DNA of 64,000 nt from positions 62,001 through 126,000 of the forward strand of contig NZ_JANAIE010000006.1 of assembly GCF_029664245.1 (NCBI RefSeq), given 5' to 3'. Position 1 is the first letter of the stretch, and the number at the start of each line of letters is the position of its first letter. Below the pieces are notes generated by a model. The model searched no databases. It was given only the letters and a program-made list of their open reading frames with translations, and was not told the DNA's origin. The position numbers were made by a program, and so were the translations under genes. Positions 1-64,000 of this stretch are shown one piece after another. This DNA comes from Profundicola chukchiensis (GTDB lineage: Bacteria > Bacteroidota > Bacteroidia > Flavobacteriales > Weeksellaceae).

Positions 1-30
1 CCACATATTAAAGGGAAAGTAGCTGTTTAA
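1..30 (+). CDS. C-terminal end of an unidentified gene (partial)
   Basis: An open frame runs from the window edge to a TAA at 28-30 and reads PHIKGKVAV. It is followed at once by a strong terminator hairpin, which supports a real gene end. A tail of the form H-x-x-GKV-V is common at the C-terminus of zinc-binding alcohol dehydrogenases and quinone reductases, but nine residues cannot establish this. Confidence 0.35.
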   Translation, partial: PHIKGKVAV

Positions 31-50
31 GAGCTAGTATAAAGATTTTT

Positions 51-80
51 AAAAGACGCTGATATTTTCAGCGTCTTTTT
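51..80. terminator. Bidirectional intrinsic terminator
   Basis: A perfect 12-bp inverted repeat (51-62 and 68-79) has a 5-nt loop. A-rich and T-rich flanks lie on the two sides, so it can end both the plus-strand gene entering at base 1 and the minus-strand oxygenase gene whose stop overlaps the hairpin edge. Confidence 0.85.
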
Positions 81-1204
81 TATTTGATGTTATTTTTATA
101 ATCATTTAAAATGATGGCTTGATGCTTTCTACCTTCTAGAATTTGCTTTTTCTTATTGAAAGTCATTTTGTTCTTAAGCTGAATGATATTTGGTATCAAA
201 TGAGGCATAACAACACTAGGAATTTGTAAATCCTTACGAATGTTGGCATCAATCAGATAATTGGCTACACTCTTATGAACATAGCCCATACTTTGGTTAA
301 TGGGTTTAAGGTAAAACAGGCTAATCGGTGTGTCTTCATTTAATAATGAATCGGTAAGTTTTAAGGCATCTTCATCGGGCGCTAATTGATATTTTGTCCA
401 GAAATAGAAAAAACTTAAAGCTTCTTTTTTATCATTAGGAATTAAATCTATTGGAACACCTAATAGGTATGTAATGTATTTCCAAAGATGAAAAACACCT
501 GCTTCTTCACGCTCGCTAAATTCAAAATTTAATTGATTTAAACCATATAAATAATACACCGTAAAAGCCATGTGGGTGGCTATCATGTCTGCATGGTTAA
601 TCGGAACTCCATATTTTTTAATATCCCAATGCGGGAATTTTTCCTCAATCATTAAACGCGAAGCTGAATGGATCAAGCGAGTTTGCAAACAAGCATTAAA
701 TCGTAAATCATTTGTTGAGGTATTGCTTCTGGTGACTTCTACCCAAAATTTTAAAGTATTATAAAGCCTATGAATCGCGCCTTTTTCTAACGAACCTGTC
801 GCGACCAAGGGTTTGGTGAGATTAGCAAAAGTATAACCACCAAGAAGAGCGAAATTTCTTAAAATTAATAAGCCATTCAATCCACTTCTCTCTGAAAGTT
901 GTGAACCTAATCTTATTAAATCCGTATCAACCCAATCCGGAATAATTCTTAATTCATCCCTAAACTGAATATAATTCTCTGGTAATTCTAAAGTTGAAAA
1001 CCCATGAAGTGATTTCATTATAATTTTAAAATCACCGCTTTGAATCCAATTTTGAGTAAATTGATCACATTTTTCATCATATTCTTCAAATAGACTTGTT
1101 GAAAAATCAGAATTTAAATCATCTTTGGTAAGCCCAGCCCAATCAAGAAAATCCTTGCCATTTCCTGACTTCCAAAATTTAATATTCTTCTTATTTTCAA
1201 TCAT
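80..1204 (-). CDS. MpaB/DUF2236 family oxygenase-like protein
   Basis: This 374-residue protein resembles the MpaB/DUF2236 family, which includes the rubber oxygenase Lcp and the fungal ER-bound oxygenase MpaB. Family members are helical haem-b proteins. The middle of the protein shows the family pattern: a WVEVTR segment near 154, an RLIH motif (R176, H179) that would supply a haem-ligand histidine, and a G-V-P-I-N-H segment near 200 followed by an HLWKYI-type helix and LLGVP. No signal peptide or clear membrane segment is visible, so a cytoplasmic location is likely. It is transcribed alone, away from the glgB gene. The substrate is unknown. The family call is firm, the haem is inferred and the reaction is not known. 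Confidence 0.75.
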   Translation of the reverse strand: MIENKKNIKFWKSGNGKDFLDWAGLTKDDLNSDFSTSLFEEYDEKCDQFTQNWIQSGDFKIIMKSLHGFSTLELPENYIQFRDELRIIPDWVDTDLIRLGSQLSERSGLNGLLILRNFALLGGYTFANLTKPLVATGSLEKGAIHRLYNTLKFWVEVTRSNTSTNDLRFNACLQTRLIHSASRLMIEEKFPHWDIKKYGVPINHADMIATHMAFTVYYLYGLNQLNFEFSEREEAGVFHLWKYITYLLGVPIDLIPNDKKEALSFFYFWTKYQLAPDEDALKLTDSLLNEDTPISLFYLKPINQSMGYVHKSVANYLIDANIRKDLQIPSVVMPHLIPNIIQLKNKMTFNKKKQILEGRKHQAIILNDYKNNIK

Positions 1205-1454
1205 TTTTATCGTCTATATAGGGATAGAGTGGGCAAATTATACACCAAATTATTTCTTTAATTTTAATAGAATTTAATACGAGTAATACTTCACGAGCTC
1301 TGTTAATGCTAATTTATAGCTTAAGAATATGAGAATGAAATATGTTATTTGAATAAGCAAAATAGGCTTTATTTATTGAAAATCCGCTTAGTTAAAATGC
1401 TTCTAAAAAAGACTTTAGAAATATAAATTAATACCTAGAATTTATAGATATATG

Positions 1455-1462
1455 TATCTTTG
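1455..1462 (+). promoter_or_regulatory. Bacteroidota -7 promoter box of glgB
   Basis: The sequence TATCTTTG matches the Bacteroidota -7 consensus TAnnTTTG exactly. Transcription should start about 4 nt downstream, giving a leader of about 15 nt to the ATG at 1481. The TTG at 1460-1462 lies inside this box and therefore cannot be the translation start. No clear -33 TTG is seen at the usual distance. Confidence 0.75.
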
Positions 1463-1480
1463 GCAATTAAATCCAACCTT

Positions 1481-3448
1481 ATGCATGCCTTAACTTTAAT
1501 AGAAAAAGATCCACTTCTAAAACCATTTGAGCAACAGCTTGTTAACAGAATAGAGTGGTATCAAAACACCAAAGATTATATTGAAAAGCATTTCGGTAGC
1601 CTTGATAGGTTTGCCTCAGCGCATGAGTTTTTTGGCTTTCAATATGATGAGAAAAAGCAAGGTTGGTGGTTTAGAGATTGGTTGCCTAATGCTTCTTATG
1701 TCTCGCTGATTGGAGATTTTAATGGTTGGGATAGAGCAGCGAATCCTTTAAGAAGAGGAAATTATGGTGCTTGGGAGATTTTCTTGTCGGATGAGGAGTA
1801 CAAGGATAAATTAGTCCCTGGTTCTAAGGTGAAAATGCACGTTCATGGCGAAAATGGTCAATTAGATAGGATTCCGGCTTACATAAGACAGGTGGTTCAA
1901 AAGGAAGACCATGGATATGATGGAGTTTTTGCCGGCATTATTCAATATCAATGGAAAAATAAATTTTCAGCAAAAGATATCAAAACCCCTCTAATTTATG
2001 AGGCACACGTTGGAATGGCGACAGAGGAAGAGCGTGTTGGAAGTTATCGAGAGTTTGCGGAAAATATCTTACCTAGAATTAAAAAATTAGGTTACAACTG
2101 CGTACAATTAATGGCGATTCAAGAGCATCCGTATTATGGTTCTTTTGGATACCAAGTTTCAAATTATTTTGCGCCAAGTTCACGTTTTGGTTCACCAGAT
2201 GATTTGAGATATCTCATCGATACTGCACATGGAATGGGAATCGCAGTGATTTTAGATGTGGTGCATAGTCATGCAGTGAAAAATAGAGACGAAGGTCTTG
2301 CTGAGTTAGACGGAACGGAGCAGTATTTTGACGGTTGGCAACCCGACTGGGATTCGCGCACTTTTGATTATAAGAAAATAGAAGTAAAACGCTTTTTAGC
2401 TTCCAATCTTAAATACTGGATGGAAGAATTTAAATTCGATGGTTTTAGGTTTGATGGAGTAACGAGCATGCTTTACCAACATTTTGGTCATGTTGAATTC
2501 ACTGATTATTCTAAATATTTCACTGATACCAACAATGATGCGATTATTTATTTGCAGTTAGCTAATGAGTTGATTCACAACCTTAATCCTGATGTCATTA
2601 GCATTTGCGAAGATATGAGCGGTATGCCAGGAGCTGTGCGTCCTGTTGAGGAGGGTGGATTAGGATTTGATTATCGTTTGGCGATGGGCTTGCCTGATTT
2701 TTGGTTTACCTTATTAGAAACCAAAAAAGATGAGGATTGGCACATGGGCGATTTATACTGGCATCTGATAAATCGTAGAAAAGATGAAAAGAACATTGCC
2801 TATGCAGAGAGTCATGACCAGGCTTTGGTAGGTGATAAAACTTTGGTCTTTTGGTTAATGGATTCCGCCATGTATACAGAAATGAGCATTTTTAATGAGA
2901 GTTTGGTGGTGGACAGAGGAATTGCTCTACACAAAATGATTCGTTTTATTACGGCAGTATTAGGTGGTGAAGGCTATATGAATTTCATGGGAAATGAATT
3001 TGGACACCCAGAGTGGATTGATTTTCCGAGAGCAGAAAACGATTGGAGTTATAAATATGCACGAAGACAATGGTCTTTAGCTGATAAAGATCATTTGAAA
3101 TATCAATTTTTAGAGAAATTTGATCAAGAAATGATTTCTTTGATTAAGGAGTTTAATGTTTTAAATACTACAGAGGATTATAAACTTTATGAAGATAACG
3201 AAAGAAAGATTTTAGCTTTTAGAAAAGCGGATTTAATATTTGTCTTTAATTTTGGTCAAGAAAGTTTTACAGACTTTAGTTTTAATACGCTAGAAAAAGC
3301 GGATTATAATATCATACTATCTTCAGACGATAAAGATTTAGGAGGATTTGATAGAATAGATAAGGAAATGGTTTACTCGTCTAAAAATCATGATTTAACT
3401 TTATATTTACCTAGCAGAACGGCTTTGGTATTGAAGAAAAAAGCATAA
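1481..3448 (+). CDS. glgB: 1,4-alpha-glucan branching enzyme, eukaryote-like GH13 type
   Basis: The enzyme forms alpha-1,6 branches in glycogen. The start is placed at the ATG at 1481, giving 655 residues, because the longer reading from TTG 1460 begins inside the -7 promoter box. Counting from 1460, an N-terminal CBM48-type sandwich (about 60-160) precedes the GH13 barrel (about 175-560). The nucleophile is D332 in DGFRFDGVTSMLY, the acid/base is E384 in ICEDMSGMP, and AESHD carries the transition-state Asp. The VTSMLY and EDMSGMP signatures match plant, fungal and animal branching enzymes rather than E. coli GlgB, so this is the GH13_8-like type. No other glycogen gene is adjacent. A strong terminator follows. 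Confidence 0.93.
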   Translation: MHALTLIEKDPLLKPFEQQLVNRIEWYQNTKDYIEKHFGSLDRFASAHEFFGFQYDEKKQGWWFRDWLPNASYVSLIGDFNGWDRAANPLRRGNYGAWEIFLSDEEYKDKLVPGSKVKMHVHGENGQLDRIPAYIRQVVQKEDHGYDGVFAGIIQYQWKNKFSAKDIKTPLIYEAHVGMATEEERVGSYREFAENILPRIKKLGYNCVQLMAIQEHPYYGSFGYQVSNYFAPSSRFGSPDDLRYLIDTAHGMGIAVILDVVHSHAVKNRDEGLAELDGTEQYFDGWQPDWDSRTFDYKKIEVKRFLASNLKYWMEEFKFDGFRFDGVTSMLYQHFGHVEFTDYSKYFTDTNNDAIIYLQLANELIHNLNPDVISICEDMSGMPGAVRPVEEGGLGFDYRLAMGLPDFWFTLLETKKDEDWHMGDLYWHLINRRKDEKNIAYAESHDQALVGDKTLVFWLMDSAMYTEMSIFNESLVVDRGIALHKMIRFITAVLGGEGYMNFMGNEFGHPEWIDFPRAENDWSYKYARRQWSLADKDHLKYQFLEKFDQEMISLIKEFNVLNTTEDYKLYEDNERKILAFRKADLIFVFNFGQESFTDFSFNTLEKADYNIILSSDDKDLGGFDRIDKEMVYSSKNHDLTLYLPSRTALVLKKKA

Positions 3449-3465
3449 TTAAAGTATTGATATAA

Positions 3466-3510
3466 AAGAAAAAATCAGGTAGTATTTTGCTACCTAATTT
3501 TTTTTTTTTT
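3466..3510. terminator. Bidirectional terminator between glgB and the murU operon
   Basis: Arms at 3472-3482 and 3490-3500 pair with one mismatch around a 7-nt loop. A long T run follows on the plus strand and an A-rich flank gives T's on the minus strand, as expected between convergent genes. Confidence 0.8.
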
Positions 3511-3550
3511 AATTCTTTTAGTTTCTATTGTTTAAGTAATCCTTCATTTC

Positions 3551-4261
3551 TTATTTAAACCACTGTTCAGCTAAAGGTACACTTTCCATTTTACCTACAT
3601 CTAAAAGTTTGTAGTTTGTGTGGTCAAAACCATAGATTTCGTGACTTTTCATTAATTCCATATAAGGTTTCATGATAGAGAATTTACCCTCAAAAGTGTT
3701 TAATTCAAAAAACTTGGGGTCGATGATGTGAATTCCACTAAAAGCTAATGCTTGTTTATATTCTGGGTTTTCAATAATACTATCTCCATTTCTTAAATCT
3801 TTCCAGCCACAGAGTTTATTATTTTCATCGAATAACAACTTTCGAGTGCTTTCTCTATCACTCACTGCCAAAGAGATTAAAGCCTCGTGCTGCGAATGAA
3901 ATGTAATAAATTCATCGATCGGCATATCGGTCAGAATATCTGAATTCATTACCAAAAATGGCTTGTCGCCCAATAAATCTTTAGCCTTAACTAAACCACC
4001 ACCTGTTTCTAATAATTCCTCTCTTTCATCTGAAATTTGAATCTCAACACCAAAATTGTCATTTTGCTTTAAAAAATCTTCAATCTGATCTGCAAAATGG
4101 TGGACATTAATCACAAATTCTTGAATGCCGTAAGATTTTAAATATTCAATATTACGTTGCAACAATGGTTTTCCATTTACAGGAAATAGGGCTTTGGGCG
4201 CGTTAAAAGTAAAAGGTTGGAGCCGAGTTCCTAATCCGGCCGCGAAAATCATGGCTTTCAT
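3551..4261 (-). CDS. Sugar-1-phosphate nucleotidyltransferase, MurU-like
   Basis: This is a 236-residue nucleotidyltransferase. The nucleotide-binding loop AAGLGTRLQPFT (7-18), the PKALFPV segment (22-28), the substrate-side ETGGG (85-89) and the metal-binding NSD (106-108) are all present. Order and spacing resemble Pseudomonas MurU, which makes UDP-MurNAc from MurNAc-1-phosphate and UTP. The AmgK-like kinase two genes upstream supports that role, because AmgK supplies MurNAc-1-phosphate. It starts 1 nt after the RapZ-domain gene stops and is the last gene of the operon. A mannose-1-phosphate guanylyltransferase remains possible, since these families share the same fold and motifs. Family is certain; MurU function is inferred from context. 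Confidence 0.8.
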   Translation of the reverse strand: MKAMIFAAGLGTRLQPFTFNAPKALFPVNGKPLLQRNIEYLKSYGIQEFVINVHHFADQIEDFLKQNDNFGVEIQISDEREELLETGGGLVKAKDLLGDKPFLVMNSDILTDMPIDEFITFHSQHEALISLAVSDRESTRKLLFDENNKLCGWKDLRNGDSIIENPEYKQALAFSGIHIIDPKFFELNTFEGKFSIMKPYMELMKSHEIYGFDHTNYKLLDVGKMESVPLAEQWFK

Positions 4262-4262
4262 A

Positions 4263-4688
4263 TTAATATGGCTTATTGATCCAGTTTTTAGATTCTTGTA
4301 CTACATGTTCCACATTAACTTCAGCTTCAGGATATTTATTTTTTAAATGATTTGCCATATAATCTGCTGCATATACAGACCTATGTTGACCACCTGTGCA
4401 ACCAAAATTAACTTCTAAGTTGGTGAAGTTTCTTGCCAAATAATCCTCTACAGAAATTTCTACAATGGAAACTGCAGATTTTATGAATTCAGGCATTCTG
4501 GTCTGAGTTTCTAAATAGTCCATCACGCCTTTATCTCTTCCAGTTTGGGTTTTAAATTCCTCGATTCTTCCAGGATTTAATATTCCTCTACAATCAAAAG
4601 CAAATCCACCTCCGTTGCCAGATTTATCTTCGGGAATACCCTTTTTATAAGAGAAGCTACGAACGTTAATTTTTAATTTTTCAGACAT
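4263..4688 (-). CDS. Stand-alone RapZ C-terminal domain protein
   Basis: This 141-residue protein corresponds to the C-terminal half of RapZ. The signature FDCRGILNPG (31-40), the TGRDKGV stretch (49-55) and GCTGGQHRS (96-104) are present, while the N-terminal P-loop kinase-like half of E. coli RapZ is absent. In E. coli the C-terminal domain binds glucosamine-6-phosphate and the small RNA GlmZ, tying RapZ to cell-wall precursor supply. Here the gene sits between an AmgK-like kinase (overlapping it by one base, TAATG) and a MurU-like transferase (1-nt gap), so tight co-translation is likely. A role as amino-sugar sensor or as a regulatory subunit of the kinase is inferred. Some Bacteroidota appear to carry this domain fused to the kinase, from memory. 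Confidence 0.85.
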   Translation of the reverse strand: MSEKLKINVRSFSYKKGIPEDKSGNGGGFAFDCRGILNPGRIEEFKTQTGRDKGVMDYLETQTRMPEFIKSAVSIVEISVEDYLARNFTNLEVNFGCTGGQHRSVYAADYMANHLKNKYPEAEVNVEHVVQESKNWINKPY

Positions 4689-5683
4689 TAAATATTATTT
4701 TTAGGAATATGAGTTAAATTTAAAGAAGAGCAAATATTTTTAAGGGTTGGGAATTTATCAATAATCCCTATTTCTGCAATTTGATTTAGGTTTTGAATTC
4801 CTAGCGCCAAACTATCTCTGAAATGAGTTTTGTTTTGAATAAAACCTAGTTTGCCATAGGCTCCTACGACCTGTAACAATCTAATTAATAAACAGATGTA
4901 GTAATCTTGTTTGAAGTCGCTAGAATTAAAACGATTAGGTAATAATTTCTTTAGTTCAGAAGTATAGATACTGTATAAACTGTCCTTTTCTTCTATTGTT
5001 AAATTTGCTTTAGCCTGCCATAAAAGAGAAACCAAATCATAAGCAATGGGTCCTTCCATGCCATCTTGATAATCAATAAAGTAGGTTTTGTTGTTCTTAA
5101 TCAAGATATTTCTACCTTGAAAATCACGAAACATAAAAAATCTATAATGTGTTTGTACAACAGCTTCAGCAATTTGATCAAACTCTTGAAGTAATTCAGT
5201 TTGTGAGTAATCAAGATTTATTAAATCTAAGAAATAATCTTTAAAGTAGAATAAATCTCTTAGAACTAGAATTTTGTCAAAGGAACTAAATCCATAAACT
5301 TGATTGTAATCTATAACTTGGTGGGCACCAATTTGAAGATGAGCAAGCTTTTTGACCGCTTGTTCATAAAGAGATGAAGTGTTGGTATCATCTTTTAATT
5401 TTAACTCTAGAAGACTAATATCACCCAAATCTTCTTGAATATATAAATCTTTGTTTGAATTTATTTTAAGAACTTTCGGTACTAGTCCATTTAAATTTTG
5501 AAATAGTTCGCTTAAATAATAGAAAGATTCATTTTCAGAAATGTCCTCACTTTCGGTGAGGACATATGTTTTATCTTCAGCTTTAAATCTATAATAAGAC
5601 CTTCCCGAACCGCTTTCGGCTAGTTGGACTAAGTCAGAGTAGCCTGGGTTAAATGATAGTAGGAAGTCATCTATTATAGACAT
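4688..5683 (-). CDS. Aminoglycoside phosphotransferase-fold sugar kinase, AmgK-like
   Basis: This 331-residue kinase has a glycine/serine loop SGSGRSYYRF (24-33), a catalytic loop FRDFQGRN (R186, D187, N192) and a metal-binding IDYQDG (D204). GPIAYDLVSLLW follows directly. The last element closely resembles AmgK, the anomeric kinase that phosphorylates MurNAc and GlcNAc at C1 in the Pseudomonas recycling route. The gene starts 10 nt after the threonine dehydrogenase gene stops and overlaps the next gene by one base. With the MurU-like enzyme it would form a two-step salvage of MurNAc to UDP-MurNAc that bypasses de novo synthesis. Other small-molecule kinases of this fold cannot be excluded without biochemical data. 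Confidence 0.78.
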   Translation of the reverse strand: MSIIDDFLLSFNPGYSDLVQLAESGSGRSYYRFKAEDKTYVLTESEDISENESFYYLSELFQNLNGLVPKVLKINSNKDLYIQEDLGDISLLELKLKDDTNTSSLYEQAVKKLAHLQIGAHQVIDYNQVYGFSSFDKILVLRDLFYFKDYFLDLINLDYSQTELLQEFDQIAEAVVQTHYRFFMFRDFQGRNILIKNNKTYFIDYQDGMEGPIAYDLVSLLWQAKANLTIEEKDSLYSIYTSELKKLLPNRFNSSDFKQDYYICLLIRLLQVVGAYGKLGFIQNKTHFRDSLALGIQNLNQIAEIGIIDKFPTLKNICSSLNLTHIPKNNI

Positions 5684-5693
5684 AAACTATGAA

Positions 5694-6647
5694 TTATACG
5701 TTAATCTTAAGTTTTGACTTCAGATGTTTTAACATCTCCACGGTCATAGAATCTAAATCAAACTCAGGTTTCCAGTTCCAATCTTTTTGAGCTTGAGTGT
5801 CGTCTATGCTATTGGGCCAAGAATCGGCAATTGCTTGTCTGTAATCTGGAGCATAAGAAATCTCGAAATCTGAAATATGTTTTTTGATTTCAGCGGCAAT
5901 CTCTTCTGGGGTGAATGTAATCCCCTGTAAGTTATAAGCTGTATGAATAGTTAAGTCCTCTTTTGGAGCTTGCATTAACTCAATCGTAGCACGAATTGCA
6001 TCGTCCATATACATCATAGGAAGAGCCGTTCCTTCTCCGATAAAACTTTCGTATTTTTTGTCTTCTAAAGCTTTATAGTAAATGTCTACAGCGTAATCTG
6101 TAGTTCCACCTCCTGGTAAAGTTTTCCAGCTGATTAAACCTGGATATCTAATGCTTCTTACGTCTACACCATATTTTTGATGATATATTTCGCAGAATCC
6201 TTCTCCAGCAACTTTAGCTACACCATACATACTCAATGGATTAGTAACCTCTTCTTGCGGCGTCATATCTGCAGCGGCACCTCTACCAAATACAGCAATA
6301 CTACTAGGCCAAAATATTTTACTCAGCTTTTTGTCTTTTGCTAATTCTAGAAAAGTTAAAAGAGAGTTGGTGTTTAAGTTCCAACCTTGAATTGGATATT
6401 TCTCAGCTGTTGCAGAAAGCATGGCTGCTAAATGATAAACTTCAGTAATTTGGTTGTTGATAACGATATCCTTGATGGCTTGTTCGTCATTAACATCTAA
6501 TTTTTGATAAGGAATATCTAAATGATTCTGTTCAGGTTCTCTAATATCTGTAATTAAAACATTCTCAGAACCGTAGATCTGTGCTAATTTTTCTGCTAGC
6601 TCAGAGCCAATTTGCCCTAATGCACCAGTTACCAAAATTTTTGTCAT
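5694..6647 (-). CDS. tdh: L-threonine 3-dehydrogenase, short-chain (SDR) type
   Basis: An NAD-dependent extended SDR that oxidises L-threonine to 2-amino-3-oxobutyrate, the first step towards glycine and acetyl-CoA. The start is set at ATG 6647 (317 residues). The longer reading begins at a TTG (6683) that is part of the -7 box. From the new start the Rossmann motif GALGQIG begins at residue 8, the catalytic pair is Y141 and K145 in MYGVAK, and PGLISWKTLPGGGTTDYAV is the substrate loop typical of SDR-type threonine dehydrogenases of animals and flavobacteria. It is the first gene of the operon with amgK, rapZ-CTD and murU. The metabolic link to cell-wall salvage is not obvious and may be only co-transcription. 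Confidence 0.85.
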   Translation of the reverse strand: MTKILVTGALGQIGSELAEKLAQIYGSENVLITDIREPEQNHLDIPYQKLDVNDEQAIKDIVINNQITEVYHLAAMLSATAEKYPIQGWNLNTNSLLTFLELAKDKKLSKIFWPSSIAVFGRGAAADMTPQEEVTNPLSMYGVAKVAGEGFCEIYHQKYGVDVRSIRYPGLISWKTLPGGGTTDYAVDIYYKALEDKKYESFIGEGTALPMMYMDDAIRATIELMQAPKEDLTIHTAYNLQGITFTPEEIAAEIKKHISDFEISYAPDYRQAIADSWPNSIDDTQAQKDWNWKPEFDLDSMTVEMLKHLKSKLKINV

Positions 6648-6680
6648 GCAATTATTTTTAAAATATGCTTTTAAGAGGTT

Positions 6681-6688
6681 CAAAGATA
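6681..6688 (-). promoter_or_regulatory. -7 promoter box of the tdh-amgK-rapZ-murU operon
   Basis: On the minus strand this reads TATCTTTG, an exact -7 consensus. The predicted transcript begins near 6677, leaving about 30 nt before the ATG at 6647. A TTTG on the minus strand at 6714-6717 is 25 nt away, longer than the usual 17-23 nt spacing, so the -33 element is uncertain. Confidence 0.75.
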
Positions 6689-6831
6689 CTATGATTTACA
6701 AAATTGGTAAAATCAAATAGGTAATTTATGATTATTATAAGGTTTAGAGCTTGATTTGGCTCAGCTGTTAAGGTTTAAGTTGCTGTAATTTAAAGAGATA
6801 GCCTTGTTGGTTAAGGAAATATCATAAATAA

Positions 6832-6863
6832 TTGTGAAAATTATAAGCATAGAGTTATATTTG
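6832..6863 (+). promoter_or_regulatory. secDF promoter (-33 TTG and -7 TATATTTG)
   Basis: TTG at 6832-6834 and TATATTTG at 6856-6863 are separated by 21 nt, the normal Bacteroidota geometry. The leader to the ATG at 6892 would be about 25 nt. Confidence 0.75.
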
Positions 6864-6891
6864 CGCGTTAATAAGAACAAACCAAATCAGA

Positions 6892-9864
6892 ATGCAAGGA
6901 AAAGGTTTAGTACTCACATTTGCCACAGTGATGGCTCTTATGAGTTTGTATTATTTAAGTTTTACATGGTATACCAACAATGTGGAGACCAAGGCTAACA
7001 AAGAAGTCCAGTTCAAAATGGATTCTCTGTTGTCTAAATCTCCAAATTTAACGGTCGCTGAACGCGAATCATACCAAAATTCTTTTAAAAATAATACACT
7101 AAGTAGATTATCAAAAGACACGTTAAATTTAGGTATTGTAAAATATGACTACAATACAGCCAAAGAAAAGGAAATGTCCTTAGGGCTTGACCTTAAAGGT
7201 GGTATGAACGTGATTCTTCAAGTATCAATTAGAGATTTATTGTCGGATTTAGCTGATAAAAGTCAAGATCCTGACTTTTTAGAAGTTTTAAATCGTACTA
7301 CTGAAAGACAAAAAGCTAGTAACGCAGAGTATATCGATGATTTCTTCACAGAATACAACGCGTATAAGCAAGAAAAAGGAGGCTTAAAGTTAGCTGCTCC
7401 GTCTTGGTTTGGTACTCGTAACAACTCAGAATTAATTAATATCAACACTTCTGATGCACAAGCAGAGAAAGTGATTCGTGATTATATTGAGTCTAAAGTT
7501 AGTACAGCATTCCAAGTTATTCGTGCTCGTATTGACCAGTTTGGGGTAACTCAACCAGTGGTTCAAAGAGTAGGAGAGAGGGGTTCAGGTAGAATTTTGG
7601 TAGAATTACCAGGTGTTAAAGACACAGATCGTGTTAAGAATTTACTTCAATCTACAGCAAAACTAGAGTTCTGGGAAGCTGTTAGAATGAATAATGACAT
7701 CGCAGGATATTTCACTTCTTTAAGTAATAGACTTTCTGTTGAGTTAGATTCAACATCAACAGCAGCTCCATTAATTTCTAAAATGGTTCCTTCACAAGGT
7801 GGAGCGAGTCATGTGTTTGTTGTTCCAACTTCAGATACAGCCGAAGTTAATAAAGCTATTCATAGTACTGTTGGGAAATCATTATTACCAGGTAACTTAA
7901 GAAATTTCAAGTTCTTATGGGGTAATAAAACAATTAGAGACGCTGCGAACCAAGAAACTGATTTATTACCATTATATGCTATTCGTGGAAATGCGAAAAA
8001 CGAAGCATTAATGGATGGTGGTTCTGTTACTTCTGCTAGTGCAGATAGACAAACTCAGACTTTTGGTAACGAAGTTATGGTGTCTATGCAAATGAACTCT
8101 CAAGGAGCTCAGAATTGGTATGAAATTACAAAGAAGTTTAATCAAAAGCCTATTGCCATTGTTTTAGATAACTTGGTATATAGTGCACCAAATATTAATG
8201 AACCAATTGCGGGTGGAAGATCTCAGATTTCTGGAGACTTTACTTTCAATGAAGCTAAAGATTTATCAAGTGTTTTATCAGCAGGTAGTTTACCAGCATC
8301 AGCTAGTATTATTCAGGCAGACGTTGTTGGACCATCTTTAGGTAAAGAAGCAATTCAAGCGGGTATTTTATCATTTGCTATTGCATTAGCTTTAGTGTTT
8401 GTTTACATGATTTTATTCTATAGCGGAGCTGGTATTGTTTCTGTTATAGCATTAATCACGAACTTATTATTCTTATTCGGTATCTTAGTTTCGTTTGGAG
8501 CCGTTCTTACCTTACCAGGTATTGCCGGGGTTGTATTAACCATTGGTATGGCGGTGGATGCCAACGTGATTATTTATGAGCGTGTAAAAGAAGAATTATT
8601 TAAAGGTAAATCCCTTAAAGAATCAGTAAGTATTGCTTACTCTTGGAAAGGTGCTATCTCAGCGATTGTGGATGCTAACGTTACGACCTTAATTACGGCG
8701 ATTGTATTATTCTTCTTTGGAGAAGGTCCAATCAAAGGATTTGCTGTGACCTTAATGATCGGTATCTTTACTTCATTATTTACTTCTGTATTGTTTGCTA
8801 AATTATTAATCTATAATAGATTAGATAATGGTAAGACAATTTCGTTTGGTAATAAACTTACGCTTACTTTCTTAAAAGATGCGAAATACGACTTCTTGAA
8901 ATTCAAGAAAACTGCTTACATCATCTCTGCAGTTCTTCTATTAATCTCTGTTGGATCTTTAGTTACTAGAGGTTTAAACCTTGGTATCGAGTTCCAAAAT
9001 GGTAGAGAATATAAAGTAAGATTTGATCAACCAGTTGCGTCAAATGAAGTAGCTGCTGATTTAGCTAATGTATTTGTTGATGAAGAAGGAACACAATATC
9101 ATCCAAATGTGGTTACTATTGGTAGTTCAAATCAAATCAAGATTAGTACAAAATATAAATCAGAAGATGACTCTCAAGAAGTTGATAAAGAAGTGGAAGA
9201 GAAGTTATACGAAGGATTGAAGAAATACTTGCCTGCAGATCAGTCTTTTGATGAGTTTGTGAATGTAGGTGAAACTCAAGGTCAAGCGCTTGGATTAGTG
9301 GAGTATAGAAAAGTAGGTCCATCTATTGCTGATGACATTACTTATAATGCATTCTACTCTCTAGGTTTTGCTTTAGCCATGGTATTCCTTTACTTATTGA
9401 TTCGTTTCCGTAAATGGCAATTCTCTGCAGCTGCAGTATTGGCTGTTTTCCACGATTCATTAATCGTATTAGGATTATTCTCTTTATTACACGGAATCGT
9501 ACCATTCTCTTTAGAGATTGACGTTGCCTTTATTGCAGCAATTCTAACGGTAATTGGATACTCTATCAACGATACGGTAATTGTATTCGATAGAATCCGT
9601 GAGTTTATGTACGATCATCCAAAAATGTCTTTTGGTAAATTAATCAATGCTGCGATTAATACTACCTTGACAAGAACTATGAATACATCATTAACTACAT
9701 TATTCGTAATCTTCATTATTTTCTTATTTGGAGGTGAAACTATACGTAGCTTTATGTTTGCATTATTAGTTGGTATCGGAATCGGTACATACTCTTCAGT
9801 TTTCGTTGCTTCATTCTTAGCATACGATTTCTCAAGAAAATCATTGAAAAACAGACCAGAATAA
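6892..9864 (+). CDS. secDF: Fused protein translocase subunit SecDF
   Basis: SecD and SecF are joined in one 990-residue membrane protein that uses the proton gradient to help pull preproteins through SecYEG. The SecD half has an N-terminal membrane segment, the LGLDLKGG motif (97-104), a large periplasmic P1 domain, and membrane segments with TIGMAVDANVIIYERVKEE. The SecF half starts near residue 650, with LGIEFQNG in place of the usual GIDFTGG. It ends in a block containing VIGYSINDTVIVFDRIRE and NTTLTRTMNTSLTT. Fused SecDF is usual in Bacteroidota. The gene is monocistronic, with its own promoter and terminator. Heavy Sec export is consistent with the many secreted proteins nearby. Confidence 0.97.
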   Translation: MQGKGLVLTFATVMALMSLYYLSFTWYTNNVETKANKEVQFKMDSLLSKSPNLTVAERESYQNSFKNNTLSRLSKDTLNLGIVKYDYNTAKEKEMSLGLDLKGGMNVILQVSIRDLLSDLADKSQDPDFLEVLNRTTERQKASNAEYIDDFFTEYNAYKQEKGGLKLAAPSWFGTRNNSELININTSDAQAEKVIRDYIESKVSTAFQVIRARIDQFGVTQPVVQRVGERGSGRILVELPGVKDTDRVKNLLQSTAKLEFWEAVRMNNDIAGYFTSLSNRLSVELDSTSTAAPLISKMVPSQGGASHVFVVPTSDTAEVNKAIHSTVGKSLLPGNLRNFKFLWGNKTIRDAANQETDLLPLYAIRGNAKNEALMDGGSVTSASADRQTQTFGNEVMVSMQMNSQGAQNWYEITKKFNQKPIAIVLDNLVYSAPNINEPIAGGRSQISGDFTFNEAKDLSSVLSAGSLPASASIIQADVVGPSLGKEAIQAGILSFAIALALVFVYMILFYSGAGIVSVIALITNLLFLFGILVSFGAVLTLPGIAGVVLTIGMAVDANVIIYERVKEELFKGKSLKESVSIAYSWKGAISAIVDANVTTLITAIVLFFFGEGPIKGFAVTLMIGIFTSLFTSVLFAKLLIYNRLDNGKTISFGNKLTLTFLKDAKYDFLKFKKTAYIISAVLLLISVGSLVTRGLNLGIEFQNGREYKVRFDQPVASNEVAADLANVFVDEEGTQYHPNVVTIGSSNQIKISTKYKSEDDSQEVDKEVEEKLYEGLKKYLPADQSFDEFVNVGETQGQALGLVEYRKVGPSIADDITYNAFYSLGFALAMVFLYLLIRFRKWQFSAAAVLAVFHDSLIVLGLFSLLHGIVPFSLEIDVAFIAAILTVIGYSINDTVIVFDRIREFMYDHPKMSFGKLINAAINTTLTRTMNTSLTTLFVIFIIFLFGGETIRSFMFALLVGIGIGTYSSVFVASFLAYDFSRKSLKNRPE

Positions 9865-9890
9865 TTTTATATTATTCTCATGAGGACTAT

Positions 9891-9923
9891 AAAATCTCGT
9901 TCAGAAATGAACGAGATTTTTTT
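9891..9923 (+). terminator. secDF terminator
   Basis: A perfect 13-bp stem (9891-9903 with 9908-9920) closes a GAAA loop and runs into a T tract. Confidence 0.9.
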
Positions 9924-10344
9924 ATGCCCAATAATTATTGAGTATAATGTTCATTATGGATGTCTCGGCAATAACAAATACACAACATATACTAAAATAA
10001 CTATGGTTAGTTTAAATCTAAATTAAGCTAGTTGCAAAGTGTTTATGTCATCTCATAAGTAAATACCAAAGGTCAAGAGTATAAAGACCCTCTAGCTTGT
10101 CCTAAGGATGTATTGGGGATTAAGTAATAATCTTAAACAGGTTAGATTTAATGACTCAAATGAATTTTGTAGGAGTTTCCTAAGTAGTATAGTCTTTAAC
10201 TTTTATATAAGATTAACGAAGAAGGAGAGGAATTTTAAGGGCTAAATTATGTAAACTACGGCTTAAGTTATTTGTTCGGTTATGACAGAGTTTCTCTTGA
10301 GTAGTTTTGTTGTAGATAAAGAGTTAGCAATAAATTTAACCAAT
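9924..10344. other. Gene-poor gap of about 420 nt
   Basis: No supported gene is present. Short open runs exist (10108-10245 is the longest with an ATG, 45 codons; another at 10057-10125 reads protein-like but has stops on both sides), yet none has a promoter box, a family signature or convincing codon use. It could be decayed coding sequence. No tRNA-like cloverleaf was found. Confidence 0.5.
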
Positions 10345-10375
10345 AAAAAAAATCGCCCTATTGCTAGGGCGATTC
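10345..10375 (-). terminator. Terminator of the T9SS adhesin gene
   Basis: A perfect 10-bp GC-containing stem (10351-10360 with 10365-10374) has the loop TTGC. On the minus strand it is followed by a run of T's from the A tract at 10345-10350. Confidence 0.88.
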
Positions 10376-10396
10376 TATCATTTATTTGAAATAAAA

Positions 10397-11977
10397 TTAT
10401 TTCTTAATGAACTTGGTAGTTTTAACTTGACCTTGCATGTCTTCTACTTGAAGAACATAAGTACCAGGAGCTAAATTCTCAACATTTACTGAGTTATTCG
10501 ATTTGAATACTTTCATTTGTTGACCTAATACATTATAAACTTTTACATTTTTAACGTCAGTTCCTTTAATGTTAAGCTCTTTGCTCGTAGGGTTTGGATA
10601 AACACTAAACTTAGACAATGTTAAATCATTTGTACCTAATGTACTTACATTAACAGTATAGTCTTCAACTTGTCCCCAAGTTGCAGCAGCACAAGGGTCT
10701 AGTAATCCTGTAGTACCAAAAATCTTCTTGACTCTCATTCTAGTTTCTCCTAACATAGCATCCGCTGGAACCATAATATCATGTACAGCCTGAATATCGT
10801 CAAGTCCTGTAGAATTATAAATTTCCTCAGTTACTTGATAAGTCTCGTCTGCACTGAATGTACCATCCTGATTCCAGTCAATAAATACAGCGAATCTATT
10901 AGTATAAGGTCCCTCGGTGTTACCTTTTAATGTAATTTGGTAAGTTTCACCTGGTTCTACCGTACCAACTTGATCAATAAAGTTTTCGTGCCCTATTTCA
11001 CTATCTACAGCAGATGAATTTTCGATTCCTGCAAATCCGACATAAGTTATGGCTTCAACTGTACTAGTAATTTGTACAGGTCCACAATAAGGAGAGAATG
11101 CAGAAGGCAATGTTGTGAAGCTAAAAGTTTCACATTCCACTGAAGTTCCAAATAAGTTATTTGCCACTACATACCAATAATAGGTTGTATCATTTTGAAC
11201 ACCTGTTAAGCTAATTGTTGTTTCAGTAGTATTACCAATATTTATCATATCATCCATACTTGTTCCAATGAAGAAAGTGTAGTTTTCAACATCACCTCCT
11301 GTAGTTGGAGCTTCCCACGCGAATGAGACTACATCTGAAGCATCTACATCTGTTGCCTCATTAGCTGGTGAAATTAAACTTGGGCAATCTGGAGTTTCTC
11401 CTGATAATTCTTCAACAGAAATATTGTCAACTAAAAGTACAAACATGTCCGTTGAATTGTTAACCCACGCTAAACGAATCGTTTGACCAGCGTAATCTGC
11501 CAATGAAGATACTCTAGTTGTCCATTCACCGTTTTCCTGTGCAATGCTGAATAAAGTTTCAGTAAAATCAGCAATCGTAGTACCAGCATTTGGAGCTACC
11601 ATTAAATTATATCCATCTCTCCAGTCAGGGTCTTGTGCTTTAGCATCCCACTTAACGGAGATATCACCCGTTTCTGGTATGCTAATTTCAGGCGAAATCA
11701 TCCAGTCATCAGATTGTCCCGCAGGATCATAGAAAGACGTGCTGACTGCAGCAAAGTCTCCGTCTGGGCCACCATAATTAGGTGCTTCACCACCTCGGTC
11801 TTTAATAACCCATGCAGTTAGAAAATCACTAACTTGCTCTGCTGGGGTATTTCCATCATTGTCAATGAAAGTCCATGCAGCAACTCCCGGACCATCTCCA
11901 TCCCAATTTTCTTGGAAAACTTGGCCGTTTACATTTGCAAGAAATAAAGCTCCTGCTAATAGTAAAAATTTTTTCAT
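10397..11977 (-). CDS. T9SS-secreted multidomain adhesin-like protein, type A sorting domain
   Basis: A 526-residue secreted protein. A Sec signal peptide covers residues 1-18. Next come a choice-of-anchor J/cleaved-adhesin-like domain (about 20-195, with ENWDGDG at the start and DDWMISPEI inside), a fibronectin type III-like domain (about 200-290) and a GEVED domain (about 295-445, containing FIDWNQDGTF and WGQVEDYTV). The T9SS type A sorting domain (about 455-526) begins FSVYPNPTSKELNI and ends in TTKFIKK. The sorting domain directs outer-membrane translocation by the type IX system. The protein is probably cell-surface or extracellular. There is no catalytic motif, so binding is more likely than enzymatic activity. 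The gene is monocistronic. Confidence 0.88.
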   Translation of the reverse strand: MKKFLLLAGALFLANVNGQVFQENWDGDGPGVAAWTFIDNDGNTPAEQVSDFLTAWVIKDRGGEAPNYGGPDGDFAAVSTSFYDPAGQSDDWMISPEISIPETGDISVKWDAKAQDPDWRDGYNLMVAPNAGTTIADFTETLFSIAQENGEWTTRVSSLADYAGQTIRLAWVNNSTDMFVLLVDNISVEELSGETPDCPSLISPANEATDVDASDVVSFAWEAPTTGGDVENYTFFIGTSMDDMINIGNTTETTISLTGVQNDTTYYWYVVANNLFGTSVECETFSFTTLPSAFSPYCGPVQITSTVEAITYVGFAGIENSSAVDSEIGHENFIDQVGTVEPGETYQITLKGNTEGPYTNRFAVFIDWNQDGTFSADETYQVTEEIYNSTGLDDIQAVHDIMVPADAMLGETRMRVKKIFGTTGLLDPCAAATWGQVEDYTVNVSTLGTNDLTLSKFSVYPNPTSKELNIKGTDVKNVKVYNVLGQQMKVFKSNNSVNVENLAPGTYVLQVEDMQGQVKTTKFIKK

Positions 11978-12035
11978 AATATTTGATTTTAAAATTCAGC
12001 GTAAATTTAATCAATATATCGTAAGATTTCAACGG

Positions 12036-12043
12036 CAAAATTA
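12036..12043 (-). promoter_or_regulatory. -7 promoter box of the T9SS adhesin gene
   Basis: The minus strand reads TAATTTTG, an exact TAnnTTTG. The leader to the ATG at 11977 would be about 55 nt. No TTG is seen at the -33 position. Confidence 0.55.
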
Positions 12044-12324
12044 CTCAGTTACAAATAATGTCTGCTTTAGCGTAGGGTATGTTAATGATGAGTTCAATAA
12101 ATCTTAAAGAATCGTGTTAAATATTTTTATATAATTTTAAAAATGCTTGTTGAAAAGCTTTTTTTGTAAAAAACATTAAGAAATACGCATGTAATTTATA
12201 TTCATTTTAAGTTTGACTTTTATCGTTATAGCTTAAAGATTTATCATCAATATTTTATTTCTCAATACATTATATTTTATAATCTTAAAGCTTGAACAAG
12301 CGTGTTGTATTGGCCATTTCAAAA

Positions 12325-12338
12325 GTAATACGTATTAC
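12325..12338. promoter_or_regulatory. Perfect 14-bp palindrome, candidate operator
   Basis: GTAATACGTATTAC is perfectly self-complementary and lies 33 nt upstream of the deacetylase start, close to where a -33 element would be. It has no T tract and no loop, so it is not a terminator. A dimeric repressor or activator site is inferred. Confidence 0.4.
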
Positions 12339-12371
12339 AAAATCATATTTATTTTATATATATTTACACCT

Positions 12372-14801
12372 ATGAAAAGAAGTATGTTTGCGTTACTCAT
12401 CCTTTGCTTGAGTCCGTTCTATGCACAATCCACAGCTAATTCTTCTTCAGAGATTTATCATGACTTACTAAGATTGCAAAAGAATGCAAGTGTCATGTAT
12501 TTAGCAGCACATCCCGATGACGAAAACACCAAAATCATATCTTGGCTCACCAATGATCAGCATTTAGATGCGGTTTATTTGTCTTTAACACGTGGCGATG
12601 GTGGACAAAACCTAATTGGAAATGAAATAGGAGATATGCTAGGTTTATTACGAACCCAAGAATTACTAGAGGCTCGTAAGGTAGATAAAGGTAGGCAATG
12701 GTTTACGCGAGCACTGGATTTTGGGTATTCCAAAACAGCTACCGAAACATTGAAAATATGGGATAAACAGAAAGTCTTGGCTGATGTTGTTTGGGCAATT
12801 CGTAAAAATAAACCAGAGCTTATTATTACACGATTTAGTCCAGATTCTAACGGCGATACCCACGGACACCATACAGCTTCTGCAATTTTGGCTATGGAAG
12901 CTTTTGATTTAGCGGCCGATAAAAATGCGTTTCCAGAGCAATTAAAATATGTTTCTACTTGGCAAGTTAAGCGTATGTTCTTTAATACCAGTTGGTGGTT
13001 TTATGGTAGCCAAGAGAAGTTTGAACAAGCCGATAAAACCGGGATGCTTTCTGTAGATGTTGGTACATATTTTCCTCTATTAGGGATGTCTAACAATGAG
13101 ATTTCAGCAATTAGCCGTAGTAAACATGCTTGTCAAGGTTTTGGAATGGCTACCGAGCGTGGATCTCAGATAGAGTGGTTAAAACTTTTAAAAGGGACCA
13201 TGCCTACTAACAATGATATGTTCCAAGGAATTGATTTAGGCTGGAAAAACAAGAAAATCCAGACTAAAATTGATAAAATCATTCAAAACTATGATTTTAA
13301 ATCACCAGAAAAATCAACGAAGGAATTAGTAGCCTTATATAATTTAGCCTTAAAGGAAAAGGTCGATGAAATTAAATTAAATCAAATCAAAAACCTCCTG
13401 CTTGATATCAATGGAATCCACATGGAATGGACCATTCCTGCTGCCTTTGGAACTAATGGTGAGCTAGTTCAAACTCATTTAGAAGTGAGCAATAGAGGTA
13501 ACAAAAAATTGATTTTTAAGACACAAAATCAAGAGAATTCAGTAGCTGTTAACGAGGCTTTTAAATCAAAGATTGATTTTAAATTACAGCAAGATAAATT
13601 CGATACGCCTTATTGGTTAGTTAATAAAACTAATAATGCGCTTTATAATATTGATCATTTAACAGACATTGGACAAGCCGAGATTTTAAATCCTGTTACT
13701 TATCCAATCACATTAAATATCGCTGGGCAAGATTTTAATTTTAAACTTCCTCTTCAACAAAAATATGTAGATCCAGCCATCGGAGAGATTTATGAACCAT
13801 TTTACGTGGTTCCTCCATTTGTAGCGAATTTTGCACAAGAAAATTTCATTTTTAATGATGCAGAGAAAGCTATTAAGCTTGCAGTTACAAGTTTTGTAGA
13901 AGGTCAAGAAGTTAAAATTCAATTAGAAACTAATAATGATTGGAAGGTTTCGCCGGCACAGACTTATACAACAGGTCCAATTGGCGAAACAAGAAAGTTT
14001 AGGTTCAATGTTCAGCCTAAAGAGAATGCTGAGACTGCTGTTCTAAGTGCTGTGGTTACATCTGGAACAAAGACTTATAGGCAATCATTAGATATAGTCA
14101 ATTACGATCATATTAAGCGTCAAATTAGATTAAGAGATGCTTCCACCAGACTGGGCAATCTTGATTTTAATCAACCAAATGTGAAGTTGGCTTATATTCA
14201 AGGTTCGGGAGATGAAATTCCTGCTAACTTAAGAGAAGTTGGTTTGGAAGTAGATGAGTTAGACATTAATTTATGGAATCGCGCAAGCTTAGAGAATTAT
14301 GATGTAATGATGATTGGAATTCGTGCGTTTAACACATTAGATAAATTGAGTTTTATTAAAAATGATTTATTTGACTTTGTGGAAAAGGGTGGAGTAGTGA
14401 TTGTGCAATACAATACCAATCGTGGTTTGGTGACCGAAGAAATTGCACCCTATCCTTTGAAATTAGGTAGAGACAGAATTTCTGAAGAAGATGCCGAGTT
14501 AAAAATATTAGAACCAAAGCACTCTATATTTAATTACCCAAATAAAATAACACATCGAGATTTTGCTCATTGGGTGCAAGAAAGAGGTTTGTATTTTGCA
14601 GATTCTTGGGATAAACAGTTTACACCTTTATTAGAAGGAAACGACACCGGAGAGGAGCCAAAACAAGGTATGTTGTTGGTAGCTGAACATGGGAAAGGAC
14701 ATTTTGTTTATACAGGGATTTCGTTTTTCAGACAATTACCAGCTGGAGTTCCTGGAGCTTATAGATTATTGATGAATATGTTAGCTTTAGGTGAAAATTA
14801 A
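12372..14801 (+). CDS. Secreted PIG-L (LmbE-like) family deacetylase with C-terminal extension
   Basis: An 809-residue protein with a signal peptide (1-18) and an N-terminal PIG-L/LmbE domain. The zinc site is AHPDDEN (H47, D49, D50) together with DTHGHH (162-167). Known members remove N-acetyl groups from GlcNAc-type sugars, as in GPI-anchor, mycothiol and bacillithiol synthesis. The protein is three times longer than a simple LmbE. Residues about 400-590 look beta-rich, and about 600-809 resemble a class I glutamine amidotransferase/ThuA-like fold (MIGIRAFNTL, then GGVVIVQYNTNRG and GHFVYTGISFFRQLPAG). It heads an operon with a small membrane peptide and a sodium:solute symporter, which suggests it processes a sugar or glycoconjugate in the periplasm that is then imported. 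Confidence 0.88.
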   Translation: MKRSMFALLILCLSPFYAQSTANSSSEIYHDLLRLQKNASVMYLAAHPDDENTKIISWLTNDQHLDAVYLSLTRGDGGQNLIGNEIGDMLGLLRTQELLEARKVDKGRQWFTRALDFGYSKTATETLKIWDKQKVLADVVWAIRKNKPELIITRFSPDSNGDTHGHHTASAILAMEAFDLAADKNAFPEQLKYVSTWQVKRMFFNTSWWFYGSQEKFEQADKTGMLSVDVGTYFPLLGMSNNEISAISRSKHACQGFGMATERGSQIEWLKLLKGTMPTNNDMFQGIDLGWKNKKIQTKIDKIIQNYDFKSPEKSTKELVALYNLALKEKVDEIKLNQIKNLLLDINGIHMEWTIPAAFGTNGELVQTHLEVSNRGNKKLIFKTQNQENSVAVNEAFKSKIDFKLQQDKFDTPYWLVNKTNNALYNIDHLTDIGQAEILNPVTYPITLNIAGQDFNFKLPLQQKYVDPAIGEIYEPFYVVPPFVANFAQENFIFNDAEKAIKLAVTSFVEGQEVKIQLETNNDWKVSPAQTYTTGPIGETRKFRFNVQPKENAETAVLSAVVTSGTKTYRQSLDIVNYDHIKRQIRLRDASTRLGNLDFNQPNVKLAYIQGSGDEIPANLREVGLEVDELDINLWNRASLENYDVMMIGIRAFNTLDKLSFIKNDLFDFVEKGGVVIVQYNTNRGLVTEEIAPYPLKLGRDRISEEDAELKILEPKHSIFNYPNKITHRDFAHWVQERGLYFADSWDKQFTPLLEGNDTGEEPKQGMLLVAEHGKGHFVYTGISFFRQLPAGVPGAYRLLMNMLALGEN

Positions 14802-14819
14802 TTTTAAGTACTATTAAAT

Positions 14820-14930
14820 ATGGAACAGAAGGAAAAGGAGGTAAATTGGAATAAGATATACATCATATTATTAGTTCTTAACCTATTGATGATTATAGGT
14901 TTAGTTATCTTTCAAAATGTATACGCATGA
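14820..14930 (+). CDS. Small single-span membrane protein, 36 residues
   Basis: This short gene reads MEQKEKEVNWNKIYI and then a strongly hydrophobic stretch to its end at NVYA. That gives a charged cytoplasmic head and one membrane helix (about residues 13-32). It begins 18 nt after the deacetylase stops, and its TGA overlaps the symporter ATG as ATGA, the classic sign of translational coupling. I do not recognise a family. Small accessory peptides of secondary transporters have this shape, so a role as a symporter subunit or a translation-coupling leader is inferred. Confidence 0.65.
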   Translation: MEQKEKEVNWNKIYIILLVLNLLMIIGLVIFQNVYA

Positions 14931-16606
14931 AGAATTTAGACTGGATAGTACTCATTTCGGTATTGGTTTTTATTGTTGTTTATGGAATTTGGAAAACCAG
15001 AAAAGCAAGTTCGACTTCATTTTTAAGTGGTAAAGATAATCCATGGTGGATGGTTGGTTTGAGTATTATGGCCACCCAAGCCAGCGCGATTACTTTCTTA
15101 TCTACTCCTGGACAGGCATTTCATGATGGATTAGGATTTGTTCAGTTTTACTTCGGTCTTCCGCTGGCGATGGTGATTCTAAGTATTTTTGTATTGCCGC
15201 GCTTCTTTAAAATGAAAGTATATACGGCTTACGAATACCTAGAAAAACGCTTTGGTTTGCCTACGAGGATTCTTACGGCTTGTTTATTCCTTATTCAACG
15301 TGGTTTAGCGGCTGGAATTACCATTTTCGCACCTGCGATTATACTTTCTACCATTTTGGGATGGAATCTCCTATACACCAATTTAGTTATCGGGATTACG
15401 GTGATTATCTATACGTTGGTTGGTGGTACGTCGGCCGTGAGTCAAACGCAAAAGCAGCAGATGATAGTGATTTTCGTGGGAATGTTTTTAGCTTTCTATT
15501 TAATTGTAAATGGATTGCCAATGAAATTTGGAGAAGCCCTGAGTTTAGCTGGAGAAATGGGGAAATTAGAAGCTGTTAATTTTGAATTTGATTTAAACAA
15601 TCGTTACAATATTTGGTCGGCTTTCTTAGGTGGAACCTTCTTATTTCTTAGCTATTTTGGAACAGATCAGAGTCAAGTTCAACGTTATTTAACTGGAAAA
15701 AGTCTGAAGCAAGCGCGTTTAGGATTATTATTTAATGGATTGTTTAAAATACCGATGCAGTTCTTTATCTTGTTAACGGGTGTTATGGTTTTTATCTTTT
15801 TTCAATTCGAAAAAACGCCATTGCATTTCAATCCAATGACAGAAGTAGTTTTGCAAGATGATGCAGAGTTTATTGAGATTCAAGATCAATATAATGCAGC
15901 GTATGATTTAAAACAACAGGCGATTACCGATTGGAAAATTAATGATTCCCAAGAAGCTTTACAGGATATTATTATGTTTGAAAAGCAAGAGACTCAACTT
16001 CGAGATGATTTAAAAACGGTAATTCAAACCAAGGCACCTACAATTGAAGCGAACGATAAAGACTACGTATTCATTTATTATATATTAAACTATTTACCTA
16101 CCGGAATTGTAGGTTTATTGATTGCGGTGATTTTATCTGCAGCTATGAGTTCTACTTCGTCGGAGTTAAATGCACTAGCAACAACATCAGTGGTGGATAT
16201 TTATAAAAGAAATTTCGCTCCTAATATTTCAGATAAAAAATACTTAGCAGCATCTAGATGGTTTACGCTTTTTTGGGGAGCAGTTGCCATATTTTTTGCT
16301 GTGAATGCAAGTCTTTTTGAGAACTTAATTCAAGCAGTAAATATTATTGGTTCCTTATTCTATGGAACAATTTTAGGCGTATTTGCGATCGCATTTTTAT
16401 TCCCTAAAATTGGTGGACGTGCAACAATGACGAGTATATTGATTGTTGAACCAATCATTATCTTGTTATACTTTTTAAATGAATATGATAAGATTGAATT
16501 AGAGTTTCTTTGGTTGAACCCAATTGGGTGTTTATTAATGATTTTAGTGGCTACTATCGTACAAGGAGGAATAGGCGGAGTAGAAAAAATTAGAAGTAGA
16601 GCTTAA
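14927..16606 (+). CDS. Sodium:solute symporter (SSS family)
   Basis: A 559-residue multi-span transporter of the SSS/SGLT family with about 13 predicted helices. It starts with an outside-in helix at residues 5-22. The sodium-site segment MATQASAITFLSTPGQAFHDGLGF (about 49-72) and the FGTDQSQVQRYLTGKS loop are typical of sugar-type members. A hydrophilic insertion of about 80 residues (about 300-375, rich in D, E, K and Q) separates two helices in the second half and is longer than in the best-known sugar symporters. Translation is coupled to the small peptide gene upstream. Pairing with a PIG-L deacetylase suggests uptake of a deacetylated or amino-sugar product. The actual substrate cannot be read from sequence. 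Confidence 0.9.
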   Translation: MKNLDWIVLISVLVFIVVYGIWKTRKASSTSFLSGKDNPWWMVGLSIMATQASAITFLSTPGQAFHDGLGFVQFYFGLPLAMVILSIFVLPRFFKMKVYTAYEYLEKRFGLPTRILTACLFLIQRGLAAGITIFAPAIILSTILGWNLLYTNLVIGITVIIYTLVGGTSAVSQTQKQQMIVIFVGMFLAFYLIVNGLPMKFGEALSLAGEMGKLEAVNFEFDLNNRYNIWSAFLGGTFLFLSYFGTDQSQVQRYLTGKSLKQARLGLLFNGLFKIPMQFFILLTGVMVFIFFQFEKTPLHFNPMTEVVLQDDAEFIEIQDQYNAAYDLKQQAITDWKINDSQEALQDIIMFEKQETQLRDDLKTVIQTKAPTIEANDKDYVFIYYILNYLPTGIVGLLIAVILSAAMSSTSSELNALATTSVVDIYKRNFAPNISDKKYLAASRWFTLFWGAVAIFFAVNASLFENLIQAVNIIGSLFYGTILGVFAIAFLFPKIGGRATMTSILIVEPIIILLYFLNEYDKIELEFLWLNPIGCLLMILVATIVQGGIGGVEKIRSRA

Positions 16607-16626
16607 AATCTCTAAAATAAAGACAT

Positions 16627-16666
16627 AAAAAAGGACACTTAAAATAAATTTAAGTGTCCTTTTAAG
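16627..16666. terminator. Bidirectional terminator between symporter and DUF2911 genes
   Basis: Perfect 15-bp arms (16629-16643 and 16649-16663) enclose a 5-nt loop between convergent genes. Confidence 0.9.
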
Positions 16667-16679
16667 TTTTTAGAAAATA

Positions 16680-17534
16680 TTATTTCTTTTTAGCGTTTTG
16701 CCATTTTTTAAGATTTTCTTCGTTCTTTTGAATGTAAGCAGCATAATCGGCTTCTTTAGCTAAACCTAAGGCCTCCTCAGCTGTTTTCATTGCTCCTTTG
16801 TAGTCTCCAAGAGCTGCTTGAATCTCTGCTTTCGTAGACATATGCCAGAATGCTTTTGGACTAGCGTCAAGTGCTTTTGTCATGTATTCTAAAGCAGTTT
16901 TAAGCTCCATGTTGTTCTGATAGAAGTAAGTACCAGCAGCAGCAAAATCATTGGCGCTAGGGTCTTTACTCATCGTAGATTTAATACTTTTCATTACCTC
17001 TTCATGTGGCTCTACAGCAATAGGAACTTTCACCATTGTGTTTTCCCAAGCCATCACTAAATTAGCACTCTTGTCTCTTAAATCGTCGAATCCAATGGTG
17101 AAGCTTTCAACACGTGGTTCCATTTTTTGAGATGGAGCTTTGGTAGCAACTACAACTAATTTTTTATCTAACTCTTTTGGAGCTCCCCAAACTTCAGTGT
17201 CTGAATAAAGATAAACCTCCCATTGATCTCCACGTGGAACGGTATAAATCGCATATTTTCCTGGCTTTACGCTTTCTCCACCAAACTTAACTTCCGTAGA
17301 AAATTCGATGCTTGTTGCAGAGTTTGCTCCAGTTCTCCATAATGAACCTAAAGGAACAATATCTCCAAATATTTTACGCTCCTTAGCTGAAGGACGAGAA
17401 TAATCAACAGTGATTTCTGTTAATCCAACCGTTTGTGTTACACTAGCTGCAGGACTTGGCTGAGGCGTTTTAACTTGTGCATTCGTAAATGCAAGGCCGA
17501 ATATAATCGCGGCAGATAAAATTGTTTTTTTCAT
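16680..17534 (-). CDS. DUF2911 domain protein with TPR-like tail, secreted
   Basis: A 284-residue protein with a signal peptide (1-19, ending in NAQ). The DUF2911 domain covers about 30-175 and shows VDYSRPSAKERKIFG, WRTGANSATSIEF and KPGKYAIYTVP. A C-terminal region (about 190-275) of two or three helical repeats resembles TPR motifs, for example ALEYMTKALDASPKAFWHMSTKAEIQAALGD in outline. DUF2911 proteins are widespread in Bacteroidota and have no established function. The location is probably periplasmic. A weak -7-like box (TATCTTTT on the minus strand near 17555) precedes it. The gene lies 90 nt downstream of guaA and might be read through from it. Confidence 0.85.
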   Translation of the reverse strand: MKKTILSAAIIFGLAFTNAQVKTPQPSPAASVTQTVGLTEITVDYSRPSAKERKIFGDIVPLGSLWRTGANSATSIEFSTEVKFGGESVKPGKYAIYTVPRGDQWEVYLYSDTEVWGAPKELDKKLVVVATKAPSQKMEPRVESFTIGFDDLRDKSANLVMAWENTMVKVPIAVEPHEEVMKSIKSTMSKDPSANDFAAAGTYFYQNNMELKTALEYMTKALDASPKAFWHMSTKAEIQAALGDYKGAMKTAEEALGLAKEADYAAYIQKNEENLKKWQNAKKK

Positions 17535-17624
17535 TCTTTTAAATTTTTGAAAAGATACAAAATTTGAATCACTTTTATTTAAGATTAAATCTTATTAAAA
17601 GCTAGTTTTGAATCAAATATCTTC

Positions 17625-19157
17625 TTATTCCCACTCAATTGTTGCAGGTGGTTTGCTCGAAATATCATAAGCTACACGGTTAATTCCTTTCACCTCATTG
17701 ATGATTCGATTAGACACTTTTTCTAATACTTCATAAGGTAATTTAGACCAAGTAGCTGTCATGAAATCAATGGTGTCAGCAGACCTAACTACACAAGTGT
17801 ATTCATAAGTTCTTTCGTCGCCCATTACTCCAACAGATTTAACAGGTAATAAAACGACAAAAGCCTGACTTACGGAGTTGTATAAATCATTTTTGTGAAG
17901 TTCTTCAATGAAAATAGCATCAGCTTTTTGTAAGATTTCTACTTTTTCAGCATCAACTTCGCCTAAAATTCGAATTCCTAAACCAGGACCTGGGAAAGGA
18001 TGACGGTATACTAAATCTGGAGAAATTCCCAATTCAACACCTACTTTTCTAACTTCGTCTTTAAATAATTCACGAAGAGGTTCAAGCAATTCTAGTTTCA
18101 TGTCCTCTGGTAGACCACCCACATTGTGATGGGATTTAATAGTGGCAGAAGGACCTTTTATAGATTGAGATTCAATCACATCTGGGTAAATTGTTCCTTG
18201 CGCTAAAAAAGATGCATTTTCAATTTTTGCTGATTCTTCATCAAAAACTTCAATGAACTCATGACCAATGATTTTACGTTTCTTCTCTGGATCGCTTACT
18301 CCTTTAAGTTTAGATAAAAATCTTTCTTGAGCGTCTACTCTAATGATGTTAATATCGAAATGTTTACCATAAGCTTCCATGATTAAATCTCCTTCGTTTA
18401 AGCGCATTAAACCTGTATCAACAAAAATACAAGTCAATTGGTCGCCAATAGCTTTATGAATTAAAACTGAAGCCACAGAAGAGTCAACTCCGCCCGATAA
18501 TCCAAGGATAACTTTTTTATCACCAACTTTCTCTTTAATTGATTGAATTTGGTGATCGATATAATTGGTTAATTTCCAATTCTTCTCACATTTACAAATA
18601 TCAAAAACAAAGTTCTCAATCAGTTGAGTTCCGTGTTCGGTATGCGAAACTTCTGGATGAAATTGAACCGCATAAATATTTTTCTCTTCGTTATAAAAAG
18701 CTGCAATATCTGATTCAGATCTACCACAAACAGTAAAACCTTCAGGGACTTTAGCTACTTCGTCAAAGTGGCTCATCCAAACTGTAGACTGCTCAGGAAA
18801 GCCTTTGAATAATTTACCAGATTGAGTTAAATGAAAATCTGCTTTACCATATTCACCTTTGGCACCTTTGCTTACTTTTCCGTCAAGTAAATGAGCGGTA
18901 AGTTGCATACCATAGCAAATTCCTAAAACAGGAATGCCAAGGTCATAAATTTCCTTTGGAACAGTGAAAGCATCTTCAGCAAAAACAGAAGATGGTCCAC
19001 CCGAAAGTATGATACCAGCAGGTTGATGTGATTTAATTTCTTCGATGGAGGCAGTACATGGAATTACCTCTGCATAAACTTGCATATCACGAACTCGGCG
19101 TGCTATGAGTTGGTTGTATTGAGACCCAAAGTCAAGAACAATAATGCTATTTTTCAT
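17625..19157 (-). CDS. guaA: GMP synthase (glutamine-hydrolysing)
   Basis: Converts XMP to GMP using glutamine and ATP in the cytoplasm. The class I amidotransferase half has C81 in GICYG and H167/E169 in QFHPEVSH. The ATP-pyrophosphatase half has the P-loop SGGVDSS (221-227), and the C-terminal dimerisation region ends KPPATIEWE, the canonical tail. Length (510) is normal. The gene follows ftsY, but a strong terminator lies between the two, so it probably has its own promoter. A box with one mismatch (TAAATTCG) sits about 15 nt upstream of the start. Confidence 0.98.
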
Positions 19158-19172
19158 GGAAGCGAATTTAAT

Positions 19173-19199
19173 AAAAAACCATGGCTTTTGGCCATGGTT
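19173..19199 (-). terminator. ftsY terminator
   Basis: Arms 19177-19185 and 19191-19199 are complementary over 9 bp. On the minus strand they are followed by a T run from the A tract at 19173-19178. The hairpin sits 15 nt upstream of the guaA start. Confidence 0.85.
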
Positions 19200-19232
19200 C
19201 GATATGTTGTTTTTTTAATTATTTCTATAAAA

Positions 19233-20198
19233 TTAATTCTTTTTAAAGAAGCTATCTACAAACTCAGCTTTGTTGAACACTTGTAAGTCATCCATACCTT
19301 CTCCAACACCAATATATTTAACTGGAATTTGGAATTGGTCTGAGATACCGATAACTACACCACCTTTGGCAGTACCGTCAAGTTTTGTGATGGCTAAAGA
19401 TGTAACCTCTGTAGCTTGTGTAAATTGTTTGGCTTGTTCGAATGCGTTTTGTCCAGTAGAACCATCTAAAACTAACATAACATCGTGTGGAGCATCAGGA
19501 ATTACCTTTTGCATAACGCGTTTGATTTTAGATAACTCATTCATCAAGTTGATTTTGTTATGTAATCTACCCGCAGTATCTAGTAGAACTACATCTGCAC
19601 CTTGAGCTTTAGCAGATTGTACCGTGTCGTATGCCACTGAAGCAGGATCAGAACCCATAGCTTGTTTAATGATAGGAACTCCAGTGTTATCACTCCAAAT
19701 TTGAAGTTGATCAACAGCGGCAGCCCTAAAGGTATCACCAGCACCTAGAACTACTTTTTTACCTTTAGATTTAAGTTGGTAGGCAAGTTTACCAATAGTA
19801 GTCGTTTTACCAACACCATTCACACCAACTACCATAATTACATAAGGATCACCGTTGGGTAGAGTAGGGATAGACAGACCTTCGAAATTTGAGCTTTCGT
19901 TCTCTGAAAGCAATCCCATAATTTCTTCTCGAAGAATTTTATCTAACTCACTGCTGTTAACATATTTGTCTCTAGCAACACGCTCTTCGATTCGGTTGAT
20001 GATTTTAATGGTTGTTTCTACCCCGACATCTGAAGTAATAAGAATTTCTTCTAGTTCATCCAAAACTTCGTCGTCCACTTTGGTTTTACCCACAACGGCA
20101 CGACTCATTTTATCTAAAAAGGAGCGATTAGTTTTCTCTAAACCTTTATCTAAAGTTTCCTTTTTTTCTTTTCCTAAGACTCTTTTAAACCAACTCAT
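19233..20198 (-). CDS. ftsY: Signal recognition particle receptor FtsY
   Basis: GTPase that docks SRP-ribosome complexes at the membrane. The protein is 321 residues, essentially only the NG domain with a very short N-terminal tail (MSWFKRVLG), lacking the long acidic A domain of E. coli FtsY. G1 is GVNGVGKTT (125-133), G3 is in LLDTAGRLHN, and G4 is TKLDGTAKGG. It lies downstream of the bL28-bL33-DUF4295 genes, an arrangement conserved in Bacteroidota, but a probable hairpin at 20274-20305 separates them. A one-mismatch -7 box (TATATTCG, minus strand, 20221-20228) precedes the start. Confidence 0.97.
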   Translation of the reverse strand: MSWFKRVLGKEKKETLDKGLEKTNRSFLDKMSRAVVGKTKVDDEVLDELEEILITSDVGVETTIKIINRIEERVARDKYVNSSELDKILREEIMGLLSENESSNFEGLSIPTLPNGDPYVIMVVGVNGVGKTTTIGKLAYQLKSKGKKVVLGAGDTFRAAAVDQLQIWSDNTGVPIIKQAMGSDPASVAYDTVQSAKAQGADVVLLDTAGRLHNKINLMNELSKIKRVMQKVIPDAPHDVMLVLDGSTGQNAFEQAKQFTQATEVTSLAITKLDGTAKGGVVIGISDQFQIPVKYIGVGEGMDDLQVFNKAEFVDSFFKKN

Positions 20199-20273
20199 TT
20201 TCTAATCGAATTACGTATTTCGAATATAAGCTTGATGCAATTCGAACTATTGTTAAATATAAAAGTTAAAAAT

Positions 20274-20305
20274 ACAAAAAAGTCGCTACGTATACGCAAC
20301 GACTT
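20274..20305 (-). terminator. Probable terminator of the rpmB-rpmG-DUF4295 operon
   Basis: AAGTCG (20280-20285) pairs with CGACTT (20300-20305) around an imperfect inner stem centred on CGTATACG. The A tract just outside gives T's on the minus strand. The stem is weaker than others here. Confidence 0.55.
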
Positions 20306-20331
20306 GTATAATATTTTAATTACTGAGTTTC

Positions 20332-20484
20332 TTACTTTTTGTTTAAAAAGTCGTTAACATCATCAGCATTTAATACTCTCTCTTCAAAAATGTAAGCTCC
20401 AGTTTTAGGAGATCTAACCATTCTGATAGCTTTGGTAAGTTTCTTTGAACCTGTCTGTAGTGTTGCAATTGATTTCTTAGCCAT
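20332..20484 (-). CDS. DUF4295 family protein, 50 residues
   Basis: A very small basic protein starting MAKKSIATLQTG, with KAIRMVRSPKTGAYIFEERV in the middle and ending DDVNDFLNKK. It matches the DUF4295 family, found in Bacteroidota directly after rpmG. It begins 8 nt after the rpmG stop and so is part of the ribosomal-protein operon. Size, charge and position suggest a ribosomal protein. I recall that a Bacteroidota-specific subunit (bL38) was seen in the Flavobacterium johnsoniae ribosome and this may be it, but I cannot confirm that identity here. Confidence 0.9.
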   Translation of the reverse strand: MAKKSIATLQTGSKKLTKAIRMVRSPKTGAYIFEERVLNADDVNDFLNKK

Positions 20485-20492
20485 GATTTAGA

Positions 20493-20675
20493 TTATTTAA
20501 TTTCTTTATGAAGTGTATATTTTTTCAAGATAGGATTGAATTTTTTGATTTCCATTCTATCTGGAGTATTCTTTTTGTTCTTAGTAGTAATGTATCGAGA
20601 AGTTCCCGGCATTCCACTTTCTTTATGTTCAGTACATTCTAAAATTACTTGTACTCTATTCCCTTTTTTTGCCAT
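20493..20675 (-). CDS. rpmG: 50S ribosomal protein bL33
   Basis: This 60-residue protein begins [17 protein letters not shown] and contains the family segment [22 protein letters not shown]. It is a component of the large ribosomal subunit near the E site. It lacks the full set of zinc-binding cysteine pairs (only one Cys, in ECTEH), so it is the zinc-independent form. It starts 12 nt after rpmB. Confidence 0.96.
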
Positions 20676-20687
20676 GATACAATACTA

Positions 20688-20924
20688 TTATTTGATTAAA
20701 CCATTTTTACGTCCACGCTCCATAGCTTCTTCGATACCAATTTTGTTGATGGTTTTTAAACCATTAGCAGATACTTTTAAAGTTACCCACTTTTCTTCTG
20801 ATGGTACATAGAAACGTTTTTTAAGCAGATTCACCTCGAATCTTCTTTTGCTTTTATTGTTGGCGTGAGAAACTTTGTTTCCTACTTGTGCTTTCTTACC
20901 TGTTATTTGACAAACTCGTGACAT
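20688..20924 (-). CDS. rpmB: 50S ribosomal protein bL28
   Basis: This 78-residue large-subunit protein begins MSRVCQITGKKAQVGN and contains VSHANNKSKRRFEVNL and LKVSANGLKTINKIG. It is the first gene of the rpmB-rpmG-DUF4295 operon. A one-mismatch -7 box (TTACTTTG, minus strand, 20950-20957) is close to the start, and a perfect promoter lies about 210 nt further up. Confidence 0.97.
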   Translation of the reverse strand: MSRVCQITGKKAQVGNKVSHANNKSKRRFEVNLLKKRFYVPSEEKWVTLKVSANGLKTINKIGIEEAMERGRKNGLIK

Positions 20925-21132
20925 GATTTTTCGTTTTTAAAACGGAGTGCAAAGTAACAAATTATTTTTGTGTCTTGCAAACCAGATTCGCTATATTTTA
21001 TAAATCTTACTAAGTTCTTAAAAATTAAAAACTTAAAAATTCAGAACTTCCAAAGGAAATTCGTGTTAACTTCTTATACTATTATTTGAGAATCAGTTAT
21101 TAAGGTGGGTATGGCCTTAAAATTGGAAGTCG

Positions 21133-21161
21133 CAAAGATAATGAATATTTTATATTTCAAA
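21133..21161 (-). promoter_or_regulatory. Strong promoter with long leader ahead of rpmB
   Basis: On the minus strand TTTG (21158-21161) and TATCTTTG (21133-21140) are 17 nt apart, a textbook Bacteroidota promoter. It points to rpmB, leaving a leader of about 205 nt. The leader includes complementary 7-mers (21012-21018 and 21043-21049). The promoter lies just downstream of the stop of the giant adhesin gene. Confidence 0.7.
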
Positions 21162-21169
21162 TCTATTTT

Positions 21170-24100
21170 CTAATAATTTTTTACAGTAAAATGACCTCTG
21201 TATTTTCTTCCATCTGGTAAAATGAGTACATACCAATAGTCAGTTGAATTAAGAACTCGACCTAAATATTTACCATCCCATTGAACAAAAGTATTGCTTT
21301 GCTCTTGGAAAATCATTTTGCCATATCGATCATAAATCTGAAATGTACTATAAGCTCCTTCGAAAACATCTAAATCATCAACTCTAATATAATCATTGTA
21401 TCCATCACCATTTGGCGTTATAACATTAGGAATGTTTAAGATTAAACCTCGTTTAGGGTCACTTACACAACCTTCTGCAATATATCTTACCCAGAAAGTA
21501 TGTGGCCCAACGGGAAGGTCGGTAAAGTAGTTTAGTCCTTGCCAATTGATTCCATCCATTGAATATTCAATAGGGAAACTTCCGGTAGCTATAACTGTAA
21601 TGGTATTTCCTTCGACAATAATTGATTGTATCACTGGATCTTGATAGGAGCGAACCTCTACTTCAAATGGGGTTTTACATTCAGGGAAATCAACATCAGT
21701 AACCCAAAGAGTAAAGGTCTCTTCTTCACCAATATCGGTTAAAATAAATTCTGTTGAAACGACTTCGCCGGAACTATTTACCCATTCGTAGCTATAATTG
21801 GCAGAAGGATCTAATACTTCAGGAACTACATCAGTTGTATACCCAGGGCAGAAAAATGCTGTCTCTAATCGAACACGTGGTGTTGGAATTACTTCTAATT
21901 CCAAAGTTGTATAAATAGGGCAGGTATTCTCTGAACTAATCACAACAATAATCTCCTGATTGTTGGCCACCGTATTGATGAATTCACTCGGGTTTTCAAT
22001 CGGTGCAGCAAAATCATTTACTTGTTGTAAAGTTTCGTAGTAAGCAAGTGTGTATTCAGAGGTGGGATAAAACTCTTCTACAAATGTTAAATCAAAATCT
22101 GAGTAGCCATCATTATCAATATCACAACTAAATTGATACAATTCATGTTCTTCAATTTCGGTTAATGGGTTAAAGATCATATTGACATAATTGACATCAA
22201 AACAATCCTCTACCAAAGCATTTTCTACTCTTACCCAAATTCTATCCGGAAATGGATCTGCTTCGTAAATAACACTTGAATCTAATGCACCCCTATTATC
22301 AATTGCATCTTCTTGGCTCAGATGGTAAGTGAAGATATAACCTTCTGTATTACCTTCCATAACTAAACCACCAAGGATATTTAAATCTAAATCATATAGT
22401 CCATTAATATTATTGTCACAAACCCCAGTAGAACTAGCGACAGGTTTAGGAGCACCGACAGTGTATAAGGTGAGTATTTCAACTGCGGAGCAACCTGTTA
22501 AGTCATTAAAAAATTCTACATAAATATGATAAGTAGCGGAATTAGGAGTGAAAATAGGGCCTACATTGTCTACTCCGTTTTCTAAATCCTCCATAGACTT
22601 GTAGTACTTGATAGTATATAAACCAGGTTCAAAATCAGTAAGTTCTGCAGTTATTTGTGGAAGAGCATCGTCTAAATTGAATTCCTCATTCAAATCAAAT
22701 TCAAAATCACATGTGTATAGTTCTGCGGGTAATATCTCGAAAGGCTGTGAGAAATTTATGTTAATATGAATCTCAGAAATTCCACTACAAATTGCGTTCT
22801 CTTCAACTATTTCCACATAAAACACAATATCTCCTGTCACTGGATAAAGTTCAGGGTTAGTTATGGGAGAACTTAGCTCCTGGGTTAATGGATTATAGTC
22901 TTCGTAGTAATTAAAACTAACCTCCTGTGGGCCCGTATAAATTTCGGATTCAAAGGTAGAAAGGTCTAATTCTGTTAGACCATTTTCGTTGGTGTCACAA
23001 ACCTCACCCAATTCTATAGTTAGGCTTTCCGAGGGGATGACAGATGTGAGCTGAAAGTCTACTGGGTATGTCTCTACACAACCGTAGCTTTCAATACGTA
23101 CATATAACGTAACATTCCCTGTAAATGTGTAGGATTGAATTTGATTTTGATTGTTGGTAGCATCATTTTCAGTTAAGAAATATTTTACTGTACCAACCTG
23201 ATCACCTAATATATAGCTATCGTAGATGCTTAAAGTATTTTCTTCACTTTCATCATTAAAAATATCACATACATTCAAAGGGTTTTCCATTAGAATAGGG
23301 TGAACTAATCTTATTTTAATTGCTCTTACTGTATAACAATCTTCACTGATTTGAAAACGAACATAAAAGGTAGTTAACACATGATAGCCATCTTCTGTAA
23401 TTGTTTGAATAGGGTCGATGATGTTTTCTATAACATGACCTTCAGCGTCTGCATACGTTGCATATAATGAAATATCCACACCCTCTAATGGATCGATAAG
23501 CATATCCTCTAAGTAATCGTTCAAGTTGACTGTAATGTCTTGGAAACCATCAAAACAAATGTTTTCTGTAATATCAACTGCGTCAACTCCATAAAATTCT
23601 ACATCTACGGGAACTTCAACCACAGTATAGCATCCGTTTGCATTTAGAATTCTCACATAGTATGGATTCACATTATCAGCAATTTGTGTTTGTCTACCCG
23701 AGTTACTATTAGCATTTGCCAAACTCGTATGAACTGTGAAGGTTTCACCAGGAAAAATATCCATCACATTGGGTATTTCTGTAGCCCAATCAAATGGCTC
23801 TCTATGGTTGAAATTTATATCACAGTCGTTATATACTAGGGTATCCGCCGTTCTATCAGGTGGAGCAGACAGAAATCTAATTGTAATAGGCCCAACAATC
23901 TGATTGCATTGCTCAGAAATTTGAAGATTTACCCATAAAGTTGAACTAGAAGTCAAGTCAGCTTGAGTAACTTCATTAACTTCGTTGATAGCATCATTTT
24001 CATTTAAGTGAATAGAATAACCAACGTAATTAATGTTATTTAAAAGATTATTGATATAGCTAGTTAAGTTAACATTGGGTTCGACTCCATCATTATTATT

Positions 24101-25402
24101 GTCACACATCTGAATAGACATTTGCCCTAATTCTGCAGCAGTAAAACTAATCGTTATAGGTGTAATTGTAAAACAATTGGGGTTAGAGGCATTGGCAATG
24201 TGAACGTAAAATACAGTGTCTTCAGTTACGGTTAATGTTGTTATTGGGTTCAGAAGGCTATTAGCATCGCTTTCACTAGCATAATAAGTAAAAATAAAAT
24301 TACTAATACTATTAAGTGAAATTGTCTCATTTAAATCAGCAAGCGTGATAGTCTCTGAACCGTTGTTATCTTCATCACAAATATAAATTGAGTCATTTTC
24401 TACAATAGGAAACTCTGCTGCATAATTTACATTAATTTGATCAGTCCCAAAAAGTGTATTTCCTTCGCAGCTTTGATATTGTACTTCAACGGTATAGGTG
24501 GTATTCCTAGTGGGGCAAACACTGATTTGTTCTCCGTTCCCAACGGTTTCCCCATTATCATCATACCAAACAATATTGGGAGGAGTGTTGCCTGTTGGAA
24601 AGAAGCTCCACGATTCATTGCTTGCTCCCCATTCACTAGTATTTCTATTGGGTGGGGAAACGCCTTGGGTTCCATCTCCATTCATGATTCCTAATAAAGC
24701 ATTACCGTTTCTACCATTATCACAATGCTCGGGCTTATCCAATATATGAACTTCTATTTCATTCGTGAATTCATGCAAAACAACTTGAATCGTGCTTTTC
24801 TCTGGACATCCAAAAACGGCAGCTTCATAAAAGTTAACTACAAATTGTCTACATGGAGCTGTTCCAATTGTAGAGTAATAAATTTCAGAAGAGGTAGAAG
24901 TATCAAAAATTAAGTCATGTTGTACAGCAAATATGGCATTATCAATTAATGCTGAATTGGGATTTGTTTCAGATATGCCTGAGGGAGCGTCTGCTCCGGC
25001 CTCATCTAGGTCGAAAGTTAGAATACCGTTCGTACCTATTACTATTTCTGTAAAATTTTGATCATAAAAGCAGAATGAGAAACCTAAAGGTATCGCTTCA
25101 GAGAATTTATCATCTACCACACCATCATCTAGTGGGAGATTTGGGGTTAGTGCTGTGCCTTGATTGAAAGGAATTGCTGGGTTAAAAGGAATGGAAGCAT
25201 AATCATAGGATTCAGTTGATGATATTTCTGTGTAATTTACCTCTAAGTCAATACATACCTCTCCTGCAAATGTATAATCACAATCTATAGTTATTGGATT
25301 TATACCATTTGTGGATGATGCTTCTACATCGAGACACTGCTGTCCATACATTGTGTATATGAAGAGTATATTGATGTATAAAAATAAAGTCTTAAGACGC
25401 AC
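21170..25402 (-). CDS. Giant T9SS type B repeat protein (copy 2)
   Basis: A 1410-residue secreted protein with a GTG start and a hydrophobic N-terminal signal (about 1-21). Residues about 45-270 form a compact domain shared with the upstream paralogue (SSTESYDYASIPFNP, then GTNGILTF and a QVVLHEFTN strand). About nine repeats of 85-100 residues follow (about 335-1175). Each opens with a CD-x-N-x-DG-like motif, has a central YY or YH followed by x-DA, and closes with a FYV/WVRV strand and a Cys. The C-terminal T9SS type B (gliding motility-associated, CHU_C) domain begins NVITPNGDGYNDYI and ends RGHFTVKNY. It is likely surface-exposed or secreted adhesin material. It is the third gene after lnt, with 72 nt to the preceding paralogue. 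Confidence 0.88.
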   Translation of the reverse strand: MRLKTLFLYINILFIYTMYGQQCLDVEASSTNGINPITIDCDYTFAGEVCIDLEVNYTEISSTESYDYASIPFNPAIPFNQGTALTPNLPLDDGVVDDKFSEAIPLGFSFCFYDQNFTEIVIGTNGILTFDLDEAGADAPSGISETNPNSALIDNAIFAVQHDLIFDTSTSSEIYYSTIGTAPCRQFVVNFYEAAVFGCPEKSTIQVVLHEFTNEIEVHILDKPEHCDNGRNGNALLGIMNGDGTQGVSPPNRNTSEWGASNESWSFFPTGNTPPNIVWYDDNGETVGNGEQISVCPTRNTTYTVEVQYQSCEGNTLFGTDQINVNYAAEFPIVENDSIYICDEDNNGSETITLADLNETISLNSISNFIFTYYASESDANSLLNPITTLTVTEDTVFYVHIANASNPNCFTITPITISFTAAELGQMSIQMCDNNNDGVEPNVNLTSYINNLLNNINYVGYSIHLNENDAINEVNEVTQADLTSSSTLWVNLQISEQCNQIVGPITIRFLSAPPDRTADTLVYNDCDINFNHREPFDWATEIPNVMDIFPGETFTVHTSLANANSNSGRQTQIADNVNPYYVRILNANGCYTVVEVPVDVEFYGVDAVDITENICFDGFQDITVNLNDYLEDMLIDPLEGVDISLYATYADAEGHVIENIIDPIQTITEDGYHVLTTFYVRFQISEDCYTVRAIKIRLVHPILMENPLNVCDIFNDESEENTLSIYDSYILGDQVGTVKYFLTENDATNNQNQIQSYTFTGNVTLYVRIESYGCVETYPVDFQLTSVIPSESLTIELGEVCDTNENGLTELDLSTFESEIYTGPQEVSFNYYEDYNPLTQELSSPITNPELYPVTGDIVFYVEIVEENAICSGISEIHININFSQPFEILPAELYTCDFEFDLNEEFNLDDALPQITAELTDFEPGLYTIKYYKSMEDLENGVDNVGPIFTPNSATYHIYVEFFNDLTGCSAVEILTLYTVGAPKPVASSTGVCDNNINGLYDLDLNILGGLVMEGNTEGYIFTYHLSQEDAIDNRGALDSSVIYEADPFPDRIWVRVENALVEDCFDVNYVNMIFNPLTEIEEHELYQFSCDIDNDGYSDFDLTFVEEFYPTSEYTLAYYETLQQVNDFAAPIENPSEFINTVANNQEIIVVISSENTCPIYTTLELEVIPTPRVRLETAFFCPGYTTDVVPEVLDPSANYSYEWVNSSGEVVSTEFILTDIGEEETFTLWVTDVDFPECKTPFEVEVRSYQDPVIQSIIVEGNTITVIATGSFPIEYSMDGINWQGLNYFTDLPVGPHTFWVRYIAEGCVSDPKRGLILNIPNVITPNGDGYNDYIRVDDLDVFEGAYSTFQIYDRYGKMIFQEQSNTFVQWDGKYLGRVLNSTDYWYVLILPDGRKYRGHFTVKNY
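21667..24400 (-). repeat. Tandem protein repeats in the 1410-residue T9SS protein
   Basis: Nine or so diverged modules of 85-100 residues, plus one degenerate module, are visible in translation only; DNA identity between modules is low. Typical openings are ICDEDNNG, MCDNNNDG, VCDTNENG, VCDNNING and SCDIDNDG. Boundaries are approximate. Confidence 0.75.
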
Positions 25403-25474
25403 TTGAGTTTTTCTTTTTTTGAATATTCTTTAAACTAATGCTTAATAAAAGCTAAATCTAATAGAACTTCGAAT

Positions 25475-28400
25475 TTAGTAATTTTTTAACGTTATATAAC
25501 CTGTTTTTTCTCTTCCATCTGGAATAATTAATTTAAACCAATAATTTGTACTTGGTAATACTCTACCACCATAATATCCACACCATTTTATAATAGAATT
25601 GCTCTTTTCAGAGAAGATAACTTTTCCATATCTATCATACATGATTAATGTTGTATTATCATTCCCAAAGACATGGAGGTTCTCAAACGTGATGCAATCA
25701 TTATAGCCATCTCCATTCGGAGTAATTACATTAAATATTTCAATTAATATAGTGCTTTTTGGATCACTTAAACACATTCTATTATTATAAATATACCTTA
25801 CCCAAACTGTGTATAGGCCAGGTTCCAAATTATGAAAAGTATTACTATTTTGAAAGTTAACTCCATCTAACGAGTATTCCAAAGGTAAATCACTAAATCC
25901 TGTTGCTATTACTGTTATGGATGATTCATTTTCAACTACTAAACTAAGAATTTGAGGAGGATCAATTTCTTGAACCGTAAAGCTCATGCTCGGCGAGGAG
26001 CAATTCGTTCTGTTATCAGTAATTCTTACTGAGTATACCCCAACTTGTGTTGCATTTAGTAATTCGTATTGATCTGTAACAACAGTTCCATCTGGAAGCG
26101 TCCATTCAAATGAATAATTAGCAACATCCTCACCTATTGGAATGTCAAGGCTTATATCTACTGTACTGTTCGGGCAAACATAATATACTTCGTCTGGAAA
26201 TAACTCGGGACCATTTAGAACTGTAATATTTAATATGACATAAATAGGGCAGAAATCATTGTTGTTGTATTCGATTTTTACATAAACTTGCTCAATAGGA
26301 AGGCCTTGACTGTTGATGTTTGTAAAGTTAGAAGGATCTTCTATCACATTATTTCCATAAGGATAAATGTCCGTCTCTAAATCATTTAAGTTTTCATAAT
26401 ACAGAAGTCTAATATCACCAACGTTGGCTCCGGTGGCTTGAATGATTTCAGCTTCATTTTGAGTTAAATCAATTCCATCAGCAATTCCATCATTATAACT
26501 AGGGTTATCAATTTCTCCTGTTTCATCGAAAGTATCACAAACTGGAGGTAAATCAAATTCTGTAATATTTATATTTAAATCTTCTCCAATATTTAAGATT
26601 ACTTCATTAATGCCACTACAAATGTTTCCACTTTGAAATGCGCTTTCTGGACATTCTCCATTATCAGAATCAACTCGAACAAATACTTTCTCAGGTAAAG
26701 TATTGAATTCATAGAAGAAATCAATTGGGGCTACCGCACCTTCAGTAGAAATAATTGGGTTCACTGCATTTTCAGCATCTTCATAAGTCCAATAATAACT
26801 AAAGAAATATCCTTCTGTATTATTAGGCATAACAATATTGTCTAAATCACTAAAAATAATATCGGGCTTGCCATTAATATTTGTATCACACACATCGAAA
26901 ACTCCTGGAATTGGAACAGGAAGAACTAGGTTTTTTAGTGTCAAAGTATCTACGGAGTAACAAGAACTCTCTGGAGAATAAAAACGAACAAAGATTTCTT
27001 CATTTCCACGAATAGAAGAGTAATTTTGAACATTTAAAATTTCATTTGTGCCTTCTAATGCATTATTATAGAAGTTATGATAAGTTATAACCATATTATC
27101 GAATTCATTTCCATTTTGCGCATTGGCAGTTGAAAACATGGATTCAACGGCTTGTGTTAAGTCATAAGTAGCATATTGTCCCGGGTTTGGTAAACAAGCA
27201 CATAGAAATGCATTCTCAGTTAAAATAGGAGGAATGAAATTCAGTGTAATGGTTAGTCTAACAATTTGATAACATGAACTATCATCAAAATTTAATTTAG
27301 CGTAAATAGTTTTGGTAGCACTCCCATCAGTTCCAGTAAATAGAACTTGTGTTGGATCATTAATAGGGCGAGATAAAACTAGTGTAGTTTCATTTAAATT
27401 ATTGAAATATTCAAAAGTTGCTTCACCTTCAAAAATATCCTCTTCAAAAATAGTAACATCAAATAATTCTTCTCCATCAGCATTATTATCACAAACCCCA
27501 TGAATTTGCTGCTCAGGAAAGTCGATAGCCTCTATTTGAGCACCAAATACAAATTGGATTCTATAAATTCCAACGCAAGGGTTTACGGGATTATCGAAAC
27601 AAGAAGTTCCATTAAAGTTTAAGTTAGATTTAATACGAACCCATAAAAAGTTATTGCCTGTAAATGTATATTCAGTTATCTGATTTGTTTGGTTATTGGC
27701 ATTATTTTGAGTTTCGTAATATTCAATGGTATAAGAATTTGGATTGTCAAATAGTTGAAGATTAAAGATGTTAAGATTAGGGACAAAAGTTGAATTTTCA
27801 TTCTCGTAACAAACATCAACTACTTGCGTATTTGGTTTAGTAGTAACAACTCGAAATCTTATTTTCTTGACAGTATAACAATCATCACCATCAGCAGTAC
27901 AAGATTCGCACAACGTAAATCTTACATAAAATGTTTTATTTCCAACATCCGTTGTAGTAATAGTTTGATTTTCACTAATTTCATTTATGCCGGCTTTCGC
28001 ATCAGCTTCGGTGTTATGATAGGAGATATTATATACATCGTTTATATCGTTAGAAGTAGTACCATCTTCAAAATAGATTTGATTAAACATTCCTTCACTG
28101 AAGTTCCCATCATTATTAAAGTCTGCATTTGCCAAAAAGCAACTTAAATCTACAGGAATACTCGTTCCTTCATTCACGCAAAAATTGAAAAGAGGTGTAT
28201 CGGTAGCTTTTACCCCATAAAATCTAATTCTAGCCGTAATTTCTTTAATAGAAAAACATCCATTTTCATCTTCAATTCTTATAAAAAGTTGCGCTTCGCG
28301 AGAATTATTTCTTGGGCTGTAAGTAACATCAGATTGATCCATAGTAACCTGTGTTAAAGCATTGGTGCCAGCTATGGCATCTTCTTCCGTTTCATATACC

Positions 28401-30136
28401 GTTATAGTATGATTAGGGTCGTTTGTAACCAAACCATTGTCAGCTAAGAAACTTTGCCAAGTTTGATTATCGTCAAATTCTTCTCTATAATTAAAGTCCT
28501 TATCACATAAAACAAGTTCCAAATTACTCGGAATACTTAAGAATTCAGGAACATCATAAAATCGAATCGTGATAGGCCCAATTCTTGGTGTCCTACAGCC
28601 GTTCGCTCCTTGAACTAAAACATCAACCCAAACTTGAGTTCCATCTGTAATATTTAACTGATTGATAGGGGTTGTAGAAGTAGATGAGCTATAATAGTTA
28701 ATATCACCATTGGGTATGTTTCCAAATAAGTATTCATCTAAATCAGTTACAGCATGATTGTTTTCAACGCCTTCTAAATTATTACTATCTACATTGTCAC
28801 ATATATATAGTTCCAAGTTATTCGGATCGATTTGCAAGAAACCTAGTACAGAGGAAATCTGTAAGCTAGAAACATCATAACATGTACCGTCGTACGCTAC
28901 TTGTGCATAAATTGTAATGGAATCTCCTGTGAAACTAAAGTTGGTTGGATTTGGAATCGGATTAGTTAAACCCTCATCATAATAGTAAGTTATTGTAAAG
29001 TTTCCTGCGGGATTTAATGAAACGTAATTATTATAATCATTTAAGTTTACCGTGTTACTACACATTATAACTTGATCGTCCAAAGCTATAGGATAGAATG
29101 GCGAAACCGGAATATCATCATGCAGAATTAAATCTACTATTTCTCCTTGTTGATTTCTGTAGTTGGGGTACCTTACTTCAACTGTATATTGCAAATTAGA
29201 TAAATCTGCATTTACTGTAATTTGCTCTCCTGTTCCAATAATATTATTTCCTGGATCATTTGGCGTATAATCACCTTCAATCCAAGCTATACTTGGAGTA
29301 CGTGCGCCGTTGGGTTTAAACTCATAGGCTTCGTTTTGTGCGGTCCAGTTTCCATCAGAATAATTTCTTCCCATAGGAGAATAACCTAGCGTACCGTACT
29401 TATCTTGAATCCCAACAACAGCATTTGTAATGGCTCCACAGGCAGAAACTTTATCTTTTATAAAAATTTGAATCTTATTGGTTAATTCTTCTAAAACAAC
29501 TTGAACTGAAGTAGTTCGGTTGTCTGTACAATAGAATACTTCAGCATCTACATAAGTAATAACCATTTTTCTTGCAGGGAAGGTCCCAATAATATTATAG
29601 TAAACTGAAGCTCCTGGTAGTTCATCAATTCGTAAATCATAATGAGATGCAAAGATTGAGTTTCTAGTTAAATTCGAGTTGGGAATATCGGCAGATGGAT
29701 ATCTTAAGTTAATATCGCCACCTTGAAGTGGGTCTAAAGAAATAACTCCATTTTCACCAATAGCTAACTCAGAGGTTGTTTCATCGAAAAAACTAAATGA
29801 AAAAAAGCTAATAGTTGGGGAGAATTTATCAATACCATTAAAGTTTATCTCAGTTCCTAGGTTGGCTACATCATTAAAATCAATTAATGGAGCATAAGGA
29901 ATTGCGTTCATTTCATAACTCTCAGTAGATCTTGTGTCGGTATAATCAACCTCAAAAGTAAATTGGTCATTCGGATTAGCTACCTCACAATTGATCTCAG
30001 TTTCAGTAGAGCCAGCAATTCTAATCTCAGGGTTCATAGCCTCTTCCATGGGGGCCATGGTCGTAAAGAAATCAACATTAAACCCTAGAATAATTAGGGA
30101 AATGAATAAGGCGAATAAACTGAGACTTTTACGCAT
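25475..30136 (-). CDS. Giant T9SS type B repeat protein (copy 1)
   Basis: A 1553-residue secreted protein, the largest gene in the window. Signal peptide about 1-22 (MRKSLSLFALFISLIILGFN). The N-terminal domain (about 45-290) aligns with that of the downstream copy (RSTESYEMNAIPYAP, GENGVISL, QVVLEELTN). About ten modules (about 355-1395) match the paralogue one to one: module 3 ends FYGVK here and FYGVD there, and module 8 opens VCDTNING here and VCDNNING there. The T9SS type B domain starts NVITPNGDGYNDCI and ends TGYITLKNY. It begins 2 nt after lnt stops, so translation is probably coupled to a lipoprotein-modification gene, an odd pairing. Many asparagines and acidic residues are typical of secreted flavobacterial adhesins. 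Function is unknown. Confidence 0.88.
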   Translation of the reverse strand: MRKSLSLFALFISLIILGFNVDFFTTMAPMEEAMNPEIRIAGSTETEINCEVANPNDQFTFEVDYTDTRSTESYEMNAIPYAPLIDFNDVANLGTEINFNGIDKFSPTISFFSFSFFDETTSELAIGENGVISLDPLQGGDINLRYPSADIPNSNLTRNSIFASHYDLRIDELPGASVYYNIIGTFPARKMVITYVDAEVFYCTDNRTTSVQVVLEELTNKIQIFIKDKVSACGAITNAVVGIQDKYGTLGYSPMGRNYSDGNWTAQNEAYEFKPNGARTPSIAWIEGDYTPNDPGNNIIGTGEQITVNADLSNLQYTVEVRYPNYRNQQGEIVDLILHDDIPVSPFYPIALDDQVIMCSNTVNLNDYNNYVSLNPAGNFTITYYYDEGLTNPIPNPTNFSFTGDSITIYAQVAYDGTCYDVSSLQISSVLGFLQIDPNNLELYICDNVDSNNLEGVENNHAVTDLDEYLFGNIPNGDINYYSSSTSTTPINQLNITDGTQVWVDVLVQGANGCRTPRIGPITIRFYDVPEFLSIPSNLELVLCDKDFNYREEFDDNQTWQSFLADNGLVTNDPNHTITVYETEEDAIAGTNALTQVTMDQSDVTYSPRNNSREAQLFIRIEDENGCFSIKEITARIRFYGVKATDTPLFNFCVNEGTSIPVDLSCFLANADFNNDGNFSEGMFNQIYFEDGTTSNDINDVYNISYHNTEADAKAGINEISENQTITTTDVGNKTFYVRFTLCESCTADGDDCYTVKKIRFRVVTTKPNTQVVDVCYENENSTFVPNLNIFNLQLFDNPNSYTIEYYETQNNANNQTNQITEYTFTGNNFLWVRIKSNLNFNGTSCFDNPVNPCVGIYRIQFVFGAQIEAIDFPEQQIHGVCDNNADGEELFDVTIFEEDIFEGEATFEYFNNLNETTLVLSRPINDPTQVLFTGTDGSATKTIYAKLNFDDSSCYQIVRLTITLNFIPPILTENAFLCACLPNPGQYATYDLTQAVESMFSTANAQNGNEFDNMVITYHNFYNNALEGTNEILNVQNYSSIRGNEEIFVRFYSPESSCYSVDTLTLKNLVLPVPIPGVFDVCDTNINGKPDIIFSDLDNIVMPNNTEGYFFSYYWTYEDAENAVNPIISTEGAVAPIDFFYEFNTLPEKVFVRVDSDNGECPESAFQSGNICSGINEVILNIGEDLNINITEFDLPPVCDTFDETGEIDNPSYNDGIADGIDLTQNEAEIIQATGANVGDIRLLYYENLNDLETDIYPYGNNVIEDPSNFTNINSQGLPIEQVYVKIEYNNNDFCPIYVILNITVLNGPELFPDEVYYVCPNSTVDISLDIPIGEDVANYSFEWTLPDGTVVTDQYELLNATQVGVYSVRITDNRTNCSSPSMSFTVQEIDPPQILSLVVENESSITVIATGFSDLPLEYSLDGVNFQNSNTFHNLEPGLYTVWVRYIYNNRMCLSDPKSTILIEIFNVITPNGDGYNDCITFENLHVFGNDNTTLIMYDRYGKVIFSEKSNSIIKWCGYYGGRVLPSTNYWFKLIIPDGREKTGYITLKNY
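25950..29075 (-). repeat. Tandem protein repeats in the 1553-residue T9SS protein
   Basis: About ten diverged 85-120-residue modules in translation, collinear with those of the neighbouring paralogue. Openings include YICDNVD, LCDKDFN, VCDNNADG, VCDTNING and VCDTFDE. Boundaries are approximate. Confidence 0.72.
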
Positions 30137-30138
30137 TT

Positions 30139-31791
30139 TTAAACCTTTTTGTCTTTATTAAGCAACTTAGCTGCGAAAGCATAAGCTAGAATAATACTTG
30201 ACACAATTAATGCCATTCTTGCTAGAAAATCACCTGTAGTACTGTAATTCGTAATTTCGGTGTTCATTTTTAGCGTTCCAGACAAAGCGCCTTGTTTTTC
30301 GTAAGCTAAGCTTTCTATAACATCTCCACGCTGATTAATAAATGCAGAAATACCACTGTTTGCAGAACGCGCAACGCTACGTCTGTTTTCGATCGCACGA
30401 AGTCTTGCATAATCCAAGAATTGACGATGGCCATCGGTATTTCCCCACCAAGAATCATTGGTTGAGATGCTAATTAAATTAGCCCCATTTTTAACAAATT
30501 CACTGGTGAATTCGCCATAAATGGATTCATAGCATATGGTTGGTGCAATCTCTGCTGAATTTTGTTGATTCACAAAATTGGTTTTGTTTTGTGACTTAGT
30601 GAGGGAGTAGGTGCTGCCTCCAAAATCAAGCATTAGACTGCCAAGTAAAGGTTTCAAAATTGAGGGATAAGGGAAATATTCCACTCCAACTACCAATTTA
30701 GATTTATGATAGAAGAGAATAGAATCGTTTTGGTTTTCTAATTGTACTGCAGAATTATATCGATTCACCCAAACATCATCTTTATAAGGTATAGACGTTA
30801 GATTAGGTGCTTGGGTTGCGTTGGTGAACTCCACCATGCTTGTACCTCCAATAAAAACTGCTTTTGGATATTTAGAAATCCATTGATTTAGTTTAATAAT
30901 ATTAGGATCCATTTGGAGATTGTTCATAACCACATCTTCTCTTCCTGGGAAAGATGTTTCGGGAGTAACAATCAAGTCAATATCTTGGCTCATTACTTTT
31001 TCTCCTTCTGTTATGATTTCTTGTAGAATCTGAGCACTAGATTTTTCGTATTTTTCTCTATAAGGATCTAGCTCAGGCTGAATAACTACTACATTTATTT
31101 CTTCTCCTTTTTCTTCGTAATTATAATAAGTTAAATAAGAAATTCCAATTGGAAGAAGTACGACAAGCATAAATGCAATGATTAGCTTCTTCATTAATTT
31201 CTTATTCCCATGCTCTAAGTAAAGCATGATAGCTTTAAACAAAATTAAATTAGCTACCCAAACCCAAAGTGTACCTCCAAATGTACCGGTTAAATCATAC
31301 CATTGAATCCATTTGTAATAGGAAGCAAATCCATTACCTAGGTTGAGCCATGGCCAAGAAAAATCCCAATTCAAGTGAAGCTTTTCAAAAGCCATCCAAA
31401 AGGCAGGTAAAAAAGCAAATCCATACCATTCACCGTGTTTCTTTCTTATAAAGTGATAAGCTATAAACACAATCGCCATGAAAAGTGAGTTTAAAATCAC
31501 TGGGAAAAAATAAGCTATCATAGCTTGTTGATTTTCCATAGCGGTTGCACCAATCTGTGGCTTTGCAAAGTATAACCATCTATATGCTAATGCATTCCAG
31601 ATTATAAATGACAACCAAGACAATAAGAATATCTTAAGGCTTTTTCTCTTGAAAGGAGCATCTGAAAACTGTTTTTCTATTATTAATAAAGGGATAAAAG
31701 CAACAAACAGTAATCCTGGAAAACCTAATGTTGGCCAAGATAATGCTAGTAATAAACCCGTGATTGTAGCTAATAGTACAGATTTCCACAT
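30139..31791 (-). CDS. lnt: Apolipoprotein N-acyltransferase
   Basis: Transfers the third acyl chain to the N-terminal cysteine of lipoproteins in the inner membrane. Six to eight membrane helices (about 1-215, plus one at the C-terminus near 525) flank a nitrilase-type periplasmic domain. The catalytic triad is visible: E278 in VTPETSFP, K363 in YHKSKLV and C420 in APTICYES. Length (550) is normal. The ATG lies only 5 nt downstream of a perfect -7 box, so the mRNA may be leaderless. The downstream gene begins 2 nt after its stop, making lnt the head of an operon with two T9SS proteins. Confidence 0.95.
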   Translation of the reverse strand: MWKSVLLATITGLLLALSWPTLGFPGLLFVAFIPLLIIEKQFSDAPFKRKSLKIFLLSWLSFIIWNALAYRWLYFAKPQIGATAMENQQAMIAYFFPVILNSLFMAIVFIAYHFIRKKHGEWYGFAFLPAFWMAFEKLHLNWDFSWPWLNLGNGFASYYKWIQWYDLTGTFGGTLWVWVANLILFKAIMLYLEHGNKKLMKKLIIAFMLVVLLPIGISYLTYYNYEEKGEEINVVVIQPELDPYREKYEKSSAQILQEIITEGEKVMSQDIDLIVTPETSFPGREDVVMNNLQMDPNIIKLNQWISKYPKAVFIGGTSMVEFTNATQAPNLTSIPYKDDVWVNRYNSAVQLENQNDSILFYHKSKLVVGVEYFPYPSILKPLLGSLMLDFGGSTYSLTKSQNKTNFVNQQNSAEIAPTICYESIYGEFTSEFVKNGANLISISTNDSWWGNTDGHRQFLDYARLRAIENRRSVARSANSGISAFINQRGDVIESLAYEKQGALSGTLKMNTEITNYSTTGDFLARMALIVSSIILAYAFAAKLLNKDKKV

Positions 31792-31796
31792 GTGAG

Positions 31797-31826
31797 CAAA
31801 GATATAAGAATTATGAAAAATTCAAA
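31797..31826 (-). promoter_or_regulatory. lnt operon promoter, near-leaderless
   Basis: On the minus strand TTTG (31823-31826) and TATCTTTG (31797-31804) are 18 nt apart. The ATG at 31791 follows the box by 5 nt, so the transcript should have almost no 5' leader. Confidence 0.75.
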
Positions 31827-31871
31827 GTTGAAAGTATGAAATTTAAACGTTAAAATTATTATTTCCTAAAT

Positions 31872-31911
31872 AAAAAACCATCATAAAGAATGATTTATTC
31901 AAAATGATGGT
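31872..31911 (-). terminator. Terminator of the amylase gene
   Basis: ACCATCAT (31877-31884) pairs with ATGATGGT (31904-31911), with a further short inner stem. The flanking A tract supplies T's on the minus strand. Confidence 0.7.
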
Positions 31912-31932
31912 CTTATAGGTATTAATAATTAA

Positions 31933-34770
31933 TTATTTGATTAAAATCTTTTCAGATTTGCGATTTATTTGATCATCAAATAACAATATATAAACATTCT
32001 CTTTCGAGCTACTCGAAATATCTAATTGACCGTTTCCAGCATCTACTTTCTTAGTCTTAAGAAGCTTTCCTTGTAAATCATATAGACTAAACGTTGCCTT
32101 TTGGCTTGTATTGTATTTAACTTTTATTACACCGTTATCTGCTGGATTATTTAAAACTTGAAAATCAAAATCTGAATCAAGTTCAACTTCTTCTACACCT
32201 AATGTGTTAGCAGGTTGATTCCCTAGAATTAAAAACTCGCCTGGTAATAAGGTTACTGTTTGGTTAGTGCTTGTTACACTAAAGCCTGTATTGTCTAATA
32301 AATTATACCACATTCCTGTATTCTCAAAATTTGGTGTCACCACAGAGGTTGTAGTTTTAAAATTAGCTAAAACAATAACTTTGTTTAAGCGAGAGTTCGG
32401 AATTGAGTTATTCCAAATATGAATCTTTGGTAATAAATTTCCTGATTCAACTGTATAGGTATTGGTTTTAAAGACTTCATTGTTGTTTCTCAATGCAATA
32501 ATTTGTGCCCAAGTATCATAAACAGCCGTACGATTAGCATCTGTATCATAATTCAATGAAAATGCCACTGGTTTTGGTGCTAAACGACAATCATTGCTAT
32601 AGGTTCCGTCCTCACATCTATTGATTCCAAAATCATAGCCTAACTCACCAAATTGCCAAATCATTTTAGGTCCTGGAACTGTGAAAAACACAGCGCCAAA
32701 TGCTTTCTGTCTTTCTAATGCGGTAGCTAAATTTTGCACATTATAGCTTCCACTAGAAGCTCCGTATTCCAGGTTTTTGAACATTAATCTTTCTTCGTCA
32801 TGGCTTTCTCCATAGCTAAGAGATCTCTTTTCCGTAAAACCTTGATTTGCATGGTTAATTCGATTAAAATTACTGTTACTCGAATACCCCATAGTGTTTT
32901 GGTTAAAGGCATTATTCAAGTTATTCCAAGTCATAATCCCTTTTCCTTCGTCCACTCGGTAATTCGCCCATTCTGCTTCTTCAGCTGAAGTTCCTAAATG
33001 TTCGAAAATCACATAAGAGGTTTCGTCAACATCCCATTGATAGTCCGCGTACATTTTTAAAACATCAACACGATCTTGTTGATATGCATTCGTACAAGCC
33101 TCATCGTTTGTAGTACAATTTTGAGTGAATCCCTTAGTAAGATCCCATCTAAATCCATCAATTTTATATTCATTAATCCAATGCTGAACCACTCGTTGAA
33201 CATAATATCTAGTATACTCCGATTGATGATTGAAGTCCTCAAAAACATTATATGAGTGTCTTGGGCTGGTATTGAAATATGGATTATCCTCTCTTACTGG
33301 ACCATAGCCATCTCCGTTATCATCTACATTCCAAAGTCTAACCAAAGGGCTTCTTCCAGTAGCATGATTTAAAGCAATATCCAAAATAACAGCTATGCCA
33401 TTTTGATGGGCAACATCCACAAATTCTTTAAATTTATCTTGAGTTCCGTAAGCTTTGTCCAACGCATAATGGAAGGAAGGATTATATCCCCAAGATTGGT
33501 TTCCATCAAATTCCATAATCGGCATTAACTCAATGGCGTTAACATTTAAATCTTTTATGTAATCTATTTTATCAATTAAGGATTGAAAGTTTTTTTCTTC
33601 TGTAAAGTCTCTAATTAATACTTCATATACAATTAAATCCTCCATGGCTGGTTTCTCGAAATTCTCAACTTGCCATGAATATGAGGTTTGATTGGTCTGA
33701 AAAACAGAAACTTCAAAGTCTTGTCCGCTTGGGTAGGTCGGCATGTTTGGATAAGTAGAACTTTCTATCCATTGATCATCATAAGGTGATAAAACAATTG
33801 GCGAATATGGATCGGCTACTTTAATATTATCATTTGTTCTATATTGAAAAGTATATAACTCTCCAGGATTTAAATCCGTTAATTCAATCCAAAATAATTC
33901 CTCATTTTCTGAATCTTTATTCATTACATAATCATCATTAATTTGATAATTATTAAAACTTCCAATAACATGAACATAGTTTTTTCCTGGGGCAATAAGT
34001 GCTAGACCAACTTTTGAAGGGTCGCTAGGATGATAATTAATTCCTGGCACTATCCAAGCTGGAATAGGAGCAACTTGGTCAGCTGGAATAATGCTTACAT
34101 TAAAGTTGTCTTCTAATGTATACCCTGAATTATCTGTTGCTTTTAGTTTTACGTTTCCGCTTTCAGACGGAGAAAATGAGTAATTAAAAGTAGTAGAAGC
34201 AGATGAGGTTTCGTAAACTAAGTTGTTGTTTAATGATAATTCAAAAGTAGCATCTACCGTTGTGCTCGCTTGAACATTAATAGATTCTCCTGTATTAATT
34301 TCAACATTTTCATTGGACTGTGGCTGAATTAAGTTTAATTGAAATAAACCTACTTCAGCTTCCATATCTTGAGACTTTTTGTCTCCATTTCCATTTTTAG
34401 CCTTTACTAGAAAACCGATTTTTCCAATCCCCGTTCTGTTGTAAAATTCTGTTGGAACGAATGAAATGCTATAGGTATCGTTACTTGAATTATAAGTTAA
34501 GCGATTTGCCTCATTAGAATTTGTCCAACTACCATTGGTAGGGCAATCCATCGAGTTGCTGTCATTTAAATCAAATGACCACGACCATAAATAGAGTGCA
34601 TTGTTTGTAACTTCCCAGGCTGATTCATCAATACTCGAACCATCGAAGCTAAGTGTGATAGATTGAGTTTCTGCAAAATTAGTTGGAGTGACAGTAAATG
34701 AAACTTCCTGTTGCTGAGCTTGTAGGCCTACAAATAGCAGGAATACAAAAAATGTATAAATATTTTTCAT
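31933..34770 (-). CDS. Secreted GH13 alpha-amylase family protein with T9SS type A sorting domain
   Basis: A 945-residue secreted glycoside hydrolase. A signal peptide (1-18) is followed by N-terminal beta-sandwich regions (about 22-230, DUF4961-like) and a CBM48/E-set-like segment (about 245-330, GSFNNYQINDDYVM). The GH13 barrel covers about 360-770. Catalytic residues sit in DGFRWDLTKG (nucleophile Asp), VIFEHLGTS (acid/base Glu) and SYGESHDEERL (Asp). The tail (about 865-945) is a T9SS type A sorting domain ending KSEKILIK. It should act on alpha-glucans outside the cell or on its surface. Glycolytic genes and a Nudix regulator lie next door. Its promoter contains a palindrome that could be a sugar-responsive operator. 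Confidence 0.9.
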   Translation of the reverse strand: MKNIYTFFVFLLFVGLQAQQQEVSFTVTPTNFAETQSITLSFDGSSIDESAWEVTNNALYLWSWSFDLNDSNSMDCPTNGSWTNSNEANRLTYNSSNDTYSISFVPTEFYNRTGIGKIGFLVKAKNGNGDKKSQDMEAEVGLFQLNLIQPQSNENVEINTGESINVQASTTVDATFELSLNNNLVYETSSASTTFNYSFSPSESGNVKLKATDNSGYTLEDNFNVSIIPADQVAPIPAWIVPGINYHPSDPSKVGLALIAPGKNYVHVIGSFNNYQINDDYVMNKDSENEELFWIELTDLNPGELYTFQYRTNDNIKVADPYSPIVLSPYDDQWIESSTYPNMPTYPSGQDFEVSVFQTNQTSYSWQVENFEKPAMEDLIVYEVLIRDFTEEKNFQSLIDKIDYIKDLNVNAIELMPIMEFDGNQSWGYNPSFHYALDKAYGTQDKFKEFVDVAHQNGIAVILDIALNHATGRSPLVRLWNVDDNGDGYGPVREDNPYFNTSPRHSYNVFEDFNHQSEYTRYYVQRVVQHWINEYKIDGFRWDLTKGFTQNCTTNDEACTNAYQQDRVDVLKMYADYQWDVDETSYVIFEHLGTSAEEAEWANYRVDEGKGIMTWNNLNNAFNQNTMGYSSNSNFNRINHANQGFTEKRSLSYGESHDEERLMFKNLEYGASSGSYNVQNLATALERQKAFGAVFFTVPGPKMIWQFGELGYDFGINRCEDGTYSNDCRLAPKPVAFSLNYDTDANRTAVYDTWAQIIALRNNNEVFKTNTYTVESGNLLPKIHIWNNSIPNSRLNKVIVLANFKTTTSVVTPNFENTGMWYNLLDNTGFSVTSTNQTVTLLPGEFLILGNQPANTLGVEEVELDSDFDFQVLNNPADNGVIKVKYNTSQKATFSLYDLQGKLLKTKKVDAGNGQLDISSSSKENVYILLFDDQINRKSEKILIK

Positions 34771-34793
34771 CTATTAAATTATTGGATGTCAAA

Positions 34794-34801
34794 CAAATAT
34801 A
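34794..34801 (-). promoter_or_regulatory. -7 promoter box of the amylase gene
   Basis: The minus strand reads TATATTTG, an exact consensus, with a leader of about 20 nt to the ATG at 34770. A possible TTG lies at 34826-34828, at a slightly long spacing of 24 nt. Confidence 0.7.
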
Positions 34802-34810
34802 CAAAAATAT

Positions 34811-34825
34811 GTGTACCATGTACAC
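34811..34825. promoter_or_regulatory. Perfect palindrome in the amylase promoter, candidate operator
   Basis: GTGTAC and GTACAC flank a 3-nt centre (CAT). The site lies between the -33 and -7 positions of the amylase promoter, where a bound repressor would block RNA polymerase. It also lies immediately downstream of the Nudix regulator gene. Which protein binds is unknown. Confidence 0.5.
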
Positions 34826-34840
34826 CAAGTCGAGAAAATA

Positions 34841-35557
34841 CTATTTATCCTCGTTGCGCTCGAAAGAGTAGAGTTGTGCAGGCTTATGATAAACGCCAGT
34901 TTGCTTCTCGTTTAGAGGAATTAACTCATCTAGCTTTTTAATGCTTTTTCTAAAGTTTCTCTTATCGAGTTTTTTGTCCAAAATCAGTTCATGAAGTTGT
35001 TGTAATTGACCTAAGGTGAATTTCTTAGGCAGTAACTCAAAACTAATATGATTATTTTCTGTGTCAGCTCTTAAATGCTCTAAAGCATAATCTAAAATCT
35101 CATTGTGGTCAAAAGCCAAGTCTGGAATGTCATTTACATCTACCCAATCTGTATTTTTAGCAAATGAAGAAGCTACAGGGTTGAAGTCTTCCATTCTAAC
35201 TAGCGAATAGTAACCAATAGTAACAATATGAGCATCAGGGTCTTTTCTTACCTGTCTCAACCATTGAGAATCCTTCTCGCCTTTGGTTCGGTTTGGATTC
35301 CCAAAAGCATGAAATTGCTTAAGATATAATCCTTGAATTCCGGTAAGTTCTTTTAAAACGCGATTAGCTGCTTCATCTAGATCCTCTCCAATATAAACAT
35401 GATCTCCAGGAAGAGCAGACATAGGAATGTGTGTCTCGCTTAATTTATCTTGTTCTATCAATAATACTTTTAACTGGTTGTCATCGAAGCCGAAAACAAC
35501 ACAATCAACTGAAATATTCAAAAAGTTTCTTTCACTCACAGTTATTGGGCGTTGCAT
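34841..35557 (-). CDS. Nudix-domain transcriptional regulator, NrtR-like
   Basis: A 238-residue protein with an N-terminal Nudix domain (about 10-150) and a C-terminal winged-helix region (about 165-230, with LPKKFTLGQLQQLHELILDK and DKRNFRKSI). The Nudix box is degenerate: GEDLDEAANRVLKELTGI lacks the REUXEE core needed for hydrolysis. This pattern is typical of NrtR-type regulators, which sense ADP-ribose or sugar-derived ligands. Bacteroidota relatives control pentose and NAD genes. The gene lies between the secreted amylase and divergent pfkA-gap, so control of sugar catabolism is a reasonable inference. A 36-bp imperfect palindrome covers its own promoter, suggesting autoregulation. Its ATG is 5 nt from the -7 box. 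Confidence 0.85.
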   Translation of the reverse strand: MQRPITVSERNFLNISVDCVVFGFDDNQLKVLLIEQDKLSETHIPMSALPGDHVYIGEDLDEAANRVLKELTGIQGLYLKQFHAFGNPNRTKGEKDSQWLRQVRKDPDAHIVTIGYYSLVRMEDFNPVASSFAKNTDWVDVNDIPDLAFDHNEILDYALEHLRADTENNHISFELLPKKFTLGQLQQLHELILDKKLDKRNFRKSIKKLDELIPLNEKQTGVYHKPAQLYSFERNEDK

Positions 35558-35562
35558 TTACA

Positions 35563-35598
35563 CAAAGGTAAAATATATCTTATTATATTCAACCTTTG
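35563..35598. promoter_or_regulatory. Inverted repeat covering the Nudix regulator promoter
   Basis: CAAAGGT (35563-35569) and ACCTTTG (35592-35598) are exact inverted arms. Inner AATATA and TATATT extend the match, so 13 of 16 positions per arm are symmetrical. The left arm is also the regulator's -7 box (TACCTTTG on the minus strand) and a CAA at 35590-35592 gives its -33 TTG at 19 nt. A dimer bound here would occlude the promoter and lie just upstream of the pfkA -7 box. Confidence 0.55.
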
Positions 35599-35612
35599 CC
35601 ACGAAAGATTAT

Positions 35613-35620
35613 TATATTTG
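35613..35620 (+). promoter_or_regulatory. -7 promoter box of pfkA-gap
   Basis: TATATTTG matches the consensus exactly and lies 17 nt upstream of the pfkA ATG. No TTG is found at 17-23 nt, so expression may need an activator or another -33 contact. Confidence 0.7.
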
Positions 35621-35637
35621 TGCTCTAAATCTGTTAA

Positions 35638-36624
35638 ATGGCAAAATCGGATATTAAAACCATTGGAGTTGTAACTTCGGGTGGAGATGCACCAGGCATG
35701 AACGCCGCCTTAAGGGCAGTTGTTAGAGCTTGTTCTTATTACAAGTTAAGATGTAAGGGTATCAGATTAGGTTATGAAGGATTAATTACCAACAACATTG
35801 TTGAGTTAGGTCCTCGTAGCGTAAGTAATATCATCAACAGAGGTGGTACGATTTTAAAAACAGCTCGTTGTGCTGAGTTTAGAACCGAAGAAGGCCGAAA
35901 AAAAGCCTACGAAAACATTAAAAAGAATGAAATCGATGCCTTAATTGTCATTGGTGGAGATGGTTCTTTTACCGGTGCCCATAATTTTGAAAAAGAATTC
36001 GGGATTCCAACTTTGGGAGTTCCTGGTACTATCGATAATGATATTTTCGGAACAGATAATACCATTGGCTATGATACAGCCTTGAATACGGTAATTAATG
36101 CCATAGACAAAATTAGAGATACAGCTACTTCCCACAATCGAATGTTCTTTATCGAGGTAATGGGTAGAGATGCTGGTTTTATTGCATTGAATAGTGGTAT
36201 TGCATCCGGAGCTCAGGATATTTTAATCCCAGAAAAGAAAGACGAAATCGAAGAATTGTTTGAAGCGATTCAAAGAGGTGAAAAAGCAGGTAAGTTATCA
36301 AACATTATAGTTGTAGCCGAAGGCGAGGAGCTAGGTGGTGTTTATGATTTAGCTAAATTTACCAAAATGAAATATCCTAAGTACGATATTAGAGTTACCG
36401 TATTAGGACATATTCAGCGTGGTGGCGAACCAACTTGTGCAGATAGAGTCTTGGCAAGTAGGTTGGGAGTTGCTGCGGTAGAAGGTTTAATGGAAGGAAG
36501 AAGTTCTGTCATGGCAGGAATTAGAAGTAACAATGTTGTATTTACTCCTTTCGATGAAGCCATTGTTAAACAAAACGTAATCAATAATGAATTAATCAGA
36601 ATTGCAGATATTCTGGCTAGATAA
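35638..36624 (+). CDS. pfkA: ATP-dependent 6-phosphofructokinase
   Basis: Phosphorylates fructose-6-phosphate in glycolysis. Motifs include the N-terminal GGDAPGMNAALRAVVR, GGDGSFTGA (GGDG rather than GGDD, which indicates ATP rather than pyrophosphate as donor), the catalytic PGTIDND, and MGRDAGFIA. Length (328) matches the bacterial A-type enzyme. It is 29 nt upstream of gap, so the two are probably co-transcribed. It diverges from the Nudix regulator gene with an inverted repeat between them. Confidence 0.97.
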   Translation: MAKSDIKTIGVVTSGGDAPGMNAALRAVVRACSYYKLRCKGIRLGYEGLITNNIVELGPRSVSNIINRGGTILKTARCAEFRTEEGRKKAYENIKKNEIDALIVIGGDGSFTGAHNFEKEFGIPTLGVPGTIDNDIFGTDNTIGYDTALNTVINAIDKIRDTATSHNRMFFIEVMGRDAGFIALNSGIASGAQDILIPEKKDEIEELFEAIQRGEKAGKLSNIIVVAEGEELGGVYDLAKFTKMKYPKYDIRVTVLGHIQRGGEPTCADRVLASRLGVAAVEGLMEGRSSVMAGIRSNNVVFTPFDEAIVKQNVINNELIRIADILAR

Positions 36625-36653
36625 ATTTTTATAATACTAAAACTTAAATTATT

Positions 36654-37673
36654 ATGTCAAAAGTAAAAGTTGCTATTAACGGATTCGGTCGAATTGGTCG
36701 ATTAGCCTTTAGATTAATGGAGGATTCTCCTGAATTCGATATTGTAGCTATCAATGATTTGACGGATGCCAAAACTTTAGGTCATTTGTTGAAATACGAT
36801 TCAACACAAGGAAAATTCAAAACTGACTCTTTAGAAGTTAAAGAAAATTCACTTGTTGTAGACGGTAGAGAAATCACTATTTATTCTGAAAGAAATCCAG
36901 AGGATCTTCCTTGGGGTGACTTAGGAGTAGATGTTGTTTTAGAGTGTACTGGAGTATTCAGTTCTAAAGAAGGCGCAAGCAAGCATATTACTGCTGGAGC
37001 AAAGAAAGTTATTATTTCTGCACCAGGTAAAGGTGATATGAAGACAGTTGTATTTAACGTAAACCACGATATCTTAGACGGTTCTGAAACAGTTCTTTCA
37101 GGTGCATCTTGTACTACAAACTGTTTAGCACCAGTTGCTAAAGTATTAAACGATAAATTCGGTTTAATCTCAGGTTTAATGACAACTGTACATGGTTATA
37201 CAAACGACCAAAACACGTTAGACGGTCCACACAAAGACTTAAGAAGAGCAAGAGCAGCAGCAGTTAATATCGTTCCTACAACTACAGGAGCTGCAGCAGC
37301 AGTTGGTTTAGTTTTACCTGAATTAAAAGGTAAATTAGACGGTATGGCTTTACGTGTACCAGTTGCTACAGGATCTTTAATTGACTTAACTGTTTTATTA
37401 GAGAAAAACGTTACAGTTGATGAGGTTAATAATGCTATTAAAGAAGCTGCTGATGGAGCGTTAAAAGATACTTTAGGATATACTTACGATCCAATCGTTT
37501 CTACTGATATCATTGGAATCGAAAATGGTTCTTACTTCGATATGCTTTCTACAACTGTTCAAGACGTAGATGGTAAACAACAAGTAAAAGTTATTTCTTG
37601 GTACGATAACGAAATGTCTTATACAGCTCAATTAGTAAGATTAACTAAATATTTTGCTAACTTGATGTCGTAA
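36654..37673 (+). CDS. gap: Glyceraldehyde-3-phosphate dehydrogenase, type I
   Basis: Catalyses oxidative phosphorylation of glyceraldehyde-3-phosphate. The Rossmann motif INGFGRIGR starts at residue 8, and the catalytic cysteine is C153 in [23 protein letters not shown] and the [11 protein letters not shown] tail are canonical. Length is 339. Codon use is strongly biased towards a small set, as expected for a highly expressed gene. It ends in a good terminator, closing the pfkA-gap operon. Confidence 0.98.
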
Positions 37674-37699
37674 TCAAAAACAAAATAATTTCTTATTTG

Positions 37700-37734
37700 A
37701 ATGGCGGTAAATTTAATTTTATCGCCATTTTTTT
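37700..37734 (+). terminator. gap terminator
   Basis: Arms 37700-37711 and 37718-37729 pair with one G-T wobble, followed by a T tract. Confidence 0.85.
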
Positions 37735-37855
37735 ATACTTCTTAAACTTAAATAAATTTACATTTTGTTTAAAATTTTGATTCTTAGATTTTTCACGAAA
37801 ATCTTTGTAAGTGTATAATTTACATTTACTATCTTTATTGAAATTTTAGGTAAAA

Positions 37856-38821
37856 ATGACGTTAGTTCAAGAGCATAAACAATTCGCTTTAGGTATAGAT
37901 ATAGGTGGCACCAATACTAAGTATGGTTTGGTAAACCAACGAGGTGAGGTTTTGTTAAAAGGCAAGATTAAAACCAAAGGCTATCCAGATGTGAAAGACT
38001 TTATCGAGGTTTTATATCAAACCATTTCACCCGAAGTAGAGAAAATGTCTAAAGAATCTAACTTCGTTGGAATAGGTGTGGGGGCTCCTAACGGAAATTA
38101 CTATAATGGAACGATAGAAGATGCTACCAACCTAGAATGGAAAGGTGTGATACCTTTTACAGATTATATGTCGGAGAAATTTGGTGTGCCTTGTAGGATT
38201 ACCAATGATGCTAATGCGGCTGCTTTGGGCGAAATGATGTATGGTGCTGCGCGCGGCATGAAGGATTTCATTATGATTACGCTTGGTACAGGGGTTGGCT
38301 CTGGAATCGTTTGTAATGGAAGTTTAGTTTACGGCTCCGATGGTTTTGCTGGTGAATTAGGTCATACGATTGTTAAACCTAATGGAAGAAAACATTGGAA
38401 TACAGGTTCAGAAGGGAGTCTAGAAGCTTATGCCTCAGCTACAGGGATTACGATTACAGCTAAAAAATTAAGAGCTGAGTTTCCAGATTCAATGCTAAAC
38501 GAATATCCTGAAGAGGAAATTAATGCTAAAACGGTTCATGATTGTTGTTTAAAAGGTGATCCGATAGCCATTGAAGTATTTAGGTATACAGGTCAGAAAC
38601 TGGGTGAAGCTTTGGCCAATTTTGTTATGTTTTCTTCGCCTGAAGCTATATTGCTTTTTGGCGGTGTTATTAAGGCTGGTGATTTTATCATGAAACCCAC
38701 TAAATTGCACATGGAAAGAAACTTATTGCCTATTTTTCGTGGAAAGGTTAAGCTTATTTTTAGTGAATTAGACGAAGCCGACGCTGCTATTTTAGGAGCA
38801 AGTGCTATGGTTTGGGTTTAA
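37856..38821 (+). CDS. ROK family sugar kinase, probable glucokinase, without the zinc cysteines
   Basis: A 321-residue ROK family kinase. The phosphate-binding loop is DIGGTNTK (15-22), the catalytic Asp is D118 in ITNDANAAALGE, and the second phosphate loop is TLGTGVGSG (142-150). The conserved GELGH (H170) is present, but the usual ROK zinc motif C-x-C-G-x2-G-C-x-E is replaced by WNTGSEGSLE (181-190), with no cysteines at all. The enzyme likely phosphorylates glucose or a related hexose, feeding the adjacent pfkA-gap operon. It precedes a GlcNAc/MurNAc-type kinase by 32 nt. A near-consensus -7 box (TATCTTTA, 37830-37837) precedes it. Confidence 0.88.
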   Translation: MTLVQEHKQFALGIDIGGTNTKYGLVNQRGEVLLKGKIKTKGYPDVKDFIEVLYQTISPEVEKMSKESNFVGIGVGAPNGNYYNGTIEDATNLEWKGVIPFTDYMSEKFGVPCRITNDANAAALGEMMYGAARGMKDFIMITLGTGVGSGIVCNGSLVYGSDGFAGELGHTIVKPNGRKHWNTGSEGSLEAYASATGITITAKKLRAEFPDSMLNEYPEEEINAKTVHDCCLKGDPIAIEVFRYTGQKLGEALANFVMFSSPEAILLFGGVIKAGDFIMKPTKLHMERNLLPIFRGKVKLIFSELDEADAAILGASAMVWV

Positions 38822-38853
38822 TTATTTTATCTTTAAGCTAAATTTAATTCTAA

Positions 38854-39696
38854 ATGATTGGCATTGTTGATAGTGGTTCTACCAAAGCAGATTTTGTAAT
38901 TCTAGATGATAATGGTATTGAGTTAAAACGACTTGGTACGGCTGGATTTAATCCTCTATTTATTACATCCGAAGAGGTTGCTAAAGCTTTAAAGGAGAAT
39001 TCAATTTTAACTTCATTGGCATCAAAAATCAAAGAAATCCACTTTTTCGGAGCAGGCTGTCGTTCTGCTGAATTGAATCAAATTATAAAAGACGGTTTTC
39101 AAAAGGTTTTTAATCAAGCTCAACTCAACGTAGATAGTGATTTGTTGGCGGCTTGCTATGCAGTCTATGATAATCAGCCCACTATGGTTGGAATCTTAGG
39201 AACTGGTTCTAATTCATGCTATTTTGATGGTCAAAATGTGGTAAAAGAAACACCTTCAATTGGTTTTATTTTAGGAGACGAAGGCGCAGGAAATCATATT
39301 GGAAGAAGTTTGTTAAGAGCTTATTATACCAAAAAATTACCTGAATATTTAAGGCTTAAATTCAATGAGCAATACAATTTATCGGTTCAAGAATTATTAG
39401 AAAATATTCATCGCAAAGCTTTTCCTAATGCTTATTTAGCAAGTTTTAATGAGTTTGCTTTTGAGTTTAAGGAAGATGCATTCATGAAAGAATTAATTAA
39501 AGATTGCTTTCGTGGGTATTTTATTTATCAAGTAGAGCCTTATCACAAATATGATTGCAAGGAAATCAGCTTTATTGGTTCTATTGCCTTTTATTATCAA
39601 GACTTAATTCAAGAAGTTGCACAAGAATTTGACTTTAAAGTCAATAAAACCCTACAAAAACCTATTGATGGTTTAGTGGACTATTTTAGTAGATAG
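38854..39696 (+). CDS. BadF/BadG-type N-acetylhexosamine kinase
   Basis: A 280-residue kinase of the BadF/BadG/BcrA/BcrD ATPase family, the group that holds animal NagK and Tannerella MurK. The first phosphate loop is DSGSTKADFVI (6-16), GILGTGSNSCYFDG is the central motif, and LGDEGAGNHIGR is the substrate-side loop. It probably phosphorylates GlcNAc, MurNAc or GlcN in the cytoplasm. It is 32 nt after the ROK kinase and likely co-transcribed. With the AmgK/MurU-like pair at 3.5-5.7 kb, it suggests that two different amino-sugar kinases operate in this genome. Confidence 0.85.
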   Translation: MIGIVDSGSTKADFVILDDNGIELKRLGTAGFNPLFITSEEVAKALKENSILTSLASKIKEIHFFGAGCRSAELNQIIKDGFQKVFNQAQLNVDSDLLAACYAVYDNQPTMVGILGTGSNSCYFDGQNVVKETPSIGFILGDEGAGNHIGRSLLRAYYTKKLPEYLRLKFNEQYNLSVQELLENIHRKAFPNAYLASFNEFAFEFKEDAFMKELIKDCFRGYFIYQVEPYHKYDCKEISFIGSIAFYYQDLIQEVAQEFDFKVNKTLQKPIDGLVDYFSR

Positions 39697-39757
39697 TTAG
39701 TTATAGCAAAAATTTAATAAAACGATTTAGTGAGTTTTAAATCTAAGATCAATAATT

Positions 39758-40522
39758 TCAATCAATTATTCTCTTAATAAATCGCAATTTATGAGAATAT
39801 CGTTGAGAATCTGTATTAAAAATTCCTGTAGAATCTAAAGGGTCAATTCTCACTTTTCCATGTGCATGAATAATCTTTTGATCTTCCAAAATGATTCCGA
39901 CATGAATAATGTTACCTTCTTCATTATCAAAAAAAGCTAAGTCTCCTTCTTGGGCTTCTGCCACAAAACCTAGTACTTCACCTTTAGTAGCTTGTTGGCT
40001 TGCATCACGAGGTAAAGCAATGTTTTTTAATTTATAGACTTGTTGAACCAAGCCAGAACAATCAATTCCAAAATTTGATTTTCCGCCCCATAAGTAAGGC
40101 GTATTCAAGTAGAGTTTGGCCAAATCAGCAATAGAAGTTTCGTTTCTAGTAGCGTCTAAACTTTCACCTAAATACTCAAAACTTTTGCCACCGAAATTTA
40201 TTTTTTGATCTTCATTAGCATAAATATGTGCCGCCAAAGTTAGCGTACATGGATTTTCATCGTCAATCATTAAATTAAATAAATCCGAAGAATATTGTGT
40301 CGTACTTAGTTGTTGATACTCTGCTAAAGAAACCTCTTTAATCAACTTCGGGTCTACCCAACCAACATATGAGTCATAATCGGCCATGATTTTAAGCCAC
40401 TTTTCTTGTACAGCAATAATTTCAACTTTTTCACCAAACAAGAGTTGCGTCACCATTTCCGAACGGTCACTTGCCTCGGCTCTAACGGGCGCCACACTAA
40501 CTATACAAACTCCGTATTTCAT
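39758..40522 (-). CDS. NlpC/P60 (C40) peptidase with N-terminal SH3-like domains
   Basis: A 254-residue cysteine peptidase. Two SH3b-like domains (about 1-60 and 75-120) precede the NlpC/P60 domain (about 130-254). The catalytic Cys is C155 in GIDCSGLVQ, and the histidines are H207 in IIHVGII and H219 in IIHAHG. The layout matches Bacillus YkfC-type gamma-D-glutamyl-diamino acid peptidases that trim muropeptides. There is no signal peptide, so it is probably cytoplasmic and acts in peptide recycling. It overlaps the upstream methyltransferase gene by 4 nt (ATGA-type), so the two are translationally coupled. Confidence 0.88.
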   Translation of the reverse strand: MKYGVCIVSVAPVRAEASDRSEMVTQLLFGEKVEIIAVQEKWLKIMADYDSYVGWVDPKLIKEVSLAEYQQLSTTQYSSDLFNLMIDDENPCTLTLAAHIYANEDQKINFGGKSFEYLGESLDATRNETSIADLAKLYLNTPYLWGGKSNFGIDCSGLVQQVYKLKNIALPRDASQQATKGEVLGFVAEAQEGDLAFFDNEEGNIIHVGIILEDQKIIHAHGKVRIDPLDSTGIFNTDSQRYSHKLRFIKRIID

Positions 40523-41169
40523 TTTTTTCTGATTAAACTTATACCATCTCTAAGAGGTAATAATATCACATCAACACGACTATCTTGTGCCACGTGTTGG
40601 TTGAAATCAAATAATGCTTTGGTCATCTTATCTTTGGGAGCAATTTCTTCTAAAACCTTGCCTTTCCACAGCGTGTTGTCGGCTAAAATTACACCACCTG
40701 GATTTAATCTTGGTACTAATAATTCAAAATAATCTATGTACTGCTTTTTGTTCGCATCTAAAAAGACTAAATCAAAGGTTTCTTCAGTTTTCTCTAGATA
40801 TTGAACCGCGTCTCCAATAAGGCTTTCAATCTGATTATCATATCCAGATTCAGTGAAGTAGGGTTGATAAAAATTCTTTAAATCTGAATTAATATCAATG
40901 GTAGTGATTTTACAATCTTTTCTAAGGCCTTCTGCTAAACAAAGCGTAGCATAACCTGTAAAAGTTCCAATTTCTAGGATATGTTCAGGTTTTAAAATCT
41001 TAGACATAATGCTAAGAAATCTACCTTGTACATGTCCCGAAATCATATGATGCTGAGAAAACTCTTCAACCGTTTGAGTTCTTAATTTTTTAAGTAAAGC
41101 CGGCTCTGGACTAGAATTTAATTCTAAGTACTGATCAAGCCATTCGTTTTGAAAATCTCTTTCTCCCAT
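40519..41169 (-). CDS. SAM-dependent O-methyltransferase (CCoAOMT-like family)
   Basis: A 216-residue class I methyltransferase. Motif I is EIGTFTGYAT (66-75), the acidic ribose-binding residue lies in TTIDIN (89-94), and metal-binding family residues appear in FLDANKKQY (136-144) and LADNTLWKG. The family methylates catechol-type substrates, but in Bacteroidota the natural substrate is not known. It heads a two-gene operon with the NlpC/P60 peptidase. The ATG follows a perfect -7 box by 7 nt, leaving a leader of about 3 nt. Confidence 0.9.
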   Translation of the reverse strand: MGERDFQNEWLDQYLELNSSPEPALLKKLRTQTVEEFSQHHMISGHVQGRFLSIMSKILKPEHILEIGTFTGYATLCLAEGLRKDCKITTIDINSDLKNFYQPYFTESGYDNQIESLIGDAVQYLEKTEETFDLVFLDANKKQYIDYFELLVPRLNPGGVILADNTLWKGKVLEEIAPKDKMTKALFDFNQHVAQDSRVDVILLPLRDGISLIRKK

Positions 41170-41176
41170 ACATTAA

Positions 41177-41184
41177 CAAATATA
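41177..41184 (-). promoter_or_regulatory. -7 promoter box of the methyltransferase-peptidase operon
   Basis: The minus strand reads TATATTTG, 7 nt from the ATG. This predicts a near-leaderless mRNA. No -33 TTG is visible. Confidence 0.65.
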
Positions 41185-41319
41185 ATCAAATTATTCTTCT
41201 ATGTTAAAGTAATCTAATTTTTATAAATGAAGAGCTAATGATGGATTTAAATTTAATATAACACTTTGCCCAATCGCTAAATATTTGATAAAACTAAGTT
41301 TTGATTTCTAGTTTGCTTC

Positions 41320-41327
41320 TAAATTTG
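41320..41327 (+). promoter_or_regulatory. -7 promoter box of the scoAB operon
   Basis: TAAATTTG is an exact consensus, with a TTG at 41301-41303 spaced 16 nt, slightly short. The leader to 41358 is about 27 nt. Confidence 0.65.
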
Positions 41328-41357
41328 TATTTTTAAGCACATTAAAAATTTAATTTT

Positions 41358-42062
41358 ATGATTAGCAAAAAAGTGGACAATGTTCAAGAAGCTTTGGACG
41401 GGGTTCAAGATGGTATGACAATCATGTTAGGTGGTTTTGGCTTATGCGGTATTCCAGAGAATTCTATTAGTGAATTAGTTAAAAAGGATGTGAAGCACTT
41501 AACTTGTATATCCAATAATGCTGGTGTTGATGATTTTGGATTGGGATTGTTATTGCAAAAGAAACAAATAGATACAATGATTTCTTCTTATGTAGGAGAA
41601 AATGCTGAATTCGAACGTCAAATGTTGAGTGGTGAGCTAGAAGTTATTTTAACTCCACAAGGAACTTTAGCAGAAAAATGTCGTGCAGCGCAAGTTGGTA
41701 TTCCTGCATTCTTTACTCCGGCTGGTTATGGGACTGAGGTAGCTGAAGGAAAGGAAACAAGAGAATTCGATGGGAAAATGTACGTTATGGAAGAAGCTTT
41801 TAAAGCAGATTTCTCTATCGTAAAAGCATGGAAAGGTGATGAAGCTGGTAATTTAGTATTTAAAGGAACAGCTAGAAACTTTAATCCTCCTATGTGTGGT
41901 GCAGCTAAAATTACAGTAGCAGAGGTAGAGGAGTTAGTTCCAGCAGGTGAGTTAGATCCTAATGAAATTCATATTCCTGGAATTTTTGTTCAAAGAATTT
42001 TCCAAGGTGAATCTTTCGAGAAGCGTATCGAGCAAAGAACTGTGAGAGAATCTAAAGCTTAA
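41358..42062 (+). CDS. scoA: 3-oxoacid (succinyl-CoA:acetoacetate) CoA-transferase subunit A
   Basis: The alpha subunit (234 residues) of a class I CoA-transferase. It shows [10 protein letters not shown] (22-31), [19 protein letters not shown], and [25 protein letters not shown]. With subunit B it moves CoA between succinyl-CoA and acetoacetate, allowing ketone-body or branched-chain catabolites to enter central metabolism. It is followed 25 nt later by scoB. Confidence 0.96.
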
Positions 42063-42087
42063 TCATTTAACCTAATAAATTAAAAAT

Positions 42088-42747
42088 ATGTCTTTAAATA
42101 AAAATCAAATAGCTCAACGAATTGCCAAGGAGGTTAAGGATGGTATGTACGTAAACTTAGGTATTGGTATCCCAACTTTGGTGGCGAACTTCGTGAGAGA
42201 TGATATATCTGTTGAATTTCAAAGTGAAAACGGTCTTTTGGGTATGGGACCATTCCCTACCGAAGAGAATGTGGATGCAGATATTATTAATGCCGGAAAA
42301 CAAACCGTAACTACATTGCCAGGTGCTAGTTTTTTCGATTCAGCTTTAAGTTTCGGAATGATTAGAGGTCAGCATGTGCATCTTACAATTCTAGGAGCAA
42401 TGGAAGTTGCTGAGAATGGAGATATCGCCAACTGGAAAATCCCAGGTAAAATGGTGAAAGGAATGGGAGGTGCCATGGACTTAGTTTCTTCTGCCGAAAA
42501 TATTATTGTTGCCATGATGCACACCAATCGAGCAGGTGAAAGTAAGTTGCTAAAAGAATGTTCTCTGCCTTTAACAGGTGTTAAATGTGTAAAGAAAATT
42601 GTTACCAATTTAGCTGTGATGGAAGTCATGCCAGAAGGCGGATTTAAATTGTTAGAAAGAGCTCCAGGAGTTTCGGTTGAAGAGATTCAAGCTGCGACAG
42701 AAGGTAAACTAGTTGTTGAAGGAGAAATTCCAGAGATGACTTTCTAA
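42088..42747 (+). CDS. scoB: 3-oxoacid CoA-transferase subunit B
   Basis: The beta subunit (219 residues). The catalytic glutamate is E47 in SENGLLGMGP, preceded by the oxyanion-loop GIGIPTLVANF (25-35). GGAMDLV and the conserved C-terminal EIQAATEG are present. It is the second gene of the operon and is closed by a terminator. Confidence 0.96.
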   Translation: MSLNKNQIAQRIAKEVKDGMYVNLGIGIPTLVANFVRDDISVEFQSENGLLGMGPFPTEENVDADIINAGKQTVTTLPGASFFDSALSFGMIRGQHVHLTILGAMEVAENGDIANWKIPGKMVKGMGGAMDLVSSAENIIVAMMHTNRAGESKLLKECSLPLTGVKCVKKIVTNLAVMEVMPEGGFKLLERAPGVSVEEIQAATEGKLVVEGEIPEMTF

Positions 42748-42773
42748 AAAAGTAAGAATTAGAATATAATATA

Positions 42774-42820
42774 AATGGCTTTTCTCTTTCGCTGGATAGA
42801 GAAAGGTCATTTTTTTTTTG
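42774..42820 (+). terminator. scoAB terminator
   Basis: Arms 42774-42787 and 42798-42811 pair with one mismatch and one wobble, followed by a run of nine or more T's. Confidence 0.8.
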
Positions 42821-42857
42821 GAATATAGATTGCAGACAAGAAATAAATCCTGCTTCA

Positions 42858-43574
42858 ATGTCTAAAGATCTGTCTAGCAAAATCATAGAATTCAATCAAA
42901 ACTTAAATTATGATGGTGAGTTACCACAAGGTTTTAGGGTGATGAATCCATTTCTAGATTTGCCTGAAACGATGGAGGTGATGCAAGAATTCTATAAAAA
43001 GTTCTACAATGATAATAAAAAGAGAAGGTTCATTATCGGTATCAACCCCAGTAGAAAAGGAGCGGGCATAACGGGTGTACCTTTTACCGATACCAAGAGA
43101 CTAGAACATGTCTGTGGAATTAAAATGGAAAGTGTTCGAACACATGAGGTTTCTTCAGTTTTTTTATACGATGTAATCCAAGCCTATGGTGGGCCTGAGA
43201 AGTTTTATCAGGATTTTTATATCAACTCTCCATTTCCATTAGCCATTACAAAAAAAGCAAAAAATGGTAATTGGTTGAATGCTAATTACTACGACTACAG
43301 GGAATTGTTTGATATGACTAAGGACTTTATGATAGAATCTTTAAAACGACATATATCTTTGGGCTTAGACACTTCAGAAGTTTATATTTTGGGGAAAAAG
43401 AATGCGAAATTCATTGAAAAATTAAATCGAGAAGAAAAACTTTTTGATAAAATGGTGGTGTTAGATCACCCGCGCTACATTCAACAATACAAGTTTAAAG
43501 AAAGAGAGTTATATATAGACGAGTATATTTTGGCGCTACATCAAGAAAATGATGGCTTGGATGTTTACCTTTGA
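42858..43574 (+). CDS. SMUG2-type uracil-DNA glycosylase family protein
   Basis: A 238-residue protein of the uracil-DNA glycosylase superfamily, closest in motif pattern to the SMUG2 group. The active-site loop reads GINPSRKGAGITGVPF (61-76), and the C-terminal loop is LDHPRYIQQYK, the place where the DNA-intercalating histidine sits in the superfamily. It would remove uracil or oxidised bases from DNA. The gene stands alone. Its last 26 bases overlap an out-of-frame open reading frame that carries the tail of an outer-membrane receptor, so the 3' border is a recombination scar, but the protein itself looks complete. Confidence 0.85.
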   Translation: MSKDLSSKIIEFNQNLNYDGELPQGFRVMNPFLDLPETMEVMQEFYKKFYNDNKKRRFIIGINPSRKGAGITGVPFTDTKRLEHVCGIKMESVRTHEVSSVFLYDVIQAYGGPEKFYQDFYINSPFPLAITKKAKNGNWLNANYYDYRELFDMTKDFMIESLKRHISLGLDTSEVYILGKKNAKFIEKLNREEKLFDKMVVLDHPRYIQQYKFKERELYIDEYILALHQENDGLDVYL

Positions 43575-43926
43575 TCTTGGGTGTAATTGGATTAGCAACA
43601 AAATTCAAACTTCAACGATTAACAAGTTCCTTGACAATATTACCTTTCTAGATCTCAACTTTGCTTTTAGTCAGAAATTGAATTTTGACATAAGTTCAGA
43701 GCGTTATTGTTTTGGAAGCTTAGAAGGCAAAAATGATTATTACTTTCTTGATTTAGATGCAAGATATGTTGTTAAGAAAAATAAGTTAACCTTTATGCTT
43801 TCTGGGAAAAACCTTTTGAACACGGATACTTTTAGAAGTGTTTCTATTAGTGATATTGGCAGTTCAACAAGTGAAGTCAGACTACTACCAAGATACCTCC
43901 TTTTAAAATTGGATTATCGGTTTTAA
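43567..43926 (+). pseudogene. C-terminal remnant of a TonB-dependent receptor
   Basis: About 119 codons encode alternating beta strands typical of the end of an outer-membrane barrel. FLDLDARYVVKKNKLTFMLS leads to GKNLLNTDTFRSVSI, where the GKNLLN/NLFN-type motif is typical of TonB-dependent receptors. LLPRYLLLKLDYRF ends in the aromatic residue used by the BAM complex. The N-terminal plug, most of the barrel and any signal peptide are missing. The open frame starts at 43549 inside the glycosylase gene in another frame. Presumably most of a receptor gene was deleted or the fragment was moved here. Confidence 0.75.
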
Positions 43927-44085
43927 ATAAATTAAAGTATTTATCAATTTTAGTTAAAGTGAAATACTAAGTTTAAAGATGCTATAGTCGCAGATAATAT
44001 TTCCTTTTTTTCAATACTCTTAATTCAGTAAATTATCTAAAAAAACTAATTTATATTAAAATTATTGCTAATAAGTTAATTAAAA

Positions 44086-44097
44086 TACAATATTGTA
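44086..44097. promoter_or_regulatory. 12-bp palindrome upstream of the sensor kinase gene
   Basis: TACAATATTGTA is perfectly self-complementary and lies about 80 nt before the ATG. It may be an operator, but such AT-rich palindromes also arise by chance in this composition. Confidence 0.25.
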
Positions 44098-44177
44098 ATA
44101 AATTTAGTTGTAAATTCGTAATAATAAGCAACACAAATAGAGACTGATTTTACTCAATTCTATTTGGCCAATTTATT

Positions 44178-47100
44178 ATGAAACTCACTACAAGGTTTCA
44201 ATGGTTTCAAAGTGAAGCGATTAGAAATCATAACATAAAGTACTCAACCTTATTCTTTTGTATTTTCAAGAGTTGCATAAAAACTTACGATAAAATTTTA
44301 ATTCGAAGATATCTTCGGTATTCTTTAATTTCATTCTTACTTATCAGTCTGACTTTTTCTTGTTCAGAAGACACCAAAAATCATCTGACAGAACCAAGTA
44401 TAGAGCTTTCACCACCTAGAAAAATAAAAGCTAAGCCAGATACCATTATTTTACTTAAAAATCAAATTCCACCTGAATTTTTAGGTACATGGGATGTTAA
44501 TAAGCTCAAAATTAAGGAGGCTCCAAAAGCGAGTTATTACTCTTATATGGAGAACTTTAATACGGAGCATGGCTTAGCACTAGGTTCTTTGTTGTGTAGT
44601 TTTAGAGACAAAGATGGCTTGCTATGGTTTGGTACTTCAGGTAATGGAGTCAACCGTTATGATGGACAAAATTTTATCACTTATAATAGTTCAAATGGCC
44701 TTATACATAATTTGGTTCGAGATATTATGCAAGATAGTTTTGGGAATATTTGGTTTTCTACCTATGGTGGGCTTAGTAGGTTTAATGGTAGAGTTTTTAT
44801 TAATTACACTACCAAAAATGGTCTTATAAATAATGATGTGACAAAAATGATTGAGGTCACTCCGGGTTATTATTGGATAGCCTCTGAAGGTGGAATCAAT
44901 CATTTTGATGGGAAAAACTTCAAAAGTTTTAAAATAGAGGTTGATAACAAAAATTTAGCAGTTCTTGATTTTATTATCGATTACGATAAAAACTTGATAG
45001 TAGCTACACCAATGGGCGTTTATCTTTTAAGAGTAGATGAAGAATTCAATATTGTTGAAACTCTACCATACTTCAAAAAATCTCCCATCATGAAGGAGGT
45101 TATTTTGAATATTCATCAAGATAAGGAGGGGAATGTATGGTTGGGTAGCTCTAATGGTGTTTACTTTATTAATCATAAATCCAAAGTATCGGATAATTTA
45201 AAAGTAAAACATTATAGCACTAAAAATGGTCTAGTGTCTAATGACATAAATACAATTACTGAAGACTCTAATCATAATATTTGGATTTGTACCGAACAAG
45301 GACTTAGTCGTCTAAGCTATCATTCAATCAAGGAAACTGTTCCCCAGTTTTTTAATATTACCACAAACGAGGGTTTGATTCATAACAATGTAAAAAGTAT
45401 TGTAGAAGATAATTCGGGTAGTTTGTGGATTAGCACCTTGGGCGGAGGAATCAGTAAATATAATGGAGAGTCAGTTCAAAGTTTAACGACCAAACAAGGT
45501 TTAAACTCTGATTTAATATTGGCTATTGGAGCTGATAAACTTGAAAGGCTTTGGCTTGGGGATTCCGAAGGAGGTTTGAGTCAGATGGTGGATGGTCATA
45601 TTTTGGATGTTACTAAAAATATAAAATCAAAATTAGGATACATTGCTGATGTAGCAAGAGATAAGAACAACGATTTATGGTTTGCAACTGATCATGGAAT
45701 TATTAAATATAATAGGAATAAATTAACTCGATTAACTGAAAATCATGGCATTTTACCCAACTTTATAATAAGTCATTTCGGAGATGAAAATGGAAATCAA
45801 TGGTTTGGATCCTATGAGGCTGGTTTGAACAGAATTAAAGAAGATTCTTTGTTTTTATACACCACCGAAAGTGGTTTGGTACACAATACAGTGTGGAGTT
45901 TGATTCAAGATGCTGAAAATGACATTTGGATGGCTACCAGAGGTGGTTTGTCGAATTATGATGGCGAGTTTTTCACGAATTTCACTCAGAAACAAGGTTT
46001 GGTAGAGGACAAGCTTTCTTGTGTATTTGAGGATAGTCGTGGTAATCTGATTATCGGAAGTTGGGGGAGTGGTGTTAGCTTCGTTCGTAAGAAGAACAGA
46101 AAGAAATTAAAGGAAATCGATCAGGTAAATTATACTTCTTACTTTGAAAGATTCACTACTAGCGAAGGTCTTTCCAATGATGTTGTTTATGGAATTTTAG
46201 AAGATAGCAAGGGAAATATATTTATTGGCTCTAGTTTGGGGATTACGGTTCTGAAAGGAGGAATTTCTCCTTCAGGTCCAGAGATTTCCAGGTTAGGTAT
46301 CGAAAATTTTAATCAGAAAACAGGATATGCTGTTAAAGATATTTCAAACAACCATGCTATGTATATGGATCAAAATGATGTATTATGGGCTGGAACGGGA
46401 GAGAAGCTCATTCGTTTTGATTATAGTAAAGTCATAAGAAATACAAAACCAGCTTCGGTATTTATTCATAACCTTAGAATTAACAATGAAAAAATTAGTT
46501 GGCACTTGCTAGACAGCTATCATCAATCCATCACAGCTGATATAGATTCTTTGTCGTCTGTACCCTCTTATAAGTTAGATGAAATCATGGTTTATGGCAA
46601 AAAACTGAATCAGTCTCAACGAGATTCCGTGATTAAAAAGTTTAAAAGAATCACTTTTGATAGTGTGCAAAATTTTTATTCATTACCCTATAATTTGAGT
46701 CTTCCTTACAATAAGAATAAGCTAAGTTTTGATTTTGTTGGAGTAGAAACCAATCGACCTCAATTGATGCAGTATCAATATAAATTAGAAGGTTATGATA
46801 ATGCCTGGAGCCCGCTTACAAATCAAACTTCTGTCACATATGGTAATGTGCACGAAGGAAGTTATGTGTTTAATGTGAAGGCTTTGAATCCTGACGGAGT
46901 GTGGAGCCCGATTACGTCTTTTAAATTTAATATTCAGCCTCCGTGGTATAGGTCGGTCTTGGCTTATATCATTTATTTTATTTGTTCGATTTTAATTTTG
47001 TTTGTAATCGATAAGATTCAGAGAATTCGTTTGGCGGAAAAAGAAGAAAAACGAATGGTGGCGAGAGACCTTCAAAATGCTAAAAAAGTAGAGAAAGCTT

Positions 47101-47894
47101 ATGAAAAATTAAGAAATACACAATCTCAATTAATTCAAGCAGAGAAGATGGCCTCGCTCGGTCAATTGACTGCTGGGATTGCACATGAAATTCAAAATCC
47201 TCTGAATTTCGTCACCAATTATTCAGAGGTCAGTATGGAGTTGCTACAAGAAATGGCCGAGGAAATGGTGAAAGGAAATACTGCTGAGGCGAATGAATTA
47301 GCGGAACTCGTGAGTCAAAATATGAAAAAGATTAAAGAGCATGGACTTCGTGCCGATAGTATTGTCAAAAATATGTTGCAACATAGTCGATCTAATGCGG
47401 GACTAAAAGTATCCACTAATATAAACGCCTTATCAAGTGAGTTTGTGAATTTAGCTTATCACGGATTTCGTTCGCAGAACAAGTCTTTTCATGTGAAAAT
47501 CATCACCGAACTAGACGAAAGTTTGGAGAAAATTGAAATTGTTCCTCAAGATTTGGGTAGAGTTATCTTAAATATTGCAACCAATGCCATTTATGCCTGT
47601 CTAGAAAAATACGAGAAAAAAGAACCACCCAATTACCAGGCTCAAGTAAAACTCAAAACTAAAGATTTAGGTGCTCAACTAGAGATTTCAATCGAGGATA
47701 ACGGAATTGGAATGTCTAAAAAAATCATTCACAAAATCTTCCAACCCTTCTTTACTACCAAACCTCCAGGTTCGGGAACAGGTCTAGGCCTTAGTATGAG
47801 CTATGACATTGTGGTGAAATCTATAGGAGGAAAGCTGGTGGTTGAATCCGTTCCCATGCAAGGGTCTACTTTTAGAATATTAATCCCTAAATAA
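44178..47894 (+). CDS. Beta-propeller sensor histidine kinase
   Basis: A 1238-residue membrane sensor. An N-terminal hydrophobic stretch (about 48-62) ends in LTFSCSED, which resembles a lipobox. Two-component propeller repeats follow (about 90-720), with recurring TTKNGLINNDV/IWFSTYGG-like units forming a periplasmic double propeller. Next come a Y_Y_Y domain (about 865-915) and a membrane helix (926-945). A cytoplasmic kinase completes the protein: HisKA with H1003 in GIAHEIQNPLNF, N box NIATNAIYA, G1 EDNGIGMS, and G2 GSGTGLGLS. Unlike HTCS hybrids it has no receiver or AraC output; the receiver is in the next gene. It probably senses a periplasmic ligand and phosphorylates the receiver-cyclase. 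The 47 or so residues before the hydrophobic stretch are unusual. Confidence 0.9.
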   Translation: MKLTTRFQWFQSEAIRNHNIKYSTLFFCIFKSCIKTYDKILIRRYLRYSLISFLLISLTFSCSEDTKNHLTEPSIELSPPRKIKAKPDTIILLKNQIPPEFLGTWDVNKLKIKEAPKASYYSYMENFNTEHGLALGSLLCSFRDKDGLLWFGTSGNGVNRYDGQNFITYNSSNGLIHNLVRDIMQDSFGNIWFSTYGGLSRFNGRVFINYTTKNGLINNDVTKMIEVTPGYYWIASEGGINHFDGKNFKSFKIEVDNKNLAVLDFIIDYDKNLIVATPMGVYLLRVDEEFNIVETLPYFKKSPIMKEVILNIHQDKEGNVWLGSSNGVYFINHKSKVSDNLKVKHYSTKNGLVSNDINTITEDSNHNIWICTEQGLSRLSYHSIKETVPQFFNITTNEGLIHNNVKSIVEDNSGSLWISTLGGGISKYNGESVQSLTTKQGLNSDLILAIGADKLERLWLGDSEGGLSQMVDGHILDVTKNIKSKLGYIADVARDKNNDLWFATDHGIIKYNRNKLTRLTENHGILPNFIISHFGDENGNQWFGSYEAGLNRIKEDSLFLYTTESGLVHNTVWSLIQDAENDIWMATRGGLSNYDGEFFTNFTQKQGLVEDKLSCVFEDSRGNLIIGSWGSGVSFVRKKNRKKLKEIDQVNYTSYFERFTTSEGLSNDVVYGILEDSKGNIFIGSSLGITVLKGGISPSGPEISRLGIENFNQKTGYAVKDISNNHAMYMDQNDVLWAGTGEKLIRFDYSKVIRNTKPASVFIHNLRINNEKISWHLLDSYHQSITADIDSLSSVPSYKLDEIMVYGKKLNQSQRDSVIKKFKRITFDSVQNFYSLPYNLSLPYNKNKLSFDFVGVETNRPQLMQYQYKLEGYDNAWSPLTNQTSVTYGNVHEGSYVFNVKALNPDGVWSPITSFKFNIQPPWYRSVLAYIIYFICSILILFVIDKIQRIRLAEKEEKRMVARDLQNAKKVEKAYEKLRNTQSQLIQAEKMASLGQLTAGIAHEIQNPLNFVTNYSEVSMELLQEMAEEMVKGNTAEANELAELVSQNMKKIKEHGLRADSIVKNMLQHSRSNAGLKVSTNINALSSEFVNLAYHGFRSQNKSFHVKIITELDESLEKIEIVPQDLGRVILNIATNAIYACLEKYEKKEPPNYQAQVKLKTKDLGAQLEISIEDNGIGMSKKIIHKIFQPFFTTKPPGSGTGLGLSMSYDIVVKSIGGKLVVESVPMQGSTFRILIPK

Positions 47895-48027
47895 TTATAT
47901 ATGAAAACGCTACTCAATCAAACCCCAAACAAATCTTATTTTCAATTTCAACTCATAGTTTATTTTAAATTATCTCTAGTTGATCTATCAGCGTATTGGA
48001 ATTGTATAAACTTTAAAAATAAAGGTT

Positions 48028-49068
48028 ATGCATAAGATACTTGTAGTGGATGACGAAATGGACTTCGAAGTTTTGATTAGGCAGAAGTTCAGAAAACAAA
48101 TTAGAGATAACGATTATGAATTTTTATTTGCAGAGAATGGAAATGTCGCTTTAGAGAGATTGCAAGAAAACTCTGATGTTGACATAATTCTCACAGATAT
48201 CAACATGCCCGAAATGGATGGTCTTACACTTTTAACCGAGCTTAATCAACATTATCCTTTGGTGAAAACTATTATCGTCTCAGCCTATGGAGATATGGAA
48301 AACATAAGGATAGCAATGAATCGAGGTGCGTTTGACTTCATTACGAAGCCTATCAATTTTCAAGATTTAACGATAACTATTCAGAAGACGCTCGACCATG
48401 TGGAGCATGTTAAAGAGACTTTAGTGGCTATTAAAGAAAACAACATTCTAAAGATGTATGTCGATGAAAGTGTTTTAAACTTTATGGGAAGCAGGGATTA
48501 TGAAAATAGTTACATGGACAATGAAATAATACAAGGGACGGTGATATTTATAGATATCTGTTGTTTTACTAAAATCAGTGAAAACCAAAATGCCGATGTG
48601 GTGGTTAAAATGGTCAATACCTATTTCGATGTTATGGTAAAGGAAATTATAGCTCAAAAGGGAACTATTGACAAGTTTATTGGAGATGCCGTAATGGCTG
48701 TCTTTAAGGGTGACTTTCACTTAGATCGTGCGGTTGAAGCTGCCTTGGCGGTACGAACAAGTCTTAAAAAATTAGTTTCTATTGAGGGGTTTCCTGAATT
48801 TACACCCAATGTTTCCATTGGAATCAATAGTGGCGAAATGATATCTGGAAATATTGGATCAGAAACACTAAAGCGATTAGATTTCACTGTTTTAGGTGAT
48901 ACTGTAAATGTAGCAGCTCGAATTCAAGAAGCAGCAGAGGAAAATCAAATTCTAATTTGTGAGCATTGTTTTCAAAAGATTAAACAAGCTTTTAAATGTG
49001 AGAAAATTGGCGATATAAGACTGAAAAACAAGGCTATGCCTATTGCGCTTTTTGAGGTGATTGAATAA
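48028..49068 (+). CDS. Receiver domain-class III nucleotide cyclase fusion
   Basis: A 346-residue response regulator. The receiver (1-125) has the acidic pocket DDE (8-10), phospho-acceptor D57 in LTDINMP, S85 in VSAYG and K108 in ITKP. The cyclase homology domain (about 165-346) has both metal-binding aspartates (D176 in FIDICCF, D220 in [11 protein letters not shown]), base-recognition K216 and T287 (K/T as in class IIIb adenylate cyclases), and the transition-state pair N294/R298 in [11 protein letters not shown]. All catalytic residues are present in one chain, so a homodimer should be active. It lies 133 nt after the kinase and 16 nt before a Pycsar-like effector. The product is predicted to be cAMP, but a pyrimidine cyclic nucleotide is not excluded. 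Confidence 0.92.
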
Positions 49069-49084
49069 TTAAATACCAAAAGAC

Positions 49085-49639
49085 ATGAAAAGTAAATCAA
49101 AGAAAATAGAGCGGCATATGGCCAATGAATCCAAGATCAATTTGGTGCATCATTATTGGAATAGCATTAATTATATATTTAGTTTAATTAAAGGTTCTGA
49201 AATCAAGGCAGGTTTAATTTTGTCTTTTTATGGATTGTTATTAAATCTTGTTTTTCAAAAAATAAATTTCATTCTTGGAGGAGATAAGATTTCTATTCTT
49301 CTCTATGTAATTACAGGTTTGTGGGTTTTAATTACTTGTATATCAATATTTTTTAGTATTCAATGTTTTATACCGAAGTTAGAAGGAAAGTATGATAAGA
49401 ATATATTTTTCTACAGAGATATTGTGTCTAAATTTGGTGATATTCATGAGTTTTCAAAGACTTTTCACTCGGTGAGTAAAGATGAAAAAGAATTGTTTGA
49501 AGAGCTAGGTCAACAGATTTTTATTTTATCTAAAATCGCTTCAAAAAAGTTTAAAAGTGTGAATAATTCTCTAAAATTCTTAGCGATTGGGTTAGTACTC
49601 TTATTATTGTTAATAATTGTTTTTCTTTTTTCTAGATAA
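49085..49639 (+). CDS. Pycsar TM effector-like membrane protein
   Basis: A 184-residue membrane protein. An amphipathic start (ANESKINLVHHYWNSINYIFSLIKGSEIKAG) leads into two membrane helices (about 41-57 and 68-92). A soluble loop contains IFFYRDIVSKFGDIHEFSKTF, then a QQIFILSKIASKKFKSVNNSLKFL helix, then a final membrane helix (about 162-182). This order, including a KAG/KAS step into the first helix and a Q-x-x-x-LS-x-IA-x-K(K/Y) helix before the last span, is the pattern of the Pycsar effector/DUF5706 family. In Pycsar defence such proteins are triggered by cyclic nucleotides and damage the inner membrane. It starts 16 nt after the cyclase gene, which supports a cyclase-effector pair. Confidence 0.75.
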   Translation: MKSKSKKIERHMANESKINLVHHYWNSINYIFSLIKGSEIKAGLILSFYGLLLNLVFQKINFILGGDKISILLYVITGLWVLITCISIFFSIQCFIPKLEGKYDKNIFFYRDIVSKFGDIHEFSKTFHSVSKDEKELFEELGQQIFILSKIASKKFKSVNNSLKFLAIGLVLLLLLIIVFLFSR

Positions 49640-49655
49640 CTTTATTTGTTGTAAA

Positions 49656-50030
49656 TCAGCGCTTTGCATAGATGATGAAACCGATTATAATGATGCTTAA
49701 ATAATTGGCTAAATCAAATTTGCTATGTGGAGCAATGGAATACTTTAAAATTACCGATGTTGTAAAAAGTATGATACTAACTCTATAAATATTCAAATCC
49801 TTCATTCGATAGCTTTTAATTTTATTGATGGCAAAAAACATTAAAACAACAACAATTGCTGTCATTAGAAATGTATTCACCCATCTACCTAAATGAGGCA
49901 TAAATTCATATCTCTCCATCATATCAATAAAAAACCCTTCTAATAGAATAGAGACGTTTCTAACGGAAAGCCAAAGAAATATCCCAATACCTATCCAGAG
50001 AATTCTACTATAAACTCTTTTGTCATTCAT
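49656..50030 (-). CDS. Small multi-span membrane protein of unknown function
   Basis: A 124-residue protein with four likely membrane segments (about 8-30, 52-68, 82-98 and 106-121). It begins MNDKRVYSRILWIGIG. I do not recognise a family. It starts 9 nt after comM stops, so it is probably co-transcribed with comM, and it converges on the Pycsar-like effector gene with only 16 nt between their stops. No catalytic motif or signal peptide cleavage site is visible. Confidence 0.7.
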   Translation of the reverse strand: MNDKRVYSRILWIGIGIFLWLSVRNVSILLEGFFIDMMERYEFMPHLGRWVNTFLMTAIVVVLMFFAINKIKSYRMKDLNIYRVSIILFTTSVILKYSIAPHSKFDLANYLSIIIIGFIIYAKR

Positions 50031-50039
50031 AATTTATTT

Positions 50040-51575
50040 TTAAATCCACTTGTCTTTATCTAAACTTCTATATTGTATAGCCTCTGCTAAATGATGAGAC
50101 TTTAAAACCTCTAAATGCTCTAAATCTGCAATGGTTCTAGCAACGCGTAATATTCGATCATAAGCTCTTGCGGAAAGGTGGAGTTTGTCCATCGCTTTTT
50201 TTATTAAATCTTGTGAAGCTTCATCTAATTGGCAATAAGCATCTAATTCTTTAGGTCCCATTTGAGCATTATAATGTACATGCTCTAACTCATGGTAGCG
50301 CTCTGTTTGAATATGTCGAGCAGCTTCGACTCTGGCTCGTATTACTTCGCTTTTTTCTCCATTTCTTTCTGAAGATAATTCCTCGAAAGGCACCGGTGTA
50401 ACTTCTATATGTAAATCAATCCGGTCGAGGAGTGGTCCGGAAATCTTGTTTAAATATCTTTGCATTTCCATAGCTGTTGAGGTGTTCTGGGGATCATCTG
50501 GGAAATATCCGCTTGGGCTAGGATTCATAGAGGCTACTAACATAAAACTCGCAGGATAAGTCACAGTAAACTTAGCTCTTGAAATCGTAACTTCTCTGTC
50601 TTCTAAGGGTTGTCGCATTACTTCTAGAACGCTTCTTTGAAACTCTGGAAGTTCATCTAGAAATAAGACGCCATTATGAGCTAATGATATTTCTCCTGGT
50701 TGAGGATAACTTCCGCCACCAACCAAGGCAACATCAGAAATAGTATGATGCGGCGAGGCAAAGGGGCGAGATGTCATCAGCGATGAATCCTTGTTTAATT
50801 TACCAGCCACTGAGTGAATCTTGGTAGTTTCTAATGCTTCTTGTAAGCTCAAAGGTGGTAAAATCGAGGCAATCCTTTTAGCTAACATGGTTTTACCACT
50901 TCCAGGAGGGCCAATTAATAAAATATTATGCCCACCTGCAGCAGCTATTTCCATGGCACGCTTTACATTTTCTTGACCTTTAACATCAGCAAAATCAAAA
51001 GGGAAATTAGCTAAGTTATCATAGAATTCCTTTCGCGTATCAACAATGGTTTTCTCTAGCGGAATGGATTTATCAAAGAAGTCTACAACTTGCTTAATAT
51101 TATCAACCCCATAAACTTTAAGATTATTTACTACAGCAGCTTCTTTAGCATTAGCTTTGGGTAAAATAAAACCTTTAAAACCTTCAGATCGAGCTTGAAT
51201 GGCAATTGGTAAAACACCTTTTATTGGATTTAAAGTTCCATCCAGCGAAAGTTCACCCATAATGATGTAATCAGAAATATCGTTTGCTCGAATTTGCTCT
51301 GAAGCAGCTAGGATTCCCATGGCTATCGTTAAATCATAGGCAGAACCTTCTTTACGCATATCTGCCGGAGCCATATTAATCGTAATTTTTTTCTTTGGAA
51401 CTTTGTATCCGATGTTGTTAAGAGCGGCATTAATTCGGTGAGCACTTTCTTTTACGGCATTATCGGGTAGGCCCACAAGAAAGTATCCCACACCTTTAGA
51501 TCCAACATTAACTTCGACCGTAATGGTGGTGGCATTGATCCCAAAAAGAGTACTTCCGTAAGTTTTTACCAACAT
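50040..51575 (-). CDS. comM: YifB/ComM family Mg-chelatase-like AAA+ ATPase
   Basis: A 511-residue AAA+ helicase-like protein. The N-terminal ChlI-like domain (about 1-185) starts MLVKTYGSTLFGINA and includes GLPDNAVKES. Walker A is GPPGSGKTMLAKR (near 218), Walker B is in GVLFLDELPEF, and RPFASPHHTISDVALVGGG is the family signature. ComM promotes branch migration during natural transformation in Vibrio and Acinetobacter. In other phyla the family is widespread and less well understood. Length is normal. No clear promoter box is seen upstream. Confidence 0.95.
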   Translation of the reverse strand: MLVKTYGSTLFGINATTITVEVNVGSKGVGYFLVGLPDNAVKESAHRINAALNNIGYKVPKKKITINMAPADMRKEGSAYDLTIAMGILAASEQIRANDISDYIIMGELSLDGTLNPIKGVLPIAIQARSEGFKGFILPKANAKEAAVVNNLKVYGVDNIKQVVDFFDKSIPLEKTIVDTRKEFYDNLANFPFDFADVKGQENVKRAMEIAAAGGHNILLIGPPGSGKTMLAKRIASILPPLSLQEALETTKIHSVAGKLNKDSSLMTSRPFASPHHTISDVALVGGGSYPQPGEISLAHNGVLFLDELPEFQRSVLEVMRQPLEDREVTISRAKFTVTYPASFMLVASMNPSPSGYFPDDPQNTSTAMEMQRYLNKISGPLLDRIDLHIEVTPVPFEELSSERNGEKSEVIRARVEAARHIQTERYHELEHVHYNAQMGPKELDAYCQLDEASQDLIKKAMDKLHLSARAYDRILRVARTIADLEHLEVLKSHHLAEAIQYRSLDKDKWI

Positions 51576-51807
51576 TTTAGCTAAATTCTCCTATAAAAAT
51601 AGAAATTTTATCCTTAATAAAGTAGTAAATATTTAAATATAAGCTCTAATTGTGGAGATGTTAGATGGTTTTAGGTTGTTAAACTAAGAATAACGAAAAC
51701 AGTTTGCGGTATAATCTACATTTAACTAAATTGCATCTCCTAAGCATAAACTTTGTGTGCATCATTATTTTTATAAAGTGTACCTTAGTTTAGATTTACA
51801 GAAGGTT

Positions 51808-52290
51808 ATGACAAAGAAGAAAGTAAGTTTTGAATATGAAGAAATAACTTCAATAGAAGCCTGTGACGAAAACATTCAATCATTATACAGCGAAGCCCAA
51901 AAGGCAAAAGAAAAAGCTTATGCTCCTTATTCTAATTTTAAGGTTGGCGCAGCTTTATTATTAGAAAATGGTGAGGTTTTCACTGGAAACAACCAAGAAA
52001 ATGCAGCTTATCCATCTGGTTTATGCGCAGAACGTGTAGCGATTTTTTCTGCCAAGTCAAAGTATCCTGATGTGGCTATTAAATCATTGGTAATTGTTAC
52101 AAGTGCTAAAAATGTTCAAGCGCCTGTTTCACCATGTGGTAGCTGCCGTCAAGTTCTCTTGGAATATGAATTTGCTCAGAAAAAACCATTCGATATTTAT
52201 TTACAAACAAAAGGTCAAGGATTGATAAAAGTTGCTTCGGCAAATCATCTTTTACCATTTAGTTTTAATTCTGATATGTTAAACGGATAG
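51808..52290 (+). CDS. cdd: Cytidine deaminase
   Basis: A zinc-dependent deaminase of cytidine and deoxycytidine in pyrimidine salvage. The start is placed at ATG 51808 (160 residues); an upstream in-frame ATG at 51757 would add 17 hydrophobic or aromatic residues not expected for the family. The substrate-binding YAPYSNFKVGAALL, the zinc/catalytic GLCAERVAIF (C and E) and PCGSCRQVLLE (two Cys) are all present. Divergent from comM. A one-mismatch -7 box (TACCTTAG, 51781-51788) fits the shorter start. Confidence 0.92.
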   Translation: MTKKKVSFEYEEITSIEACDENIQSLYSEAQKAKEKAYAPYSNFKVGAALLLENGEVFTGNNQENAAYPSGLCAERVAIFSAKSKYPDVAIKSLVIVTSAKNVQAPVSPCGSCRQVLLEYEFAQKKPFDIYLQTKGQGLIKVASANHLLPFSFNSDMLNG

Positions 52291-52297
52291 GCAAAGA

Positions 52298-52329
52298 TTT
52301 GTCCGTTTAAGTCTTATCTCGTAATTTTG
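52298..52329 (+). promoter_or_regulatory. pdhA-pdhC promoter
   Basis: TTTG (52298-52301) and TAATTTTG (52322-52329) are 20 nt apart, a standard Bacteroidota promoter. The leader to 52371 is about 38 nt. Confidence 0.75.
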
Positions 52330-52370
52330 CTAATCTATATAATTCCGTAAGGAAATCTTGAGTTCACAAT

Positions 52371-53366
52371 ATGAAAGAAATTACCAAAGAAACCTATTTA
52401 AAATGGTTTGAAGAAATGTCTTTTTGGAGACGTTTTGAAGATACTTGTAGATCGATGTATTTAAAACAAAAAATACGTGGATTCTTACATCTATATAACG
52501 GTCAAGAAGCTTTACCTGCTGGTTTGGCTCATGCAATGGATATGACCCAAGATAATATGATTACGGCTTATCGCTGTCACGTATTGCCAATGGCTATGGG
52601 TGTAGACCCTAAGCGTATTATGGCTGAATTCTTCGGAAAAGTTGACGGTACATCTCACGGAATGGGAGGATCTATGCACGTATTCAGTAAAGAGCACCGT
52701 TTCTATGGTGGTCACGGAATCGTGGGTGGACAAATTCCATTGGGAGCAGGAATTGCTTTCGCTGATAAATACCACGATAGAAAAGCAGTTACCATTTGTT
52801 TAATGGGAGACGGAGCTGTTCGTCAAGGTGCTTTACACGAAACGTTCAACATGGCTATGAACTGGAAATTACCAGTAGTTTTCATTTGTGAGAACAATAA
52901 CTACGCGATGGGAACTTCTGTTCAACGTACGGCCAACCACGAAGATATTTATAAGTTAGGATTGGGTTACGAAATGCCTTCTGCACCAGTAGACGGAATG
53001 AACCCAGTAAAAGTTGCTGAAGCTGCTTACGAAGCAATCGAAAGAGCTAGACGTGGTGACGGACCTACTTTCTTAGATATTAAAACATACCGTTATAGAG
53101 GTCACTCTATGTCAGATGCCGAGCCTTATAGAACAAAAGATGAGGTGAATCATTTTAAAGAAGATGATCCAATCGGAATGGTTGAGAGAAAAATCTTAGA
53201 AAATGGTTGGGCTACCGAAGAGCAGTTAGATGAGGTAATGGCGAATGTGATTGAGAAAGTCAAAGAATGTGTTGAATTTGCGGAAAACTCTCCTTATCCA
53301 GAGGCAGAGCAAATGTATTCAACGGTATACGAACAAGAAGATTATCCTTTTTTAGATAAAATATAA
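52371..53366 (+). CDS. pdhA: Pyruvate dehydrogenase E1 component, alpha subunit
   Basis: A 331-residue thiamine-diphosphate enzyme subunit that decarboxylates pyruvate. The ThDP/Mg motif is GDGAVRQGALHE with ENNNYAMGT (about 146-182). GHGIVGGQIPLGAG and the YRYRGHSMSDAEPYRTKDEV phosphorylation-loop region are canonical. The E1 beta and E3 genes are not in this window, so the complex is encoded at more than one locus, a common pattern in Bacteroidota. It starts the operon with pdhC, 13 nt apart. Confidence 0.96.
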   Translation: MKEITKETYLKWFEEMSFWRRFEDTCRSMYLKQKIRGFLHLYNGQEALPAGLAHAMDMTQDNMITAYRCHVLPMAMGVDPKRIMAEFFGKVDGTSHGMGGSMHVFSKEHRFYGGHGIVGGQIPLGAGIAFADKYHDRKAVTICLMGDGAVRQGALHETFNMAMNWKLPVVFICENNNYAMGTSVQRTANHEDIYKLGLGYEMPSAPVDGMNPVKVAEAAYEAIERARRGDGPTFLDIKTYRYRGHSMSDAEPYRTKDEVNHFKEDDPIGMVERKILENGWATEEQLDEVMANVIEKVKECVEFAENSPYPEAEQMYSTVYEQEDYPFLDKI

Positions 53367-53379
53367 ATTAAGAAACAAA

Positions 53380-55020
53380 ATGGCTGAAGTGATTAAAATG
53401 CCTCGATTGAGTGATACAATGGAGGATGGAAAGATAGAAGTATGGCACAAGAAAGTAGGCGATAAAGTTGCTTATGGAGATATTTTGGCCGAAATCGAAA
53501 CCGACAAGGCAGTTCAGGAATTCGAATCTGATGTCGATGGGGTTCTTTTATATATTGGTGTTGAAGAAGGTCAAGCTGTACCCGTAGAAAGCCTAATGGC
53601 GATTATTGGTGAAGAAGGCGAAGATATTTCTGCTTTAATCGAGGGCGAAGGTTCATCTGATAAAGAAGAGAAAGTAGAAGAGCCTAAGGAAGAAGTAGCA
53701 GCCAACCATGAAGAGGAAAAAGCTGATGATGCATCTGCAAATGAAGAGTCTTCAAGCGAAATTCCAGAAGACGTACATGTAGTTACGATGCCTAGGCTAA
53801 GTGATACCATGGAAACTGGTAAAGTGGTTTCTTGGTTTAAGAAAGTTGGAGACAAAGTTAGTTTTGGTGATATTTTAGCCGAAATTGAAACAGATAAAGC
53901 CGTTCAAGAATTTGAAATCGATGTCGATGGAACTTTATTGAAAATCGGAATCGAAGAAGGTGACGAGGCTCCTGTTGATAGTCTATTAGCTATCATTGGA
54001 CCTGAAGGAACTGATGTTTCAAATATTTCTGTAGGTGGAAATAAACCTGCTGAGAAAAAAGAAGCTAAAAAAGAAGAATCAAATAAGGAAGAAGTTAAGG
54101 AGACTAAACAAGAATCTTCGACTTCATCAGAAAAAACTAATGATTCAGGTAGATTATTCATTTCTCCATTAGCTAAGAAATTGGCAGAGGATAAAGGATA
54201 TGATATTAGCCAAATCAAAGGAACTGGAGATCAAGGTCGTATTATCAAGCGCGATGTAGAGAACTTCCAGCCACAAGCTGTGGCTAAAGCTGCTAAGACA
54301 GATTCGGCTGCGCCAGTTGCTGCAATGGCTATTCCTGCTGGAGAAGATAAGCGAGTAGAAAACTCTACTATGCGTAAGGTAATCGCTAAACGTTTATCTC
54401 AAAGTAAATATACAGCTCCACATTACTATCTAAATATCGAAGTTGATATGGAGAATGTAATGGCAGCAAGAAAACAAATCAACGCTATTCCAGATACTAA
54501 AATATCTTTCAATGATATTATTGTTAAAGCAGTAGCTATGGCGCTAAGAAAGCATCCTCAAGTGAATTCAACTTGGAACGATGATGCTATGATTCTACAT
54601 GGTGATATCAGTATTGGTGTTGCAGTTGCAGTTCCAGATGGTTTAATGGTTCCTGTGGTTAAAAACACAGATCACAAATCATTGACTCAAATTAGTGCTG
54701 AGATCAAGGATATGGCAACACGTGCGAGAGATAAGAAGATTAAGGCAGACGAAATGGAAGGAAGTACTTTCACTGTGTCTAACTTAGGAGCATATGGTAT
54801 TGAGTCGTTTACATCGATTATCAACCAACCTAACTCGTGTATCTTATCTGTAGGTGCTATTGTAGAAAAACCAGTAGTTAAAAATGGACAAATCGTAGTT
54901 GGAAACACCATGAAATTATCATTGGCATGTGACCACAGAACGGTAGATGGAGCAACAGGAAGTTTATTCTTACAAACGCTTCAACAGTATTTAGAAACTC
55001 CTATGGCGATGTTTCTTTAA
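53380..55020 (+). CDS. pdhC: Pyruvate dehydrogenase E2, dihydrolipoamide acetyltransferase
   Basis: A 546-residue core enzyme of the complex. It has two lipoyl domains (about 2-78 and 133-208) with lipoyl-lysines K43 and K173 in the repeated ETDKAVQEF motif. A first linker (about 85-130) is rich in E, A and S, and a second is rich in K, E and S. The E3/E1-binding domain (about 256-295) contains ISPLAKKLAEDKGYDISQIKG. The catalytic domain (about 325-546) ends with CDHRTVDGATG (H519, D523). The two lipoyl domains share near-identical segments, suggesting an old internal duplication. It follows pdhA by 13 nt and ends in a strong terminator. Confidence 0.97.
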   Translation: MAEVIKMPRLSDTMEDGKIEVWHKKVGDKVAYGDILAEIETDKAVQEFESDVDGVLLYIGVEEGQAVPVESLMAIIGEEGEDISALIEGEGSSDKEEKVEEPKEEVAANHEEEKADDASANEESSSEIPEDVHVVTMPRLSDTMETGKVVSWFKKVGDKVSFGDILAEIETDKAVQEFEIDVDGTLLKIGIEEGDEAPVDSLLAIIGPEGTDVSNISVGGNKPAEKKEAKKEESNKEEVKETKQESSTSSEKTNDSGRLFISPLAKKLAEDKGYDISQIKGTGDQGRIIKRDVENFQPQAVAKAAKTDSAAPVAAMAIPAGEDKRVENSTMRKVIAKRLSQSKYTAPHYYLNIEVDMENVMAARKQINAIPDTKISFNDIIVKAVAMALRKHPQVNSTWNDDAMILHGDISIGVAVAVPDGLMVPVVKNTDHKSLTQISAEIKDMATRARDKKIKADEMEGSTFTVSNLGAYGIESFTSIINQPNSCILSVGAIVEKPVVKNGQIVVGNTMKLSLACDHRTVDGATGSLFLQTLQQYLETPMAMFL

Positions 55021-55056
55021 TTAAAATTTAGAAATAAATAATTTTAAATATATAAA

Positions 55057-55090
55057 GGTAAAGACACGTTTATCGTGTCTTTCCTTTTTA
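55057..55090 (+). terminator. pdhC terminator
   Basis: AAAGACACG (55060-55068) pairs perfectly with CGTGTCTTT (55074-55082), extended by a GG/CC pair, with a T-rich 3' flank. The GTG at 55075 lies within the right arm. Confidence 0.85.
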
Positions 55091-55101
55091 AAAGAATTTT
55101 T

Positions 55102-55434
55102 ATGATTCCATACTTTGATAATATGAGCGACGAAAAATTAATTCGTCAATTCAAGTGGGCATGCATAGCCGAAGGAATCACTTGTATTTTGTTGTACCTG
55201 ATTGCTATGCCATTAAAATATCAATTTGATAATGTATTGTTGATGCCACCTGTAGGTGCGCTTCATGGTATTGCGTTTATTTGGTATATGGGCATGTTAT
55301 ACTATGTTCGCAAGCCTCTAAAATGGGACGATGAGGATTTAGTGATTGCCGGAATTGCAGGTTTCTTTCCATTCCTAACTTTTTGGGTTGAGAAGAAATT
55401 AATAAATACCGATTCCACAAATTCTGTGAAATAG
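55102..55434 (+). CDS. DUF3817 family membrane protein
   Basis: A roughly 110-residue integral membrane protein. The start is set at ATG 55102, because the longer reading begins at a GTG inside the pdhC terminator; ATG 55123 is another option. The family pattern is present: FKWACIAEGITCILLYLIAMPLKY (charged entry, EG, MPLKY) in the first span, then GALHGIAFIWYMGMLYY in the second, and a third span near AGIAGFFPFLTFW. DUF3817 proteins have three helices and no known function. Confidence 0.85.
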   Translation: MIPYFDNMSDEKLIRQFKWACIAEGITCILLYLIAMPLKYQFDNVLLMPPVGALHGIAFIWYMGMLYYVRKPLKWDDEDLVIAGIAGFFPFLTFWVEKKLINTDSTNSVK

Positions 55435-55449
55435 AAAACTGTCTTGGAC

Positions 55450-55554
55450 TTAAATATTTATAATTAAGTCTTTTAGCTTCACAAGTTCTAGAGTAATTTC
55501 ATTCTTAGACTCTAAGTTTTCCTTAGTGGTATAGACTTTTCCGTCTGAGATGAG
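55450..55554 (-). pseudogene. Possible remnant of a decayed gene
   Basis: On the minus strand 34 codons read LISDGKVYTTKENLESKNEI followed by TLELVKLKDLIINI and a stop. The stretch is soluble and helix-like with normal codon use. The frame is closed on its 5' side by a TGA at 55555-55557, and no start codon or promoter exists. It may be the tail of a small gene lost from this spot. It could also be chance. Confidence 0.3.
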
Positions 55555-55607
55555 TCAACCTAGGATTAAATTTTTCCTAAGCCTTTTATGAACTTTAATT
55601 AGAAAGT

Positions 55608-56177
55608 TTAAAGTTCTAAGCAATTTTCGTTTAAATCATTCAAAGCATTGATGAATGAAACTTTCTCATATTTATTTAAATCATTTTTGGTGATGGTAGT
55701 TTCAATGAGTTCGTTTTCTGCAATCAATCTCTGTCGCGTAGTTCCATTTAATAAGTAGGAGGTAGGAGTAAACCAATACTTTCCATCATAAAATGCTAGA
55801 TTGGAGTAGGAGGAGTCTAGAATGTTATTGTTTTTGGTGAAAATTACTTCATCTGCAGTAGACTTCTCTTTCAACTGATTGATTTTCTGTCGATTTTCAA
55901 ATTTAAAATTATAATCAAAATCCACTTCAATCAACTCAAAGCTTTGAATCTCTTTGGGAGAGTATTTCTGAAATTCGACCGTATGCTGCTGGTCGTTGTA
56001 AACGATTCTGATTTTATAAAATCCTTCGGTAGGAATATTCTGTATTAAGTCGTCTAAAATTAAAATAGGTGAATTGGGGAAGAAAGTTTTAAAGCTTTCA
56101 TTTACACGTTTTTGATGCCATTCTAAATGATAAACTATAGCATCTTTTAATTTAATAGATTCAATGAATTGGCACAT
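55608..56177 (-). CDS. pabC: Aminotransferase class IV, aminodeoxychorismate lyase-like
   Basis: A PLP enzyme of the branched-chain aminotransferase fold, probably cleaving aminodeoxychorismate to p-aminobenzoate and pyruvate for folate. The start is set at ATG 56177 (189 residues, beginning MCQFIESIKLKDAIVYHLEWHQKRVNESF in outline). The ATG at 56207 would give an unlikely 47-nt overlap with pabB, whereas the chosen start gives 17 nt. The PLP lysine probably lies in RQKINQLKEK, and the cofactor-phosphate loop is TPTSYLLNGTTRQRLI. It is short for the family. Direct overlap with pabB supports the assignment. Confidence 0.8.
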   Translation of the reverse strand: MCQFIESIKLKDAIVYHLEWHQKRVNESFKTFFPNSPILILDDLIQNIPTEGFYKIRIVYNDQQHTVEFQKYSPKEIQSFELIEVDFDYNFKFENRQKINQLKEKSTADEVIFTKNNNILDSSYSNLAFYDGKYWFTPTSYLLNGTTRQRLIAENELIETTITKNDLNKYEKVSFINALNDLNENCLEL

Positions 56178-57123
56178 AAATCTTTTGTTTAAGTTCAGCG
56201 TATTCATCCTCTAACTTACTCATGGCTGTAATTCCACCGCCACTTTTGTAAAGCATTCCATTTTTTGTGTTTTCAATAAATCGAATTAAGACACAAGAAT
56301 CTAGATTTTCTCCATCAAAAACGCCTGCAATTCCTGTATAATAATTACGATCATAATTTTCGGCTTCGGAGATAATCTCTAAGGTTTTATTCTTGGGTGC
56401 TCCCGAAATTGAACCCGCAGGAAGCAGCTCTTTCATAATGCTCCCAAGATGATTTTGCCAATTTGCAACTAATTCCCCCGAAATCTCTGAACTCATTTGG
56501 AGAATATTTCCTTTTTGAGTTTGGAGTTCATCTAAATACATGAACTTATCCACCTTCACCTTTTTGGCAACTTTGCTTAAGTCGTTTCTCAATAAATCAA
56601 CAATGGTATGATGCTCAGCTTTTTCTTTGATGTTGTTTAATAATTGCTCAGCAGCATTGGGTATGCTCGCATCAATTGTTCCCTTCATAGGAAAAGTAGC
56701 GATGCGATTCTGTTGAATTTGAACAAATGTTTCTGGTGAAAAACAAAGCCAATCCTTTTTGAATTTGATTTTATACTTTGCTTGAATCTGTTGGTAAATC
56801 TCTTCTAAATCAAGGTTTAAAGAGATTGGCGTAGCAAAAGTTAAATTAATTAAATAGCTATCCCCGCGCTGCAAATGATATTGAACCAAATCAAAGGCAG
56901 GTTTATATTCAGCTAATTTAGGATAATCGGCTTCGAGTTGAATTTCTTTGTGGGTAGTTTTGGATGCTGAATTTTTAAATTGAGGAAAATCCAACCAAAT
57001 ATTGTTTTCCTTTAGGTTTTCCAAAGGAAATATTTCAGAATTTTCACCCAAAAAATCTATAAAGAACCCACACGGAATTTTCTGTTTTCCATATGAATTC
57101 AGTTGTTCTACCCAATCCGCCAT
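56161..57123 (-). CDS. pabB: Aminodeoxychorismate synthase component I
   Basis: A 320-residue chorismate-utilising enzyme of the anthranilate synthase I/PabB family. FPMKGTIDA, LLRNDLSKVAKKV, MSSEISGEL and PAGSISGAPKNKTLEII are the standard chorismate-site motifs. It lacks the N-terminal domain of larger PabB proteins. The threonine in MKGT and the tail region resemble PabB/salicylate-type enzymes, and pabC next to it argues for p-aminobenzoate synthesis. It begins directly after the OsmC gene stop with no gap. Confidence 0.88.
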   Translation of the reverse strand: MADWVEQLNSYGKQKIPCGFFIDFLGENSEIFPLENLKENNIWLDFPQFKNSASKTTHKEIQLEADYPKLAEYKPAFDLVQYHLQRGDSYLINLTFATPISLNLDLEEIYQQIQAKYKIKFKKDWLCFSPETFVQIQQNRIATFPMKGTIDASIPNAAEQLLNNIKEKAEHHTIVDLLRNDLSKVAKKVKVDKFMYLDELQTQKGNILQMSSEISGELVANWQNHLGSIMKELLPAGSISGAPKNKTLEIISEAENYDRNYYTGIAGVFDGENLDSCVLIRFIENTKNGMLYKSGGGITAMSKLEDEYAELKQKIYVPIH

Positions 57124-57519
57124 TTATTCGTGAATAACTGGAGTTGCTTGTTGCAATGTTTTAGAAACAGGACATTTTGTAGCAATCAAATCCAATCTTT
57201 TAATCTGTTCTTCGGTCAAGTTAGCAGCATTGCCATAAGTCACTTTCTGGAAAATCTCTTTCTGACGATTTTCGTTTTCTTCTGCATAAACTTCAACTTT
57301 GATCTCACCAGTTTCCCATTCTTTGCGCTCTGCATACATTCTAACCGTGATGGCTACACAGGCAGCTAATGCTCCGTATAGAGTTTCCATTGGAGTTGGG
57401 GCTGTATTCGTTCCGCCTTTATCTTCTGGTTCATCTATATTCCAAGAAAAACCTCTTGTTTGCGCAACTCCGGCGAATCCTCCCTCTGGTAATTCAAAAC
57501 TAATTCTTTCGTCTGACAT
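57124..57519 (-). CDS. OsmC family peroxiredoxin-like protein
   Basis: A 131-residue OsmC/Ohr-fold protein. The start is moved to ATG 57519 because the longest ORF begins at a TTG (57549) within the -7 promoter box. The two conserved redox cysteines are in ALAACVAITV and TKCPVSKTL. The family reduces organic hydroperoxides. The N-terminal half (SFELPEGGFAGVAQTRGFSW) is typical of the OsmC/YhfA subgroup. It heads the operon with pabB and pabC. A functional link to folate synthesis is unclear. Confidence 0.9.
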   Translation of the reverse strand: MSDERISFELPEGGFAGVAQTRGFSWNIDEPEDKGGTNTAPTPMETLYGALAACVAITVRMYAERKEWETGEIKVEVYAEENENRQKEIFQKVTYGNAANLTEEQIKRLDLIATKCPVSKTLQQATPVIHE

Positions 57520-57546
57520 ATGTTTATAGTTTAAAACTCGAAAATA

Positions 57547-57554
57547 CAAATTTA
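57547..57554 (-). promoter_or_regulatory. -7 promoter box of the osmC-pabB-pabC operon
   Basis: The minus strand reads TAAATTTG, an exact consensus. The leader to the ATG at 57519 is about 24 nt. No -33 TTG is seen. Confidence 0.65.
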
Positions 57555-57603
57555 GACGCAGATGTCTTGTAACTTTTATAACTTAATTATCTAACTAATC
57601 CTG

Positions 57604-57635
57604 TTGAGCAGAATCTTAATTTATCCTTAACTTTG
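57604..57635 (+). promoter_or_regulatory. Promoter of the DUF4286 gene
   Basis: TTG (57604-57606) and TAACTTTG (57628-57635) are 21 nt apart. This predicts a transcript start near 57639, ahead of ATGs at 57644 and 57653. Confidence 0.65.
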
Positions 57636-57652
57636 GCGATTAAATGTTGAAG

Positions 57653-57979
57653 ATGATTTTATATAACGTAACAATAAGCATTGATCAGGTAGCAGAAATT
57701 CAATTTGTGGAATGGTTGAGAAACAAACATATTCAAGATGTTTTGGATACGGGATGTTTTAAAAGTGCTAGATTAACTCGCTTAACTTCTCATACACAGC
57801 CTGATGCTACGAATTATTCTATTCAATATTTAGCTGAGAGCCAACAGGTTTTAAATGAATATTATAAGGTTCACGCACCAAGACTTCGAGAAGAAGGTCA
57901 GAAATTATTTGGTGATAAAATGCAAGGTTTCAGAACTGAACTGGAAGTATTAGAAGATTTCTTCCCAAATAGAAGCTAA
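57653..57979 (+). CDS. DUF4286 family protein
   Basis: A 108-residue protein matching DUF4286, a Bacteroidota family of unknown function. It begins MILYNVTISIDQVAEIQFVE and has the family segment WLRNKHIQDVLDTGCFKSARLTRL in outline, followed by a Y-x-IQY strand. The fold is probably ferredoxin-like, resembling dimeric alpha-beta barrels. The start at 57653 is preferred over 57644 because family members open with M-x-YNVT and the leader is then 14 nt. It converges on the zinc-ribbon gene with only 3 nt between stops. Confidence 0.85.
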   Translation: MILYNVTISIDQVAEIQFVEWLRNKHIQDVLDTGCFKSARLTRLTSHTQPDATNYSIQYLAESQQVLNEYYKVHAPRLREEGQKLFGDKMQGFRTELEVLEDFFPNRS

Positions 57980-57982
57980 CCT

Positions 57983-58342
57983 TTAATTTTCTTCTCGTTG
58001 AACAATTAAGTACCATTCATCACCCAATTCTAAATATCCCATATCAAATACAAAGTGGTAAATTTTACCTTTTTGTGTGGTGTAGACATGGGTGAAATAT
58101 TGAAAATTAAAGCCTTTTTTCAGTAAATAGTCTTTTTTAATCTTTTTGGTTTCTTCGTTTTCTGGGAGAATTTCGGCTAGAATACGTCTATTTTTGCGCA
58201 ATCGATTGCTAATATTACGCATGGTTTTGTTGATGTCCGTGTTTTTTTGGTTGTTATAACTATTACGACAACTAGAATCGCAGAATTTCTTGTCCGCTCT
58301 GCCTTTCAGCTTTTCTCCACAATATAGACAACCATTTTCCAT
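57983..58342 (-). CDS. Zinc-ribbon protein, DUF2116-like
   Basis: A 119-residue basic protein with an N-terminal zinc ribbon, CLYCGEKLKGRADKKFC followed by DSSC (four cysteines, C5 to C25), as in DUF2116-type ribbons. A lysine/arginine-rich helix (NISNRLRKNRR) and a C-terminal beta region without a recognised motif follow. The ribbon and charge suggest nucleic-acid or ribosome contact, but no function is known. It is transcribed alone and converges on the DUF4286 gene. Confidence 0.75.
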   Translation of the reverse strand: MENGCLYCGEKLKGRADKKFCDSSCRNSYNNQKNTDINKTMRNISNRLRKNRRILAEILPENEETKKIKKDYLLKKGFNFQYFTHVYTTQKGKIYHFVFDMGYLELGDEWYLIVQREEN

Positions 58343-58497
58343 CGGCTTAAGTTTTTAAAATAATCTACGTAGCAATCAATGAGTTCAATTACAATGAGTT
58401 CTAAGATATAAAATATTTTTTGATTGGAGTGAAGTTTTAAATTAATTGAAAAATATTAAATATGCTTAAATTTTGGTTATCGATTGTTCTAATTTAC

Positions 58498-58516
58498 TTA
58501 CAATAGTTTATTGTAA
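58498..58516. repeat. Perfect inverted repeat, 8-3-8
   Basis: TTACAATA and TATTGTAA flank GTT, about 110 nt upstream of the rpsA -7 box. It has no T tract suitable for a terminator and might be an operator. Its core resembles the palindrome at 44086-44097. Confidence 0.35.
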
Positions 58517-58604
58517 ATCAAGCGTTAGAAAAGAGTTTAAGTAATATATTGATAAAAAATCCAATAATTTCTCCTAAAAAAGCATTTTTCACTCCTCCAA
58601 GTGC

Positions 58605-58633
58605 TTGTAATTCAAATAAAAGTCATAAATTTG
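58605..58633 (+). promoter_or_regulatory. rpsA promoter
   Basis: TTG (58605-58607) and TAAATTTG (58626-58633) are 18 nt apart. The transcript would start near 58637, leaving a leader of about 107 nt, long for this genome, which may hold an autoregulatory structure. Confidence 0.72.
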
Positions 58634-58743
58634 CATCCGCTTTGCGGTGTAGAATAAAGCGACTTAATAATAATTTTAATTTCTCTCAATCCCTGATTGC
58701 CGCCTTGATTCGATTATATACGTTGAGATACAAATTTTAGTTT

Positions 58744-60570
58744 ATGTCAGAAGACACTAAAAATCCAGAAGTTGAAGTAGAAGAAACTACTGGAACTACA
58801 AAAGCAGCGAAAGCTGAACAAAATCTAGTTAACGCAAACGTTTCTCCAGAAGATTTCGATTGGGAATCTTTCGAAACAGGTCTAGACGAGGATGATCGTA
58901 AAGAAAAAGCGGAACTAGAGGAAATGTACGAAAACACTCTTGAGGAACTTAACGAAAACGAAGTTTTCCAAGGTAAAGTGGTTCGTATGACTGACCGTGA
59001 AGTTATCGTTGATATCGATTTCAAATCGGAAGGTGTTATTTCATTAAACGAATTCCGTTACAATCCTGACTTAAAAGTTGGTGATCAAGTAGAAGTAATG
59101 GTAGATAAGCGTGAGGACAAAAATGGTCAATTACAATTATCTCACCGTAAAGCTAGAACATTAAAAGCTTGGGATCGTGTAAATGAAGTAAATGAAACTG
59201 GCGAAATCGTTAACGGTTTAATCAAAGCTAGAACTAAAGGTGGTATGATCGTAGATGTATTCGGAATCGAAGCATTCTTACCAGGTTCTCAAATTGATGT
59301 TAAACCTATCCGTGACTACGAGCAGTTTGTAGGTAAAACAATGGAGTTCAAAGTGGTTAAAATTAACCCAGAATTCAAAAACGTTGTTGTTTCTCACAAA
59401 GCGCTTATTGAAGCAGATATCGAAGAGCAGAAAAAAGAAATTATTTCTCAATTAGAGAAAGGACAAGTATTAGAAGGTGTTGTTAAAAACATTACTTCTT
59501 ACGGTGTATTCGTTGACCTAGGTGGTGTAGACGGATTAATCCACATTACTGACCTTTCTTGGAGTAGAATCAACCATCCAGGTGAAGTAGTTGAAGTAGA
59601 TGATACTATCAACGTAGTAATCTTGGATTTTGATGAAGATAAAACTCGTATCCAATTAGGAGTTAAACAATTAGAAGCTCACCCTTGGGAAGCTCTAGAT
59701 GAGACAATCAAAGTTGGAGACAAAATCAAAGGAAAAGTTGTTGTATTGGCTGACTATGGTGCATTCGTAGAGGTTGCTCCTGGTGTTGAAGGTCTAATCC
59801 ACGTTTCTGAAATGTCTTGGTCAACTCACTTACGTTCAGCACAAGACTTTGTGCAAGTTGGTGATGAAGTAGAAGCAGTTGTATTAAGCATCGATAGAGA
59901 AGAGAGAAAAATGTCTCTTGGAATGAAACAACTTTCTCCAGATCCATGGACAGATATTACATCTAAATATCCTGTAGGTTCTAAACATTCAGGTACAGTT
60001 CGTAACTTCACTAACTTTGGTGTGTTCGTAGAACTAGAAGAAGGTGTTGACGGATTGATTTATATCTCAGATCTTTCATGGTCTAAGAAAATCAAACATC
60101 CATCTGAATTCTGTAATGTAGGAGACAAAATGGACGTAGTTGTTCTTGAGTTAGACGTAGCTGCTCGCAGATTAAGTCTTGGTCATAAACAATTAGAAGA
60201 AAACCCTTGGGATGCTTACGAAACTAAGTATGCTATCGGTTCAGCTCACACAGGTACTGCAGTAAATGTATTTGATAAAGGAGCTAACATCCAATTCGAA
60301 GATCTTGATGTAGAAGCTTTCGCTCCTGCAAGAACATTAGACAAAGAGGATGGTTCTAAAGTTAAACAAGGCGAAGAATTAGAATTCAAAGTTATTGAGT
60401 TCAACAAAGAATTCAGACGTGTTGTTGTTTCTCACTCTGCTACATATAGAGACGAGGAAATCAAAGAAGCTAAGAAAGCAATGGAGAATCAACAAGCTCC
60501 AGAAAGATCTACTTTAGGTGATCTTGATTCATTAGCTGAATTGAAGAAAAGAATGGAAGAAGGTAACTAA
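58744..60570 (+). CDS. rpsA: 30S ribosomal protein S1
   Basis: A 608-residue RNA-binding protein with six S1 (OB-fold) domains after an acidic N-terminal extension of about 65 residues. Repeated cores such as GVFVDLGGVDGLIHITDLSW, GAFVEVAPGVEGLIHVSEMSW and GVFVELEEGVDGLIYISDLSW each end in H-P or RS and a VGD turn. S1 binds mRNA on the ribosome. In Bacteroidota, which do not rely on Shine-Dalgarno pairing, it is expected to matter for initiation. Codon use is strongly biased, as in highly expressed genes. The acidic N-terminal tail is an extra relative to E. coli S1. Confidence 0.97.
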   Translation: MSEDTKNPEVEVEETTGTTKAAKAEQNLVNANVSPEDFDWESFETGLDEDDRKEKAELEEMYENTLEELNENEVFQGKVVRMTDREVIVDIDFKSEGVISLNEFRYNPDLKVGDQVEVMVDKREDKNGQLQLSHRKARTLKAWDRVNEVNETGEIVNGLIKARTKGGMIVDVFGIEAFLPGSQIDVKPIRDYEQFVGKTMEFKVVKINPEFKNVVVSHKALIEADIEEQKKEIISQLEKGQVLEGVVKNITSYGVFVDLGGVDGLIHITDLSWSRINHPGEVVEVDDTINVVILDFDEDKTRIQLGVKQLEAHPWEALDETIKVGDKIKGKVVVLADYGAFVEVAPGVEGLIHVSEMSWSTHLRSAQDFVQVGDEVEAVVLSIDREERKMSLGMKQLSPDPWTDITSKYPVGSKHSGTVRNFTNFGVFVELEEGVDGLIYISDLSWSKKIKHPSEFCNVGDKMDVVVLELDVAARRLSLGHKQLEENPWDAYETKYAIGSAHTGTAVNVFDKGANIQFEDLDVEAFAPARTLDKEDGSKVKQGEELEFKVIEFNKEFRRVVVSHSATYRDEEIKEAKKAMENQQAPERSTLGDLDSLAELKKRMEEGN

Positions 60571-60593
60571 AATTAGCCTTTCCAAATAAATTT

Positions 60594-60622
60594 AAAGCCT
60601 GCAGAAATGCAGGCTTTTTTTA
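60594..60622 (+). terminator. rpsA terminator
   Basis: A perfect 10-bp stem (60594-60603 with 60608-60617) with a GAAA loop runs into a T tract. Confidence 0.9.
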
Positions 60623-60830
60623 TGGAATAAACTCAGTAGTCTAAACTTTGGTACATACTATTATTTATCGTTCCGTTATAACTGAATTAAATCGCTAGAG
60701 TAGTGGATTCTTTTTAATATTAAGATCGGTCAACATCATTTTATCCGCCTTCAATCTTTAAGATATATCCCTTAAATTAAATAAGACAAACAGTCTTTTA
60801 ATGCCATTCTTAAGTTTAATTTATTTACAC
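60623..60830. other. Non-coding gap between rpsA and phosphoglucomutase genes
   Basis: About 200 nt between two convergent terminators. No gene, promoter pair or repeat is supported. Confidence 0.5.
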
Positions 60831-60861
60831 AAAAAAACGGTGAATAATTTCTTATCCACCG
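60831..60861 (-). terminator. Phosphoglucomutase gene terminator
   Basis: Arms 60838-60847 and 60852-60861 pair with one mismatch around TTTC, and an A tract at 60831-60837 supplies T's on the minus strand. Confidence 0.8.
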
Positions 60862-60891
60862 ATTATTTAAATATAAAGACTAAAGCAATTC

Positions 60892-62601
60892 TTATGAAAG
60901 CTCTGCTTTAAGTCTTTCTATCTTAGCTTTAAGTTTTTCTAATGTTGCAGGATAATCATCTACGTGATCTAATTCTGTATGTACTGAGAAATAGAACTTG
61001 ATTTTAGGCTCTGTACCTGAAGGTCTCGCTGCAATCTTACTTCCGTCTTCTGTATAGAATATTAATACATTAGAAGCCGTAATGTCGATAGGTGTAATTT
61101 CTCCAGTCTTAAGATTTTTAGATTCCTGTGTTTTATAATCATTTAAAACTACTACTGGACTTCCATCAAATGATTTTGGTGGATTAGAACGCCAATCCTT
61201 CATCATTTGCTTAATTTCTTCTGCTCCAGAAATTCCTGGTTTAACAATAGAAATTAAATCTTCTTGATAGCATTTTGTTTTAATAAAGGCTTCAATTAAT
61301 TTCTTATAAATTGAACTTCCTTCCGATTTTGCTTTAGCTGCAATATGACAAGCCAGTAGGGTAGAAGTAACCGAATCCTTATCTCTTAAGAAATCATCTA
61401 CCATAAATCCGAAGCTCTCTTCACCACCACAAACAAACTTCTGTTTTCCTTCAGCTTCGCGAATCATTTTACCGATCCATTTGAAACCAGTTAAACCTAA
61501 TTTGCACTCAATGTCGTAGTGTTTAGCTAAATCTAAGAAAATGTCTGAAGTCACAATGGTTGATCCAATGAACTCATTTCCTTGGAATTCATTTTTGGTC
61601 TCTAATTCATTTAATAAGAAATCAGTTAAAATAACATTGGTTTGGTTACCATTTAATAAAACTAAATTTCCATCTAAATCTCTAACTGCGATACCTAATC
61701 TATCCCCATCTGGGTCAGTTCCGATAACGATATCAGCTTCTACAGTTTTTGCTAAATCTAATGCCATAGATAAAGCTTCTGGCTCTTCTGGGTTGGGAGA
61801 TTTTACCGTTGGGAAATCACCACTAGGTTTAATTTGTTCCTCCACCAAATAAACATGCTCAAACCCAGCTCTGTCTAATGCTTCTGGAATCGAAACAATT
61901 GAAGTTCCATGGATAGGAGTGAAGACAATTTTTAAGGATTTATAACCATCTTTCTGTTTTCTAGCACCGTATTTTACACAGTTTTTAAGAAAAACATCAT
62001 CCACATGATTGTCTAGAGTTTCAAGTAATTCAGGATTGCCATTGAATTTAATATCTTCAACTTTCACTGCACCCACACGCTCGATAATAGCTTTATCATG
62101 TGGTGGAACAATTTGCGCACCGTCGTTCCAGTAAACTTTGTATCCGTTATATTCTGGTGGATTGTGAGAGGCCGTTAAAACAATACCTGCATCACATCCT
62201 AAATGTCTTACTGCAAAAGATAATTCTGGTGTAGGTCTGAAGTTATCAAAAATAAATACTTTGATTCCGTTGGCCGTTAAAACGTCTGCAACGATTTGCA
62301 TGAATTTACGACTGTTGTGTCTAACGTCGTGGGCAATCACCATTTTCAATTCCTTGTCGCCATGGAATTCCTTTAAGTAATTCGCTAAACCTTGTGTTGC
62401 AGCTCCTAAAGTATATTTATTTAAGCGATTGGTTCCAGTTCCCATGATACCACGCATTCCACCCGTACCAAATTCCAAATCTTTGTAAAAAGATTCTTCT
62501 AATAACTTAGGATCATTGTCTATTAGGTTTTGAACTTCATTACGAGTTTCTTCGTCGTAAGCTTCACCTAACCATACTTTTGCTCTATCTAATGCATTCA
62601 T
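60892..62601 (-). CDS. Phosphoglucomutase/phosphomannomutase (phospho-sugar mutase)
   Basis: A 569-residue alpha-D-phosphohexomutase, PgcA-like, interconverting glucose-1-phosphate and glucose-6-phosphate (or the mannose forms). The phosphoserine loop is TASHNPPEYNGYK (Ser near 145), the Mg site DPDGDRLG lies near 297, the sugar loop is GGEESFGF, and the phosphate-binding RPSGTEPKIKFY is near the C-terminus. It links glycolysis here to glycogen synthesis, completing the logic with the branching enzyme at 1.5 kb. It starts 3 nt after the GIN-domain gene stops, so the two are co-transcribed. Confidence 0.93.
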   Translation of the reverse strand: MNALDRAKVWLGEAYDEETRNEVQNLIDNDPKLLEESFYKDLEFGTGGMRGIMGTGTNRLNKYTLGAATQGLANYLKEFHGDKELKMVIAHDVRHNSRKFMQIVADVLTANGIKVFIFDNFRPTPELSFAVRHLGCDAGIVLTASHNPPEYNGYKVYWNDGAQIVPPHDKAIIERVGAVKVEDIKFNGNPELLETLDNHVDDVFLKNCVKYGARKQKDGYKSLKIVFTPIHGTSIVSIPEALDRAGFEHVYLVEEQIKPSGDFPTVKSPNPEEPEALSMALDLAKTVEADIVIGTDPDGDRLGIAVRDLDGNLVLLNGNQTNVILTDFLLNELETKNEFQGNEFIGSTIVTSDIFLDLAKHYDIECKLGLTGFKWIGKMIREAEGKQKFVCGGEESFGFMVDDFLRDKDSVTSTLLACHIAAKAKSEGSSIYKKLIEAFIKTKCYQEDLISIVKPGISGAEEIKQMMKDWRSNPPKSFDGSPVVVLNDYKTQESKNLKTGEITPIDITASNVLIFYTEDGSKIAARPSGTEPKIKFYFSVHTELDHVDDYPATLEKLKAKIERLKAELS

Positions 62602-62604
62602 AAA

Positions 62605-63312
62605 TTACTTTTTTAATAGTTCTCCATTGTCCTTAACTTCCACATCTTTCATGGGGTTGCCTTGGTACTCGAGGGTTGAGTTTTGTAAAATTCTTCCTGA
62701 TAATTCTTTGCCAATGTTAGCTTCTACATCAGCTTCACCAGCTAAATCTACATCTAAAACCCTTACATCAAAATCACTTAAATCTACTTTAGCGTAGTCT
62801 TTAGCTTTTAATTTTAAGGTAGAGGTTTCACCGTGTACATTCACTTCAGATTTATCTAATACGGTGATTTTAGCTTCTTTGGCTATAATTCCGAATTGAT
62901 TCACATTACTTGCATCAGAAGTTTCTAATTCAAAATTATCGAAATTAATGATGCCTTCAGTTTCTAATAAAACCTTTCCGGCTGTTGAAATTTTATTTAA
63001 GTCTTGGTGATAGTATAAATAGATTACATAAGATTCAAAAGCTTCTACAGCAGTTTTCTCACCAATATGTAATGTCTTGTTCTGAACATAAATGTCCATG
63101 TTTTCGATTAAATTCTTGTGCGTTTGAACGCTTACATAAGAAGAATCATTCGGTATTAAAATCATTTTGAAACTCCCATTAGCATCAATTGCATCAAATG
63201 CTTCAATCTTGAAATCAACAGCTAATCCAACATCACCTTCTCCTTTAATTCCATCTGAACAAGAGGTGAGTGCTAAACTAAATATTGAAAGTATAAATAA
63301 AAATTTGTTCAT
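62605..63312 (-). CDS. GIN-domain (DUF2807) lipoprotein
   Basis: A 235-residue envelope protein. The lipoprotein signal peptide (1-18) ends in the lipobox ALTSC with C18, followed by SDG. The remainder is a right-handed beta-type GIN/DUF2807 domain with regular short strands (FDAIDANGSFKMILI, then a series of V-x-V and L-x-L strands). The domain is frequent in Bacteroidota envelope proteins and is sometimes named putative autotransporter adhesin, without proof of function. It is directly followed by the mutase gene and lies 51 nt after the glycosyltransferase gene. Confidence 0.88.
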   Translation of the reverse strand: MNKFLFILSIFSLALTSCSDGIKGEGDVGLAVDFKIEAFDAIDANGSFKMILIPNDSSYVSVQTHKNLIENMDIYVQNKTLHIGEKTAVEAFESYVIYLYYHQDLNKISTAGKVLLETEGIINFDNFELETSDASNVNQFGIIAKEAKITVLDKSEVNVHGETSTLKLKAKDYAKVDLSDFDVRVLDVDLAGEADVEANIGKELSGRILQNSTLEYQGNPMKDVEVKDNGELLKK

Positions 63313-63363
63313 ATTTTAATGTTGTTTTTAGGCTTGTTTGCTTAGTTAAAATTAAGAATTAAC

Positions 63364-64000
63364 TTATTCAAAACCCAATGTTTCTTGTACTTCAAAGGTG
63401 CTAGCTTCGCGGTTACTTCTAACCACTAGTTCTCCAATAAAACCAGCTAAAAATAATTGCATTCCAAAGATCATACATAGCATCGCCAAGTAGAACCATG
63501 GATTATTTGCCACCAAAATAGTTGGAACTTCTTTGTAGAGCATGTATAATTTGCTCGCACCAATCCAAAAGACCATCAGAAAACCAAAGATGAACATCAA
63601 GGTTCCTGCTGCACCAAAGAAATGCATCGGACGATGACCGAATTTACCAACGAACCAAAGTGTTATTAAATCCAAAAATCCATTTACAAATCGACTGCTC
63701 CCGAATTTAGAAACACCATGTTTTCTGGCAGTATGTTGTACTTTTTGTTCTTTAATGTTCACAAAACCTGCATTCTTAGCCAACACAGGAATATATCTGT
63801 GCATATCGCTACGTAGCTGCAATGATTTTACAACGTCTTTTTTATAAGCTTTTAAACCGCAATTAAAATCATGTAATTCTAATCCACTTGTTTTTCTAGC
63901 TACAGCATTAAAAAGCTTTGAAGGAATATTTTTAGTAAAAACAGGATCTTGTCTTTTTTGCTTCCAACCCGAAATTAAATCCATTCCCTCTTCGGCGATT
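63364..64000 (-). CDS. Family 2 glycosyltransferase, dolichol-phosphate mannosyltransferase-like (partial)
   Basis: The gene enters from beyond the window: the frame stays open to base 64000, upstream of the internal Met at 63984. The visible 212 codons contain GWKQKRQDP, the DFNCGLKAYKKDVV segment and HTARKHGVSKFG, all features of the DPM1/GtrB/ArnC group. The C-terminal part has two membrane helices (about 125-150 and 163-190 counted from that Met). Such enzymes transfer a sugar to a polyprenyl-phosphate carrier. The N-terminal catalytic DXD region is outside the window. Ends TFEVQETLGFE. Confidence 0.88.
   Translation of the reverse strand, partial: IAEEGMDLISGWKQKRQDPVFTKNIPSKLFNAVARKTSGLELHDFNCGLKAYKKDVVKSLQLRSDMHRYIPVLAKNAGFVNIKEQKVQHTARKHGVSKFGSSRFVNGFLDLITLWFVGKFGHRPMHFFGAAGTLMFIFGFLMVFWIGASKLYMLYKEVPTILVANNPWFYLAMLCMIFGMQLFLAGFIGELVVRSNREASTFEVQETLGFE

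Follow-up and report, generated by a model that had tools for sequence, protein, structure and literature searches.

A RapZ C-terminal domain tied to an AmgK-like kinase in Bacteroidota, a possible protein-level amino-sugar-phosphate control module

The window analysed here is a 64,000-nucleotide stretch of DNA from Profundicola chukchiensis (contig NZ_JANAIE010000006.1, positions 62,001 to 126,000). On its minus strand, positions 3551-6647 hold four genes encoding a dehydrogenase, an AmgK-like kinase, a 141-aa RapZ C-terminal domain and a MurU-like transferase (Table 1). The dehydrogenase and kinase genes are separated by a 10-nt gap, the kinase and RapZ-C genes overlap by 1 nt (TAATG), and a 1-nt gap lies between the RapZ-C and MurU-like genes, confirming the packing described in the initial annotation. 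The dehydrogenase start was placed at the ATG at 6647, with the mechanical open reading frame extending to a TTG at 6683. A hairpin with T-runs on both sides possibly ends both this operon and the convergent gene at 1460-3448; three terminator-like sites were found in the region against a mean of 1.8 in shuffles, and a promoter scan yielded 15 sites where 14.5 were expected.

Table 1 Features of the kinase–RapZ-C locus in window coordinates
Feature	Position	Strand	Basis or remark
SDR-family dehydrogenase/epimerase ('tdh')	5694..6647	-	PF01370 E 5e-29; co-directional neighbour
AmgK-like APH-fold kinase, 331 aa	4688..5683	-	PF01636 E 2.8e-10
Kinase catalytic loop RD....N	5108..5128	-	R186, D187, N192
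Stand-alone RapZ C-terminal domain, 141 aa	4263..4688	-	PF22740 E 1.4e-32
GNGGG, insert of five residues characteristic of the Bacteroidota form	4605..4619	-	conservation
NPGR in place of the NPHW (His190) of E. coli RapZ	4566..4577	-	G 111/111, R 105/111 loci
Pocket loop C97-T-G-G-Q-H-R103-S104 (C-X5-R-S)	4377..4400	-	conservation
MurU-like nucleotidyltransferase, 236 aa	3551..4261	-	PF00483 E 9.7e-23
Possible shared terminator: hairpin, T-runs on both sides	3469..3503		both strands terminator-like

The best curated NCBIfam names for the kinase and the transferase are AmgK (79.5 bits, far below the equivalog cut-off of 550) and MurU (154.3 bits, below the equivalog cut-off of 250), which supports the AmgK/MurU-type context originally assigned to the locus. 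As the pair scores below both cut-offs, MurNAc is a putative substrate. Profile A1, which includes the kinase of this locus, gives 380 bits for it in its own genome. Residues R186, D187, N192 and D204 are invariant in 33/33 aligned kinases, and the RD....N loop presumably has the catalytic role that it has in the APH fold. A relative fused to the domain aligns with APH-fold kinases (top match 3csv, Z 28.2; N-acetylhexosamine 1-kinase, Z 19.2). The transferase matches PDB entries 4y7t (E 1.2e-31) and 8hhd, the latter named MurU (E 1.6e-24). In the same way, the Pseudomonas AmgK-MurU route combines an APH-fold kinase (a MurNAc/GlcNAc 1-kinase) with a small sugar-1-phosphate nucleotidyltransferase (a MurNAc-1-phosphate uridylyltransferase); it differs from the present system in that the latter carries a fused or split RapZ domain, scores below the equivalog cut-offs and is accompanied by no MupP over the model's cut-off.

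In another Bacteroidota clade (loci L142-L144), the kinase and transferase genes are adjacent in the same order as here, with the exo-muramidase gene NamZ following and no RapZ domain between the two. This AmgK-MurU-NamZ order, present in 3/3 inspected relatives lacking the domain, ties the kinase/transferase pair to muramic acid. No AnmK was seen in that clade, and no MurQ in its 10 genomes tested. AmgK and MurU of Tannerella forsythia are functional in E. coli, according to excerpts of PMC13041923; this use of AmgK, together with the gene neighbours, suggests that the window kinase may have MurNAc 1-kinase activity.

The 141-aa gene is the sole PF22740 match in its genome, covering residues 5-128 at 112.8 bits (cut-off 27), and it aligns with the E. 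coli RapZ C-terminal structure (PDB 5o5s) at a phmmer E of 3e-14. Its predicted fold (pLDDT 89.7) matches the RapZ C-terminal domain (CTD) with VIA Z of 17.8-19.3 and rmsd of 1.5-2.0. The full-protein RapZ model scores 98.5 bits, below its cut-off of 244; the N-terminal P-loop ATPase PF03668 is absent from the gene and was found in 0/49 of the domain-bearing genomes described below, the present one included. RapZ of E. coli (YvcJ in Bacillus) is an RNase adapter, acting on RNA, whose sensor half reads GlcN6P. It shares with the window domain the CTD fold, the CTGGxHRS loop and a His in the tail, whereas the window domain has no N-terminal ATPase, carries Gly at the His190 position, lacks a basic residue at 238, contains the GNGGG insert and has a sugar kinase as its partner.

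To place this arrangement in its phylum, 395 Bacteroidota genomes were surveyed, and the domain was found in 49 of them, fused to an AmgK-like kinase in 36 and encoded by a separate gene in 13. Natural fusions of an APH-type kinase with the RapZ-C domain, for which the initial annotation proposed a search, thus exist; of 111 loci, 48 are fused, 62 are split and 1 is cut off by a contig end. Of the split loci, 60 contain all three genes, and in each of these the kinase is encoded upstream of the domain and in the same orientation, a constancy of order and strand that argues against chance linkage. A strong kinase match (>250 bits) occurs in 50/395 genomes, namely all 49 with the domain and G009; MurU relatives scoring at least 200 bits are present in 49/49 domain genomes, and none was found at E 1e-30 in nine genomes that lack both kinase and domain. 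Some of the genomes counted with profiles A1 and A3 had also served to build them. The kinases and MurU of four genomes (G331, G271, G306 and G180) lie outside both profiles, and here the kinase and domain genes are unlinked and both retained. In G271, G306 and G180, the 12-16 kb read around the kinase gene and around the domain gene contain no MurU relative. Beside the unlinked domain lies MurU in G331; two genomes have an MFS transporter there and one has a secreted endonuclease I. MurU apart, these neighbours show no clear link to wall recycling. The domain is lacking in G009 and in one kinase-bearing clade of 84 genomes whose kinase is more distant.

Of the operon linkage first described, the kinase–domain pairing is conserved, but the dehydrogenase is not: it has a homologue in 5/111 loci, the present locus included, although 31 of the 111 loci are just 3.4 kb long, and it was dropped as a conserved member of the module. 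Its own top NCBIfam name is D-erythronate dehydrogenase, at 110.7 bits (cut-off 325); 'tdh' is the name given in the initial annotation.

In a domain tree rooted with RapZ as outgroup, the split genes nest inside the fused ones with moderate support; the forks concerned have ultrafast bootstrap values of 87-94 and SH-aLRT values of 83-92, slightly under the tool's star. A tree of kinase plus domain has no outgroup, and its midpoint root separates the split genes of Weeksellaceae from all the rest, which favours neither order of events. The free-standing domain gene of the window is probably a split descendant of a fusion. The suggestion that it represents an ancestral stand-alone domain was rejected on the outgroup-rooted tree.

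The pocket of the domain is invariant. Cys, Thr, both Gly, His, Arg and Ser of CTGGxHRS are each kept in 111/111 loci, and Cys, both Gly, His and Arg in 46/46 aligned rows that include full-length RapZ and actinomycete stand-alone forms. In the GNGGG insert, the last three Gly are present in 111/111 loci and the Asn in 110/111; neither the 8 full-length RapZ rows nor the 5 rows of actinomycete stand-alone forms have the insert. At the position of E. coli His190, the full-length RapZ proteins compared have His (7/8) or Tyr (1/8), compared with His in 0/33 rows of the present comparison. The E. coli RapZ CTD binds GlcN6P, as described in excerpts of PMC7073468 and PMC9841335; because His190 is Gly in all 111 loci, the ligand here may differ from that of E. 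coli RapZ.

The probable role of the domain is to read or process a sugar phosphate on the kinase's behalf; an action on RNA is less likely. Of the two ideas in the initial annotation, the better is that of a role at the protein level, linked to the kinase, given the AmgK/MurU context, the linkage and the fusions. We therefore tentatively favour the view, plausible though well short of assured, that the domain is a protein-level amino-sugar-phosphate control module of an AmgK-type kinase. First, the domain would bind an amino-sugar 6-phosphate in its CTGGxHRS pocket, with GlcN6P or MurNAc-6-phosphate as the candidate ligand. It would then contact the kinase and thereby set the entry of MurNAc into the AmgK-MurU route to UDP-MurNAc, and it would do so without the RapZ ATPase half and without RNA. 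In most domain-bearing Bacteroidota the module would work as the C-terminal part of the kinase protein; here it is encoded by a separate gene, which shares one base with the kinase gene.

The surrounding amino-sugar pathways were scored for MurQ and NamZ in 80 hand-chosen genomes (44 of the 49 domain-bearing genomes, G009, 10 genomes from the f18 clade of 84 and 25 others). NamZ was useless as a discriminator, being present in 76/80. MurQ was called at 250 bits, under the model's 302, because a further seven genomes scored 252-300; 37/80 genomes pass 302 bits and 44/80 pass 250. In 13 of the 44 domain genomes tested, the domain is retained with neither AnmK nor MurQ; 12 of these have a locus, and the loop is kept in 12/12. 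Such retention fits a ligand that all cells contain, for example GlcN6P. However, a strictly conserved Cys that in RapZ is merely near the bound ion resembles an active site more than a sensor.

This feature bears on the strongest alternative, which we consider possible but rather doubtful: that the domain is a Cys-dependent amino-sugar-6-phosphate phosphatase converting MurNAc-6-phosphate to MurNAc, which would replace MupP and feed the kinase half, so that the fused protein would carry out two successive steps of a Pseudomonas-type route. In the predicted model, the C-X5-R-S loop, with its Cys, His, Arg and Ser invariant, lies between strand 90-97 and helix 103-118, the arrangement of tyrosine-phosphatase loops. 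However, the Cys is also kept in 8/8 full-length RapZ proteins, and full-length RapZ is not known to be a phosphatase. Nor is there a clear structural match to phosphatases among the matches listed; the best outside RapZ are a designed ATPase (Z 7.0) and phosphofructokinase (Z 6.9), and DUSP1 (Z 5.2 and 5.0) stands among unrelated rows, all in the range of common arrangements. Excerpts of PMC9841335 report that C247A and C247S abolish the function of E. coli RapZ, that the SH group may have a specialised catalytic role, and that a CTD crystal with GlcN6P contained density that probably represents a chemically altered product. The same excerpts state that the C247 variants also failed to retain the RNA in pull-downs, so a defect in catalysis is not the only possible cause of their inactivity.

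Two aspects of the genome distribution fit such an enzyme. AnmK without MurQ was found in 12 of the 44 domain genomes tested, P. chukchiensis included, compared with 0/36 lacking the domain. In addition, all genomes that have the kinase but not the domain, G009 and one clade, lack AnmK, although these represent two lineages only. Genomes with the domain do not have AnmK more often than others (32/49, counting a weak match in G216, versus 240/346; Fisher p 0.62), and the 13 genomes that keep the domain without AnmK or MurQ also speak against such an enzyme. MupP itself, the MurNAc-6-phosphate phosphatase that would share its step with the domain, is a HAD-type enzyme to which the domain, with its C-X5-R loop, shows no sequence relation. 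The MupP model NF009696 (cut-off 359) is passed in 0/49 domain genomes, although the control Caulobacter, for which a MupP homologue has been reported, likewise falls below it. The best match to that model in the present genome (94 bits) is a phosphoglycolate phosphatase gene (266.2 bits, cut-off 225), and NCBIfam places MupP among phosphoglycolate phosphatases. A HAD phosphoglycolate-phosphatase model, tried as a MupP search and rejected, matched in 49/49 genomes with one match over cut-off, that of the present genome; with such HAD genes throughout, another phosphatase could serve. A broader version holds that the RapZ C-terminal domain is at heart a Cys-dependent amino-sugar-6-phosphate phosphatase, that it is the missing Bacteroidota MurNAc-6-phosphate phosphatase fused to AmgK, and that E. 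coli RapZ grew from it; we regard this as slightly more doubtful again.

A purely structural role, in which the domain neither senses nor catalyses but dimerises the kinase or provides a docking site for MurU, is unlikely. The conserved gene order and packing would fit such a scaffold, as would the homodimeric state of the E. coli RapZ-CTD in solution (excerpts of PMC5737377), but the anion-pocket residues are among the strictly conserved ones and the kinase and domain genes are unlinked in four genomes.

An RNA regulator lacking the ATPase half, also proposed in the initial annotation, is the least probable reading and very unlikely. The domain is a homologue of the portion of E. coli RapZ chiefly responsible for contacting RNA, it keeps the pocket Thr, Gly, His and Arg that RNA binding needs, and the equivalents of K170 and R184 are basic in 33/33 rows and that of R196 in 31/33. 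However, a basic residue at position 238 (Arg238 in E. coli) is found in 0/33 rows versus 8/8 full-length RapZ, so that both it and His190 are replaced throughout; excerpts of PMC9841335 report from H190A that His190 is needed for function, and those of PMC7073468 give the authors' view that the RNA-binding determinant is confined to Enterobacteriaceae. An RNA role was set aside as the main reading on these three grounds, and in addition the window has no Rfam match at the gathering threshold and the domain is constantly tied to a sugar kinase. The contacts K194, R211, K251 and K270 are mostly missing here, but full-length RapZ keeps them in 2, 2, 5 and 1 of 8 proteins, so their loss says little.

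Our literature search found no paper covering both RapZ and AmgK. RefSeq applies the name 'RNase adapter RapZ' to two kinase–domain fusions, in Bacteroides and Parabacteroides, and these entries are kinases carrying the domain. In 12 of the 44 genomes tested, AnmK and an AmgK-like kinase occur while MurQ is absent and no gene passes the cut-off of the MupP model, which marks a gap. An enzyme origin of RapZ, if true, would explain why Cys247 does not tolerate a change to Ser. With the RapZ sensor half paired here with a cell-wall-sugar kinase and free of the ATPase, its sugar-phosphate function becomes measurable by a simple kinase or phosphatase assay.

The window locus comprises four genes closely packed on the minus strand, running from the dehydrogenase through the kinase and the RapZ C-terminal domain (RapZ-C) to the MurU-like transferase; the first two genes lie 10 nt apart, those of kinase and domain overlap by 1 nt, and 1 nt separates the domain from the transferase, as the initial annotation had described. 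The domain gene is the single match to its Pfam family in the whole window genome and, with the ATPase half missing, falls short of a complete RapZ RNase adapter. The best curated name for the kinase is AmgK (79.5 bits against an equivalog cut-off of 550) and that for the transferase is MurU (154.3 bits against 250); because both scores lie below these cut-offs, the substrate of the two enzymes is putative. A hairpin beyond the transferase may be the shared end of the operon and a convergent gene. No Rfam family reached its gathering score in the window. A second, 11-pair hairpin within the kinase gene resembles a terminator on the plus strand and may be chance or coding. Elsewhere in the window are encoded a glycogen branching-enzyme-like protein, with GlgB equivalog scores far under the cut-offs (281.8/741 and 243.9/464 bits), and a protein with an MpaB/rubber-oxygenase catalytic domain, for which there was no NCBIfam match at E 0.001.

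Features of the window and of related sequences (L-numbers, loci and sequences collected from relatives)
Sequence	Positions	Strand	Feature	Remark
Window	5694-6647	minus	SDR-family dehydrogenase	
Window	4688-5683	minus	AmgK-like APH-fold kinase	
Window	4263-4688	minus	RapZ C-terminal domain, 141 aa	PF22740, E 1.4e-32
Window	3551-4261	minus	MurU-like nucleotidyltransferase	
Window	3469-3503		Hairpin	T-runs on both strands
Window	5541-5565		Hairpin	
Window	1460-3448		Glycogen branching-enzyme-like	
Window	80-1204		MpaB/rubber-oxygenase domain	PF09995
L146	2481-3911		Fused protein	RefSeq 'RNase adapter RapZ'
L147	2484-3914		Fused protein	RefSeq 'RNase adapter RapZ'
L142	4591-7710		AmgK-MurU-NamZ	
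L143	4440-7605		AmgK-MurU-NamZ	
L144	6298-9428		AmgK-MurU-NamZ	
L133	6773-8493		Unlinked RapZ-C, next gene MFS transporter	
L134	6627-8441		Unlinked RapZ-C, next gene MFS transporter	
L149	2456-2998		Plasmid RapZ-C	
L150	2501-2983		Plasmid RapZ-C	
L151	2462-2866		Plasmid RapZ-C	
L152	2489-2884		Plasmid RapZ-C	
L154	2495-2872		Plasmid RapZ-C	

Natural fusions of the kinase with RapZ-C, which the initial annotation had proposed to look for, are present. The domain occurs in 49 of 395 sampled Bacteroidota genomes (37 of 171 genera), and its frame measures 476-524 residues in the 36 genomes with a fusion, 134-169 residues in the other 13, and normal RapZ length in none of the 49. We assembled 111 loci from the window genome, 30 from the phylum sample and 80 kept of 359 relatives in genome contigs; kinase and domain were fused in 48, split in 62 and cut off at a contig end in one, with the qualification that L017 and L038 score identically, possibly representing a single genome, and that L055 and L060 come from the same assembly. 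A MurU homologue was found in 101 loci. Among loci with all three genes, linkage was kept in the relatives: kinase and domain were co-stranded in all 60 split loci, and MurU lay on the same strand in 100 of 100. The gap to MurU, which rests on script-guessed start codons, was −4 to 175 nt in 96 of these and 306-368 nt in three, and in L036 MurU lay upstream. The dehydrogenase had also been counted as an operon member; with a homologue in just 5 of the 111 loci, it falls outside the conserved set.

In RefSeq, the fused proteins from Parabacteroides distasonis and Bacteroides finegoldii carry the name 'RNase adapter RapZ', although Pfam recognizes in both APH and RapZ_C domains and no RapZ ATPase half. 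Our literature search, which covers few subscription papers, found nothing on RapZ together with AmgK. It gave one paper on RapZ together with Bacteroidetes, dealing with RNA decay, and one on RapZ together with Bacteroides, dealing with E. coli phage resistance; for RapZ with phosphatase-loop terms, the 20 matches listed of 428 did not mention RapZ.

Across the phylum sample, the kinase profile (A1) exceeded 250 bits in 50 of 395 genomes, namely the 49 domain-bearing genomes and G009. By subtraction, another 84 genomes, all of one family (f18), have a more divergent kinase scoring about 95-150 bits and lack the domain, and three further genomes gave weak A1 matches alone. The transferase profile (A3) reached at least 200 bits in all 49 domain-bearing genomes, 248 bits in G009 and 136 bits in one f18 genome; at E 1e-30, MurU relatives were found in none of nine genomes without kinase and domain. 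This co-occurrence is partly by construction, since some of the counted genomes contributed proteins to A1 and A3; proteins of G331, G271, G306 and G180, where the kinase and domain genes lie apart, were not included. In G331 the domain gene adjoins MurU; the other three carry a MurU relative elsewhere in the genome (200-232 bits) and none within the 12-16 kb read around the kinase or domain gene. In two related genomes with the domain unlinked from the kinase (L133 and L134), the next same-strand gene encodes an MFS transporter. The RapZ ATPase half (PF03668) was found in none of the 49 domain-bearing genomes by a search that was positive in six control genomes.

The model of the window domain (pLDDT 89.7) matched E. 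coli RapZ at Z 17.8-19.3. The next matches, to a designed ATPase (7.0), phosphofructokinase (6.9 and below) and a dual-specificity phosphatase (5.2), may reflect a common arrangement only. A fused relative (pLDDT 86.2, pTM 0.72) matched APH-fold kinases at Z values reaching 28.2; its C-terminal part matched RapZ at 19.5. The RapZ C-terminal domain is reported to be a dimer with phosphofructokinase as its closest fold and with sulfate or malonate in the pocket (PMC5737377). The E. coli pocket is described as H190, T248, G249, H252 and R253, with C247 nearby (PMC9841335); GlcN6P binds RapZ, and the putative site is reported as widely conserved and the RNA-binding determinant as enterobacterial (PMC7073468).

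In the loop C-T-G-G-x-H-R-S, every named residue is invariant in all 111 loci; FD-C-R, in its Asp and Arg, and the tail His show the same full conservation. When 33 Bacteroidota rows were compared with eight full-length RapZ proteins and five actinomycete stand-alone domains, the loop C, G, G, H and R were present in all 46 rows and Ser was replaced by Ala in one. E. coli His190 was found in none of the 33 Bacteroidota rows (all Gly) versus seven of eight full-length RapZ, and position 238 was basic in none versus all eight. Basic residues occupy the equivalents of K170 and R184 in all 33 rows and that of R196 in 31; they occupy those of K194, R211, K251 and K270 in 8, 4, 1 and 0, positions that also vary in full-length RapZ (2, 2, 5 and 1 of 8). 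A GNGGG insert, shared by the three Bacteroidota rows inspected for it and absent from all 13 rows of the other two groups, is near-invariant across the 111 loci. From the constant kinase and transferase partners, the missing ATPase half and the unchanged anion pocket, we infer that RapZ-C would be a protein-level sugar-phosphate module accompanying an AmgK-type kinase.

In a RapZ-rooted domain tree, the Bacteroidota rows formed one clade (100/100), and the window gene fell into a group (99/95) with seven further split genes from Weeksellaceae. No fewer than three changes are needed to explain the split state, and well-supported branches force two of these; the forks setting fused genes outside split ones had moderate support (87-94 / 83-92), and the kinase-plus-domain tree, which lacks an outgroup, does not settle their order. 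Because the outgroup-rooted tree sets fused genes outside split ones, fusion probably came first, and the free-standing window gene, for whose domain an ancestral role had initially been suggested, is probably secondary. Linear plasmids from the actinomycetes Streptomyces, Nocardiopsis and Planobispora also carry stand-alone RapZ-C of 125-180 residues, with the pocket-loop Cys and Arg kept and mostly hypothetical neighbours.

AnmK (PF03702) was detected in 272 of 395 genomes, comprising 32 of the 49 with the domain (G216 weakly) versus 240 of the 346 others (Fisher p 0.62), which indicates no enrichment with the domain; the positives included no f18 genome and not G009. In 80 genomes of our choosing, MurQ was counted at ≥250 bits (44 of 80; 37 at the model's own cut-off). 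The 44 domain-bearing genomes comprised 12 with AnmK without MurQ, 15 with both, four with MurQ only and 13 with neither; the corresponding numbers for the 36 genomes without the domain were 0, 24, 1 and 11. The window genome has AnmK and NamZ, and MurQ was not found there (best 31.6 bits). NamZ, which liberates MurNAc, is near-universal (76 of 80), and in nine of ten f18 genomes its gene is no more than about 2 kb away from the kinase. Three inspected loci of this clade, which is without RapZ-C and AnmK, have the order AmgK-MurU-NamZ, and this neighbour ties the f18 kinase-transferase pair to muramic acid. AmgK, MurU, MurK and MurQ have been described in Tannerella forsythia, with no predicted AnmK (PMC7670621, PMC5790795), and production of its AmgK and MurU in E. 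coli allows labelling by a MurNAc probe (PMC13041923, preprint). The MurNAc-6P phosphatase of Pseudomonas is MupP (PMC5371407, PMC5371409). Its model exceeded the cut-off in none of the 49 domain-bearing genomes and matched at E 1e-20 or better in five, and the control Caulobacter, for which a homologue is listed (PMC13046382), was under the cut-off too. By name, the nearest HAD gene in the window genome is a phosphoglycolate phosphatase.

What the domain does with its ligand divides the evidence. We tentatively favour sensing, in which RapZ-C may bind a sugar phosphate and control the kinase, because this accords with the known behaviour of the RapZ C-terminal domain, a link to AnmK is absent, and the domain persists in the 13 of 44 genomes that have neither AnmK nor MurQ (12 of them with a locus, all of these with the loop). 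Catalysis, with the domain acting as a phosphatase rather than a sensor, is a less likely but serious alternative: its C-X5-R-S loop speaks for it, and a phosphatase would suit the gap in those genomes that have AnmK and lack both MurQ and a MupP over the cut-off. In E. coli RapZ, H190A, C247A and C247S are reported to abolish function, and the C247S result counts towards catalysis; a specialized catalytic function of the C247 SH group was suggested as possible, and density in a crystal with GlcN6P was likely a chemically transformed product, and none of the variants tested by pull-down bound the RNA (PMC9841335). Against a phosphatase stand the lack of AnmK enrichment and the same retention of the domain where AnmK and MurQ are both missing. 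The pairing of an AmgK-type kinase with RapZ-C, as a fusion or as split genes, is a real and widespread variant, undescribed in the literature searched and amenable to simple assays.
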